Positions 1 to 43,909 of a stretch of DNA of 43,909 bases are shown here, piece by piece (position 1 is the stretch's first letter; every line of letters begins with the position of its first letter). Made by a program: the position numbers and the translations under genes. Origin of the DNA: Cyanosarcina radialis HA8281-LM2 (GTDB lineage Bacteria > Cyanobacteriota > Cyanobacteriia > Cyanobacteriales > CCAP-1448); the NCBI GenBank assembly GCA_019359615.1, contig JAHHHA010000047.1, positions 1 to 43,909 on the forward strand, read 5' to 3'. Below the pieces are notes generated by a model. That model saw only the letters and a list, made by a program, of their open reading frames with translations, was not told the DNA's origin and made no database searches.

Positions 1-114
1 GAGCATTTGAGAACTAGTTTAGCTAAAATTTTGAATGATTTGACTTCAGAAGCGATCGCTTCTTTGACGGGATGGCAATTTATTCGTGACGCACTATCTG
101 TAGCAAACATTTAG
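1..114 (+). CDS. C-terminal end of an unidentified protein (5' end outside window)
   Basis: Frame 1 is open from the first base to a TAG at 112-114 and encodes 37 residues ending ...ASLTGWQFIRDALSVANI. It contains a HIP1 site, as genes here often do. Too little is visible to assign a family. It is read as the tail of a gene that begins upstream because the frame is uninterrupted and a non-coding repeat region starts shortly afterwards. Confidence 0.45.
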   Translation, partial: EHLRTSLAKILNDLTSEAIASLTGWQFIRDALSVANI

Positions 115-188
115 CGAATTCATATTATGGCTTACTCGATCGAGGATCGCACAAAGATAAAGATGTCCGCTCTGATATTTTGCCTTCG

Positions 189-284
189 TCATGACTTAAC
201 CGCTCCAGTTACTCGATCGGCTTCATCAAACGAGCGCGATCGAATATTTCAGCTTCCCAACGGAGAAATCGATAGAGGCGATCG
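189..284 (+). repeat. Interspersed ~95-bp repeat, copy 1
   Basis: First of three direct copies (with 811-905 and 1451-1546). Shared blocks in order are a TCATGA/TCATAA start, a CTCGATCG core, a CGCGATCGAA(T/C)ATTT block and a GAGAAAT...TAGAGGCGAT end. Each copy stands beside a toxin-antitoxin-like unit. The copies have diverged by scattered substitutions, which argues against recent duplication. An open frame of 74 codons that crosses this copy is not considered a gene. Confidence 0.75.
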
Positions 285-300
285 GGTCAATTTGTTACAT

Positions 301-552
301 CTAACCAATGAGCTTGTCATATTCCGCATGAGTACCAATCCACACCCATGAAATACCGTCTTTAATTTCAACTCCCAAAGCTCTATAACCTCTTCCAGCC
401 CGTACCGACCAGTATTGCCCGACTTTTTTGAAATGTAGCGACGGGTGCGATGGATCTGCCTTCAACAATTCATAATTTTGGTCGGCTACTCGTTGCACCT
501 CCTCTGGCAAAGCGTCATAGCATTCCCAAAATCGTTGCGTGGTGTAGTGCAT
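301..552 (-). CDS. RelE/ParE-type toxin of a type II toxin-antitoxin pair
   Basis: An 83-residue protein with the layout of RelE/ParE/HigB-like ribosome- or gyrase-acting toxins. It has an N-terminal helix pair (ALPEEVQRVADQNYELLKAD), then a beta-rich half with conserved HPSLHFKKV, WSVRAGRGYRALG and the terminal WIGTHAEYDKLI signature common in cyanobacterial toxins. The ATG at 552 overlaps the antitoxin stop as TGATG, showing translational coupling. A TTG one codon upstream is less likely. By family knowledge such toxins inhibit translation or DNA gyrase; the actual target cannot be read from the sequence. Confidence 0.8.
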   Translation of the reverse strand: MHYTTQRFWECYDALPEEVQRVADQNYELLKADPSHPSLHFKKVGQYWSVRAGRGYRALGVEIKDGISWVWIGTHAEYDKLIG

Positions 553-752
553 CAAAGTGTCCGGCAGTTACCCGCTGCAAATTCTGCCAGTGCTTCTCGG
601 GCAAGAAAATCCAGTTTTCCGGTGGCTATATCTCGTTCGATCTGCTCGTCCCAACGTCGATCGTCTAAATCCAAAACCCAATCTGCAAGCTGGCTTAACT
701 CTTGAGGTGAGAGTTTCAGAATTGCGGCTTCAATCTGTTCGACCGTGGACAT
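552..752 (-). CDS. Antitoxin partner of the RelE/ParE-type toxin
   Basis: A 66-residue acidic protein (MSTVEQIEAAILKLSPQELS...) with two predicted helices followed by WVLDLDDRRWDEQIERDI and a C-terminal arm ending EFAAGNCRTL. Length, order (upstream of the toxin) and TGATG coupling identify it as the antitoxin. No ribbon-helix-helix or helix-turn-helix domain is obvious, so autoregulation is uncertain. ATG at 752 is preferred over a GTG one codon upstream. Short proteins starting EQIEAAILKLSPEEL are frequent partners of cyanobacterial RelE/ParE toxins. Confidence 0.75.
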   Translation of the reverse strand: MSTVEQIEAAILKLSPQELSQLADWVLDLDDRRWDEQIERDIATGKLDFLAREALAEFAAGNCRTL

Positions 753-810
753 CACTTAATAGAAATTATTTTAGGATGACTCCAGTGTAACAAGAATAAT
801 CCGATGTTCC

Positions 811-905
811 TCATGAATCAACTGCCTCGGTTACTCGATCGCATTCATCAAGCGATCGCGATCGAACATTTCAGTTTCCAAACCGAGAAATCTGTAGAGG
901 CGATA
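811..905 (+). repeat. Interspersed ~95-bp repeat, copy 2
   Basis: Second direct copy of the repeat, lying between the RelE/ParE unit and the DUF4926 unit, 622 bp after copy 1. Together with unannotated flanks it fills the gap 756-953, where no gene is seen. Downstream of it, 905-950 is rich in GCGATCGC-like palindromes. Confidence 0.75.
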
Positions 906-953
906 CGCACTCCGCGCACGCTTTGCGATCGCATCTCGATCGATCTTTAAAGT

Positions 954-1214
954 TTAGCTGGTTAGACTTAATTCGTAGTGGAGGGCTAGAACTTCATGGG
1001 GTTCAAGCACAGCCATTGCATATTCGCGTCCTTGAAGGTCAGCAAATTCAACCAGATAGCGGGGCGATTCTCTGAAATAAACTTCAACAATAGTACCCAC
1101 TTGTTCGATCGGTAGCTGTTGCACGGTCTGATATTCGGGTTCAACTAATGTCAGGCGATTGCGAGCGATCGGTTTCAAGGTAGCGATGGTATCGAGAGTC
1201 TTCAGAATAGTCAT
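954..1214 (-). CDS. DUF4926 family small protein
   Basis: An 86-residue protein starting MTILKTLDTIATLKPI, followed by VGTIVEVY and a YLVEFADLQGREYAMAVLEP segment. This matches the DUF4926 pattern (LDTV-L...G-VGTIVE...YEVEF-D--G-T-A-L-L-P), a small SH3-like barrel family often coded beside DUF6883 proteins and suspected to act as an antitoxin or immunity-like partner. A longer frame up to 1319 exists, but those 35 extra codons are the out-of-frame tail of the decayed upstream gene. The ATG at 1214 lies 5 bases after the stop of that tail. Confidence 0.75.
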   Translation of the reverse strand: MTILKTLDTIATLKPIARNRLTLVEPEYQTVQQLPIEQVGTIVEVYFRESPRYLVEFADLQGREYAMAVLEPHEVLALHYELSLTS

Positions 1215-1219
1215 ATAAC

Positions 1220-1389
1220 TCACTTGATAAACGCAGAAACTAAACGAGGATTGGGTAAATCGGGCGTAATTTTCCAAAGTGTACGCAGATTCGTAGATGC
1301 CAGAGCGGGAATTTCCCAATCAACTTTATACAATTGACCAAACTCCGTGCTGTCTTGTTGAATCCATATTCTCCGTTAGGCAATTTCAT
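1220..1389 (-). pseudogene. Decayed DUF6883-like gene (internal deletion and frameshift)
   Basis: Reading leftward from the ATG at 1389 gives MKLPNGEYG, the typical opening of DUF6883 proteins (MKLPNG...). In another frame, after a TAA, comes a C-terminal segment containing FGQLYKVDWEIPAL and TLWKITPDLPNPRLVSAFIK, ending at a TGA at 1220-1222. Intact family members carry roughly 60 more residues between these parts. The 170-bp remnant therefore looks like a gene that lost its middle and its frame while keeping both ends. It sits directly upstream of the intact DUF4926 gene, as in the usual pair. Family assignment rests on the two short ends. Confidence 0.6.
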
Positions 1390-1450
1390 ACGACAGCTAC
1401 ACAGAGCAAAAAATCTGATTTAATCCAATAATAAGTCATTACTATTTTCG

Positions 1451-1546
1451 TCATAAATCAACTACCCCAGTTGCTCGATCGCCTTTGTCAACTAATCGCG
1501 ATCGAATATTTGAGTTTTCCAATTGAGAAATATATAGAGGCGATCG
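1451..1546 (+). repeat. Interspersed ~95-bp repeat, copy 3
   Basis: Third direct copy, 640 bp after copy 2, between the DUF6883/DUF4926 unit and the PIN-domain unit. The remainder of the 1390-1680 gap shows no gene. Confidence 0.75.
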
Positions 1547-1680
1547 AGGTGACAGACTAGAATAGCGATCGCTCTTGTGAGTAACTGCGCTCGGGCTTAA
1601 TTTCTGACAGCATTCCCGATCGAGGTAGCTTTTTCTAATAACCTTTGTTCCATTCGCACCAACCCAGTGTTAAGTGGCGG

Positions 1681-2052
1681 TCAACTCAGAGTAATATTTT
1701 GACTAGACCGACTGGCCCTGCATCTAACATTAAAGGTACAAAGTGTTAGACCTCGCCCTACAGCACAGGAAGCAATCAACGCGTCAAGTAAGCCCAGGCT
1801 ATTTGACAAATGGTAGTTGGTGAAATCCGATAGCGCACGGGTACAATCGGCTTCAGTCGGCCAAACTACAGGCAATGGTGCTACCAGTTGAAGTGTTTTC
1901 CGAACTTGCTGCATACTTTTAGAGTCTTGGATTAGCTCCATGACAACAAAACCAGGAATGCTGGGCAGTTCTGAAAGACTGGAAAACCAAGCTATTGCAG
2001 GGGCATGACCCCGTTCGACATCAATCAAAATGTCAGTGTCTAACAGATACAT
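1681..2052 (-). CDS. VapC-like PIN-domain ribonuclease toxin
   Basis: A 123-residue PIN-domain protein. It shows the first acidic residue in YLLDTDILID (Asp5), the glutamate in GFVVMELIQ (Glu39), the third acidic residue in LGLLDALIAS (Asp90) and the TFN motif near residue 108. VapC toxins are Mg-dependent endoribonucleases, often cutting tRNA or rRNA. After TFN the protein ends in a serine/arginine-rich tail (RCRASRSSQ) instead of the usual H-(F/Y)-...-P-L sequence. A GLVKILL reading in the next frame suggests a late frameshift, so activity is uncertain. It starts 9 bases after its antitoxin stop. Confidence 0.8.
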   Translation of the reverse strand: MYLLDTDILIDVERGHAPAIAWFSSLSELPSIPGFVVMELIQDSKSMQQVRKTLQLVAPLPVVWPTEADCTRALSDFTNYHLSNSLGLLDALIASCAVGRGLTLCTFNVRCRASRSSQNITLS

Positions 2053-2061
2053 TAGTGTTTT

Positions 2062-2322
2062 CTATGCCTGAGAGCGTGTTTCAGCTTCATGGCGCAGGTT
2101 GCGAGCATGAACTTGACTATCTGTAATATCGGGTCGTGAATCGATCGCTCCTGCGCTTTGCCAGTAAGCAACAAGCTCCGCCCCAGTCTTAGGTGGGTTG
2201 CTCAGAACTTGTCTGACCGATAGTATCCGTAGGATGTAATCGGGTAAGGGTAGATTTAGCTGCGAGGCCTCAGAAGATAGTTCGCTTTCTAACTCTGGTG
2301 GTAAATCTAGTTGCAGGCTCAT
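2062..2322 (-). CDS. VapB-like antitoxin of the PIN-domain toxin
   Basis: An 86-residue protein with an N-terminal strand and helix resembling ribbon-helix-helix antitoxins (LQLDLPPELESELSSEA), a helix LPLPDYILRIL, and a C-terminal toxin-binding region with KTGAELVAYWQSAG and DITDSQVHARNLR. This arrangement is common beside cyanobacterial PIN toxins. ATG at 2322 follows a GGAAC that may act as ribosome binding site. The toxin gene is 9 bases downstream, consistent with a two-gene operon that the antitoxin could autoregulate. Confidence 0.75.
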   Translation of the reverse strand: MSLQLDLPPELESELSSEASQLNLPLPDYILRILSVRQVLSNPPKTGAELVAYWQSAGAIDSRPDITDSQVHARNLRHEAETRSQA

Positions 2323-2361
2323 TTCTATGTTCCTTGTCGATCGAGTTAATTTTTATTAGTT

Positions 2362-2592
2362 TTACTGTTCTTTCTTGTAAGTCAGATGCCAAGATCTTTT
2401 CCCGCAGTTCGGACACTTCCTCAAATTTCTGGAATTGCCCGCTGCCTTCCAACGAATTCCGCCTAAATCCCAATAGGATTCTTCAAAATTACACTCCAGG
2501 CATTTCATAAACCATTGACGAGAATCTACTTCCATTGATTCCGCACGCGAAGCAGGCAAAATTGACTTGAAAAGTTTTTGGATAAAGCTCAT
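2362..2592 (-). CDS. Small zinc-ribbon protein of unknown function
   Basis: A 76-residue protein with one potential zinc-binding knuckle pair, CLEC near residue 31 and CPNCGKRSW near residue 60, separated by WDLGGIRWKAAGNSRNLRK. The GIRWKAAGN-to-CPNCG segment is widespread in uncharacterised bacterial zinc-ribbon proteins. The first 20 residues are basic and hydrophobic. It is not fused to an enzyme and its role is unknown. The next gene upstream (LuxR type) is on the same strand, 72 bases away. Confidence 0.65.
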   Translation of the reverse strand: MSFIQKLFKSILPASRAESMEVDSRQWFMKCLECNFEESYWDLGGIRWKAAGNSRNLRKCPNCGKRSWHLTYKKEQ

Positions 2593-2664
2593 AGTCTAAT
2601 AATTGACGCTACATATATCGATCGAGATCGGTTTCTTCAAAGCGCTCGTTGCTTTACCGATTCT

Positions 2665-3435
2665 TCATACTTCGAGTATATGCCGTAATTTGGCAACCAT
2701 CTCCGTTCGAGCCGAAACTTCCAATTTCCGAAACATTCGCTTTAATGCTTGTTTGACAGAATTTTGCGTAATCCATAATTGGGCACCAATCTCGGCATTT
2801 GTCATTCCTCTAGCAACCAAATTAGCGATTTGCATTTCTCGTGGAGTGAGTTGCTTGAAGATTAACCTAGAAGACGCTAAAGACTCTACCCGTAATGCAG
2901 CGAGACGTGCAGACAAATGAGTGCATACTGCACCTAAATTAGCTAAATCATGAAAATTGAATGCTGGAGTATCGCCTACTCTGGCAAACTGAATCGTACC
3001 AATTAACTGACCGCAACCCACAATTGGTCCTGTCATAATATGTTCGTGAGCGTATTCCGAGCAGCATCTTTGGTAAAGATCGCTTTGTTTCCACTCTCCG
3101 GCGGGCAGCACTAACTCTTCATGGGCTGGGGCATGGTACTCCAAAACATACTGCAAGACTGGATCGATCGCCCTGCCGATTTGTTCGTATCGCTCTACGA
3201 AAGCGTCAGAAACACCGACCACATCAAAACTTGCCAGACGGTTCTCATCGTCCATCAGGTAAATTCCCCAACGTTGTACGCCAAAGTATTGGCTGACACC
3301 ATCCATGAATCTAAGTCGTAACGCCCGTTCGGATGGTGCAGTGGCCATCGCTTGAAATAGAGGGTGAAGGGAACAAACCATAATTGTCGCTCGATCTAAT
3401 CGACTGGCAGCAATTACAACATCCTCGATCGCCAC
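2665..3435 (-). CDS. LuxR-type transcriptional regulator with N-terminal sensory domain
   Basis: 256 residues. The N-terminal ~170 residues look like a GAF-like sensor (FGVQRWGIYLMDDENRLASF, later GPIVGCGQLIGTIQFAR). The last ~60 form a LuxR helix-turn-helix: LTPREMQIANLVARGMTNAEI, then QNSVKQALKRMFRKLEV and RTEMVAKL. Such proteins bind DNA in response to a small ligand or partner protein. No receiver domain is present, so phosphorylation by the adjacent kinase is not expected. The start is read as GTG at 3435; an internal ATG at 3381 is possible. It is divergent from the hybrid kinase, with ~100 bp of shared promoter space. Confidence 0.85.
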   Translation of the reverse strand: MAIEDVVIAASRLDRATIMVCSLHPLFQAMATAPSERALRLRFMDGVSQYFGVQRWGIYLMDDENRLASFDVVGVSDAFVERYEQIGRAIDPVLQYVLEYHAPAHEELVLPAGEWKQSDLYQRCCSEYAHEHIMTGPIVGCGQLIGTIQFARVGDTPAFNFHDLANLGAVCTHLSARLAALRVESLASSRLIFKQLTPREMQIANLVARGMTNAEIGAQLWITQNSVKQALKRMFRKLEVSARTEMVAKLRHILEV

Positions 3436-3537
3436 TATTTAGTCAACACGCCGAAGATTCTGTAGTGCTTGGGATTTTTAAATCGATCGATTAAGATTAA
3501 ATTCTTCCCACTTGGTTCTACTCAAAATAGGTTGATA

Positions 3538-5853
3538 ATGCTTCCTACAGATCGAAACCGCGAACTCGATCGAGCGATTCGGGAAATCCAAGACTCGACT
3601 CAATTGGTAATTTCTACTAGTGAAGATGGTACGATCCTCACTTTCAACGCGATCGCCCAAGAATGGTTGGGATATACAGCCAGCGAAGTCATCGGCAAAA
3701 GCAACCTAACTCGATTTCACGATCGCACCGAACTAGAGCAACGGGCGCAGGTGCTATCGCAAGAATTGGGGGTGACGATCGAACCGGGATTTGAAGTCAT
3801 CGTCGCCAAGGTGCGGCGAGGCGAAATTACCAAGCGCGATTGGACTTACGTGCGCCAAGATGGTTCGAGTTTCCCCGTGCGTCTGTGGGTGACGGCATTG
3901 CGCGACCAGAAAAACCAGATTACCGGATTTGTCGCCATTGGCAACGATATCAGCGATCGCAAGTACGCTCAAGAAGCCCTGTTCCAACTAGCGGCGCTGG
4001 TGGAATCGTCAGAAGATGCCATCATCGGCATGGACTTACAGGGCAAAATTATTAGTTGGAATACAGGGGCCCAAAGAATTTACGGCTACACGGCAGAAGA
4101 AGTTGAAGGACAAGCACTGGTATCTCTGTTAGTTCCCAAAGTCGAGGACGATGACTTCTTGCGAGTATTCGATGATAGCGAACCGGAAACTCAACTCGAT
4201 CATCGAGAAACCCAACACATCACCAAAGATGGGCGCTCGATCGACGTGTTTCTCACCGTATCTCCGGTGATGGATTCCGAAGGGAATATTACTGGTGCTT
4301 CCACGATCGCGCGAGATATCAGCGATCGACGAGCGGTGGAGCAGATGAAAAACGAATTCGTCTCGGTAGTCAGCCACGAACTCCGCACTCCTTTAACTTC
4401 AATTCGGGGTTCTTTAGGATTGCTGCTGACGGGCAAATTGGGAACCCTTTCCGATAAAGGCCAGCGGATGTTAGAGATTGCGGTGAATAACACCGATCGC
4501 TTGATTCGCTTGATCAACGACATCCTCGATCTCGAACGCCTCGAATCTGGAAAAGTCACTCTCAACAAACAGCCTTGCCAAATCGCCGATTTGATGCAAC
4601 AAGCAGCCGAAGTCATGCAATCGATGGCCGACAAAGCCGGAGTGAGTTTATCTGTCTCTCCAGTATCTCTCCAAGTAGCGGCCGATCCCGATCGCTTAAT
4701 TCAAGTCTTGACCAACTTGCTCAGCAACGCGATTAAATTTTCTCCATCAGGTGGGACGATTTGGCTGACTGCCAACTCAGAAGATCGAATCAATTTAGCT
4801 GCCAATAACCCTACGGTTTTAATTGAAGTCAAAGACCAAGGACGAGGCATTCCTGCCGATAAGCTAGAAAAAGTTTTCGGACGCTTCCAGCAGGTAGATG
4901 CTTCCGATGCCCGTCAGAAAGGCGGTACTGGTTTAGGCTTAGCCATTTGCCGCAATATAGTTCACCAGCACGGCGGCAGAATTTGGGTAGAGAGCCAACT
5001 GGGTGAAGGCAGCACTTTTAGCTTCACCTTAAGCGCGATCGCCTCTCCAGAACAACTACCCGCACCAACGCTCAAACCTCCAAATCGCCGCTCGATTTTA
5101 GTAGACGAGGGTTTGCTCTCTAACAGCCAACTGTTGCAAACTTGGTTGCAAGAGCAAGATTATCAAATTGTCACGGTGAAATCGGCACGAGAAGCACTCG
5201 ATCGCTCTGCTAGCTTGCAACCCAAAGCGATTTTGCTCAACTTAAGCTTGTCGGATACTAGTGCTTGGGATATCGTTACCGCTTTAAAAGAAAAAACCGA
5301 AACCAAAGATATTCCCACGATCGTATTTAGTGCCATTTCCTCGTCAGATCGACTGACAGCGGCCGAAATGACTAAAGCTTTAGAGCGCTCGATCGAGGAA
5401 ACCAACTTATCTCAAACCCTCAAGCGAGTTTTAGGAGAGCCAGAAAGAACGGGTCGAGTTTTGGTAGTAGAGGACGACTCAGATTTGGCAGGAGTTCTCA
5501 CCACCATGTTTAACGAACACGGCATTCAAACGGCTCACGCCCGCACTGAAACCGAAGCCATTCAACTATGCCAGGAATTTCTTCCCGATCTGCTAGTGTT
5601 AGACTTGGTGCTGTCAAAAGGAGATGGCTTTGCGGTAGTGGAATGGTTGCGACAGCACGATCGCCTCTCTCACATCCCGTTGATCGTCTACTCGGCTAAA
5701 GATTTAGATCGGGAAGAGCGATCGCGTTTGAGTTTGGGGCGCACCGAATTTCTGACCAAGAGCCAAATCTCTCCCGAAGCGCTAGAAGGACTAGCAATTA
5801 ACTTGCTCCATCAGGTAATCGATCGCCAGCAGGAGGACGAGGTTGTCAACTAA
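3538..5853 (+). CDS. PAS-PAS hybrid sensor histidine kinase with two receiver domains
   Basis: 771 residues from the ATG at 3538; the same frame opens at a TTG at 3469, judged less likely. Order: two PAS domains (about 13-140 and 145-265, each closing with a DISDR C-cap), HisKA with phospho-acceptor His280 in [10 protein letters not shown], and HATPase with LLSNAIKFS, DQGRGIP and [10 protein letters not shown] boxes. Two receivers follow. The first lacks the phosphorylatable Asp (LLNLSLSD at the site) and has LVDEG in place of the acidic pair, so it is a pseudo-receiver. The second has VVEDDSD and VLDLVLSKGDG and appears functional. No membrane segment, so cytoplasmic. The stop codon overlaps the next response regulator, implying one operon. 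Confidence 0.92.
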   Translation: MLPTDRNRELDRAIREIQDSTQLVISTSEDGTILTFNAIAQEWLGYTASEVIGKSNLTRFHDRTELEQRAQVLSQELGVTIEPGFEVIVAKVRRGEITKRDWTYVRQDGSSFPVRLWVTALRDQKNQITGFVAIGNDISDRKYAQEALFQLAALVESSEDAIIGMDLQGKIISWNTGAQRIYGYTAEEVEGQALVSLLVPKVEDDDFLRVFDDSEPETQLDHRETQHITKDGRSIDVFLTVSPVMDSEGNITGASTIARDISDRRAVEQMKNEFVSVVSHELRTPLTSIRGSLGLLLTGKLGTLSDKGQRMLEIAVNNTDRLIRLINDILDLERLESGKVTLNKQPCQIADLMQQAAEVMQSMADKAGVSLSVSPVSLQVAADPDRLIQVLTNLLSNAIKFSPSGGTIWLTANSEDRINLAANNPTVLIEVKDQGRGIPADKLEKVFGRFQQVDASDARQKGGTGLGLAICRNIVHQHGGRIWVESQLGEGSTFSFTLSAIASPEQLPAPTLKPPNRRSILVDEGLLSNSQLLQTWLQEQDYQIVTVKSAREALDRSASLQPKAILLNLSLSDTSAWDIVTALKEKTETKDIPTIVFSAISSSDRLTAAEMTKALERSIEETNLSQTLKRVLGEPERTGRVLVVEDDSDLAGVLTTMFNEHGIQTAHARTETEAIQLCQEFLPDLLVLDLVLSKGDGFAVVEWLRQHDRLSHIPLIVYSAKDLDREERSRLSLGRTEFLTKSQISPEALEGLAINLLHQVIDRQQEDEVVN
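5831..5836 (+). promoter_or_regulatory. Shine-Dalgarno AGGAGG that sets a TTG start
   Basis: A perfect AGGAGG lies six bases before the TTG at 5843, inside the end of the kinase gene. It justifies a TTG start for the response regulator, which has no ATG or GTG at a position that keeps the receiver fold complete. Confidence 0.7.
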
Positions 5854-6223
5854 ACGAATTTTAATTATCGATGACGAAGACGATATTCGCGAAGTAGCCC
5901 AAGCCAGTTTGGAAATGATGGGCGGTTGGGAAGTGATCGCCGCTGCTTCTAGCAGCGAAGGATTGCGTCTAGCGGCAGACGAGCAACCGGATGCGATCTT
6001 GTTGGATGTCATGCTGCCAGATATGGACGGACCTACCACCTTTACCCATCTTCAGTCCGATCCTCGTACCTCCCAGATTCCGGTACTGTTACTAACTGCT
6101 AAAGTCCAAGCAGCCGATCGCCGTCGGTTTGAAGATTTGGCAGTCAAAGCAGTTTTGGCTAAACCTTTCGATCCGGTCACTTTAGCCGAACAGGTAGCAG
6201 AAGTCTTGGGATGGAGCCTTTAA
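5843..6223 (+). CDS. Single-domain response regulator
   Basis: 126 residues, one receiver domain: acidic pair in ILIIDDEDD, phospho-acceptor Asp55 in LLDVMLPDMDG, the switch threonine in LLLTAK and the conserved lysine in AVLAKPFDP. There is no output domain, as in CheY/Rre-type relay proteins. It starts at TTG with a strong AGGAGG and overlaps the kinase stop by 11 bases, so it is probably the direct phosphorylation partner of that kinase or a link to another phosphotransfer protein. Confidence 0.88.
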   Translation: MSTKRILIIDDEDDIREVAQASLEMMGGWEVIAAASSSEGLRLAADEQPDAILLDVMLPDMDGPTTFTHLQSDPRTSQIPVLLLTAKVQAADRRRFEDLAVKAVLAKPFDPVTLAEQVAEVLGWSL

Positions 6224-6224
6224 C

Positions 6225-6258
6225 GAAGTCAGAAGTCAGGAGTCAGAAGTCAGGAGTG
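6225..6258. repeat. Heptamer tandem repeat (AGTCAGA-type)
   Basis: Degenerate tandem GAAGTCA/GGAGTCA units in the spacer after the response regulator. The same unit recurs at 22331-22349 and, inverted, at 22756-22790. Confidence 0.7.
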
Positions 6259-6362
6259 TAGAATGGCTTCCCTTGTCTCCCCTCTCCGTATCTCCTCTCT
6301 CTGCCCTCTCCCCTGAACCTTAATATGGCAAGATCGAGTATGGAGTTTTTCAGCAGGTTTTC

Positions 6363-6395
6363 CTGAACTCCGAACTCTGAACTCCTGAACTCCTG
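6363..6395. repeat. Heptamer tandem repeat (GAACTCC-type)
   Basis: Tandem TGAACTCC/CGAACTCT units just upstream of the cyclophilin gene. Related units occur at 34447-34485 and 38826-38847. Confidence 0.65.
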
Positions 6396-6409
6396 TATTC
6401 TGGTTTATT

Positions 6410-7510
6410 ATGTTTGATTCGTTCCGTTCTTTGCTGAACCGCTGCCGACGTTGGCTGAAAAATAGCTTGTCGCTCGTACTCGCGATCGCTCTATCTCTAC
6501 CTTTGTGTGCGGGATTGCCTGCTGGCAATGCGATTACTGACGGTAAAGCCTTATTGCGATATGCCCTCCCGATCGATAATCCCCCAGTGCGGGAAGTCCA
6601 AGGTAATTTGGAAGATATCGCCACCCAACTGCGGCGAAAGCGATGGACTGGTATTAGTAGCGATATCAGTAAAGCGGCTGCGATCTTGCGCGATCGCCCA
6701 AACGATTTGCTCAAAAGCGTTCCCGATGCCAATAAGTCGGTGGCTCAGTCTGTTATTGCGCGGTTGAACGAACAGATCGATGCCCTGCAAACCGCTGTAG
6801 AAACCAAAGACAAGGAACAGATTTTAACCGCTCGCGATCGAGTCCTCGATGGCGTGGGCGAGTTAGAAGCGTTAATGGTCAAAGGATTTCCTTATAAAGT
6901 TCCTGAGAAATACAACAACCTGCCCCAACTGAAGGGACGCGCCACTATAGAAATCGCCACCAATAAAGGCAATCTGACGGTAGTAGTTGACGGTTATAGC
7001 GCCCCAGTAACGGCTGGAAACTTCGTCGATCTGGTGCAGCGGGGTTTCTACAACGGCCTGGAATTTACTCGCAGCGAAGAATCTTATGTCTTGCAAGTCG
7101 GAGATCCCCCAGGGGCAGATGTTGGTTTTGTCGATCCTAAAACTGGTAAATATCGCAACATTCCTCTAGAAGTCTTAGTTGACGGCGATTCCGCCCCCAC
7201 CTATGGCATTACTTTAGAAGATGCAGGCCGTTACACCGATCTGCCTGCATTGCCTTTCTCATCCTACGGTACTTTAGCTCTAGCGCGTCCGGAAGGCGAT
7301 CCCGATGGAGGATCTTCTCAGTTTTTCTTCTTCCTGTTTGAACCCGAATTAACCCCAGCCGGACGCAACCTGTTAGACGGCCGTTATAGCGTTTTTGGCT
7401 ATTTGATTCAAGGGAAAGAAGTTTTGGAAGAACTGAAACAAGGCGACAAAATCGAGTCGGCGCGGATAATTCAGGGAGCAGAAAATTTAGTCGCACCCCA
7501 ATCAGCTTAA
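6410..7510 (+). CDS. TLP40/CYP38-like thylakoid-lumen cyclophilin-type peptidyl-prolyl isomerase
   Basis: 366 residues. A basic, hydrophobic N-terminus (residues ~1-42, SLVLAIALSLPLCAGLPAGNA) is an export signal. Residues ~55-165 form a helical domain like that of plant TLP40/CYP38, and ~175-355 a cyclophilin fold (ATIEIATNKGNLTVVV, APVTAGNFVDLVQRGFYNG, GSSQFFFFLF, RYSVFGYLIQGKEVLEEL). Plant relatives help assemble and repair photosystem II in the thylakoid lumen; the cyanobacterial homologue is inferred to do likewise. Cyclophilin active-site residues are only partly kept (RPEG and SQFFFF around the core), so isomerase activity may be weak. It is transcribed alone, facing the TPR gene. Confidence 0.88.
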   Translation: MFDSFRSLLNRCRRWLKNSLSLVLAIALSLPLCAGLPAGNAITDGKALLRYALPIDNPPVREVQGNLEDIATQLRRKRWTGISSDISKAAAILRDRPNDLLKSVPDANKSVAQSVIARLNEQIDALQTAVETKDKEQILTARDRVLDGVGELEALMVKGFPYKVPEKYNNLPQLKGRATIEIATNKGNLTVVVDGYSAPVTAGNFVDLVQRGFYNGLEFTRSEESYVLQVGDPPGADVGFVDPKTGKYRNIPLEVLVDGDSAPTYGITLEDAGRYTDLPALPFSSYGTLALARPEGDPDGGSSQFFFFLFEPELTPAGRNLLDGRYSVFGYLIQGKEVLEELKQGDKIESARIIQGAENLVAPQSA

Positions 7511-7520
7511 CAAATGATGA

Positions 7521-7676
7521 ATAGACCTCTTGCGAAAGTCGATAACTTATCAAACTCATCTGCGTTTATCTGTGATTTATCTGCGTTATAAATCCACAGT
7601 TTTGATTTATGCAAGAGACGATCGCGAGCGTACCACTCACAACCAAGGATGAAAATCGATTTTCAAGAGAGGTCTA
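7521..7676. mobile_element. MITE-like element with terminal inverted repeats
   Basis: The left end reads ATAGACCTCTTGCGAAAG and the right end, inverted, reads ATAGACCTCTCTTGAAAA. They align over about 25 bases including a following TCGAT. The ~155-bp interior has no coding capacity, and a second inner GCAAGAG copy is present near 7613. The right terminus overlaps and provides the TAG stop of the TPR gene. No clear target duplication is seen. Confidence 0.5.
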
Positions 7677-9419
7677 TCTATCGTTCAAACGGCGGGCTTG
7701 TTCTATAGCAGCAGTGGCTCCTGGGTAGTTGGGATTAATCGCGATCGCTCGATCGAACGCGGCGATGGCTTCGGGATATTTCTTCAGAGATACTAGAGCT
7801 TTGCCTTTGTTAAAGTGAGCGTCGGCAAAGTCGGATTTGATCGCAATAGCTCGATCGTAGTCGGCTATAGCCTCTGACTCGCGTTTCAGTTGAGATAAAG
7901 CATTGCCCCGGCCGAGCCAAACGGCATGGAGGGGCACTTGGGCGCTAGCATCCGATGGTTTCAATCTGAGGATTTTATCGTAGGCGGCGATCGCTTCGGG
8001 ATATCGACGCAACTGAAACAGAGCATCGCCTTTACTGCTTACCGCATACAGATAATTGGGATTAATCGCGATCGCTCTGTCGTAGGCAGCAATAGCAGGT
8101 TGATACTGCTTTAATTTACTGAAGGCGTTGCCTTTAGCATTCCAAGCCGCTTCGTATTTCGGCTTGCTTTTAATCGCCTTGTCGTAGGCAGCAATTGCTT
8201 CTTGGTATTTCTGCAAGCCAGTTAGGGCATTGCCCCGAATAAACCAGACCTCATTGTAGCCAACTGCATTGGTAGGGGCGGTTTTTAAAGAGCGATCGAC
8301 TGCTTCCAGAGCCTCTTGATATCGCCGTAAGAAGTTCAGCGAGTCGGCCCGATTAGATAAAATCCTCCACATATTAGGGCTATTTGGATCGATTTCTAAA
8401 GCTTTATCGTAAGCTGCGATCGCGGCTTCATACTGCTTGGTTTTAGCTAAAACTAAACCCTTACCTTCCCAAGCAGAAGAGTTTTGTTCGTCGAGTTTGA
8501 TGACTTCTTCGTAGGCAGTTAAAGAGCGATCGGATTGCCCCAAAGCAAATAAAGCATCGCCTTCGCACAACTTAGGTTCAGGATCGTCAGGCTGACTGAC
8601 TTTAATCGCTTCTTGGCAGGCAGCCAAGGCTTCTTCAAGTCGTTGCGTATTTCTAAAAACTTCACTCTTGCCGATTAAAGCGGGTGAATAATTGGGGTTG
8701 ATTGTAATAGCCTTTTCGTAGGAAGATAGAGCCGCTGGATATCGTTTTAAGTCAAACAAAACTCCACCCCTGCCGCTCCAAGCTTCGGGATCTTCTGGAT
8801 TTAGATTAGCTGCTTTTTCAAAAGATGTTAATGCAGCTTCTAGGCGATTGGCTTCAGATAGGCCGTAACCGCGAGCGATCCACGCATAAGGGTCTTGAGA
8901 ATTAATTGTAGTTGCTTGCTCGTAGGCGCTCAAACCTTCATCGTATCGCTTCAATTTTAAGAGCGTATTGCCTTTACCAATCCAGGCATAAGAATAAACC
9001 GGATCGTTTTGAATTACCTTTTCGTAAGCAGCTAGGGCTTCCTGATAGCGGTTTAAACGAAACAGAGTATCGCCTTTGCCAGCCAAAGCATCAGGAGAAG
9101 CTGGTTTAATAGCGATCGCTCGATCGTAGTCTGCTAGGGCTTGTTCTGAAAGGTTCAAACCATTAAGTGCCGTCGCTCGATTTACCAGAGCATCAAAAGC
9201 ATTAACACGATCGCCCGTAGCTTGTTCGCAGGGCTGAAGGGCGGCTTTATAATCTTGTTTATCGACTAAATCTTTGCACTGTTTGAAGGCCGCTACGGGA
9301 TCGACTTGAGGACGAACAGCAAACGCGATCGCCACTCCTGCTGCTACCGCCGCCGCTGCACCTAGTCCGAGCCAGAGAGCATTTTTTCGCTTAGCCGATT
9401 CCGATTTTTGATCTTTCAT
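7674..9419 (-). CDS. Membrane-anchored TPR-repeat protein
   Basis: 581 residues from the ATG at 9419; the frame is open ~60 codons further upstream but without family-like sequence. Residues 1-12 are charged, ~13-35 form one transmembrane helix (WLGLGAAAAVAAGVAIAFAV), and the rest is an almost uninterrupted run of about 14 tetratricopeptide repeats of the DRAIAINPNYPEA type. TPR arrays are protein-binding scaffolds. The topology suggests anchoring with the repeats on the periplasmic or lumenal side. No enzymatic domain. It is divergent from the secreted CHAT adhesin across a 274-bp spacer, and could assist that export, which is only a guess from position. Confidence 0.85.
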   Translation of the reverse strand: MKDQKSESAKRKNALWLGLGAAAAVAAGVAIAFAVRPQVDPVAAFKQCKDLVDKQDYKAALQPCEQATGDRVNAFDALVNRATALNGLNLSEQALADYDRAIAIKPASPDALAGKGDTLFRLNRYQEALAAYEKVIQNDPVYSYAWIGKGNTLLKLKRYDEGLSAYEQATTINSQDPYAWIARGYGLSEANRLEAALTSFEKAANLNPEDPEAWSGRGGVLFDLKRYPAALSSYEKAITINPNYSPALIGKSEVFRNTQRLEEALAACQEAIKVSQPDDPEPKLCEGDALFALGQSDRSLTAYEEVIKLDEQNSSAWEGKGLVLAKTKQYEAAIAAYDKALEIDPNSPNMWRILSNRADSLNFLRRYQEALEAVDRSLKTAPTNAVGYNEVWFIRGNALTGLQKYQEAIAAYDKAIKSKPKYEAAWNAKGNAFSKLKQYQPAIAAYDRAIAINPNYLYAVSSKGDALFQLRRYPEAIAAYDKILRLKPSDASAQVPLHAVWLGRGNALSQLKRESEAIADYDRAIAIKSDFADAHFNKGKALVSLKKYPEAIAAFDRAIAINPNYPGATAAIEQARRLNDR

Positions 9420-9693
9420 AAACTTAACTGCTTTTTTAATCGATACAATAAAAATCGAGATGTTTTCGGAATTATAAACTTCTGTTGTCAATAACTTCTT
9501 CGATCTTACCTTGGTGTTCTTTGCGTCTTTGTGATTCGTTAAAAAACCTTTAGTTAAACCGCTAACACCATACAAACAGTGGAATAATTGATAAAGTCCC
9601 AACAGAAATGCTTTAGCTTTCTTTAGCGTTCGCGCTAGCGTGTCCGTTAGGACGTATCGCCATCCGAGTACCGCTGGGAGAAAACTTAATATT
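9420..9693. other. Divergent intergenic region with interspersed repeat
   Basis: The spacer between divergent genes contains an interspersed repeat near 9620-9660 (GCGTTCGCGCTAGCGTG followed by the hairpin GTCC-GTTA-GGAC). A related sequence occurs at 41694-41718. Both promoters must lie here but no convincing -35/-10 pair was picked. Confidence 0.45.
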
Positions 9694-12600
9694 ATGAAAT
9701 CAAAATTAGCAAAAATTAGCCCTTATCTCACCTTAGTTTTAACGGCTATAACAGCAAGTGGAAACCTCGCTCAAGCCCAAACCATAACGCCAGCCCCAGA
9801 CGGTACGGGAACGATAGTCATGCCGAATGGCGATCGCATCGACATTAAAGGCGGCAGTCTCTCTAGAGATGGGACTAATCTCTTCCACAGTTTCTCTAAG
9901 TTTGGCATCAGTCCGCAGCAAATCGCTAACTTTCTTTCTAACCCCTCGATCCGAAACATATTGGGGCGGATTACAGGTGGCGATCCCTCAGTCATTAACG
10001 GTTTAATTAGAGTCAGCGGCGGCAATGCCAACTTATTTTTGATGAATCCTTCTGGCATAGTCTTTGGTAATAACGCCAGATTAGATCTGCGGGGTTCCTT
10101 TACCGCTACGACCGCTAACGGCATCGGATTTGGTTCTAACTGGTTCAGTGCCACGGGTGCGAACGATTACGCCAACTTAGTCGGTACGCCTAACAGCTTT
10201 GCTTTCAATACCAGCAATCCCGGAAGCATCATCAATACTGGGGATCTGACGGTAGCATCGGGACAAAATTTAACTTTGGTAGGGGGAACGGTAGTCAGTA
10301 CGGGCAACTTATCGGCCCCCGACGGTAATATTACCGTCTCCGCCGTACCGGGTGAGAACCTAGTGCGTTTGACTCCCGCTGGTAATTTACTGAGTTTAGA
10401 AATTCAACCTTTAGGAAGCGATCGCCCCAACAATAGCAGTTTACCAGTCGCATCTTTACCCCAATTATTAACGGGCGGCAACATAGCCGCTGCCGACGGC
10501 ATTAAAGTAAATGCCAGCGGGCAAGTAGAGTTAACCAACTCTGCGATCGATATCAACCAGGGGGATGTAGTCGCCAATAGCGTCAACTCCAGACAAGCGA
10601 CTTTATCGGCTAACCGCAATCTGACGCTGGTAGAAAGCCAAATCCGCACCACTGGAGACTTAAATTTATTAGCTGGCGATACCGTGCAAGCGCGAGATAG
10701 TGCCGCGAATCCGTTTGTGGCTTCAGCCGGAGGACGGTTGTTACTGCAAGGCAACCAGAAAGTGGATTTGTTCGTATTGAATCACCCTCAAAGCGGGTTA
10801 TTTTCTGGCGGTGATATGACATTGCGATCGGCTAACACCATCCAAGGCGATGCCAGATATTCGACTGGAGGCAATTTTCGGATTGAGAAGTTAGATGGCA
10901 GCGTCGGTAATTTATTCAGTCCCAACGATCCGGCGTTTTTTGCGCGAGGAGACGTAACGATAGGAGATTACACTGGGGCATCATTGGGAATCTTAGCTGG
11001 CGGGAAAGTGCAGTTAGGGAATGTCACTATTACTGGTGCCGACACCACGTTGGCTTTTCCAGATATCACGTTTGCCTTACCAAACGGGCAAAATTTCACC
11101 ATTAAGGTGGCCGAGCAGCCAGCTTTAGTAGTCTTGGCTGGGATGAATGTAGATGCAGTCCCAGGTTTACCCCCACTACGTCCTGGCACTCCCACTAATG
11201 CCGATATTCAAATTGGGAACATCTCAATTACCGCTCCTGGTGGAGTAGTATTCCTGAGCAATACAGATACAGCAGTTAGTTTTGGCTCTAGCAGCTTTAC
11301 CATACCAGCAAATACAGCTTTAACTGGGGGCAATATTCAGACTGGCGATATCGATACCAGAAGTTCTGGCGACAGCGGTAACGTCTTCTTGTCTGCCAGA
11401 CAAAATATTATTACAGGCAGCGTATTAGCTAATGCCGCCAATGGCAACGGGGGACAAATTAGCCTTACCAGCCTTGGGGGAAGCATCGATACGACAGCAG
11501 GGATTTTAAATTCTAGTTCTGGTAGCGGCAATGGGGGTGCGATCTTCCTTACTGCTGCTGGCAACATCACCACTGGTGGCATAGATTCGACCGCTGAAGC
11601 TGGGAGCGGAGGCAACATCACCATCGTCAGTAAGAGTGGCTCGATCGATACTAGCTTAGGAAATCTATTTTCTTATTCGAGCCAAGGCAATTCAGGAACG
11701 GTGGCTCTAACTGCTAATAGCAACATTACCACTGGTGACATTTTTTCTGCCAGCCCTAATGTGGGTGATGGTAACGGAGGGGATATTTTCATTACCAGCC
11801 AAACAGGAGGAATTGATACTACTAGAGGGCGCGATACCAATTCTAGAAATCTCTTCTCTTTTGGAGATCGTGGTGATGGTGGAGACATTGTTCTCAGAGC
11901 TTTCGGTGCGATCGAAACAGGTGAAGTTGACGCTAGTTCTATTCGAGCTAACGCCGGGAATATTACGCTCATCAGCGGCGGATCGATCGAGGCTGGGGAT
12001 TTGATAGCGGCAGCAGACATCGGCAATGGCGGCTCAGTAACGCTAACTGCCCCAGGCGACATTCAAGTTTCTACAATTAACGCCCAAGGTGGAAGTAATG
12101 GCACAGGTGGAAATGTCAGAGTTACTGCTATTGGATTTTTCCGCGCCACTGGCTCTTTTATCGACCAAAACGGGATTAATGCCAGTATCTCCACAGCCGC
12201 AGGTAGCAATGGCGGTGGTGGGGAGGAGGCTGCCATCTCCGCCACCGGAGGCGGCGATATTACCATTCGACATGGTGGTAACGGCAGCACCCCGTTTATT
12301 GTGGGCGACGCTAGCACTAACGGCACTCAAGCAGCGATTACTAGCGGTCTTGACAACACCATTTTCCCGACTCAATCTTTCCTGGCTAGCTTTACTCAGG
12401 GGAACATTCAAATATTTACTGGTGTAACACCACCGCCACCGCCGCCACCACCGCCACCGCCGCCACCGCCACCACCGCCAGAAAACAAGCCACCTGCTGC
12501 TAACAACGACACTGGGATCGCTTCAGTCAACCTTCCCATCAAAATCAGCGTACTGGCGAACGATATCGATCTTAGTGGTTTGGGTTTGAAGATAATTGCT

Positions 12601-14133
12601 GTGACTCAAGGTGCAAACGGTAGCGTCGTTCTCAATTCTGACGGAACCGTAACTTACATTCCTAACAACGGCTTTTTTGGCAACGACAGCTTTACTTACA
12701 CCATTAGCGATGGTAATGGCGGTACGGCAACAGCGACGGTAACGGTGAGCGTTCCTCCCAGCCTCGATCGAGAAATAATAACTCAGCAAAACCAACCACC
12801 ACTACCTCAAAACCGTAACCCGTTAATTACCAGCAACCTGGATAACTTAAAAGTCGATACGATTATTGGCGATCTAGAAGGATATTTCACCAATCAGTTC
12901 AACCAATATTTCAAGCGGTCGTTAGAAGTTAGTTTAATTAACTTCACCGATGCCCGATCGACTTTACGCCAAATTGAAAAAGAAACTGGAGTAAAACCTG
13001 CAATTATTTATGCCGTATTTACTCCCGATAAAGCAGTACCCGGTACGATCGGACAAGCCCAAACCGAACGAGATAGCGATATTTTAGATTTGGTCATCGT
13101 TACTGGCTCTGGCAACCCCATTCGCAAGCAAGTTCCTGGGGCGACGCGGGCTAAAGTTAAGGAAGTAGCCGATCGATTTTATGCGGCCGTTGCCGAACCC
13201 AAACAAGCGAGGAATAACAACTATTTAGCTCCTTCTCAGCAGCTTTATCAATGGCTGCTCGCGCCCTTAGATGAAGACTTGCAAAAGCAAAAAGTTCAGA
13301 ACGTGATGTTTATTAGCGATGTCGGTTTGCGATCGATCCCCATCGCCGCCCTGCACGATGGCAAACAATTTACGATCGAAAAATATAGCGTGGGTTTAGC
13401 CCCCAGTCTCAGTCTGGTCGATACCCGCTTCGTCAACATCCAAAACTCTGAAGTGCTAGCGATGGGGGCGGGAGAGTTTGCCCCCGACCAAGATCAAGAT
13501 CCCTTATTGGCTGCACCTCTAGAAGTTTCCACGGTAGCGACTAAAGTTTGGCGAGGTAGATCGGTAATCGATCGAGATTTTACCGAGAATAACCTCAAAG
13601 GACAGCGCCAGCGGCGGCCGTATGGCATCGTTCACCTCGCCACTCACGCCGACTTTGAAGCGGGAGATTCATCAAATTCTTACATTCAGCTTTACGACAT
13701 GAAGATCTCGTTAGATCGAGCGCGAGAATTGGGGCTGAACAACCCAGGGACGCAGCTATTAGTCTTGAGTGCTTGTCGCTCGGCTTTGGGAGATAAAAAC
13801 GCTGAGTTAGGATTTGCCGGACTAGCCGTGCAAGCTGGAGTTAAGAGCGCTTTAGCTAGTTTGTGGGATGTCAGCGATTCCGGGGCGTTGGCGCTGATGA
13901 GCGAGTTTTATCAGCAGTTGAGTTCAGCGCCGATTAAAGCCGAAGCCCTCAGACGATCGCAAATCGCCATGATTCAAGGAAAGGTGAAAATCGAAGGCAA
14001 TGAGTTGATTACTAGTGCTGGCAGTATCCCGCTGTCTCCTGAAGTAGCGACTTATTTGCGGCGAAATACTGTCGGTCAGCTATCTCATCCTTTCTACTGG
14101 GCATCTTTTACCATTATTGGTAGCCCCTGGTAA
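9694..14133 (+). CDS. Secreted filamentous-haemagglutinin-type protein with C-terminal CHAT (caspase-like) domain
   Basis: 1479 residues from the ATG at 9694. Order: signal peptide (~1-30, ending GNLAQAQT); two-partner-secretion haemagglutination domain (~30-165, with SFSKFGISPQQIANFLSN and ANLFLMNPSGIVFGNNARLD); a long beta-helix of degenerate repeats rich in GGNI, TTGGI and SGSIDT (~190-900); an 18-proline run; one Ig/cadherin-like tandem-95 domain (~930-1020, ending DGNGGTATATVTV); and a CHAT peptidase domain (~1130-1479) with catalytic His1318 in HLATHAD and Cys1361 in LSACRSALG. The first part predicts export through a TpsB outer-membrane pore, which is not coded nearby. CHAT is a caspase-like clan CD fold, so a proteolytic or self-cleaving tip is inferred. 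Confidence 0.9.
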   Translation: MKSKLAKISPYLTLVLTAITASGNLAQAQTITPAPDGTGTIVMPNGDRIDIKGGSLSRDGTNLFHSFSKFGISPQQIANFLSNPSIRNILGRITGGDPSVINGLIRVSGGNANLFLMNPSGIVFGNNARLDLRGSFTATTANGIGFGSNWFSATGANDYANLVGTPNSFAFNTSNPGSIINTGDLTVASGQNLTLVGGTVVSTGNLSAPDGNITVSAVPGENLVRLTPAGNLLSLEIQPLGSDRPNNSSLPVASLPQLLTGGNIAAADGIKVNASGQVELTNSAIDINQGDVVANSVNSRQATLSANRNLTLVESQIRTTGDLNLLAGDTVQARDSAANPFVASAGGRLLLQGNQKVDLFVLNHPQSGLFSGGDMTLRSANTIQGDARYSTGGNFRIEKLDGSVGNLFSPNDPAFFARGDVTIGDYTGASLGILAGGKVQLGNVTITGADTTLAFPDITFALPNGQNFTIKVAEQPALVVLAGMNVDAVPGLPPLRPGTPTNADIQIGNISITAPGGVVFLSNTDTAVSFGSSSFTIPANTALTGGNIQTGDIDTRSSGDSGNVFLSARQNIITGSVLANAANGNGGQISLTSLGGSIDTTAGILNSSSGSGNGGAIFLTAAGNITTGGIDSTAEAGSGGNITIVSKSGSIDTSLGNLFSYSSQGNSGTVALTANSNITTGDIFSASPNVGDGNGGDIFITSQTGGIDTTRGRDTNSRNLFSFGDRGDGGDIVLRAFGAIETGEVDASSIRANAGNITLISGGSIEAGDLIAAADIGNGGSVTLTAPGDIQVSTINAQGGSNGTGGNVRVTAIGFFRATGSFIDQNGINASISTAAGSNGGGGEEAAISATGGGDITIRHGGNGSTPFIVGDASTNGTQAAITSGLDNTIFPTQSFLASFTQGNIQIFTGVTPPPPPPPPPPPPPPPPPENKPPAANNDTGIASVNLPIKISVLANDIDLSGLGLKIIAVTQGANGSVVLNSDGTVTYIPNNGFFGNDSFTYTISDGNGGTATATVTVSVPPSLDREIITQQNQPPLPQNRNPLITSNLDNLKVDTIIGDLEGYFTNQFNQYFKRSLEVSLINFTDARSTLRQIEKETGVKPAIIYAVFTPDKAVPGTIGQAQTERDSDILDLVIVTGSGNPIRKQVPGATRAKVKEVADRFYAAVAEPKQARNNNYLAPSQQLYQWLLAPLDEDLQKQKVQNVMFISDVGLRSIPIAALHDGKQFTIEKYSVGLAPSLSLVDTRFVNIQNSEVLAMGAGEFAPDQDQDPLLAAPLEVSTVATKVWRGRSVIDRDFTENNLKGQRQRRPYGIVHLATHADFEAGDSSNSYIQLYDMKISLDRARELGLNNPGTQLLVLSACRSALGDKNAELGFAGLAVQAGVKSALASLWDVSDSGALALMSEFYQQLSSAPIKAEALRRSQIAMIQGKVKIEGNELITSAGSIPLSPEVATYLRRNTVGQLSHPFYWASFTIIGSPW
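12429..12482 (+). repeat. CCN triplet repeat coding a poly-proline hinge
   Basis: An in-frame run of CCA/CCG/CCC triplets encodes about 18 consecutive prolines between the beta-helix stalk and the Ig-like domain. Such tracts are rigid spacers and prone to slippage, so length variation between strains is likely. Confidence 0.85.
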
Positions 14134-14135
14134 TT

Positions 14136-14176
14136 TCAATTCGCAATTCGCAATCCGCAGTTCGCAATTGACATTA
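14136..14176. repeat. TTCGCAA tandem repeat in spacer
   Basis: Tandem AATTCGC/AATCCGC units in the gap between convergent genes. The reverse complement, including the adjacent GACAATTGTTT, recurs at 41787-41816 beside the other CHAT gene. Confidence 0.6.
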
Positions 14177-14211
14177 ATTACGAATACCAAATTGGCAATT
14201 GTTTCAATTGT

Positions 14212-16044
14212 TTATCGACACTGATAGAGTTGGTGATGATGTCCGAATAGAATTTGCGTTTTGGGAAAATAAGGAGAACAATTTTTTAACTTTGATTCGA
14301 GTTCGACACCAGAATTTATCAACCAGAGATCTAAAGGTCTTGGTATTGGGGCGATCGCTCTGTCAATAACTTCGCTTGGAGGTTCGGGATTGTCGCCTTG
14401 ATGAGCTAGGATAAACTGAGGAAAATTTGAGTTAGGTGGGAGGCTTTTAAGCTGCAAGCCTAACTCCATTAAAACTCTAACTTCATGAGGAGTTTGGTGA
14501 AAGATAGCGAGCGCTACAGGAACGCGAGAGATTTGTTGAATTTTAGCTACTAAAATATCGGGATGTGTAGTTTTTTGAAAGCCGAAATTTGAGATTACAG
14601 TCAACCCACCAGCGAAACCCATTACTAACATCAAAATCACAACTCTTTTCCCCTTATTTTTGAAAAAGCTTGAAAGGTTTTGAGTTAAGAAATTTCCCCC
14701 ATCTCCCCCTCTCCTCCTCTCTCCTCGCTCTCGATCGCGCCAACAAACAGCCAAATATGAAGCTAGGAAGATAATTACAGTCGGAAAATAGATGAAGTGA
14801 TAGCGCCCGACGATGGTTAGATCGGCACCGATAATGTAAGTAATACCCAAAAAAATAGCGATCGAGGCGAAAATAAGATCGCTTAAAACCTGAGTAGATA
14901 AACGTGCAGTCGATCGCTGGATGTTAGTTTTTAAAGTGCTTAGCAATATCCATAGCACCCAAATTATAAAACTGAGGGCGGTAACCAGAGAGGCGATCGC
15001 GATCGACTGGGGTACTCCTTCTACTGGTAGCAACACTACCATCGTCAGCAACCAAGCTAAGAGTCGAATTATCGGTGATAGTAGATCGGTGAAAGAATGA
15101 CCTGCGAATATCCATTTTGTCAGTTCGTTATCTGAAACTCGCTGTAAAGTAGGCAACCACGCCCAACCTGCGATCGCAGTTCCCATTGCCACGGCATAAA
15201 GTCGCAGCCAATATTGAGAAAGAAAGGGAGAGGGGGAGAGAGGGAGAGGGGGCGAATAAGAAGATTTTTTAGATCGATTTTGATAAGTTAGCGATCTTAG
15301 TTTTTGCCATATTTCCGAACCGCAATCAATCAGCCAAAATTTAAATAAGACTAAAGCTTCTGCCCCCAAAGCGATAACAAAAAAGTAATGGGTTGCTATC
15401 CCTAAGCTGTTAATGACTACCCAGATAGATCCTATCCACAGAGGGAGCGGGGTGCGATTTTCGATCGTCTCTATAGATTTAATCAGACAAGCGATCGAAG
15501 CGATAACGAATAAAATCGTCAAGGTATAATGGCGGGCTTCTTGTGCTAGATAAATGCCGTAGGGAGAAACTGCCATCATCGCCGCAGCAATTTGCCCGAC
15601 TAAGAGCGAACGAAAGGCAAAACTACCCAGGGCAAACATTGCTGGAATCGAGATAATGCCAAAAATGGCACTAAGCGATCGCCCTGCCCATACAGATACT
15701 AATTCCTCAGAAGTTGGAAATAGCTTCAACCATAAATGATTCAATACAAAAAAAACCGGGGGATGAGTGCTTTCTGCCATCAAATGACGAACTACATCTC
15801 TCACGCCTGCTTCGGGACGGGGTTGTAGCGGTTGCAGGAGAGTATCGAGATCGATTAGTCGATCGAACGGTACTGAATTAAAGCTATTTCCTAAACTAAA
15901 AACTAAAGTGGCAATTTCATCGTTCCACAAATGTTTGAGATCTAAATTGGCAAAACGCAAGATGGTGCCGATCGCTAACCACAATCCTAACAGTAATAAA
16001 TGAACCCAAATCCTCTTTTGGGAGCGAGCGAGCTTTGTTAACAT
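14212..16044 (-). CDS. GT39-like polytopic membrane glycosyltransferase
   Basis: 610 residues. After a short basic start comes a first transmembrane helix (HLLLLGLWLAIGTILRF) and then the acidic loop motif HLWNDEIATL, which corresponds to the catalytic D/E loop of GT-C enzymes. STHPPVFFVLNHLWLKLF and about 10 further hydrophobic helices follow, with a soluble C-terminal portion. GT-C/PMT-like enzymes transfer sugars from polyprenyl-phosphate donors to proteins or lipids on the outer face of the membrane. The substrate cannot be told. Low-complexity SPPLPLSPSPF in the middle reflects a C/T-rich repeat tract in the DNA. It is convergent with the CHAT adhesin gene. Confidence 0.8.
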   Translation of the reverse strand: MLTKLARSQKRIWVHLLLLGLWLAIGTILRFANLDLKHLWNDEIATLVFSLGNSFNSVPFDRLIDLDTLLQPLQPRPEAGVRDVVRHLMAESTHPPVFFVLNHLWLKLFPTSEELVSVWAGRSLSAIFGIISIPAMFALGSFAFRSLLVGQIAAAMMAVSPYGIYLAQEARHYTLTILFVIASIACLIKSIETIENRTPLPLWIGSIWVVINSLGIATHYFFVIALGAEALVLFKFWLIDCGSEIWQKLRSLTYQNRSKKSSYSPPLPLSPSPFLSQYWLRLYAVAMGTAIAGWAWLPTLQRVSDNELTKWIFAGHSFTDLLSPIIRLLAWLLTMVVLLPVEGVPQSIAIASLVTALSFIIWVLWILLSTLKTNIQRSTARLSTQVLSDLIFASIAIFLGITYIIGADLTIVGRYHFIYFPTVIIFLASYLAVCWRDRERGERRRGGDGGNFLTQNLSSFFKNKGKRVVILMLVMGFAGGLTVISNFGFQKTTHPDILVAKIQQISRVPVALAIFHQTPHEVRVLMELGLQLKSLPPNSNFPQFILAHQGDNPEPPSEVIDRAIAPIPRPLDLWLINSGVELESKLKNCSPYFPKTQILFGHHHQLYQCR

Positions 16045-16624
16045 AAACGCGGTTGAGAGGTAAGTAACAAGTCAGAAATTGAAGAATATTTTTCATACCA
16101 AATCCGGCTCTCATACCATCCATTGCTGCCCTCACCCCCAACCCCTCTCCAGTAAAGAGAAACTTCCTTTCCCCTCTCCTCGCAGGAGAGGGCAGGGTGA
16201 GGTGAGAGGGGAGCCGGAGTCGGGGCGAGGTCAAGACGGTTTGGGAAACCGGATTTGGTATCATACTCGATCGGGTTGGATCGAAATAATCTCCAATTCA
16301 AGATTCGCCATTAAAAATGCAACCATCGAAATTACAAATCGTGAAGTGCTAATTACAAATTAGCTTGACGACTTTTTAGCACCCGCAGGCAAGTATCGAT
16401 CGCCTACTGGGACAGCCGGGACGGCTATCCCACAAGTCATGAGAGAAAGGCTATAGATGCAGTATTAGATATTACTTGGAAGCTGGGAAGCAACCAAAAC
16501 TATTTTGCTCGTTTTCTTTTAAATGCTCATCATCCTAAAGACGGTTTTACCAGTCTCCTGTTCCCTCAGCCATTGCCAGGGAGCCAACCTGCGAGCAGCC
16601 GCTGGCATATTACTGCCCTAATAA
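16045..16624. other. 580-bp intergenic region rich in repeats
   Basis: Holds the inverted-repeat element described separately and, from 16380 to 16470, a GGGACAGCCGGGACGGCTAT-type palindrome common in cyanobacterial spacers. A plus-strand frame without a start codon runs through 16440-16680 and is not judged a gene. At 16615-16631 the perfect palindrome GCCCTAATAATTAGGGC overlaps the stop codon of the serine hydrolase gene. It has no T-tract, so terminator function is doubtful. Confidence 0.5.
16095..16261. mobile_element. Inverted-repeat (MITE-like) element with nested palindrome
   Basis: ATACCAAATCCGG at 16095-16107 is matched exactly, inverted, by CCGGATTTGGTAT at 16249-16261. Between them lies a second imperfect palindrome of the CCTCACCCCCAACCCCTCTCC / GGAGAGGGCAGGGTGAGG type, a widespread cyanobacterial interspersed repeat. 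No transposase is encoded, so any mobility would be in trans. Confidence 0.6.
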
Positions 16625-17944
16625 TTAGGGCAAATTTAGCCGATCGAGCGATAACTCGACTTCTTCCTCGGCTTCCAGATTGAAGACTGTGTTAACAGAT
16701 CCGGCGTTGTTGAGGTAAGTGTAGACTAGCGAAGAGACTCGGCGAATAAACCTTCTAGCTAGAGGGCTATCGTAAGGTCGTCTGACATAAATAGCTGCTA
16801 AATAACGCTTGCCATTCGGCATCTCGATCGATCCAGCATCGCCGACTAAAAAGCCAATATCTCCGGTTTTGTGAGCGATACTAGCTCCTCTGCCCAAGCC
16901 AGAGGGCAGCAAAGTTTTGGTAACGGTGCGGCGCAATATGTATAAGGCGCGTTCGCGGCTGGAATCGGATAGCAAACGGCCCTTGACTACCAAAGCTAAC
17001 ACCCGCACCATGTCTTTAGAACTGGTGGTATTGGTGCCTTTTAAATCTGCCAGCCGATTGCGAATTACCGTATCGCGCAATCCCCAACTGCGAAACCGTT
17101 GATTGACGCGAGCGATCCCGCCTAAGCGATCGATTACCATGTTGGTGGCGGTGTTATCGCTAATGGTAATCATCTTCGTTACTACTTCTCTCATGCTGTA
17201 GCGGGTTCCCGGAGAGCGATATTGCATGACTCCAGAACCGACAGTCATGTGCTTGCGCCGCATCACCATAATTTCTTCCATTTTGACTTTGCCAGCATCT
17301 AAATCTTGAAAAAAGGCAATCAGCAGCGGCAATTTGATCGTACTAGCAGCAGGGAAAACGCGATCGCCGCCGATATCTAAATACCTCCCAGTATCGAGAT
17401 CGAGGAAAAACATTCCCGTCCTCAATGAGGGAAATTCATTCGCCACCCCTTTGACTCTAGACTCCAGCCACGACATCTCCGAGCGTAGAGAAACGACACC
17501 AGCAAACAATCCCGGCGGCGGTGCTGAGTTGAGAGAGACTTCCAAGCCGTTTTTTTGAGCTTTCTTGGGTAACTGCACGATCCAAGACGTGGGCGACTTG
17601 CCCCGAACTAAGATGCCATCTGCTGCTATGGTGTAACCGGGTGCGAAGGCGATTACTAACCTAGTGGTGCGATCGTCTAGTAGTCCGATCCGCACTTCCT
17701 CAACCGTGGCTCCGAATCGACGACGAACGGTTTCGGGTTTTTTGAGGGTAATTCCTGGTAGATCGATGACTAGACGGGTAGGGTTAAAGATTAGCTGCAC
17801 TTGAGGTTGCACTGTGGCATCAGTTCTAAAGTAAAGCTGGTTCAGTTTGGTATTAAAATCCCAAGATGTGAGGGCAGCCCCTTGCACGGGAGACGAAACC
17901 AGCACTGCACTTATCGATCCGGCAAATAACCAGCTTGCTTTCAC
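16625..17944 (-). CDS. AMIN-domain plus beta-lactamase-fold serine hydrolase (peptidoglycan-linked)
   Basis: 439 residues from a GTG preceded by GAGGAG at 8 bases. A signal peptide (~1-23, SWLFAGSISAVLVSSPVQG) precedes an AMIN domain (~25-128, a peptidoglycan or envelope targeting module). A class A beta-lactamase fold follows from ~165, with catalytic Ser201 and Lys204 in STIK, SDN at 262-264 and KTG at 359-361. The omega-loop region (NRLADLKGTNTTS) has no glutamate corresponding to Glu166, the residue needed for hydrolysing beta-lactams. A DD-peptidase or binding role in the periplasm is therefore more likely than antibiotic resistance. Transcribed alone. Confidence 0.85.
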   Translation of the reverse strand: MKASWLFAGSISAVLVSSPVQGAALTSWDFNTKLNQLYFRTDATVQPQVQLIFNPTRLVIDLPGITLKKPETVRRRFGATVEEVRIGLLDDRTTRLVIAFAPGYTIAADGILVRGKSPTSWIVQLPKKAQKNGLEVSLNSAPPPGLFAGVVSLRSEMSWLESRVKGVANEFPSLRTGMFFLDLDTGRYLDIGGDRVFPAASTIKLPLLIAFFQDLDAGKVKMEEIMVMRRKHMTVGSGVMQYRSPGTRYSMREVVTKMITISDNTATNMVIDRLGGIARVNQRFRSWGLRDTVIRNRLADLKGTNTTSSKDMVRVLALVVKGRLLSDSSRERALYILRRTVTKTLLPSGLGRGASIAHKTGDIGFLVGDAGSIEMPNGKRYLAAIYVRRPYDSPLARRFIRRVSSLVYTYLNNAGSVNTVFNLEAEEEVELSLDRLNLP

Positions 17945-18290
17945 TTCTATGTCTCCTCAATGAGTGGCGATCGCAGCAGAGGCATTTGGGTTGGGTTAGT
18001 TGGGTTTCGCTTCACTCAACCCAACCTACGGCGGTGCGTTACGCTCCGCTAACACACCCTACTGGATCGACACAGCTAAAATGGCGTAATAAAGTAGGGT
18101 GCGTTAGATGGCTATAACCTCTGCTATGACTTGAATTTAACAATCCGTCGTAACGCACCGTTTTACGTGTGTCGCTATCTCAATAAAAAACAGGATTCGA
18201 GCAAAAAGTCGAGGGCAGAATTGACAGGTTTTTAGTTTAACTTTGGCGATCGCTTTTAATTAACGAGTAAATTCTCGATCTTGTCCGATC
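17945..18290. other. 346-bp intergenic region composed of palindromic repeats
   Basis: No gene seen. 17986-18031 is the TTGGGTT...AACCCAACCTACG hairpin repeat (also at 36582-36613 and 38764-38802). 18033-18062 (GGTGCGTTACGC...ACACACCCTAC) is followed by GTAGGGTGCGTTAG at 18094-18107 and GTAACGCACCG near 18150, a second well-known cyanobacterial repeat family in inverted arrangement. Confidence 0.6.
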
Positions 18291-20483
18291 TCACTGGTTC
18301 TGCGTTTGATTTCCTGCTGTCTTAAGCAATTCGGTAGCTTTACTAGCAGGTACGGGGGGTGAGAATAGATATCCCTGAATGTAGGCGCAACCCAGTTGAC
18401 GCAGGCGATCGAGTTGAGCTTCGGTTTCTACGCCTTCGGCGATCGCTTTTTTATTTAAGTTGCGAGCCAGATTGACGATCGATTCGGTAATTTTTCCACT
18501 TTCATGATTTTCCGCCATGTCTTTGACGAACAAGCGATCGACTTTGAGATAATCGACCGGAAAGCGATGCAAATAACTCAAGGATGAATAGCCAGTGCCG
18601 AAATCGTCGATGCTGAGCATAATGCCGCGCTCGCGCAACAAATGCAAAATTTCTATGAGTTCTTCCACCCGCTCCATCAACATACTTTCAGTAATTTCTA
18701 GCTCTAAACTAGAGCCTTGTACGCCAGTTTCGAGCAGAATTCGATCGATTTTGGCGACCAAATCTGATTCTTGCAGTTGTTTGCCGGAAAGGTTGACGCT
18801 AACTTTTACAGCGAAGCCTTGAGTTTGCCAAAGCACTATTTGCTGGCAAACCGTCCGCAATACCCATTCCCCAATCGGGACGATTAACCCGGTTTCTTCA
18901 GCTAAGGGAATAAAGTCAACTGGGGAGACAAAACCCCTCACCGGATGTATCCAGCGAATTAGGGCTTCAAACCCCTTAATCGCCCGCGTGCTGGCCGAGA
19001 CGATCGGCTGGTAATAAACTTGAAATTCTTGCCGTTCTAAAGCTTGGCGCAAATCATTTTCTAACTGGAGTTGCTTTAAGGCATGAGCGTACATGATGCG
19101 ATCGAACACTTCATAACACGCCTTGCCTTTTTCTTTGGCTCGATACATGGCAATATCGGCATCTCGGAGCAATTCGATCGCTTGTTCGTAATCGCTGGAA
19201 CTCAAAACGATGCCGATGCTGGCGGCGATCGATACTTCGCTCTCTCCTAGTTGTAAAGGTGCTTTTAACTCTTGAGAGATGCGCTCGGCAACTCGAATGG
19301 CATCGTTCACATCTCCGATCGAATCTAGCAGGATGACGAATTCATCTCCTCCCAGGCGAGCAATGGTATCGGTGGTGCGGATGGTGGTTTCTAACTTTTG
19401 GGCTATCTCGATCAAGAGTCGATCGCCTAGTTCGTGTCCGAGACTGTCGTTGATGACCTGAAAGCGATCGAGATCGATAAATAAAATCGCAAATAAATAG
19501 CCTTCATGGCGCTGCGATCGCTTCAAGAGAGTCTCAATTCTCTCCGTCAACAAAGTTCGATTCGGCAACCCCGTAAGGGCATCGTGCAGCGCGTCGTGAA
19601 CTAATTGCTCTTCTGCTTGCTTGCGTTCGGTAATGTCGTAAATAATCCCGTCTATGCGATCGGGGCTACCGTCGGCTGCCAAAATTACTCGGCTGCGATT
19701 TTTCAACCAGCGCACATCCCCTGTAGGTTGCAAGATCCGATATTCGAGATCTAAACGCTCTTCGAGGGGCAGATTGTGGCGAAATTGCTCGACTAGCTGG
19801 CGATCTTCGGGGTGAACCACCTCCCACCACAAGTTCGGGCGCTCCAATAATTCCGAGGGATGGCGGCCGTAAAGTTTTTCGGCTGCTGGATTGAGGTAAA
19901 GTAATTCCCAGCGATCGGCGGAAGCCGACCAAACTACATCGTCGAGAGAATTCAAGATGCTCTCCAAGCGTTCCTCGCTGCTCTTGAGTAACTTTTGGGC
20001 TTGTTGGCGATCGCGAATTTCTTGCTGGAGCGATCGATTGGCTTGCTGTAAAGCTTCGTTTTGCTCGATTAGTTGCTGGGATTGAAAATAACTGCGAATA
20101 GCTTCTTTTACCGTTAAACCCAGATCGGTTTCGTCCCACGGCTTAGCGATGTAACGATAAAGCTGGGCGCGATTGATGGCTTTGACGACATTATCTAAAT
20201 TCGCCATCCCAGTCAGCAGAATTTTGAGAGTTTTGGGATACAAATGATGCAATTCGCTCAGAAGTTCGTCCCCTAACATATCTGGCATGGTTTGATCGCA
20301 GATGACCAAAGGGACTTCAATTTGAGACTGTTGCAATTCATCGAACAAAACCAGGGCCTCTTCGCCACTTTCTGCTAGTTCGATGTCATAGCTGTTTTCT
20401 AACAGCCGCGAAAGCTGATCTCGCAGGCTAATCAGCACCAATCTTTCGTCATCGACGCAAACGATTACTCCTTTATTCATCAT
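18291..20483 (-). CDS. Response regulator with PAS, GGDEF and EAL domains (cyclic-di-GMP turnover)
   Basis: 730 residues. A receiver domain (1-~130; Asp63 in ICDQTMPD, AKPW at its end) leads into a coiled linker (~140-170), a PAS domain (~175-295), GGDEF and EAL. GGDEF is intact (LGGDEFVILL) and preceded by RTTD five residues upstream, the position of the product-inhibition I-site. EAL has EALIRW, NLSGKQL, ITESML, DDFGTGYSSLSYL, KVDRLF and AEGVET, all signatures of an active phosphodiesterase. It can thus in principle both make and degrade cyclic-di-GMP under phosphorylation control. It overlaps the preceding response regulator by 11 bases and is the last gene and likely output of the signalling island. 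Confidence 0.93.
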   Translation of the reverse strand: MMNKGVIVCVDDERLVLISLRDQLSRLLENSYDIELAESGEEALVLFDELQQSQIEVPLVICDQTMPDMLGDELLSELHHLYPKTLKILLTGMANLDNVVKAINRAQLYRYIAKPWDETDLGLTVKEAIRSYFQSQQLIEQNEALQQANRSLQQEIRDRQQAQKLLKSSEERLESILNSLDDVVWSASADRWELLYLNPAAEKLYGRHPSELLERPNLWWEVVHPEDRQLVEQFRHNLPLEERLDLEYRILQPTGDVRWLKNRSRVILAADGSPDRIDGIIYDITERKQAEEQLVHDALHDALTGLPNRTLLTERIETLLKRSQRHEGYLFAILFIDLDRFQVINDSLGHELGDRLLIEIAQKLETTIRTTDTIARLGGDEFVILLDSIGDVNDAIRVAERISQELKAPLQLGESEVSIAASIGIVLSSSDYEQAIELLRDADIAMYRAKEKGKACYEVFDRIMYAHALKQLQLENDLRQALERQEFQVYYQPIVSASTRAIKGFEALIRWIHPVRGFVSPVDFIPLAEETGLIVPIGEWVLRTVCQQIVLWQTQGFAVKVSVNLSGKQLQESDLVAKIDRILLETGVQGSSLELEITESMLMERVEELIEILHLLRERGIMLSIDDFGTGYSSLSYLHRFPVDYLKVDRLFVKDMAENHESGKITESIVNLARNLNKKAIAEGVETEAQLDRLRQLGCAYIQGYLFSPPVPASKATELLKTAGNQTQNQ

Positions 20484-20922
20484 TTTGCCGCTGCGAGATG
20501 CCCGCTGCCTCGTTAGCTGGGTGTTGTCTGGCTTTTTCTAAACCCGATTCGATCGCGGCAATAATAGTATCTCGCTCCCAAGGTTTAGGAATGTAGGCGT
20601 GCAGGTTAGCATAGCGGCGGGCGCGTTCGATCGCTACCTTGTCGGCGTGTCCGGTTAACATGATGTTGACGATCTGAGGAAACCTCAGATAGACCTCTAG
20701 CAAAAACTCATCTCCTTTAATTCCTGGCATCAACCAATCGGAGATGATAACAGCAATTTCTACTCCCTCTCGATCTAACTCTTCGATCGTTTCCCAGGCT
20801 TCATCTACTCCTTCGGCTAGTTCGTAGCGATAAGCATCGCCAAAGCGATGGCCGATCTGATCTCGCAACGCTGTCAAGACCATCGGTTCGTCATCAACAC
20901 ATAAAATTGCTTTGTTAGCCAT
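20473..20922 (-). CDS. Single-domain response regulator (KPW type), paralogue 1
   Basis: 149 residues: receiver with CVDDEP, Asp62 in ISDWLMPGIKGDEFL, LTGHAD and the terminal IPKPWERD, then a 25-residue polar tail. The sequence is strikingly like the regulators at 28111 and 31087 (shared FGD-Y-YE-AE, EAW--IEEL and SDWLMPG blocks), so all three are paralogues. It lies 26 bases downstream of the REC-kinase and overlaps the GGDEF-EAL gene, suggesting a relay among the three. Confidence 0.9.
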   Translation of the reverse strand: MANKAILCVDDEPMVLTALRDQIGHRFGDAYRYELAEGVDEAWETIEELDREGVEIAVIISDWLMPGIKGDEFLLEVYLRFPQIVNIMLTGHADKVAIERARRYANLHAYIPKPWERDTIIAAIESGLEKARQHPANEAAGISQRQNDE

Positions 20923-20948
20923 AGGATAGGGTGAATTTCTCGATTTAG

Positions 20949-22325
20949 TCAGTTCGCATAGCCTTTATCGTTAGCTGGCAACCACACGCTAAACCTAGTA
21001 TGCCCAGGTTGGCTACAAAAATCGATCTGGCCGCGATGCCGCTCGATAATTTGGCGAACGATACTTAATCCTAACCCGCTTCCCTCGCCCAGAGGCTTAG
21101 TGGTGAAAAATGGTTCAAAGATTTTTGCTTGAATCTCTGGGGGAATGCCAGGGCCAGTATCGCCGATTTCCACTACTATGCGATCGTCTTTTTGAGCAAC
21201 AGCGATCGTTAATTTTCCTCGATAGTTCATCGCCTGAATCGCGTTGCTAATTAAATTCGACCAAACCTGCATCAATTCATCGGGATAGCACGGAATGTTG
21301 CTGATGGGCTGGTAGTTTTTAATCTGTTCGATTCCTCGTTTTAGCTGGTTTTGATAAATCGCTAAAACGGTTTCAATCCCATCTGTGACTGAAGCTGAAA
21401 CCATCTCTGCTAATGGCGATTGTCTGGCGTAGCTTCTGAGGGCGAAAACAATTTTAGATGCGCGTTCGACTGCTATCTGGATGTTTTCGGAGTTATTTTG
21501 GACGATCGCAAAGTTGGCAGCAGTTTTGACGGTGAAAACCGGATTTGGTGTTTCGAGCAAGGGAGCGATCGCAGCTTCGATCGAGTCTAAATCTGATGGG
21601 GCGATCGCTTGGGATAGAAGCGCCGCCAACACCTCAGCCTCAGCAATTCCTTTAGCAGCCAAACTTTGTTTGAGGCTGCGTTTGAATTGCCGTTCTTCGT
21701 TCCAAGATCCCATAGGCTTAGGTTGTCGCACCAAATCTACTAGCTGAAAAAAAGCGATCGATTGCTCCGATGTCAATTGTTGTAATACTTGAGGCAGTTG
21801 TTGAATCGATTCTTGAATCGCCGCAGTAATATTGCTAATCGAAGCTTGAATTGCTCCTATTGGGGTATTAATTTCATGGGCAACTCCTGCTACTAAACGC
21901 CCTAACGCCGCCATTTTTTCTTCTTCTACCAGTCTGAGTTTGCTTTTTTGCAGTTGTAAATGCACTCTAATTCGTGCCAAGGCTTCTTCGCAGACGATCG
22001 GTTTAGTAATGTAATCGACGGCTCCAATTTCTAGGCCTTTGACTTTATCTACCGTATCGTCCAAGGCGCTCATAAAAACTACCGGAATATCTTGAGTATG
22101 AGGATTAGTTTTGAGACGGCGGCAGATTTCAAAGCCGTCCATTTCCGGCATCATGATGTCTAATAAAATTAAGTTAGGCGGATGGCGATCGATTATTTCT
22201 AGGGCATTTTTTCCGCTTTTAGCAACTGCAACTTTAAACCCAGATTGACTCAATAGTTCTACTAACACCCGAATATTAGTCGGGATGTCATCAACAACGA
22301 GAATAGAATCGGGTCGATCGGTCAT
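20949..22325 (-). CDS. Receiver-histidine kinase (REC-HisKA-HATPase)
   Basis: 458 residues. N-terminal receiver (VVDDIPTN, Asp56 in LLDIMMPEMDG, TKPIV), then a short coiled coil, the phospho-acceptor His150 in [14 protein letters not shown], a long helical stretch with ERQFKRSLKQSLAAKGI, and an ATPase domain with LISNAIQAM, DTGPGIPPE, FFTTKPLGEGSGLGLSIV. No sensor or membrane segment, so its input must come from phosphotransfer to its receiver. The kinase core matches those of the dCache kinases at 25764 and 28607. It is coded in line with response regulator paralogue 1. Confidence 0.9.
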   Translation of the reverse strand: MTDRPDSILVVDDIPTNIRVLVELLSQSGFKVAVAKSGKNALEIIDRHPPNLILLDIMMPEMDGFEICRRLKTNPHTQDIPVVFMSALDDTVDKVKGLEIGAVDYITKPIVCEEALARIRVHLQLQKSKLRLVEEEKMAALGRLVAGVAHEINTPIGAIQASISNITAAIQESIQQLPQVLQQLTSEQSIAFFQLVDLVRQPKPMGSWNEERQFKRSLKQSLAAKGIAEAEVLAALLSQAIAPSDLDSIEAAIAPLLETPNPVFTVKTAANFAIVQNNSENIQIAVERASKIVFALRSYARQSPLAEMVSASVTDGIETVLAIYQNQLKRGIEQIKNYQPISNIPCYPDELMQVWSNLISNAIQAMNYRGKLTIAVAQKDDRIVVEIGDTGPGIPPEIQAKIFEPFFTTKPLGEGSGLGLSIVRQIIERHRGQIDFCSQPGHTRFSVWLPANDKGYAN

Positions 22326-22330
22326 TATTG

Positions 22331-22349
22331 AGAAGTCAGAAGTCAGGAG
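22331..22349. repeat. Heptamer repeat (AGAAGTC) beside four-helix-bundle gene
   Basis: Tandem AGAAGTC/AGAAGTCAGGA units overlapping the 3' end of the four-helix-bundle gene. The inverted form flanks the gene's other side at 22756-22790. Confidence 0.65.
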
Positions 22350-22702
22350 GGGCTTTTTAGTTTATTAATTGAAGCTACCAAGATTTTAATAATCTGAGTA
22401 CATTCTTCTTGGAGAAGAGATAATTTTTCTCGCGATACTACACCAGCTTCAATAATTACTTCTATCCAGTAAAGTGTCTCTCTTGCTTCCTTAAAGGCTA
22501 TTTCATATTTATGAATAAAATCCTTCTTGGACTGTGCCGATTGTGCTTCTTGACAATTGGCTCCAATGCTCGTTCCTGAGCGCAATAGCTGCTGTCCGAT
22601 AATTTTTCCAGATGAAGATTCCTTTTCTAAATAAATATAAGCTTTAACAATTCTCACCGCAAATTTTTGGCTTCGATCTTGAATAGAAATTTCCGAATTC
22701 AT
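22343..22702 (-). CDS. Four-helix-bundle protein (23S rRNA intervening-sequence protein family)
   Basis: 119 residues, all helical. Typical family blocks are FAVRIVKAYIYLEK, QLLRSGTSIGANCQEAQSA, DFIHKYEIAFKEARETLYWI and LLQEECTQIIKIL. The family (TIGR02436-like) is found inside 23S rRNA intervening sequences and at many chromosomal sites, and is structurally related to the Avd protein of diversity-generating retroelements. It probably binds nucleic acid as a pentamer, but its role is unknown. It interrupts a signalling island and is flanked by inverted heptamer repeats, so it may be a later arrival. Confidence 0.85.
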   Translation of the reverse strand: MNSEISIQDRSQKFAVRIVKAYIYLEKESSSGKIIGQQLLRSGTSIGANCQEAQSAQSKKDFIHKYEIAFKEARETLYWIEVIIEAGVVSREKLSLLQEECTQIIKILVASINKLKSPS

Positions 22703-22755
22703 ATGAATATATTGACTAATGTTATCCCAATTTTATTAACAGGAGTGATTTTCTG

Positions 22756-22790
22756 TTACTTCTGACTTCTGACTTCTGACTTCTGACTTT
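22756..22790. repeat. Heptamer tandem repeat (TTCTGAC), inverted relative to 22331-22349
   Basis: Tandem CTTCTGA units directly before the stop codon of the hybrid kinase gene. They are the reverse complement of the AGTCAGA units on the other side of the four-helix-bundle gene. Confidence 0.7.
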
Positions 22791-25564
22791 TATAAATGTG
22801 GTTCGATTAATTCGACGATCGCTTCTAAATCGTAATTGCCAGCCAGTGCTGATATTTGACTGACAAAGGGGGCGTATTGAGGAGCGAGTTGTTGCAGGCG
22901 ATGGGCTTCGGCTTCGATTTCTAAGATATAACCACCTTTAGCGGCTTGGTAGAGAGGCATCAATTCTGCTGCTGGGGGAACGATTGCTTCTGGTTCCAGG
23001 GTAGCCGCTGGCGAGTTGCTTTCTGGCTCTTGGTAAATCCAAGTTAATCCCAGATAGTGTTGCAGTAAATTTAGCAAGTCAGCAGTTTGTACGGGTTTGG
23101 GCAGAAAATCGTTGCAGCCAGATTCTCGACTTTGCTGGCGGTTGAAGTTGAAGACGCTGGCAGAAGAGGCCACAATTGGAAAGTTTTGCCATCCCTCTAA
23201 CTGGCGCAGGCGTTTGGTCATGGTAAAGCCATCCATGGCGGGCATTACTAGATCGGTAATAATTAAATCTGGCTGACAGGTTTGCGCTTTTTCTAACCCT
23301 TCTTTGCCGTTGCTGGCCTCGATCGCTTCAAACCCAAGAGGTTCTAGCATATTAACCAGAACCGCGCGATTTTCCCAGCGATCGTCTACGACCAAAATTT
23401 TCCGGCGATCGCCTTCATAGCCTACTATATTTTGCTGTGACTGGGATGGGGCTTCTTGCCAGCTAGCGACTTCTTCTAAGTTTAGATCGAACCAGAATTT
23501 GCTCCCTACCCCCAACATACTTTCTACTTTAATCTGGCTGCCCATCAGTTCTACCAGTTGGCGGCTGATGGCTAATCCCAATCCCGTGCCTTCAGTTTGG
23601 CGCAAGTTTTCTTTTGCCTGTTCAAAGGGCAGAAAAATTTTTTCTAATTGTTCTGATTCGATGCCAATTCCAGTATCTTCGACTTGGAAGCGCACGCGGT
23701 GGAGAGGGAAAGAATGTAGAGACGTAGCAGTGCTACGTCTGGAAGAGGGAGAGTTTGTAGTAGGGTTTTCGGAGGTTGGTGGAGATGGTTGGTAGATGCC
23801 AACTTTGAAGGTAACTGTGCCTTTCTCGGTAAATTTGATGGCGTTGCCAATCAGATTGATTAACACTTGGCGCAAGCGTTTTTCATCGGTGCAAACGGCG
23901 CGAGGCAACCAACTGAGAGTTTCATATTCAAAGTTAATTTCTTTCTGTTCGGCACGAACGCGACAGATTTCTTGCACTCCGTTTAAAAAGCTTTCAAAAT
24001 GGAAATCGCTTTCGTCGAGTTCGAGTTTGCGGGCTTCGATTTTAGAAATATCCAGAATGTCGTTAATTAGAGTCAAAAGATGAGTGCCACATTGTTGAAT
24101 AATGTTGATGCCAACCTTTTGTTTGAAAGCTAAATTTCGATCTCGTTGTAAAATTTGCGAATAGCCCAAAATACCGTTCAACGGGGTACGCAATTCGTGG
24201 CTCATATTGGCGAGAAATTCACTTTTAGCTTGGTTAGCAGCATCAGCATTTTCTTTAGCTATCTGTAATTCGATCGTACGTTCTTCAACTCGATTTTCTA
24301 GTTCTTCGTTAGTTTTTTCCAAGGCATGAAATGAGGCTTTTAGCTGTCCTGCCATGGTGTTAAAAGCTCGCGCTAGCAAGCCGAGTTCCTCGATCGGTTT
24401 AACTGCTACAGTTTGCTCTAAATCTCCAGCCGCGATCGCGGCGCTAGCTTTCTCGATATCAACGATCGGTTGAGATATCCAACGAGACGTTAGCAATCCT
24501 AGTAAAGTAGCAATTGCTAAAGCTGCCAAACATAACAAAATCGTGGTGCGAGTGTTATCGTTAATTTGCCCCATGAAGTCGTTTTCTGGGACGACTATTA
24601 CCACTAACCAATCGAGTCCGTATTCGTCTTTCCAGGGAATTACCTGCACGAATTGGCGTTCTCGATCGAACTCGAATTCTAGTTGTTGACCGTTGGTAAT
24701 GGCTTTGAAGCTGCCGAATTTAGCTTGCAAATCTTTAGCGATCGATTGAATGCGGCGATCGCTACTGTTGACTGCGTTTAAGCGTTCGGCTTTTTCGTTA
24801 ACGATTTTAAAAGGGTTTTCCGTACTAGAACTAGCAACTAAGTTGCCATTCCGTTCGATAATAAAAATTTTGCTGGCAGGACTGAGTTGGATCTGACGAA
24901 TAAAATCACTAATATTTGATAATAGTATATCTACTCCAATTACCCCTATTATCTTATTATTTTTGTTGTAAACAGGGGTATTGAGAGAAGCTGCTATAAA
25001 TTCTTCGTCTCCGTCCCAGTTATAAATCGAACTCCAGATTTGTTTGCGAGCTTTTATAGTTTCTGTATACCAAGATTCTTTTAAAGGTTCGTAGTCATCG
25101 TAGATTTTGACAACCGCGATTCGATTTCCTTGGCGATCGGTTTTATAAGTATAGGCTTTTCCTTTAGTTGCAGGAGAAATTTCGTCAATAGTTACTCCTT
25201 CATTAGCCAACAAGCGTCCAGAGGCAACGTGTTCGCCAGTTTCTAGGGCGTAGCCAATATAGCTGACATTATAAAGTTGCATTTGTTTCCAAAACAGTTG
25301 TCCGGCTTTTTTATAGTCCCGTAAATCTAGCATTCCTAATTCGATCGCATCGAGATTGGTTTGATTGATTTGATGGGGAACTGAGAGATAGCTATCTAAA
25401 TGTCGATCGAGTGTATCGCTAGCTCGATCCATCAACTGATTCGCGAGATTGGCGATTGCTTCTTGCCCGTTTTTGAAAGACAAATACCCTACTAACCCTA
25501 CAGTTCCCACAATTTGCAGCATGAAGGGTACGATCAGAACTGTTCGGAGTTTCGCTTGAGGCAT
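22790..25564 (-). CDS. dCache-HAMP hybrid sensor histidine kinase with C-terminal receiver
   Basis: 924 residues. A first transmembrane helix ([22 protein letters not shown]) precedes an extracytoplasmic dCache domain (~40-330, with [20 protein letters not shown] and [22 protein letters not shown]). A second helix (~340-360), HAMP, a coiled coil, HisKA with [18 protein letters not shown], HATPase ([23 protein letters not shown]) and a receiver ([26 protein letters not shown]) follow. The C-terminal helical tail (~840-924) often follows such receivers. The ATPase domain carries an insertion rich in Ser/Thr/Pro that includes a translated palindromic repeat (23720-23740). It senses an unknown small molecule and can pass phosphate to its own receiver. 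Confidence 0.92.
23720..23740. repeat. Palindromic repeat translated inside the kinase
   Basis: AGACGTAGCA and TGCTACGTCT form a perfect inverted pair around one central base. This GACGTAGCA...TGCTACGTC unit is a known type of cyanobacterial interspersed repeat. Here it is read in frame as part of an extra loop ([10 protein letters not shown]) between the beta strand VTFKVG and the VRFQVEDTG motif. A related copy lies at 28581-28603. Confidence 0.75.
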
Positions 25565-25595
25565 ATAAATGAAGATAGGAGTTCAGAAGTTTTGG

Positions 25596-25679
25596 AAGTG
25601 TTAAGTGTTGAGTGTTGAGTGTGAAGTGTAGAGCTTTGGAAGTGTTAAGTGTTAAGTGTTAAGTGTGGAGTGTTGAGCT
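25596..25679. repeat. Heptamer tandem repeat (AGTGTTG/AGTGTTA)
   Basis: About a dozen AGTGTTA/AGTGTTG/AGTGTGA units in the spacer between two kinase genes. Further on, 25699-25731 holds a GGCGCAGCCTGCGCTCGGCGC palindromic repeat. The spacer 25565-25763 has no gene. Confidence 0.7.
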
Positions 25680-25763
25680 AAAAATAACTCCGAACTCCGT
25701 TGGCGCAGCCTGCGCTCGGCGCATACTCCGAACTCACCTCTCCCCCTCTTCGCCCTCTTCGCC

Positions 25764-28100
25764 CTACCCGATCGGCAACCAAACGCTAAACTTAGTATGC
25801 CCAGGTTGGCTGGCAACTGTAATTTCACCATGATGTTTTTCAATAATTTTACGGACGATATCTAACCCCAGCCCGCTGCCTTCACCTAGTGGTTTAGTGG
25901 TGAAAAATGGCTCAAAAATGCGCTCTTGGATTTCTGGAGGAATGCCGCTGCCAGAGTCGGTGATTTCAACTGCTACACCGCTATCTTTTTGAGAGATCGC
26001 GATCGCTAATTCCCCGCGATAGCTCATTGCCTGAATCGCGTTGTTGATTAAATTCGCCCAGACTTGAATTAGTTCGTCGGGATAGCAAGAAATTGGCGGT
26101 ACGTCGGCATAGGTTTTAGTTACCTCCACTCCTCGCTTAAACTGCCCGTGATAGAGCGATAGTACGGTATCGATTCCATCTGCAATCGAGGCTTTTACCA
26201 TTTCCCCCGTAGGGGTTTGACGGGCATAATTCTTGAGGGCAAAGACAATCCTGGCGGCTCGTTCTACCGAGAGTTTGATATTTTGAGAGTTGTTTTGTAC
26301 GGCTGACAGGGTATAAGCTGCCTGCACGATCGATTTACGTTCGGGAGATTGTAAAAGAGGCATTATTGGGTCTAGATTGGCGTTAATGCCCATTTTGCTC
26401 AAGTTATCTGCCAAGAAATCGGCATTTTCTACTCCACTAGCTGCTAGAGATTGTTTGAGGGTGCGTTTGAGTTGCCGTTCTTCACGGGTAGAAAGAGTAG
26501 TTGGAGATTGCCTAGCAATTTCTAAGAGGGTGAAAAATTCGGCTAACCTTTCTGGCGACAGTTCGTGAAACAGTGGCGGTAACTGCTGCATTGACTGGTT
26601 TAAAGCCACAGAGAGATTGCCAATCGCGCTCTGAATCACTCCTAGAGGAGTATTGATTTCGTGAGCGATTCCAGCTACTAGTTGACCTAAAGCGGCCATT
26701 TTTTCGGCATGGATTAGTTCTTGGGTGCGCCGTTCTACTTGCTCTTCTAGAGTGAGATTGTATTGTGCTAGTTGGGCTTGACTTTCTGATAAGGCAGTAT
26801 TGAGCGATCGCATTTCGTTAAAAGAGGCTTGCAGGCGATCTGACATGGTGTTGAATGACTCTCCTAGTTCCCCTAGTTCGTCGCCCCGCTGCAACTCCAC
26901 CTTTTGCTCTAAATTTCCTGCGGCAATTTCTTTGGCGGCATTGTTGAGGCGGACAATTGGATTCGTTACCCATCTAGCTGTGAGGATGCCGATTAAAACT
27001 GCGATCGCTAAAGCTGTCATGCACAGTAAGATGGTGGTGCGGGTGTTGGCGTGGATTTTTCCCATGAAATCTGATTCGGGTACTACCACCACCACTAACC
27101 AATCCAAACCATATTTATCTCGCCAAGGGGTAATTTCTACAAACTGGCGTTGCACCCACTCACCGCTAGTTTTAAATTTAAATTCAATCTGTTGGCGCTT
27201 TTGAATCTGTTTCAGGTTGCCAAAATTTTGGTTTAAATGTGCTGCTGTAGCTCGAATTAATGGATCTTGACTGTTTAAATAATTGAGCCGTTCGGCTTTA
27301 TCATTTACCAGCTTATACGGTTTTTCGGGATTAGAACTGGCAATTAATAGCCCATCTCGTTCGATAATAAAGACTTTTGCTGAAGGGCTAATATTTAATT
27401 TTCCTAGAAACTGACTGATGTTTGAGAGCAACAAAGACACGTCCAGAACCGCTAGTAGCTGACCTCGATCGTCATACACTGGATAACCAGCATCAATTGC
27501 TACAAATTCTGGAGTTTCATCCCAATTAAAAACTGCCGACCACACGGTTTTTTTAGATTTAATTGCTTTCGGATACCAATCTTCATCTTTGGGATTGTAA
27601 TCGTAAACGTAGACAAGTTTCTTCCGATTTCCCTGACTATCGGTAGAATAGACGTTATTTTTGTATCCAATCCGGGCAGAACGTTCGTCAATTGTCATCC
27701 CTTGACCTTTCAGCCAGGTTCCAGCCCCAGTGAATTGAGTGTTGGGCAGCGCCATCCCAATGTAACTGACATTAAAGATCTGTTGTTGTTTCCAAAAGTA
27801 ACGTCCTGTTGCTTCAGGATCGTTGATTTTCAACTGTCCTAGCTTAATTGCGTTGGCATTAATTTTATTGATTAGATGAGGGGTTGCTAAATAACTATCT
27901 AAATGTTGGTCTACTAAATTACTGGTTTTAGTCATCAACTGATATGCTAAATCGTTGACTGCTTGCTGACCGTTTTCAAAAGATAAATATCCTACTAATC
28001 CTACTGCGCCGACGATTTGCAGCACGAAAGGAGCTATCAAAACCGTGCTTAATTTCGATCTGCCAATCAGTTGATTTAGTTTTTTTTGTAAGCTAGTCAC
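25764..28100 (-). CDS. dCache-HAMP sensor histidine kinase, paralogue A
   Basis: About 778 residues from a GTG at 28100, 10 bases after the response regulator stop. The frame is open to an ATG at 28190, but that would overlap the regulator deeply. Order: transmembrane helix ([21 protein letters not shown]), dCache domain (~45-360, with EDWYPKAIKSKKTVWSAVFNW), second helix, HAMP, coiled coil, HisKA with [14 protein letters not shown], an extended helical region with ERQLKRTLKQSLAASGVE, and HATPase (LINNAIQAM, DSGSGIPPE, TTKPLGEGSGLGL). It lacks a receiver, so its partner should be the adjacent regulator at 28111. The nearest paralogue is the kinase at 28607. Confidence 0.88.
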   Translation of the reverse strand: MTSLQKKLNQLIGRSKLSTVLIAPFVLQIVGAVGLVGYLSFENGQQAVNDLAYQLMTKTSNLVDQHLDSYLATPHLINKINANAIKLGQLKINDPEATGRYFWKQQQIFNVSYIGMALPNTQFTGAGTWLKGQGMTIDERSARIGYKNNVYSTDSQGNRKKLVYVYDYNPKDEDWYPKAIKSKKTVWSAVFNWDETPEFVAIDAGYPVYDDRGQLLAVLDVSLLLSNISQFLGKLNISPSAKVFIIERDGLLIASSNPEKPYKLVNDKAERLNYLNSQDPLIRATAAHLNQNFGNLKQIQKRQQIEFKFKTSGEWVQRQFVEITPWRDKYGLDWLVVVVVPESDFMGKIHANTRTTILLCMTALAIAVLIGILTARWVTNPIVRLNNAAKEIAAGNLEQKVELQRGDELGELGESFNTMSDRLQASFNEMRSLNTALSESQAQLAQYNLTLEEQVERRTQELIHAEKMAALGQLVAGIAHEINTPLGVIQSAIGNLSVALNQSMQQLPPLFHELSPERLAEFFTLLEIARQSPTTLSTREERQLKRTLKQSLAASGVENADFLADNLSKMGINANLDPIMPLLQSPERKSIVQAAYTLSAVQNNSQNIKLSVERAARIVFALKNYARQTPTGEMVKASIADGIDTVLSLYHGQFKRGVEVTKTYADVPPISCYPDELIQVWANLINNAIQAMSYRGELAIAISQKDSGVAVEITDSGSGIPPEIQERIFEPFFTTKPLGEGSGLGLDIVRKIIEKHHGEITVASQPGHTKFSVWLPIG

Positions 28101-28110
28101 GACAATTGAG

Positions 28111-28509
28111 CTATATATTGAGTTTTTTGAAACCAGATTCAATGGTAGATAACAACATTTCCTCAGTCCACGGTTTGGCAATATAAGCATGGAGATCGGC
28201 CTCGACGCGCGTTCGTTCGATCGCCTCTAGATCTGCCTGCCCCGTCAACATAATAGTGACGGTATCTGGAAATTGTTGGTGGACTGCAATTAAAAATTCA
28301 TCTCCTTTAACTCCCGGCATCAGCCAGTCAGAAATAACGATGATAATTTTAACTTCTTCTTCGGATAGTTCTTCGATAATTTCCCAGGCCTCTTCTACGC
28401 TTTCAGCAATTTCGTAGAGATAGCGATCGCCAAAACGATTGCCTATTTGTTCTCGCAGACTTCGTAAAACTGTTGGTTCGTCATCGACGCATAAAATCGC
28501 CTGTTTCAT
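28111..28509 (-). CDS. Single-domain response regulator (KPW type), paralogue 2
   Basis: 132 residues. Receiver with CVDDEP, Asp61 in VISDWLMPGVKGDEFL, LTGQAD and IAKPWTEE. No output domain. It lies immediately upstream of dCache kinase A on the same strand, forming a regulator-kinase unit that is repeated once more upstream. Most likely a phosphate shuttle to or from the receiver-containing proteins further down the cluster. Confidence 0.9.
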   Translation of the reverse strand: MKQAILCVDDEPTVLRSLREQIGNRFGDRYLYEIAESVEEAWEIIEELSEEEVKIIIVISDWLMPGVKGDEFLIAVHQQFPDTVTIMLTGQADLEAIERTRVEADLHAYIAKPWTEEMLLSTIESGFKKLNI

Positions 28510-28580
28510 CGCAAACTTACTTTTAGTTGGATAGAATATTATACCGTTTTAATGCGATCGTCATAGATTTGAATGGCTGG

Positions 28581-28603
28581 GAGACGTGCCAGGATACGTC
28601 TCT
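28581..28603. repeat. Palindromic interspersed repeat (GAGACGT...ACGTCTC)
   Basis: GAGACGT and ACGTCTC arms around GCCAGGAT in the spacer between regulator paralogue 2 and the next kinase. It is the same repeat family as the palindrome at 23720-23740. Confidence 0.6.
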
Positions 28604-28606
28604 ACA

Positions 28607-30931
28607 TTAGTCTATTGGTAGCAAAACTATAAATTTAGTACGTCCGGGTTGACTTTCTAATTTAATTTTTCCGCCATGTTTATTAACAATCTGCCGGACG
28701 ATATCTAGTCCTAATCCAGTCCCCTCTCCCGGCGGCTTAGTAGTGAAAAATGGCTCAAAGATTTTCTCTTGATGTTCTAAGGGAATCCCGCAACCAGAAT
28801 CGGTAATTTCTACGACAACATGACGCTCTTTAACAAAAACAGCGATCGCTAATTCCCCTTGATAATCCATCGCCTGAATGGCATTATGAATGAGATTAGT
28901 CCACACTTGAGTTAGTTCTTCAGGATAGCAAAGAATTGGCGGCACGTCGGCATAAGATTTAGTTACTTCAACCCCTCGTTTCAATTGATTGTGATATAGG
29001 GTTAATACCGTCTCAATTCCATCGGCGATCGATGCCTTAACTTTACTAGCGGTTTGCTCTTGTCGTGCATAGTTTTTGAGAGCAAACACGATTTTGGCTG
29101 CTCTTCCCACAGCCAACCGAGTTGTTTGGTTACTTCGGTGCATGACAAATAAACTGTAAGCTGTTTCTAGAATTGATGTATTATTCTTAGACTGCAAAAT
29201 TGGCATCAACTCATCTGTTAATGTTATCAATCCCATTTTGCTTAAGGTATCGGCTATTATGGTCGTATTTTCAATATTTTTAGATTCTAAAGTTTGTTTC
29301 AAATTGCGTTTCAATTGTCGCTCTTCTTTAGAAGAAAGAATTTCCTGAGTTTTGGGAATAGTTTCTAACAGTACCATGAATCCTTTTAATTCGTCTGGTG
29401 TCATTTGCAGCAATAGCTGTGGCAAACGGGACATCGAGCGCTCGAAAGCCGCAGAAATGTTCTCGCTAGCAGCTTGAATTGCCCCTAAAGGAGTATTGAT
29501 TTCGTGAGCTACGCCTGCTACCAATTGACCCAAAACAGCCAACTTTTCAGATTTAATTAGTTCTTGAGTGCGCTGCCGAACTCGCTCTTCTAACGTGCGA
29601 TTGTAATCTGCTAGTTGTTGTTCTCGTTCGGCTAAAGTAGTATTGAGAGCTTTCAGTTCTTCAAATGCGAATTGCAATTTAGTCGCCATAGTATTAAATG
29701 ACTGCGCCAATTCTCCAAATTCATCTTGGCGATTAACTACCACATTTTGGTTAAGATTTCCAATAGCAATTTCTTTAGCTGCTGCGTTTAGACGGACTAA
29801 CGGTTGTGTTACCCAACGAGCCGTCAACAAACCAATTAAAATCGACAAACTCAGAGCTAGCAAACAAAGTAAAATCGTGATATAAGTATTAACATTAATT
29901 TCTGCAATAAATTCAGTTTCTGGAATAATTCCTACGACCAACCAATCTAAATTATCTTGACTTTTTAAAGGTTTAACCTGAGCAAACACTCGTTGACCTT
30001 GATACTCAAAAGTAATTAGCGATCGCTCTTTGATTTTTGATAAACTGCCAAACTTTTGACGTATTGCCTCGGCTGCCGCTCTAATTAGCGGGTTACTACT
30101 ATTATCTATGTGCTGTCGGCTTGTCCCTCTGCTAGGATTAATGGTTGGCGAGTCAGAAGTAGAAGCCACCACCATACCATTTCTCTCAACGATCGATATT
30201 TCTCCTGAATCACCGATCTCCAAGTTTCCGAGAAACTGAGTCAGTTCTTCTAGATCGATTTCGCTATTGAGAACTCCGATTAACTCTTTAGTGTCAGAAT
30301 AAATTGGTATCACCGAGCTAAACTCAAGTTCAGACTCGCTAACTGATAAAAACAGAGGACTCCAAGTATGACTTTTAGCAGCAACCGCAGCTTTGTACCA
30401 AGGACGCAAACGAGGATCGTAGAGGACTTTACCAAGTAATTTTATTCGTTGGCACTGAGGATTTATTTGATAAACTTGACGATATTTTCCAGTCGAACGA
30501 TCTTTAATTTTAAGAATAATTTTGTCCTTTCCTTCCTTGTCATCAATACTGATTAGTTCTCCCTTGCTATTGCCAAAAGCTATATGTTCGGTTAAGTCTT
30601 CTTCCAAAACTATTTGCAAGAAATAGCATTGTAATTGAGACAAGTTATTTAAATCTAGATTTTTAGTTTTTACCGCTGCTAAAATCTGGCGTTGAACCGC
30701 TTCTGGCTTAGCTAATAAATCTTCCACTCGGTGTTCGATGCCATCTTCAGCTTGAGAAATTAATTGATTTACTAAGTTTTCCACCGATCGCCGACCGTTT
30801 TGAAAGGAAAAATAGCCCACCAATCCGACTGCACCAACAATTTGTAGCACAAAAGGAACGGTCAACAAGGTTTGCAATCTCGTTTTGGCAGCAAGCTTAG
30901 CAATTTTTTGAGAAAGAGATGAAATAATCAT
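28607..30931 (-). CDS. dCache-HAMP sensor histidine kinase, paralogue B
   Basis: 774 residues from the ATG at 30931; the frame extends 14 codons further through repeat sequence. Order as in paralogue A: first helix ([20 protein letters not shown]), dCache (~50-350, with [19 protein letters not shown] and [20 protein letters not shown]), second helix, HAMP, coiled coil, HisKA with [14 protein letters not shown], the same extended helical region ([18 protein letters not shown]), and HATPase ([31 protein letters not shown]). Its sensor has diverged more from the other two than its kinase core has, so it may read a different ligand. The RPWY in the distal dCache module resembles ligand-contact positions of amino-acid dCache sensors, a weak hint only. 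Confidence 0.9.
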
Positions 30932-30959
30932 TGAAAATAGGGTATGGGGCATAGGGGAC

Positions 30960-30995
30960 AAGTCAAAAGTCAAAAGTCAAAAGTCAAAAGTCAAG
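30960..30995. repeat. Heptamer tandem repeat (AGTCAAA)
   Basis: Five near-perfect AGTCAAA units between the regulator at 31087 and the kinase downstream of it. Confidence 0.8.
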
Positions 30996-31086
30996 AATTC
31001 TCCCTTGCTCTTTTGCTACACCCTTTTTATAATCCTGAAGCTCCTCTACTACCTAAGTGAATAGGACCAGATGCTTTACAGCTAAC

Positions 31087-31488
31087 TTATGAATTTAACT
31101 TTTCTAAACCAGATCTAATAGTATCCATGAGAGTAGTTTCATCCCATGGTTTAGCAATATAAGCGTGTAGATTAGCAAATTGGTAAGTTCTTTCAATTGC
31201 TTCTCGATCGGCTTGTCCGGTTAACATCACAGTGACAACATTGGGGAAGCGATCGTGAACCTGAATTAAAAATTCATCGCCTTTGGTTCCAGGCATTAAC
31301 CAATCAGAGACGATCGCGATAATTTTAACTCCATCTTCAGCCAAATCCTCGATTACTTCCCAGGCCTCATCGGCACTCTCAGCGACTTCGTATACAAAGC
31401 GATCGCCAAAATTTCTGGTAATCTGATCTCGCAAATTCCAGAGAACAATTTGTTCGTCATCAACACATAAAATTGCTTGACTTGACAT
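31087..31488 (-). CDS. Single-domain response regulator (KPW type), paralogue 3
   Basis: 133 residues. Receiver with CVDDEQ, Asp62 in VSDWLMPGTKGDEFL, LTGQAD and IAKPWDET. Nearly the same sequence pattern as paralogues 1 and 2. First gene of the minus-strand signalling island, 155 bases upstream of dCache kinase B; the spacer is filled by heptamer repeats and a short unassigned stretch. Confidence 0.9.
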   Translation of the reverse strand: MSSQAILCVDDEQIVLWNLRDQITRNFGDRFVYEVAESADEAWEVIEDLAEDGVKIIAIVSDWLMPGTKGDEFLIQVHDRFPNVVTVMLTGQADREAIERTYQFANLHAYIAKPWDETTLMDTIRSGLEKLNS

Positions 31489-31633
31489 CGAGCTTCCTGA
31501 TTTAAATTATCGGTGTGGCAGGGCGGGTTCGATTTAACCTTACAAGGTTTACAGCAAGCATAGCTGGCAAAACCCGCCACTACAACTGAACTCCTGACTT
31601 CTCATACTTATTACTTATTACCCTTCGGCAGGC

Positions 31634-32767
31634 TCAGGGCAAGCTTATTACTTCACTCAAATAGCCTTCTACCAAACAATCCGAACCTATGGTGCGCCAA
31701 CTCACGCTTGACAAAACTAAGGCTTCATTCATGTTCTCCAACCCTAATTCTCCTACAGGAGAGGGGGCAGCGCTACCCCCAACAATTTTGGGAGCAATAA
31801 AGGCCAAGACTTTTTGCACCGCACCTTCAGCTATTGCTCTAGCTGCTAACGTGCCACCGCATTCCCACAATACCGAGAGTAATTGGCGATCGTATAAATA
31901 AGCCATCACTTGGGCTGGTGTTAGGGGGGCTAACTCTACTACTTCCACTTGCTTTTTTTGCAAGAAAGATTGCAAACTGCGATCGACTCCTGGTTCTGTT
32001 AGCACTAATGTCGGCGCTACTTCGGTTTCCCACAAATGCGCTTCGGTTGGCAAATCCAAGGTGCGGCTCATGACGATGCGTAGAGGGTTGCGAGCCTGGG
32101 GGTGATGGCTGGTTAGTTGGGGATTGTCCCGGCGAACGGTATTACCGCCGACAATTACCGCGTCGCAAGCCGCCCTTAACTGATGCACCTCCTGACGAGC
32201 ATCGGTACTAGTTATCCAAGCACTATGTCCGGTGCTAGTAGCGATTTTGCCATCTAGAGTCATGGCATATTTCAAAATCCCAAAGGACCGCTGGTGGAGG
32301 ATGCGATGAATAAACGCCTCATTCAACTGTTGGCAAGCTGCCGCTTCCACTCCCACTAAGACTTCGATTCCTGCTTGTTGCAATCGCGCTATTCCGCTGC
32401 CAGCTACTAGCGGGTTGGGATCGACTATGCCCACTACTACTTTCGCTACGCCAGCGGCGACGACAGCTTCGGAACAAGGTGGTGTCCGCCCGTGGTGGTT
32501 GCAAGGTTCGAGATTGACGTATAGAGTAGCTCCTCGTGCCAGTTCGCCAGCTTCTTTCAAGGCAAAAACTTCGGCGTGGGGTGCGCCCGCTTGGGGGTGA
32601 AATCCCGTTCCAACGATCTCCCCATCTCGCACGACTACAGCACCGACGAGGGGATTTGGGGCCGTGCGTCCCAAGGCGCGGCGGGCCAGTGCGATGCACT
32701 GCTGCATCATCTCGCGATCGAATTGCGTGCCGATAGGTAAGTCCTCTTCTGAGGGAGATTTGTCCAT
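31634..32767 (-). CDS. ribD: Riboflavin biosynthesis bifunctional deaminase/reductase
   Basis: 377 residues. The N-terminal deaminase (~17-140) has the zinc site HAE at 64-66 and PCNHHGRTPPC with Cys89 and Cys98, plus the family start ALGRTAPNPLVGAVVV. The C-terminal reductase (~165-375) has FGILKYAMTLDGKIAT, AVIVGGNTVRRDNPQLT and LWECGGTLAARAI. It converts the GTP-derived pyrimidine to 5-amino-6-ribitylamino-uracil phosphate in riboflavin synthesis. Near the C-terminus, GGSAAPSPVGELGLEN is coded by an interspersed palindromic repeat (31741-31782). This replaces the usual short link before the last strand and probably sits in a surface loop. Confidence 0.93.
   Translation of the reverse strand: MDKSPSEEDLPIGTQFDREMMQQCIALARRALGRTAPNPLVGAVVVRDGEIVGTGFHPQAGAPHAEVFALKEAGELARGATLYVNLEPCNHHGRTPPCSEAVVAAGVAKVVVGIVDPNPLVAGSGIARLQQAGIEVLVGVEAAACQQLNEAFIHRILHQRSFGILKYAMTLDGKIATSTGHSAWITSTDARQEVHQLRAACDAVIVGGNTVRRDNPQLTSHHPQARNPLRIVMSRTLDLPTEAHLWETEVAPTLVLTEPGVDRSLQSFLQKKQVEVVELAPLTPAQVMAYLYDRQLLSVLWECGGTLAARAIAEGAVQKVLAFIAPKIVGGSAAPSPVGELGLENMNEALVLSSVSWRTIGSDCLVEGYLSEVISLP
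31741..31782. repeat. Interspersed repeat translated inside ribD
   Basis: TTCTCCTACAGGAGAGGGGG is the short palindromic core (TCTCCT-AC-AGGAGA) of the CCCTCTCC/GGAGAGGG repeat family seen at 16130-16215 and 42740-42847. Here it lies in frame within the C-terminal part of ribD. Confidence 0.6.
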
Positions 32768-32778
32768 GTGCCTAATAT

Positions 32779-32831
32779 AGCAGGAGTCAGGAGTTCAGGA
32801 AGTGTGGAGTGTGGAGTGTTGAGTGTGAAGT
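32779..32831. repeat. Heptamer tandem repeat upstream of ribD
   Basis: AGGAGTC, then AGTGTGG/AGTGTTG units in the 130-bp spacer between the reverse transcriptase stop and ribD. No conserved RNA structure was recognised here. Confidence 0.65.
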
Positions 32832-32897
32832 TAAAATTCTCCTTTGCTCTTCTGCTCCTCTGCTTGCCATCTGTAACCACATTAAATGAAAACCACA

Positions 32898-34313
32898 TTA
32901 CGGTGCGCTCTTGCGTCCGTATTTTTCTTTGATGCGCTTCACCTGGGCTTGCAACTTTGCCCCTTTTGAGGGATTAACCATCGCCACAAAATTAGCAAAC
33001 CCTTGAATGGAAGCGATCGCATCGGTAGAATTTCCCCAGTGTTTGCCTTCAGGGCCGTCTTTTTCCATTTGATACAGCGTGGCGCGGAAGCGTTTTAACG
33101 TCTCTTTAGCAATATTGGGCTGAGAGTTAACCACTACACCAGTGACTTCCTGCTGGCGTTGTTTTCGCATGATTCGGGTTTTCTCAGCGTTGATCGTAAA
33201 TCCTTCGTGAGCCACGATCGATTCGGTACGCCTTAAAATCCTACAGATGTGGCGCAGATTTTCCCCGGAAGCCGAGAAAGTTAGATCGTCAGCGTAGCGA
33301 GTGTAAGTAAATCCGAATCCCGTTGCCATCCCCATTAGGCGGCGATCCAAACGGCGGCATAACAGATTAGAAATTGCTGGGCTGGCTGGCGAACCTTGGG
33401 GTAAATGGCGATTTCCTATGGCTACACAGTAAATTTGCCCGTCGAGTTGTACTTCCTCGATTTCTGGTTGGGTGCAAAGCAAAGCCAAAATGGTGGCGGT
33501 GGCTTCAGCATAACCAAAGGAGCGAAACAGCCCCTTGACTCGCTGGTAAGAAATCGAAGGAAAGAAATCTTTGAGATCGAAATTAACGATCGCTTCTGCA
33601 CCCACATGAGGTCTGGCATTACTGACGATCGATCGAGTCCGTCTGAATCCATGCACGGCATCGTGCAGTTCGATCTTACTCAGAATGCGATCGAGTATCC
33701 CATGTTGTACCTTTTTTAGCCTGGGCATCGGAGCCGAAATCAGTCGTTCTCCGCCCGTTTTTTTGGGAATTTTGAATCGAATGTAGTGAGAGATCTTCGC
33801 CGCTGGCCGAGAAAAAGCCAGAAAGCGTAATTCTCCCACGCTAACCCCCATCGCTGCTGCCATCTGTTCTACAGTTTCCCATGCGGGCAAACCATAGCTT
33901 TGCAACCTTTCTCTATTCGCTTCTGTCTGGTTGAGTCCTCCAGATACCCCTTCACCCAGAAATAGAATTTCCTGCTGCTTTCTTTGCTGCCAAGCTGCCG
34001 CCCTCTCTTGGCGTTCCCGTTCTCGACGTTCCTTAGTTTCCTGCTGCTTGCGCCGCGATTCGGCCAGCCTTTCTTTGAGCATTTGCTTCCGCAACGCCTG
34101 TTCGTTATGCAGGTTGCGGTTTTGATATCGCAGTTGGTTCAGTTCTCGCTGAATTTCACCCCGCTGGCGAATTTCATCGGCTGGATCTTCAGGCATTTCG
34201 CCTTGGGCGGGCCAAAATCCATACCGAATCATCTCTTCCAAGATGAATTCTTCTCTACCAACTTGGCGGATGCGATCGTATAGTTCTTGACGGGTGCGGG
34301 GCTGGTCGGTCAT
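32898..34313 (-). CDS. Retron-type reverse transcriptase with long N-terminal extension
   Basis: 471 residues from the ATG at 34313; 20 further codons upstream only translate a proline/leucine-rich repeat. The first ~120 residues are a charged, probably coiled-coil extension (RKQQETKERRERERQERAAA). They are followed by a LGEGVSGGL / AMGVSVGELRFLAFSR linker seen in myxobacterial retron enzymes such as Mx162. The polymerase carries the retron-specific NAxxH (NARPH, 232-236), motif A VNFDLKDFFPSI (Asp246), LPQGSPASPAISNLLC, YADD at 340-343 and the VTG motif at 390-392 (VTGVVVN). Family knowledge predicts synthesis of a branched RNA-DNA from an adjacent msr-msd RNA. None was recognised. It lies between def and ribD on the same strand. 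Confidence 0.88.
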   Translation of the reverse strand: MTDQPRTRQELYDRIRQVGREEFILEEMIRYGFWPAQGEMPEDPADEIRQRGEIQRELNQLRYQNRNLHNEQALRKQMLKERLAESRRKQQETKERRERERQERAAAWQQRKQQEILFLGEGVSGGLNQTEANRERLQSYGLPAWETVEQMAAAMGVSVGELRFLAFSRPAAKISHYIRFKIPKKTGGERLISAPMPRLKKVQHGILDRILSKIELHDAVHGFRRTRSIVSNARPHVGAEAIVNFDLKDFFPSISYQRVKGLFRSFGYAEATATILALLCTQPEIEEVQLDGQIYCVAIGNRHLPQGSPASPAISNLLCRRLDRRLMGMATGFGFTYTRYADDLTFSASGENLRHICRILRRTESIVAHEGFTINAEKTRIMRKQRQQEVTGVVVNSQPNIAKETLKRFRATLYQMEKDGPEGKHWGNSTDAIASIQGFANFVAMVNPSKGAKLQAQVKRIKEKYGRKSAP

Positions 34314-34326
34314 AGGGTTGAGGGGG

Positions 34327-34405
34327 AGAGGGAGCAGGGGAGGCAGGGGAGGCAGGGGGAGCAGGGGAAGCAATGGAGGCAGGGGAAGTAGGGGAGGACA
34401 AGGAA
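34327..34405 (+). repeat. G-rich tandem repeat with quadruplex potential
   Basis: Repeated GGGGAGGCA/GGGGAAGCA units on the plus strand between the def stop and the reverse transcriptase start. Four or more G4 runs separated by 4-6 bases fit a G-quadruplex pattern. The complementary C-rich form occurs at 35128-35180 on the other side of def. Confidence 0.75.
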
Positions 34406-34446
34406 GAATTATTCACTCCACACTCAACACTTCACACTCCACACTT

Positions 34447-34485
34447 CTTCAACTCCGAATTCCGAACTCCGAACTCCGAACTCAT
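34447..34485. repeat. Heptamer tandem repeats (CACTTCA and GAACTCC types)
   Basis: From 34410, CACTCCA/CACTTCA-type units pass into CCGAACT units that reach the end of def. Confidence 0.65.
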
Positions 34486-35012
34486 GCCCCATTCATCATT
34501 TTTTGGTACTCTTGCTCGGTTACTAATTCTTGGGTACTTTCTACTCGGTCTAAAAACACCATGCCATCTAGATGATCGTACTCGTGCTGAAATATCCTGG
34601 CGACGAAATCTGTCAACTCTTGCCGCTGCAATTGGCCTTGGCGATCGCTATATTCTACTTCGATCGCTCGATGTCTGGGAACTAAGCCGCGAATCCCTGG
34701 AACGCTCAGACAGCCTTCCCAATCTTTCACCACTTCGGCAGAACGAGCCACAATTTTTGGGTTCAACATCGCCGTTGGTTCCATATTCGGGGCGTGAGGA
34801 TATCGAGGCGTAGGACGAGATGCCACTACCAACAACCGATAAGATCGAGCTACTTGAGGCGCAGCGATCCCCACCCCGTTTGAGGATGCAGCAGTAGCGA
34901 TCAGAGCGTCAATCAGCTTCGGGAGGAGTTCGTCACTCAGATCGGCGATCGGTTCGGCCGTCTGCCTTAAGATAGGATTACCTAGTTGAATAACGGGCAG
35001 AATGTCAGTCAT
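34482..35012 (-). CDS. def: Peptide deformylase
   Basis: 176 residues from the ATG at 35012, the family-typical start (ILPVIQLGNPILRQ). The frame extends 70 codons upstream, but that part is repeat-derived ([11 protein letters not shown]). All three catalytic motifs are present: GVGIAAPQ (46-53), EGCLSVP (99-105, metal ligand Cys101) and HEYDH (143-147, metal ligands His143 and His147, catalytic Glu144). It removes the formyl group from nascent proteins using Fe2+ or another divalent metal. Divergent from dnaA across a short region that includes a C-rich repeat. Confidence 0.95.
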   Translation of the reverse strand: MTDILPVIQLGNPILRQTAEPIADLSDELLPKLIDALIATAASSNGVGIAAPQVARSYRLLVVASRPTPRYPHAPNMEPTAMLNPKIVARSAEVVKDWEGCLSVPGIRGLVPRHRAIEVEYSDRQGQLQRQELTDFVARIFQHEYDHLDGMVFLDRVESTQELVTEQEYQKMMNGA

Positions 35013-35127
35013 GGCGGAAAATAGATGTTCGGAATATAGATTTGGCCCCTTCTGCCTCACTATTTTACTTTGAGGACTCGATCGCGATCGCCAATTAATC
35101 CCGATCCCACTAACTCGGTAAAACCAA

Positions 35128-35180
35128 ACTTCCCCTGCCTCCCCTGCCTCCCCTGCCTCCCCTGCCCTTCCCTCCCTCCT
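35128..35180 (-). repeat. C-rich (plus strand) repeat, inverted partner of 34327-34405
   Basis: CCCCTGCCTCCCCTGCCTCC repeats on the plus strand, i.e. G-rich on the minus strand and in any def leader RNA that starts upstream of it. It immediately precedes the dnaA start. Confidence 0.75.
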
Positions 35181-35189
35181 CCTCAGCCC

Positions 35190-36560
35190 GTGGAAATCAC
35201 TCTCGAACAACTTTGGAATCAAGTTTTAGAACGGCTGCAACTGCAATTGAGCCGTCCGACATTTGAAACGTGGATTAAAACTGCTACGGCTGAGAAGTTA
35301 GAAAATAACCGCTTGGCGATCTGCACTCCTAACCCATTTGCTCGCAATTGGTTGCAAAAATATTACGTCCAAACCATTGCTGATGTCGCAGCAGATATTT
35401 TGGGCCATGAAATCGAAATTGCGATCTCTGTTGCCCAAGGGAATGACAATACTGCTAGTAGCGAACCGCAAATTCCTTGGTTGTTACCAAGCCTGCCAGA
35501 AAGCAAACCTACTAACCAACCGAAGCCAACCCAATTGAATCCTAAATATGTGTTTTCGCGGTTTGTGGTCGGTCCTAACAATCGCATGGCTCATGCTGCT
35601 GCTCTAGCAGTTGCCGAATCTCCAGGAAGAGAGTTTAATCCTTTATTTTTATGCGGCGGAGTCGGTTTAGGCAAAACTCATCTGATGCAGGCGATCGGCT
35701 ATTATCGGTTAGAAATTTGTCCCGATTCTAAGATTTTTTATGTTTCTACCGAGAAGTTTACAAATGACTATATTACTGCCATTCGTAAAGATGGCTTGCA
35801 CAGTTTTAGGGAACATTATCGAGAAGCAGATGTACTTTTAGTCGATGATATTCAATTCATTGAAGGCAAAGAAAGCACCCAAGAAGAATTTTTTCATACT
35901 TTCAATACTTTGCACGAAACTGGCAAACAAGTTGTCTTAGCTTCAGACCGACTGCCCAATCAAATTCCTCGCTTACAAGAGCGCCTTTGCTCTCGGTTTT
36001 CTATGGGACTGATTGCCGATATTCAGACTCCAGACTTAGAAACGCGCATGGCAATTTTGCAAAAGAAAGCTGAGTATGACAATATGGATTTGCCGCTATC
36101 GGTAATTGAATATATTGCTACTAATTACACTTCTAATATCCGAGAATTGGAAGGCGCTCTAATTCGGACTGTAGCTTATATGTCGATTTCGGGATTACCG
36201 ATGACAGTAGAGAATATTTCGCCAATTTTAAACCCGCCATTAGAAAAAGTCCCAGCCACACCTGATGCCATTTTGATGGCAACTGCTGATGCTTTTAACA
36301 TTTCTGTAGACGATTTAAAGGGCAACTCCCGGCGGCGAGAAATTAGCGTTGCTAGGCAAATTGGAATGTATTTAATGCGTCACCACACTAATTTGAGTTT
36401 GCCCAGAATTGGCGAAGAATTTGGCGGCAAGGATCATACAACTGTGATGTATAGCTGTGAGAAGGTCGCCCAATTGCGAGAAACCGATCCTGAGATGTCA
36501 AAGACTTTACGGCAGTTGAGCGATCGCATTAATCTAGCTAGCAAAAATAGTAGCGATTAG
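35190..36560 (+). CDS. dnaA: Chromosomal replication initiator DnaA
   Basis: 456 residues from the GTG at 35190 ([21 protein letters not shown]), which fits the usual cyanobacterial start. An in-frame upstream ATG at 35070 would add a CLPCLPCLP repeat segment and is rejected. Domain I (~1-85, [16 protein letters not shown]), a linker, then the AAA+ ATPase with [17 protein letters not shown], Walker [16 protein letters not shown], Walker [14 protein letters not shown], sensor/arginine [13 protein letters not shown], and domain IV with the DnaA-box-binding signature [15 protein letters not shown]. No cluster of DnaA boxes and no dnaN is seen nearby, so an origin is not indicated here. Confidence 0.95.
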
Positions 36561-36562
36561 AG

Positions 36563-36591
36563 AAACCCAACATTCCTGGGGTGTTGGGTTT
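36563..36591 (+). terminator. Hairpin after dnaA (possible terminator)
   Basis: AAACCCAACA (36563-36572) pairs perfectly with TGTTGGGTTT (36582-36591) around a 9-base loop, three bases after the dnaA stop. The right arm can also pair with AACCCAAC near 36603, making a competing hairpin of the TTGGGTT...AACCCAACCTAC repeat family. There is only a weak T run, so termination efficiency is uncertain. Confidence 0.55.
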
Positions 36592-36680
36592 CACTCCGTT
36601 CAACCCAACCTACAATCTTTATACCCCTAGAGCTTTATACCCCTGGCGTGGATGATAAAAAAGGGGACTTTATCTATCAC

Positions 36681-37889
36681 TTAACTTACAAGTTTGGTTG
36701 CCAATCCGATTAGTCCTCCTGCTAGCACTAACCAAGCTGAATTGATTTTAAACCGCAAGACAATAATGGTACTGACGATCGCTACCAAAATTGTTAACCA
36801 ATCTACTAATGCGGTTCGCCCTAAAGTGTAAGTTACTCCTGCCATCAGTCCTAACGAGGCCGCATTAATGCCATCGAGCAATCCTCTGAACCAAACCGAC
36901 TGACTTAATTTCGATACCCAAGGTGCGATCGCCCAAACTAAGATAAATGCTGGCAAAAAAATTCCAATTGTTCCAGCGATCGCGCCTGCATTTCCTGCTA
37001 GCAAATAGCCCACAAAAGTAGCAGTAGTGAAAACAGGTCCTGGGGTCACTTGACCGATGGCAATGGCATCTAAAAGCTGGTTAGAAGTGAGCCACTGATG
37101 GCGTTCTACTAGATCCCTTTGCAAAAATGCCAGCAACACGTACCCGCTGCCGTAAAGCACGCAACCAATTTTGAGGAAAAACAGAAATACGCTTACCCAA
37201 CTAACTGCTCCTACCGCTGCTGTAGTCCCGCCTGCCTGAGCGATAAATCCAGCAAATGGCAGCAAGAAGGCTCCATGGGTTTGTCCTTTGTCTTTCCAGA
37301 CCTTTACCAGCATGACGGCAACTCCCAAGCACACCAGCAAGAGAATTTCATTGACTCCGGCCAGATAGCCAGCGATCGCAGCTACTCCTGCTAAAATCGT
37401 CGGCGCATCCTTAGCGGCCTGTTTCCCCAGTTTCCAAATTGCTTGCACGACGATCGCAATAATGATGGGCTTGATGCCATACAGCAACCATTCCACTTGG
37501 GGAACCGTTTGATATTGCTGGTAAATCGCCGCCAGCAGCCAAACTATGGTCATTGCTGGCACAATAAAACAGACTCCGGCTACAAGTAACCCTCTCCAGC
37601 CCGCTCGATCGTAACCGATATGAATCGCTAGTTCGGTAGAGTTCGGTCCTGGAATCAGGTTAGTTAGCCCCAGCAGATCTAAGAGTTTCTGCCGACTCAT
37701 CCACCGACGGCGACTGACCACCTCATCGTCCATCATGGCAATGTGGGCCGCCGGACCGCCAAAAGCGATCGCTCCCAATCGCAAAAATACTCTGGCTAGT
37801 TCGCTTAACCGCTGCCTCTGCTGTTTGGCAGTTAGGGCAGCATAAGGAACTGTTTCTTGCTCTGCTGTTGTATCTTCACCTTCTGACAT
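36681..37889 (-). CDS. chrA: Chromate transporter, two-domain ChrA
   Basis: 402 residues with about ten hydrophobic helices in two homologous halves. The N-terminal half has LGAIAFGGPAAHIAMMDDEVV and GLTNLIPGPNSTELAIHIG. The C-terminal half has the matching IAIGQVTPGPVFTTATFVGYLLAG. This is the long-chain CHR family that effluxes chromate, and in some members sulfate-related anions, across the plasma membrane. Convergent with dnaA and divergent from the FtsH-domain repeat gene, with only 95 bp between the two starts. Confidence 0.9.
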   Translation of the reverse strand: MSEGEDTTAEQETVPYAALTAKQQRQRLSELARVFLRLGAIAFGGPAAHIAMMDDEVVSRRRWMSRQKLLDLLGLTNLIPGPNSTELAIHIGYDRAGWRGLLVAGVCFIVPAMTIVWLLAAIYQQYQTVPQVEWLLYGIKPIIIAIVVQAIWKLGKQAAKDAPTILAGVAAIAGYLAGVNEILLLVCLGVAVMLVKVWKDKGQTHGAFLLPFAGFIAQAGGTTAAVGAVSWVSVFLFFLKIGCVLYGSGYVLLAFLQRDLVERHQWLTSNQLLDAIAIGQVTPGPVFTTATFVGYLLAGNAGAIAGTIGIFLPAFILVWAIAPWVSKLSQSVWFRGLLDGINAASLGLMAGVTYTLGRTALVDWLTILVAIVSTIIVLRFKINSAWLVLAGGLIGLATKLVS

Positions 37890-37911
37890 CCTTCTGGCGC
37901 TCCCTCGTCTA

Positions 37912-37950
37912 CCGTCTGCTGTTGCTAAAATCTAGCTAAGTAGCTCGTTT
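37912..37950 (+). promoter_or_regulatory. 39-bp duplicated upstream element, copy 1
   Basis: The segment containing GTTGCTAAAATCTAGCTAAG and TAGCTCGTTT is repeated with one mismatch at 38862-38900 upstream of ftsH. It lies 35 bases before the start of the triple-domain gene and is a candidate promoter or regulatory site inherited with the gene duplication. Confidence 0.7.
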
Positions 37951-37984
37951 GTGAGTTTCGATTGTTTCAGAGGAAGTTAAAGCA

Positions 37985-38722
37985 GTGAATAAGCAATGGT
38001 TAAGGCCGGATGTTCTGTTAGCCATAGTTGTTATCCCCTTAGCGATCGCCTGTTCCTCGCAGCAAGCTCTAACTCAAAAAGGATACTTGAGGTACGACGA
38101 ATTCATCAAGCAAGTCGAAACCGGAGAGGTTACTAAAGTTATTCTAAATAGCGATCGCACTCAGGCACGGGTAAAAACCAACAACGGCGAGTATCGGGTT
38201 AACTTGCCCAACGACCCAGGTTTAATGGAGATCTTAACTAAGGCCAAAGGTTTAGATATTGTAGTCGAGCCTTCTGGTGACAAAGACCTAACTCAAGAAA
38301 GATACTTGAGCTACAACGAATTCATCAAGCAAGTCAAAAACGGAGAAGTTACTAAAGTTATTCTCAATAGCGATCGCACCCAGGCAAAGGTGCAAACCAG
38401 AAGTGGCTGGTATCGAGTTAACTTACCCAACGACCCAAATCTGCTTGAAATCTTAACGGCTAAAGATGTAGATATTGCGGTCGAGCCTTCTGGCGACAAA
38501 GAGCTAACACCAGAACGATCCTTGAGCTACGACAAATTCATCAAGCAAGTCAAAAACGGGGAAGTTACTAAAGTCATACTGAATAGCGATCGCACTCAGG
38601 CAAGGGCGCAAACCCAAAGCGGCAGATATCGAGTTAACTTACCCAACGACCCCAATCTGCTTGAAATCTTAACAGCTAAAGATGTAGATATTGCGATCGA
38701 TTCCTCTCTTGAGAGCAATTAA
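37985..38722 (+). CDS. Protein of three tandem FtsH lumenal (FtsH_ext) domains, without ATPase or protease
   Basis: 245 residues from a GTG with AGGAAG 8 bases upstream. Residues 1-22 (MNKQW...LLAIVVIPLAIAC) closely match the first membrane helix of the neighbouring FtsH (MNKRW...[13 protein letters not shown]). Here the stretch ends in a cysteine at 23 that may serve as a lipoprotein lipidation site (weak lipobox LAIAC). Three units of ~72 residues follow (29-101, 102-173, 174-245). Each carries (Y/S)L-Y--FIKQV--GEVTKVIL, NSDRTQA and YRVNLPNDP, then EILT-----DI. This is the extracytoplasmic domain of FtsH. The second FtsH helix, AAA+ module and zinc protease are all absent. Likely a membrane-anchored lumenal or periplasmic protein that binds FtsH or its substrates; function unknown. 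Confidence 0.88.
   Translation: MNKQWLRPDVLLAIVVIPLAIACSSQQALTQKGYLRYDEFIKQVETGEVTKVILNSDRTQARVKTNNGEYRVNLPNDPGLMEILTKAKGLDIVVEPSGDKDLTQERYLSYNEFIKQVKNGEVTKVILNSDRTQAKVQTRSGWYRVNLPNDPNLLEILTAKDVDIAVEPSGDKELTPERSLSYDKFIKQVKNGEVTKVILNSDRTQARAQTQSGRYRVNLPNDPNLLEILTAKDVDIAIDSSLESN
38288..38722 (+). repeat. Near-identical coding repeats 2 and 3 of the triple-domain gene
   Basis: Units at 38288-38503 and 38504-38722 share long identical DNA blocks, for example TATCGAGTTAACTTACCCAA and CTAAAGATGTAGATATTGCG. The last internal duplication therefore appears more recent than the split from unit 1 (38069-38287) and from ftsH. Confidence 0.85.
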
Positions 38723-39086
38723 TTACCTCTCTGCTCTTTAGCACGGGACTTATGCAATTACGTTTGGGTTAGTTGGGTTTCCTGCTGTCAACCCAACCTA
38801 CGGTTATTGCACTGGCTATGCCTCTTCAACTCCGAATTCCGAACTCATGCCCGATCGTCCGCCGTCTGGTGTTGCTAAAATCTAGCTAAGTAGCTCGTTT
38901 CTGGGTGGCATTCGCTGAAGTAAGTTGAGAAAATTCTGAGAGATGTTAACATAAGTTAACATAAGTTAATACAAGCTCAATTTAATAGCACCCCATAACT
39001 GGCGGCGATTAAAGCCAGCCCCCGGTAGTTAGCGCTCTCTCTTTTGCTGACTGCCAACATTCCAAAGACTAGGAGGAACCAAACAA
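38723..39086. other. 364-bp spacer upstream of ftsH
   Basis: No gene seen. It holds the TTGGGTTAGTTGGGTTTC...CAACCCAACCTACGG hairpin repeat (38764-38802), GAACTCC-type heptamers (38826-38847), the duplicated 39-bp element (38862-38900), and three tandem GTTAACATAA-like units at 38945-38972 that could be an operator. A strong AGGAGGA at 39071-39077 is the ftsH ribosome binding site. Confidence 0.6.
38862..38900 (+). promoter_or_regulatory. 39-bp duplicated upstream element, copy 2
   Basis: Second copy of the element at 37912-37950, one mismatch in 39 bases. It lies 187 bases before the ftsH GTG. Sequence similarity between the two upstream regions fades after the element. Confidence 0.7.
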
Positions 39087-40943
39087 GTGAATAAGCGGTG
39101 GAGAAATGTCGGGCTGTACGCACTGTTAGCTATAGTTGTCATCGCCTTAGCAACCACATTTTTCGAGAAAGATCCAGCGCAGCAGAAAGGATACTTGAGA
39201 TACGACGAGTTCATCAAAAAAGTTGAAGACGGACAAGTCAGTCGAGTCATCCTCAGCAGCGATCGCACGAAGGCAGACGTGCAAACCAATGGCGGCAAGT
39301 ATCAGGTCAACTTGCCCAACGATCCAGGTTTGATCGATATCCTAACTATGGACAAAAATAAAAAGTCCAGAGATTTAGATATTGTCGTCAATCGTCCCAG
39401 CGACGATGGATTCTTGCTAAAGGCAGCCAGTACCTTGGCGTTACCGATTTTACTCTTGGTAGGATTGTTCTTTTTACTGCGCCGCGCTCAGAGCGGTCCG
39501 GGTTCTCAAGCAATGAACTTCGGCAAGTCGAAAGCTAGAGTGCAAATGGAACCTCAAACTCAAGTGACCTTCGGCGACGTAGCTGGGATCGATCGAGCCA
39601 AGTTGGAACTAACAGAAGTAGTAGACTTCCTCAAAAATGCCGATCGCTTTACCGCTGTCGGTGCCAAAATTCCCAAAGGCGTGTTGTTAGTCGGCCCTCC
39701 TGGAACTGGGAAAACCCTATTAGCTAGAGCCGTAGCTGGCGAGGCAGGCGTGCCCTTCTTCTCGATTTCTGGTTCCGAGTTCGTAGAAATGTTCGTTGGG
39801 GTCGGGGCATCAAGGGTGCGCGACTTATTCGAGCAAGCCAAAACCCACGCTCCTTGTATCGTCTTCATCGATGAAATCGATGCTGTCGGTCGCCAGCGGG
39901 GTGCTGGTTTGGGCGGCGGTAACGACGAACGGGAACAAACCCTCAACCAATTGCTGACCGAAATGGACGGGTTCGAGGGCAACACTGGAATTATCGTCAT
40001 TGCTGCTACCAACCGCCCAGACGTGTTAGATGCCGCCTTGTTGCGTCCCGGTCGATTCGATCGCCAAGTAGTAGTAGATCGTCCCGACTACGCCGGACGG
40101 TTAGAAATCCTGAGAGTTCACGCTCGCGGCAAAACTATCGGTAAGGATGTCGATCTAGAAAAGATTGCCCGCCGTACCCCCGGTTTTACTGGTGCCGATC
40201 TATCCAACCTGTTGAACGAAGGGGCAATTTTAGCCGCCAGACGCAATCTGACGGAAATCTCCATGGATGAAATTAACGATGCGATCGATCGCGTCTTAGC
40301 TGGCCCCGAAAAGAAAGACCGCGTGATGAGCGAAAAGCGCAAAACTCTGGTTGCTTATCATGAAGCTGGTCACGCCCTGGTGGGAGCGTTGATGCCAGAT
40401 TACGACCCCGTGCAAAAAATCAGCATCATCCCGCGCGGTCGGGCTGGGGGGTTAACTTGGTTCACGCCCAGCGAAGATCGTTTAGATTCCGGGCTTTACA
40501 GCCGTTCCTACCTGCAAAACCAGATGGCAGTAGCTTTAGGCGGTCGCGTGGCTGAAGAAATCATCTTTGGCGATGAAGAAGTCACCACGGGAGCCTCAAA
40601 CGACCTGCAACAGGTAGCGCGGGTCGCCAGACAGATGATCATGCGATTTGGGATGAGCGATCGCTTAGGGCAAGTAGCGTTAGGTCGCCAGCAAGGTAAT
40701 ATGTTCTTGGGACGCGATATCGCCGCCGAGCGCGATTTCTCAGAAGAAACTGCGGCCACGATCGACGATGAAGTTCGCAACCTCGTAGATCGGGCTTACC
40801 GTCGCGCCAAAGAAGTGTTAGTCAACAACAAACACATCCTCGATCGACTAGCCCAAATGTTAATCGAGAAGGAAACTGTAGACGCGGAAGAACTGCAAGA
40901 GTTGTTAGATAATAACGACGTGAAAATGGCAGCGATCGCGTAA
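39087..40943 (+). CDS. ftsH: ATP-dependent zinc metalloprotease FtsH (thylakoid/plasma-membrane type)
   Basis: 618 residues from GTG with AGGAGGA 9 bases upstream. First membrane helix (~10-26), a lumenal domain (~35-102) homologous to the three units of the upstream gene, and a second helix ([14 protein letters not shown], ~118-131). The AAA+ module has Walker A GPPGTGKT (203-210), Walker B IVFIDEID (258-265) and RPGRFDRQ. The protease has the zinc motif HEAGH (His425, Glu426, His429). FtsH hexamers degrade damaged membrane proteins such as photosystem II D1. The start [18 protein letters not shown] resembles the cyanobacterial FtsH3 type, which partners with other FtsH subunits; this sub-assignment is from memory and less certain. 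Confidence 0.95.
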
Positions 40944-41056
40944 CAAAGGGCATAGGGCATGGGGCATAGGGCATGGGGCATGAAGAAATAGGGTTAACCT
41001 CTCCCCATCTCCCCATCTCCCTCTCTCCCCATCTCCCCCTCCCCCTCTCTCCCTTA

Positions 41057-41656
41057 ATGAACCCAGAACCAGAAATCCGTCGTTTATTAGATGTCATGCC
41101 TGCTTCCGGTCGGATGCTGACTAAAATCGTCAGCAAGCCGGAACAATCGCGGGTAATTTATAGCCAATTGCCCTTGCCCTGGCATCGAGAACGACCGATT
41201 TACATCAACTTCGATCTTTGGCGCGAGCTATCCAAGCCGCAGCGAGATTTATTAATTTTAAGTACAGTTAGCTGGCTGACTAATATCAAATGGTTTAAAC
41301 CCGATATCTATCAAGGAGTTGTCTTGGCAGGGGTTTTGGGCGGGATAATGGAATTCGTCCAAGCCGATGCTATTGGAGTAGTAGTAGCTGGCGGATTGAG
41401 CGCGATCGCAGGTTCTCAAATCTGGCGCAGCAACCGTTCCCAAGAAGCTTTATTAGATGCAGATCGAACTGCCCTCCAAATCGCCCAAAGACGGGGTTAT
41501 ACCGAAGCAGAAGCTGCCCAATATTTGTTATCGGGAATGGAAGCGATCGCTCAAATTGAAGGCCGTTCTAGCTTGAGTTTCAACGAATTGATTCGCTGCC
41601 AAAACTTAAAGGCCATAGCTGGTTTTTCGGCTGTCGGCATACCGAATAATAAGTAA
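41057..41656 (+). CDS. DUF3318 family protein
   Basis: 199 residues from the ATG at 41057 (MNPEPEIRRLLDVMPASGRM). The frame extends upstream only through a CT-rich repeat. Family-typical blocks are RERPIYINFDLW, LSKPQRDLLILSTVSWLT and WFKPDIYQG. Two hydrophobic, glycine-rich segments (VVLAGVLGGIMEFVQADAIGVVVAGGLSAIAG, given here as ~106-137 of the protein) probably form a membrane hairpin. A polar C-terminal helix region follows. Conserved in cyanobacteria, function unknown. Downstream of ftsH on the same strand; co-transcription is possible but the 113-bp spacer is repeat-filled. Confidence 0.88.
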   Translation: MNPEPEIRRLLDVMPASGRMLTKIVSKPEQSRVIYSQLPLPWHRERPIYINFDLWRELSKPQRDLLILSTVSWLTNIKWFKPDIYQGVVLAGVLGGIMEFVQADAIGVVVAGGLSAIAGSQIWRSNRSQEALLDADRTALQIAQRRGYTEAEAAQYLLSGMEAIAQIEGRSSLSFNELIRCQNLKAIAGFSAVGIPNNK

Positions 41657-41657
41657 T

Positions 41658-41785
41658 ATCAAATCTGGTCGAAGCAACCATAATAAGGGGGAGTGCGTTC
41701 GCGTTCGCGTAGCGTGTAGGTTGCAAGCTACATATTATGATTATGGCCGATTAACCAGATTCGACCCGCTCCCAAATCTGGTTTT
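41658..41785. repeat. Inverted-repeat spacer element
   Basis: AATCTGGT near 41665 is matched inverted by ACCAGATT near 41755, with another AAATCTGGTTTT at 41775. Inside lies GCGTTCGCGTTCGCGTAGCGTG (41697-41718 region), related to the repeat at 9625-9645. The ends resemble those of the element at 16095-16261. No gene in 41657-41818. Confidence 0.45.
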
Positions 41786-41818
41786 AAAATTGCGAATTGC
41801 GAATGACAATTGTTTCGG

Positions 41819-43909
41819 TCAATTCCACTCGCCTTGCATGACAAATGCTGCCCAATAATAGGGCGCTTGATACTCCGGTTGCTTCAACATCTCTAATTGT
41901 GCCTGTCGCAGAGCCACCGCTGGCGGCAAACCTTTGGACAACATCCCCTGATACAACTTCGTCATTAATTTGGCTGTCGCCGCATCGTTGACGTTCCACA
42001 AACTGACTACCAAGCGAGGAGAACCCGCATACATGAAGCCTCTGGTCAAACCTACGATCCCTTCGCCTCTGATTTCTTTGCCCAATCCCGTCTGACAGGC
42101 GCTCAACACCACTAAATCGGCGGGCAGGTTCAAGTTGAAGATGTCCCGCAGGCGCAAGAAGCCATTTTCTGACTGTCCTTTCTCGTTGACTAGCGATAGC
42201 ACGACCCCAGAGAGTTCGGGATTGACGCTGTTGAGGATGCCGTGAGTGGCAAAATGGACGATTCGATACTGGGAAAGTTGAGGGCTGGTAGCAGTGGTGA
42301 GATTGGCAGCAAAGTCTAATTTTAAGTCAGTCGCTGGTATCAGTTTGGCAATTTCTTCGGCTTCGGTGCGGGTATTGGGCAAGCGGGCAAATTCGACTTC
42401 TGATTCGGTGGCAGAACGAGTTAAAGCTAAGCGATCGAGATTTTCAGCCGCATTGGCAGGAGTAGTTTTGCCAGCCGATGGCTTCAGGCGCGGATCGTCA
42501 GGAGTGAAGACCGGATCGGCAAGGACGGCGATCGATTTGGGGGCAGGTTTGCGCCCTTTAGTTTCTTGGCGGATGGTGGCTAGGGTGGAGGCAGAAGGGA
42601 GGTTGATAACTTCGCGATCGACTAGCAAGAGGCGATTTGAGTTCGGTGCTGGGAGTGCGGCAAAGGGAATGTATTCTAGAGCGCCATCGGCGACAATTAC
42701 CAGGCGTTTGGGTTGGGGGTTGTTGCTCTGGGCAGACCTAACCCCCCTGCCCCCCTTCCCTACGAGGGCAGGGGGAAAATTCTTTCCGATGAGGGAAAAG
42801 GGAATCTTGCCCCCCTCTCCTTGTAGGAGAGGGGCTGGGGGTGAGGTCAAACCAAGCGTATTAGGTGACTTTTGCCCTAATTCTTTAGCCACAGGATTGA
42901 GGAGGATTTTACTCAACTCTTTACCAGTTTGCTCTAATTCATCTTTTCTGAAGTCTACAGAACGCCTGTCAGTCAGCAATTGATAAAACTTTTTGGTGGC
43001 AGCTTCGATGTCTGCACCTTTGGGGAGTTCGTAGCTGTCGAGGCTGGTTTTGGTAACTACCCACACGTAACTGCGCTCTTCTCCGAGGGAGTATTCTAAC
43101 AGCACGGTGTTGTCGTCGAGGACTTGCTGCTGAATTTGAGCGACGGTGAGGGGTTGGGGATATTTGAGGGCGGCGTAGCGGGGACTGGCGGCGCGGATTT
43201 GGGTTTGGATTTGTTGGTATTGTGCCTGAAGTTCTGAGTTTTCTTTGTCTAAAGCAGCGACTTGTTCGGGAGTAGGTTTGCCGCTGAGAACCTCGATCCG
43301 GCGTTTTTCTAAAGCTTGGAGTTTTTGCAGTAAGGTTTGCTCTTGTTGCAGGAGTTGGGAAGAAACACCTTGACGAATATCGGCGTTGGATTCGGTGAGG
43401 AGTTCAATTAAGGTGCGGGCGCGGGCGCGTTCGTTGGCTTGCAATGCTAAAGCGTCGTAACCTTTATTGGGCTGCTGTTTGTGCAACTGCATCAGCAAGT
43501 CGATGTAGAACTGGTAGTAATCTTGGACGGAGGCAAAGTAGGAGGTTCGCAGTTCGGGGCTGACAATTTTGGTGCGGAGATCTTCAATGATTTTAAGAGA
43601 GGCTTCCATGTGAGTTAGGGCGGCTTTGAGATTGCCTTTACTCCGTTCTAGATCGGCGAGATTGCCAAGGGTAGCAGCTTCCCCAGACTTGTTGCCCACT
43701 GCCCGCAATAAGGGGAGAGACAGGTTGTAGTATGACAAGGCCTTTTGCTTTTCCCCCAGTGTAAAGTAAACCGCGCCGATGTTGTTGAGGGTGGCAGCTT
43801 CTGTAGAGCGATCTCCCACCGCCCGCGATAGTGGAAGGGACTGGTTGTAAAATTCCAATGCCTTTTGCTTTTCTCCCAATGCGTCGTAAACCTGACCGAT
43901 GTTGTTGAG
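41819..43909 (-). CDS. TPR-CHAT protein (caspase-like), 5' end outside window
   Basis: At least 696 residues, open to the window edge with no start inside. The first visible ~115 residues are TPR repeats of the kinesin-light-chain-like type ([22 protein letters not shown]). A long coiled-coil region follows (~190-250), then a CHAT domain with [18 protein letters not shown], the catalytic His in HFATHGIL and the catalytic Cys in [12 protein letters not shown], ending [17 protein letters not shown] proteins are clan CD, caspase-like peptidases, several of which act in programmed cell death or defence with a sensor partner. Between coiled coil and CHAT core, a ~37-residue stretch is coded by an interspersed repeat (42737-42847). 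Confidence 0.9.
42737..42847. repeat. Interspersed repeat translated inside the TPR-CHAT gene
   Basis: Two palindromic cores (CCCCCTTCCCTACGAGGGCAG and CCCCTCTCCTTGTAGGAGAG) form a ~111-bp insertion of length divisible by three. It reads [12 protein letters not shown]...[15 protein letters not shown] in the protein. The DNA is the same family as the spacer repeat at 16130-16215. Confidence 0.75.

Follow-up and report, generated by a model that had tools for sequence, protein, structure and literature searches.

The window, a 43,909-nt stretch of DNA from Cyanosarcina radialis HA8281-LM2, carries a gene for a short protein that is made of a probable lipoprotein signal and three copies of the FtsH ectodomain, and that lies 364 bp upstream of a full-length ftsH3. 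We put at about one in two the probability that this triple protein, as a lumenal or periplasmic lipoprotein, works like a microProtein, either as a decoy for FtsH3-containing complexes or their partners or as a modulator of them. The origin of the gene, its architecture, purifying selection, the fit to a lipobox and the recurrence of the design are the supported parts of this reading. FtsH is a centrally important membrane protease, and the role of its outer domain is less clear. If the reading is true, copies of its own domain could act as a control on the protease from the opposite face of the membrane, and a natural, selected protein that consists of lipid-anchored, multiplied ectodomains and nothing more would offer a means of finding out what the FtsH outer ring binds.

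Table 1. Positions, within the window, of the triple-ectodomain gene, its parts, its neighbour and the repeated upstream block.
Feature	Position	Strand	Basis
52-nt block, copy 1, upstream of the triple gene (31-nt core 37920-37950)	37905..37956	+	Repeat search
Shine-Dalgarno-like GAGGAAG	37970..37976	+	Reading by eye
Stand-alone triple FtsH_ext protein, 245 aa, GTG start	37985..38722	+	ORF list, Pfam
Signal segment from FtsH3 transmembrane helix 1, apparently ending in a lipobox (AIVVIPLAIA-C23)	37985..38053	+	Alignment, pattern match
FtsH_ext unit 1	38072..38278	+	Pfam, alignment, AlphaFold2
FtsH_ext unit 2	38291..38494	+	Pfam, alignment, AlphaFold2
FtsH_ext unit 3	38507..38710	+	Pfam, alignment, AlphaFold2
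52-nt block, copy 2, upstream of ftsH3	38855..38906	+	Repeat search
Full-length FtsH, FtsH3 type, 618 aa (helix 1, ectodomain, helix 2, AAA, M41), parent gene	39087..40943	+	Pfam, tree

The frame is open from its GTG to a TAA along all 245 codons and, by eye, has its own Shine-Dalgarno-like sequence, as the first-pass annotation had said on both counts. FtsH_ext (PF06480) matched the protein as three stretches (whole-protein E 1.3e-22), and in a search of the genome itself the three units scored 35.3, 28.5 and 27.8 bits, all above the curated cut-off of 25.5; these scores, and the FtsH N-domains that head the structural matches below, place the units in PF06480. Neither AAA nor M41 was among the Pfam matches of the protein. 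Against the FtsH protease model TIGR01241 it scored 25.1 where the cut-off is 600, and no NCBIfam model reached its own cut-off. The layout proposed earlier, three FtsH ectodomains and nothing else, is thus borne out. Weaker Pfam matches that passed whole-protein cut-offs in this repeated region (S1CSD-TOTE-1, E 4.7e-7; DUF3952, 5.8e-6; MlaD, 6e-6) were discounted as repeat-summed chance matches, far weaker than FtsH_ext.

At the DNA level the units form a tandem array of 2.9 copies of 216 nt with 85% matches (TRF). The proteins they encode are 76% (units 1 and 2), 68% (1 and 3) and 84% (2 and 3) identical, while DNA identity to unit 2 in the repeat search is 88% for unit 3, 73% for unit 1 and only 62% for ftsH3. 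These differences rule out an assembly echo of a single copy. AlphaFold2, given a 20-sequence alignment of which the majority covered unit 1 only, predicted three domains with pLDDT mostly above 90 (mean 84.8), separated by about 10 residues between the last strand of one unit and the first of the next; with a pTM of 0.40, this single-chain model gives no confident relative placement of the three. Its top PDB matches (Foldseek) are FtsH periplasmic domains such as 2MUY, 4V0B and 4M8A, the first of which is also matched weakly in sequence by unit 2 alone (E 0.012). The PDB search further returned structures of FtsHi and the Ycf2-FtsHi motor (8XKV, 8XQW and others), and there was no BFVD match at E ≤0.001.

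The first 23 residues of the triple protein align with helix 1 of the neighbouring FtsH, but end in IPLAIAC. A Prosite-like lipobox pattern, applied here and to the other N-termini below, matches at LAIA-C23 (Cys codon 38051-38053). By the same pattern the segment has the sequence features of a bacterial lipoprotein, namely N-terminal positive residue(s), a hydrophobic stretch and a lipobox Cys. There is no Cys within the first 45 residues of any of 80 FtsH3 N-terminal pieces (one of which, L099, is a fragment). Since FtsH3 N-termini lack the residue and the triple protein has a lipobox, transmembrane helix 1 seems to have been converted to a lipoprotein signal. The earlier description, a membrane anchor or lipoprotein signal derived from FtsH helix 1, agrees with the alignment and can be sharpened to a probable lipobox.

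The full-length neighbour, which we take to be FtsH3 by likeness to Synechocystis Slr1604, belongs to a genome with four full-length FtsH frames, and its N-terminal part recovers a Synechocystis salina locus (L065) at 60% identity. In a quick tree of 106 rows and 68 columns, the three units and this ftsH3 form one group (98% SH-aLRT), within which units 2 and 3 are closest to each other (97%); the group kept its 98% after five long or partial rows were dropped. The 52-nt blocks upstream of the two genes are 90% identical and share a 31-nt core at 31 of 31 positions. Searched at up to three mismatches, this core occurs at two places in the 6.5-Mb genome, and both are these upstream regions. Synonymous sites of unit 1 and ftsH3, in contrast, are about 50% identical (pS 0.50); the chance of 31/31 is about 5e-10 at an identity of 0.5, uncorrected for having picked the best stretch, and 6e-5 at an identity of 0.73. 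The perfect core points to a shared element that has been kept, or to late homogenisation. We found no promoter-like match inside the 52-nt block, and upstream of ftsH3 in the sole other genome of the family (G001) the best match to the core is 17/31, where shuffles reach 18. A role for the core as a conserved ftsH3 promoter is unsupported, as only one (L099, 14/31) of 82 upstream regions besides the genome's own two beat its shuffles. Because of the shared upstream repeat, the position beside ftsH3 and the 98% tree support, we regard the window form as local: judged from its sequence, the triple gene is a product of local duplication of the ftsH3 5′ end.

This end of ftsH3 seems liable to be partly duplicated in tandem. 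One genome (G352) has an intact 77-codon ectodomain frame beside ftsH3 that lacks a signal, and another of the same genus (G379) has a split ectodomain copy just upstream of ftsH3 (L138:2400-3350). In Leptolyngbya sp. Prado105, a copy upstream of ftsH3 (L129:2-196) is cut by the contig end and apparently has 12 residues missing; it is the only such copy among 80 named ftsH3 loci, for which at most 6 kb of upstream DNA, and often less, was available. As broken copies beside ftsH3 exist, duplication there is not rare, and survival of the copies is not assured.

In the triple gene, nonsynonymous change between units is restrained. Nei-Gojobori dN/dS is 0.31 for units 1 and 2 (bootstrap 95% range 0.13-0.70; Fisher p 0.002), 0.31 for units 1 and 3 (0.14-0.63; p 0.0003) and 0.24 for units 2 and 3 (0.11-0.52; p 0.0005), the p values being computed from rounded counts. 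Ratios of the units to ftsH3 (0.25-0.32) include the ftsH3 branch and are hence less telling. Of the 23 alignment columns with ≥85% conservation across 99 FtsH3 rows, units 1, 2 and 3 keep 21, 21 and 18, and the genome's own FtsH3 keeps 21; at the other 44 columns they equal the FtsH3 majority 9, 8 and 9 times, and the own FtsH3 13 times. Purifying selection appears to have kept the triple protein, as read from the paralogous units only, because the triple form is present in one sampled genome and its genus has no second searched genome. The first-pass annotation had held that core residues are conserved in all three units and that the gene is probably not a decaying fragment, and both views stand: the conserved columns are largely retained and the upper limits of dN/dS do not exceed 0.70. 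It had also proposed measuring dN/dS between units, and the values lie away from 1, though the triple form is that of a single genome.

A search with the triple protein (E ≤1e-14) found the three-copy form in 1 of 388 genomes of the order, its own, and every other row spans at most about one unit. A narrow contig scan for relatives of the triple protein returned none and is weak evidence, since it missed FtsH itself as well. The 388 distinct genomes were also scanned with an ectodomain profile (A1) in five batches (80, 80, 80, 80 and 68 genomes; E limit 1e-5 in the first and 1e-7 in the other four), with 16 genomes giving no profile match at all (0, 1, 7, 4 and 4 per batch), so that absence is uninformative there. 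Three more genomes, from two other families, encode single-ectodomain lipoproteins: L143 in G219 (95 aa, lipobox LTLSGC), L146 in G089 and L147 in G106 (118 aa each, lipoboxes GTSAC and IASAC, respectively). Each exceeds the FtsH_ext cut-off and, like the triple protein, has a lipobox. These single-copy forms, which go beyond what the first-pass annotation described, are all away from ftsH3: L143 and L146 lie about 4.6 Mb and 0.8 Mb from ftsH3 on the same contig, and L147 is on a different contig. The gene neighbours of L146 and L147 differ, as far as the short G106 contig reaches. Within genus g52, two of nine scanned genomes have the lipoprotein, and the remaining seven include three that lacked any match at all.

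The L146 and L147 ectodomains have a dN/dS of 0.29 at a dS of 0.38 (Fisher p 0.0008), and the whole lipoprotein 0.50 (0.28-0.89); the signal segment is free (1.4), yet its Cys is kept. Over the first 125 codons of ftsH3, the same two genomes show a dN of 0 at a closely similar dS of 0.39, and the whole gene has a dN/dS of 0.011. Selection therefore appears to hold the ectodomain in a second lineage as well, far more loosely than it holds ftsH3. In the tree, L146 and L147 fall beside the ftsH3 of their own genomes (88-89%), and L143 shares an unresolved cluster with rows from its family. AU tests on the 68 columns did not reject a single origin of all lipoprotein forms (p 0.117), nor a union of the window units with L146 and L147 (p 0.332) or with L143 (p 0.254), and joining L143 to L146 and L147 fits like the free tree (p 0.567). 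The lipoprotein forms probably had at least two origins, perhaps three.

None of the following short frames was accepted as a protein standing alone. L155 (G370) repeats one stretch around an N; L145, L148 and L041 extend to the ends of their contigs; in L040, L042, L044 and L045 an FtsH gene is divided between two frames; L039 is what is left of an FtsH that has lost its middle; and L150 contains an unread base. The tally leaves out short-frame rows such as G011, G015:C3, G039:C7, G049, G080:C104, G198, G202:C147, G218, G241, G324, G376 and G300:C61 (TGA), and L043, L046, L048 and L049 were viewed briefly in the ORF list only. A phage origin was dismissed, with unit 2 matching none of 50,697 phage records at E ≤1, as was a plasmid origin, with the triple protein unmatched in the plasmid set at 1e-5; L143 gave one weak plasmid match (E 0.2, a Subdoligranulum plasmid). 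Profile A1, scanned with a single peptide pattern, found nothing in viral contigs.

Other arrangements of the domain were seen on the way. L142:2955-4400 (G196:C3) is a 481-aa FtsH3-like frame with two tandem ectodomains and an AAA part that ends early, and is probably degenerating. L144:3459-3977 (G232:C180) is a diverged 172-aa frame with FtsH3 helix 1, ectodomain and helix 2 only, in a genome that has a full ftsH3 elsewhere. L149:1969-3306 (G320:C1) encodes 446 aa in which a Ser/Thr protein kinase (4-Cys prefix, Pkinase) is joined to FtsH3 helix 1, ectodomain and helix 2 (PF06480 E 2.1e-12, no AAA or M41), a possible kinase sensor. L140:2617-3168 (G068:C26; 183 aa) combines a signal or helix with an FtsH_ext-like domain that narrowly misses the Pfam cut-off (24.6 vs. 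25.5), a second helix and, by eye, a probable coiled tail, with no AAA. Elsewhere in the window, again by eye, a 491-aa frame on the minus strand (32898-34373) resembles a reverse transcriptase with a YADD motif, and a pair of similar frames of about 800 aa that resemble sensor kinases, each with a small response-regulator-like frame before it (25764-31488, minus strand), looks like a tandem duplication.

Published work shows what such a protein might meet. The periplasmic domain of E. coli FtsH is reported to form a C6 ring that touches HflK (PMC13097134; PMC12048511), with contacts between HflK Arg191 and FtsH residues 62-64 (PMC12048511). In Synechocystis, FtsH3 is described as common to the FtsH1/3 and FtsH2/3 complexes, ftsH3 null mutants did not segregate, and the FtsH complexes of cyanobacteria act in photosystem II repair and in iron acclimation (PMC4949578). 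The preferred reading would begin with a partial tandem duplication of the ftsH3 5′ end that left a stand-alone ectodomain gene, after which helix 1 would have turned into a lipoprotein signal and the ectodomain would have been triplicated. The product would be secreted and lipid-anchored on the lumenal or periplasmic face, presenting three FtsH3-type domains, and, by analogy, would have access to the partners that the FtsH ectodomain meets on that face. There it may modulate FtsH3-containing complexes (FtsH1/3, FtsH2/3), in either direction, by competing for or bridging the ligands of the FtsH3 ectodomain ring, whether SPFH/prohibitin-type partners or the ring itself; the triple gene may also be co-regulated with ftsH3. 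The roles put forward in the first-pass annotation, capping, competing with or seeding FtsH rings or presenting substrates, are likewise hypothetical. The tip that aligns with E. coli residues 62-64 reads NNG, RSG and QSG in units 1 to 3 and NGG in the own FtsH3 (unit 2 by alignment, the rest by eye). As this loop differs from unit to unit, binding may be changed or widened relative to FtsH3. More tentatively, it is possible that cyanobacteria evolved lipid-anchored FtsH3-ectodomain proteins as extracytoplasmic microProteins, with probably at least two origins, perhaps three, and each time a helix 1 turned lipobox, to tune an essential protease from the lumen; the window would then hold a multivalent form under shared control with ftsH3.

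The varying tip can also be read differently. A secreted lipoprotein could have reused the FtsH3 ectodomain elsewhere, for example to bind misfolded proteins of the lumen or periplasm or some other partner in the envelope, and lost its contact with FtsH; fold and core are kept, but the tip aligned with the HflK-contacting positions differs between units, and the genes for L143, L146 and L147 do stand away from ftsH3. The triple gene, however, adjoins ftsH3 and has an upstream block in common with it, and its other neighbours suggest no alternative partner, which leaves this reuse somewhat unlikely. We consider it improbable that partial duplications, recurring at ftsH3, have left this gene as a by-product with no function, whether expressed or silent. 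Copies do arise there repeatedly and can decay, as the split, apparently partly deleted and signal-less examples illustrate, and the three-copy form is known from one genome of the 388; but dN/dS of 0.24-0.31 between units and 245 open codons weaken this account, as do a lipobox acquired close to where helix 1 ends and constraint on the lipoproteins of a second lineage.

The number of units invites a structural reading, in which three tethered ectodomains and a second copy of the protein, or three FtsH3 protomers, form or cap a hexameric ring. This would suit a domain reported to form C6 rings (PMC13097134) and the short spacing from last strand to first strand in the AlphaFold2 model. We nevertheless think it very unlikely: at a pTM of 0.40 the model has no defined arrangement, and the lipoproteins elsewhere are single-unit, so that the theme does not require the number three. 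The modulator reading, at about one in two, accordingly remains the one we prefer.

In the open literature, searched by titles and the beginnings of abstracts and with most subscription journals outside its range, we found no stand-alone FtsH ectodomain protein. What is new is a known domain in a layout for which we found no description, with a probable parallel in other cyanobacteria. The units resemble the FtsH N-domain (PF06480; 2MUY, 4V0B, 4M8A) in sequence, predicted fold and conserved core, but unlike FtsH the triple protein has no second helix, AAA or M41, has three copies of the domain and probably replaces two helices with a lipid anchor. FtsHi proteins keep the AAA part and carry the N-domain fold in an assembly that lacks normal FtsH proteolysis. 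The FtsHi pseudoproteases and the Ycf2-FtsHi motor are thus FtsH relatives with an N-domain like that of the triple protein, which itself has no AAA. Double-AAA FtsH-type proteins, as reported in PMC7159879, differ from it too, as it is ectodomain-only. Closest in design are L143, L146 and L147, which consist of a lipobox and an FtsH3-type ectodomain and nothing else, but have one unit and a gene away from ftsH3; they too were absent from the titles and abstract beginnings searched. MicroProteins are described as single-domain proteins that sequester multi-domain ones, and are placed in plants and animals (PMC4807768). Those such as miP1a/b (PMC4807768) are, like the triple protein, short and limited to one domain type of a larger oligomeric parent, whereas the triple protein is bacterial, probably extracytoplasmic, three-copy and a putative sequesterer. 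By the tree and the upstream repeat, it is related to a larger protein of which only the interaction domain has been kept, as is expected of a microProtein.
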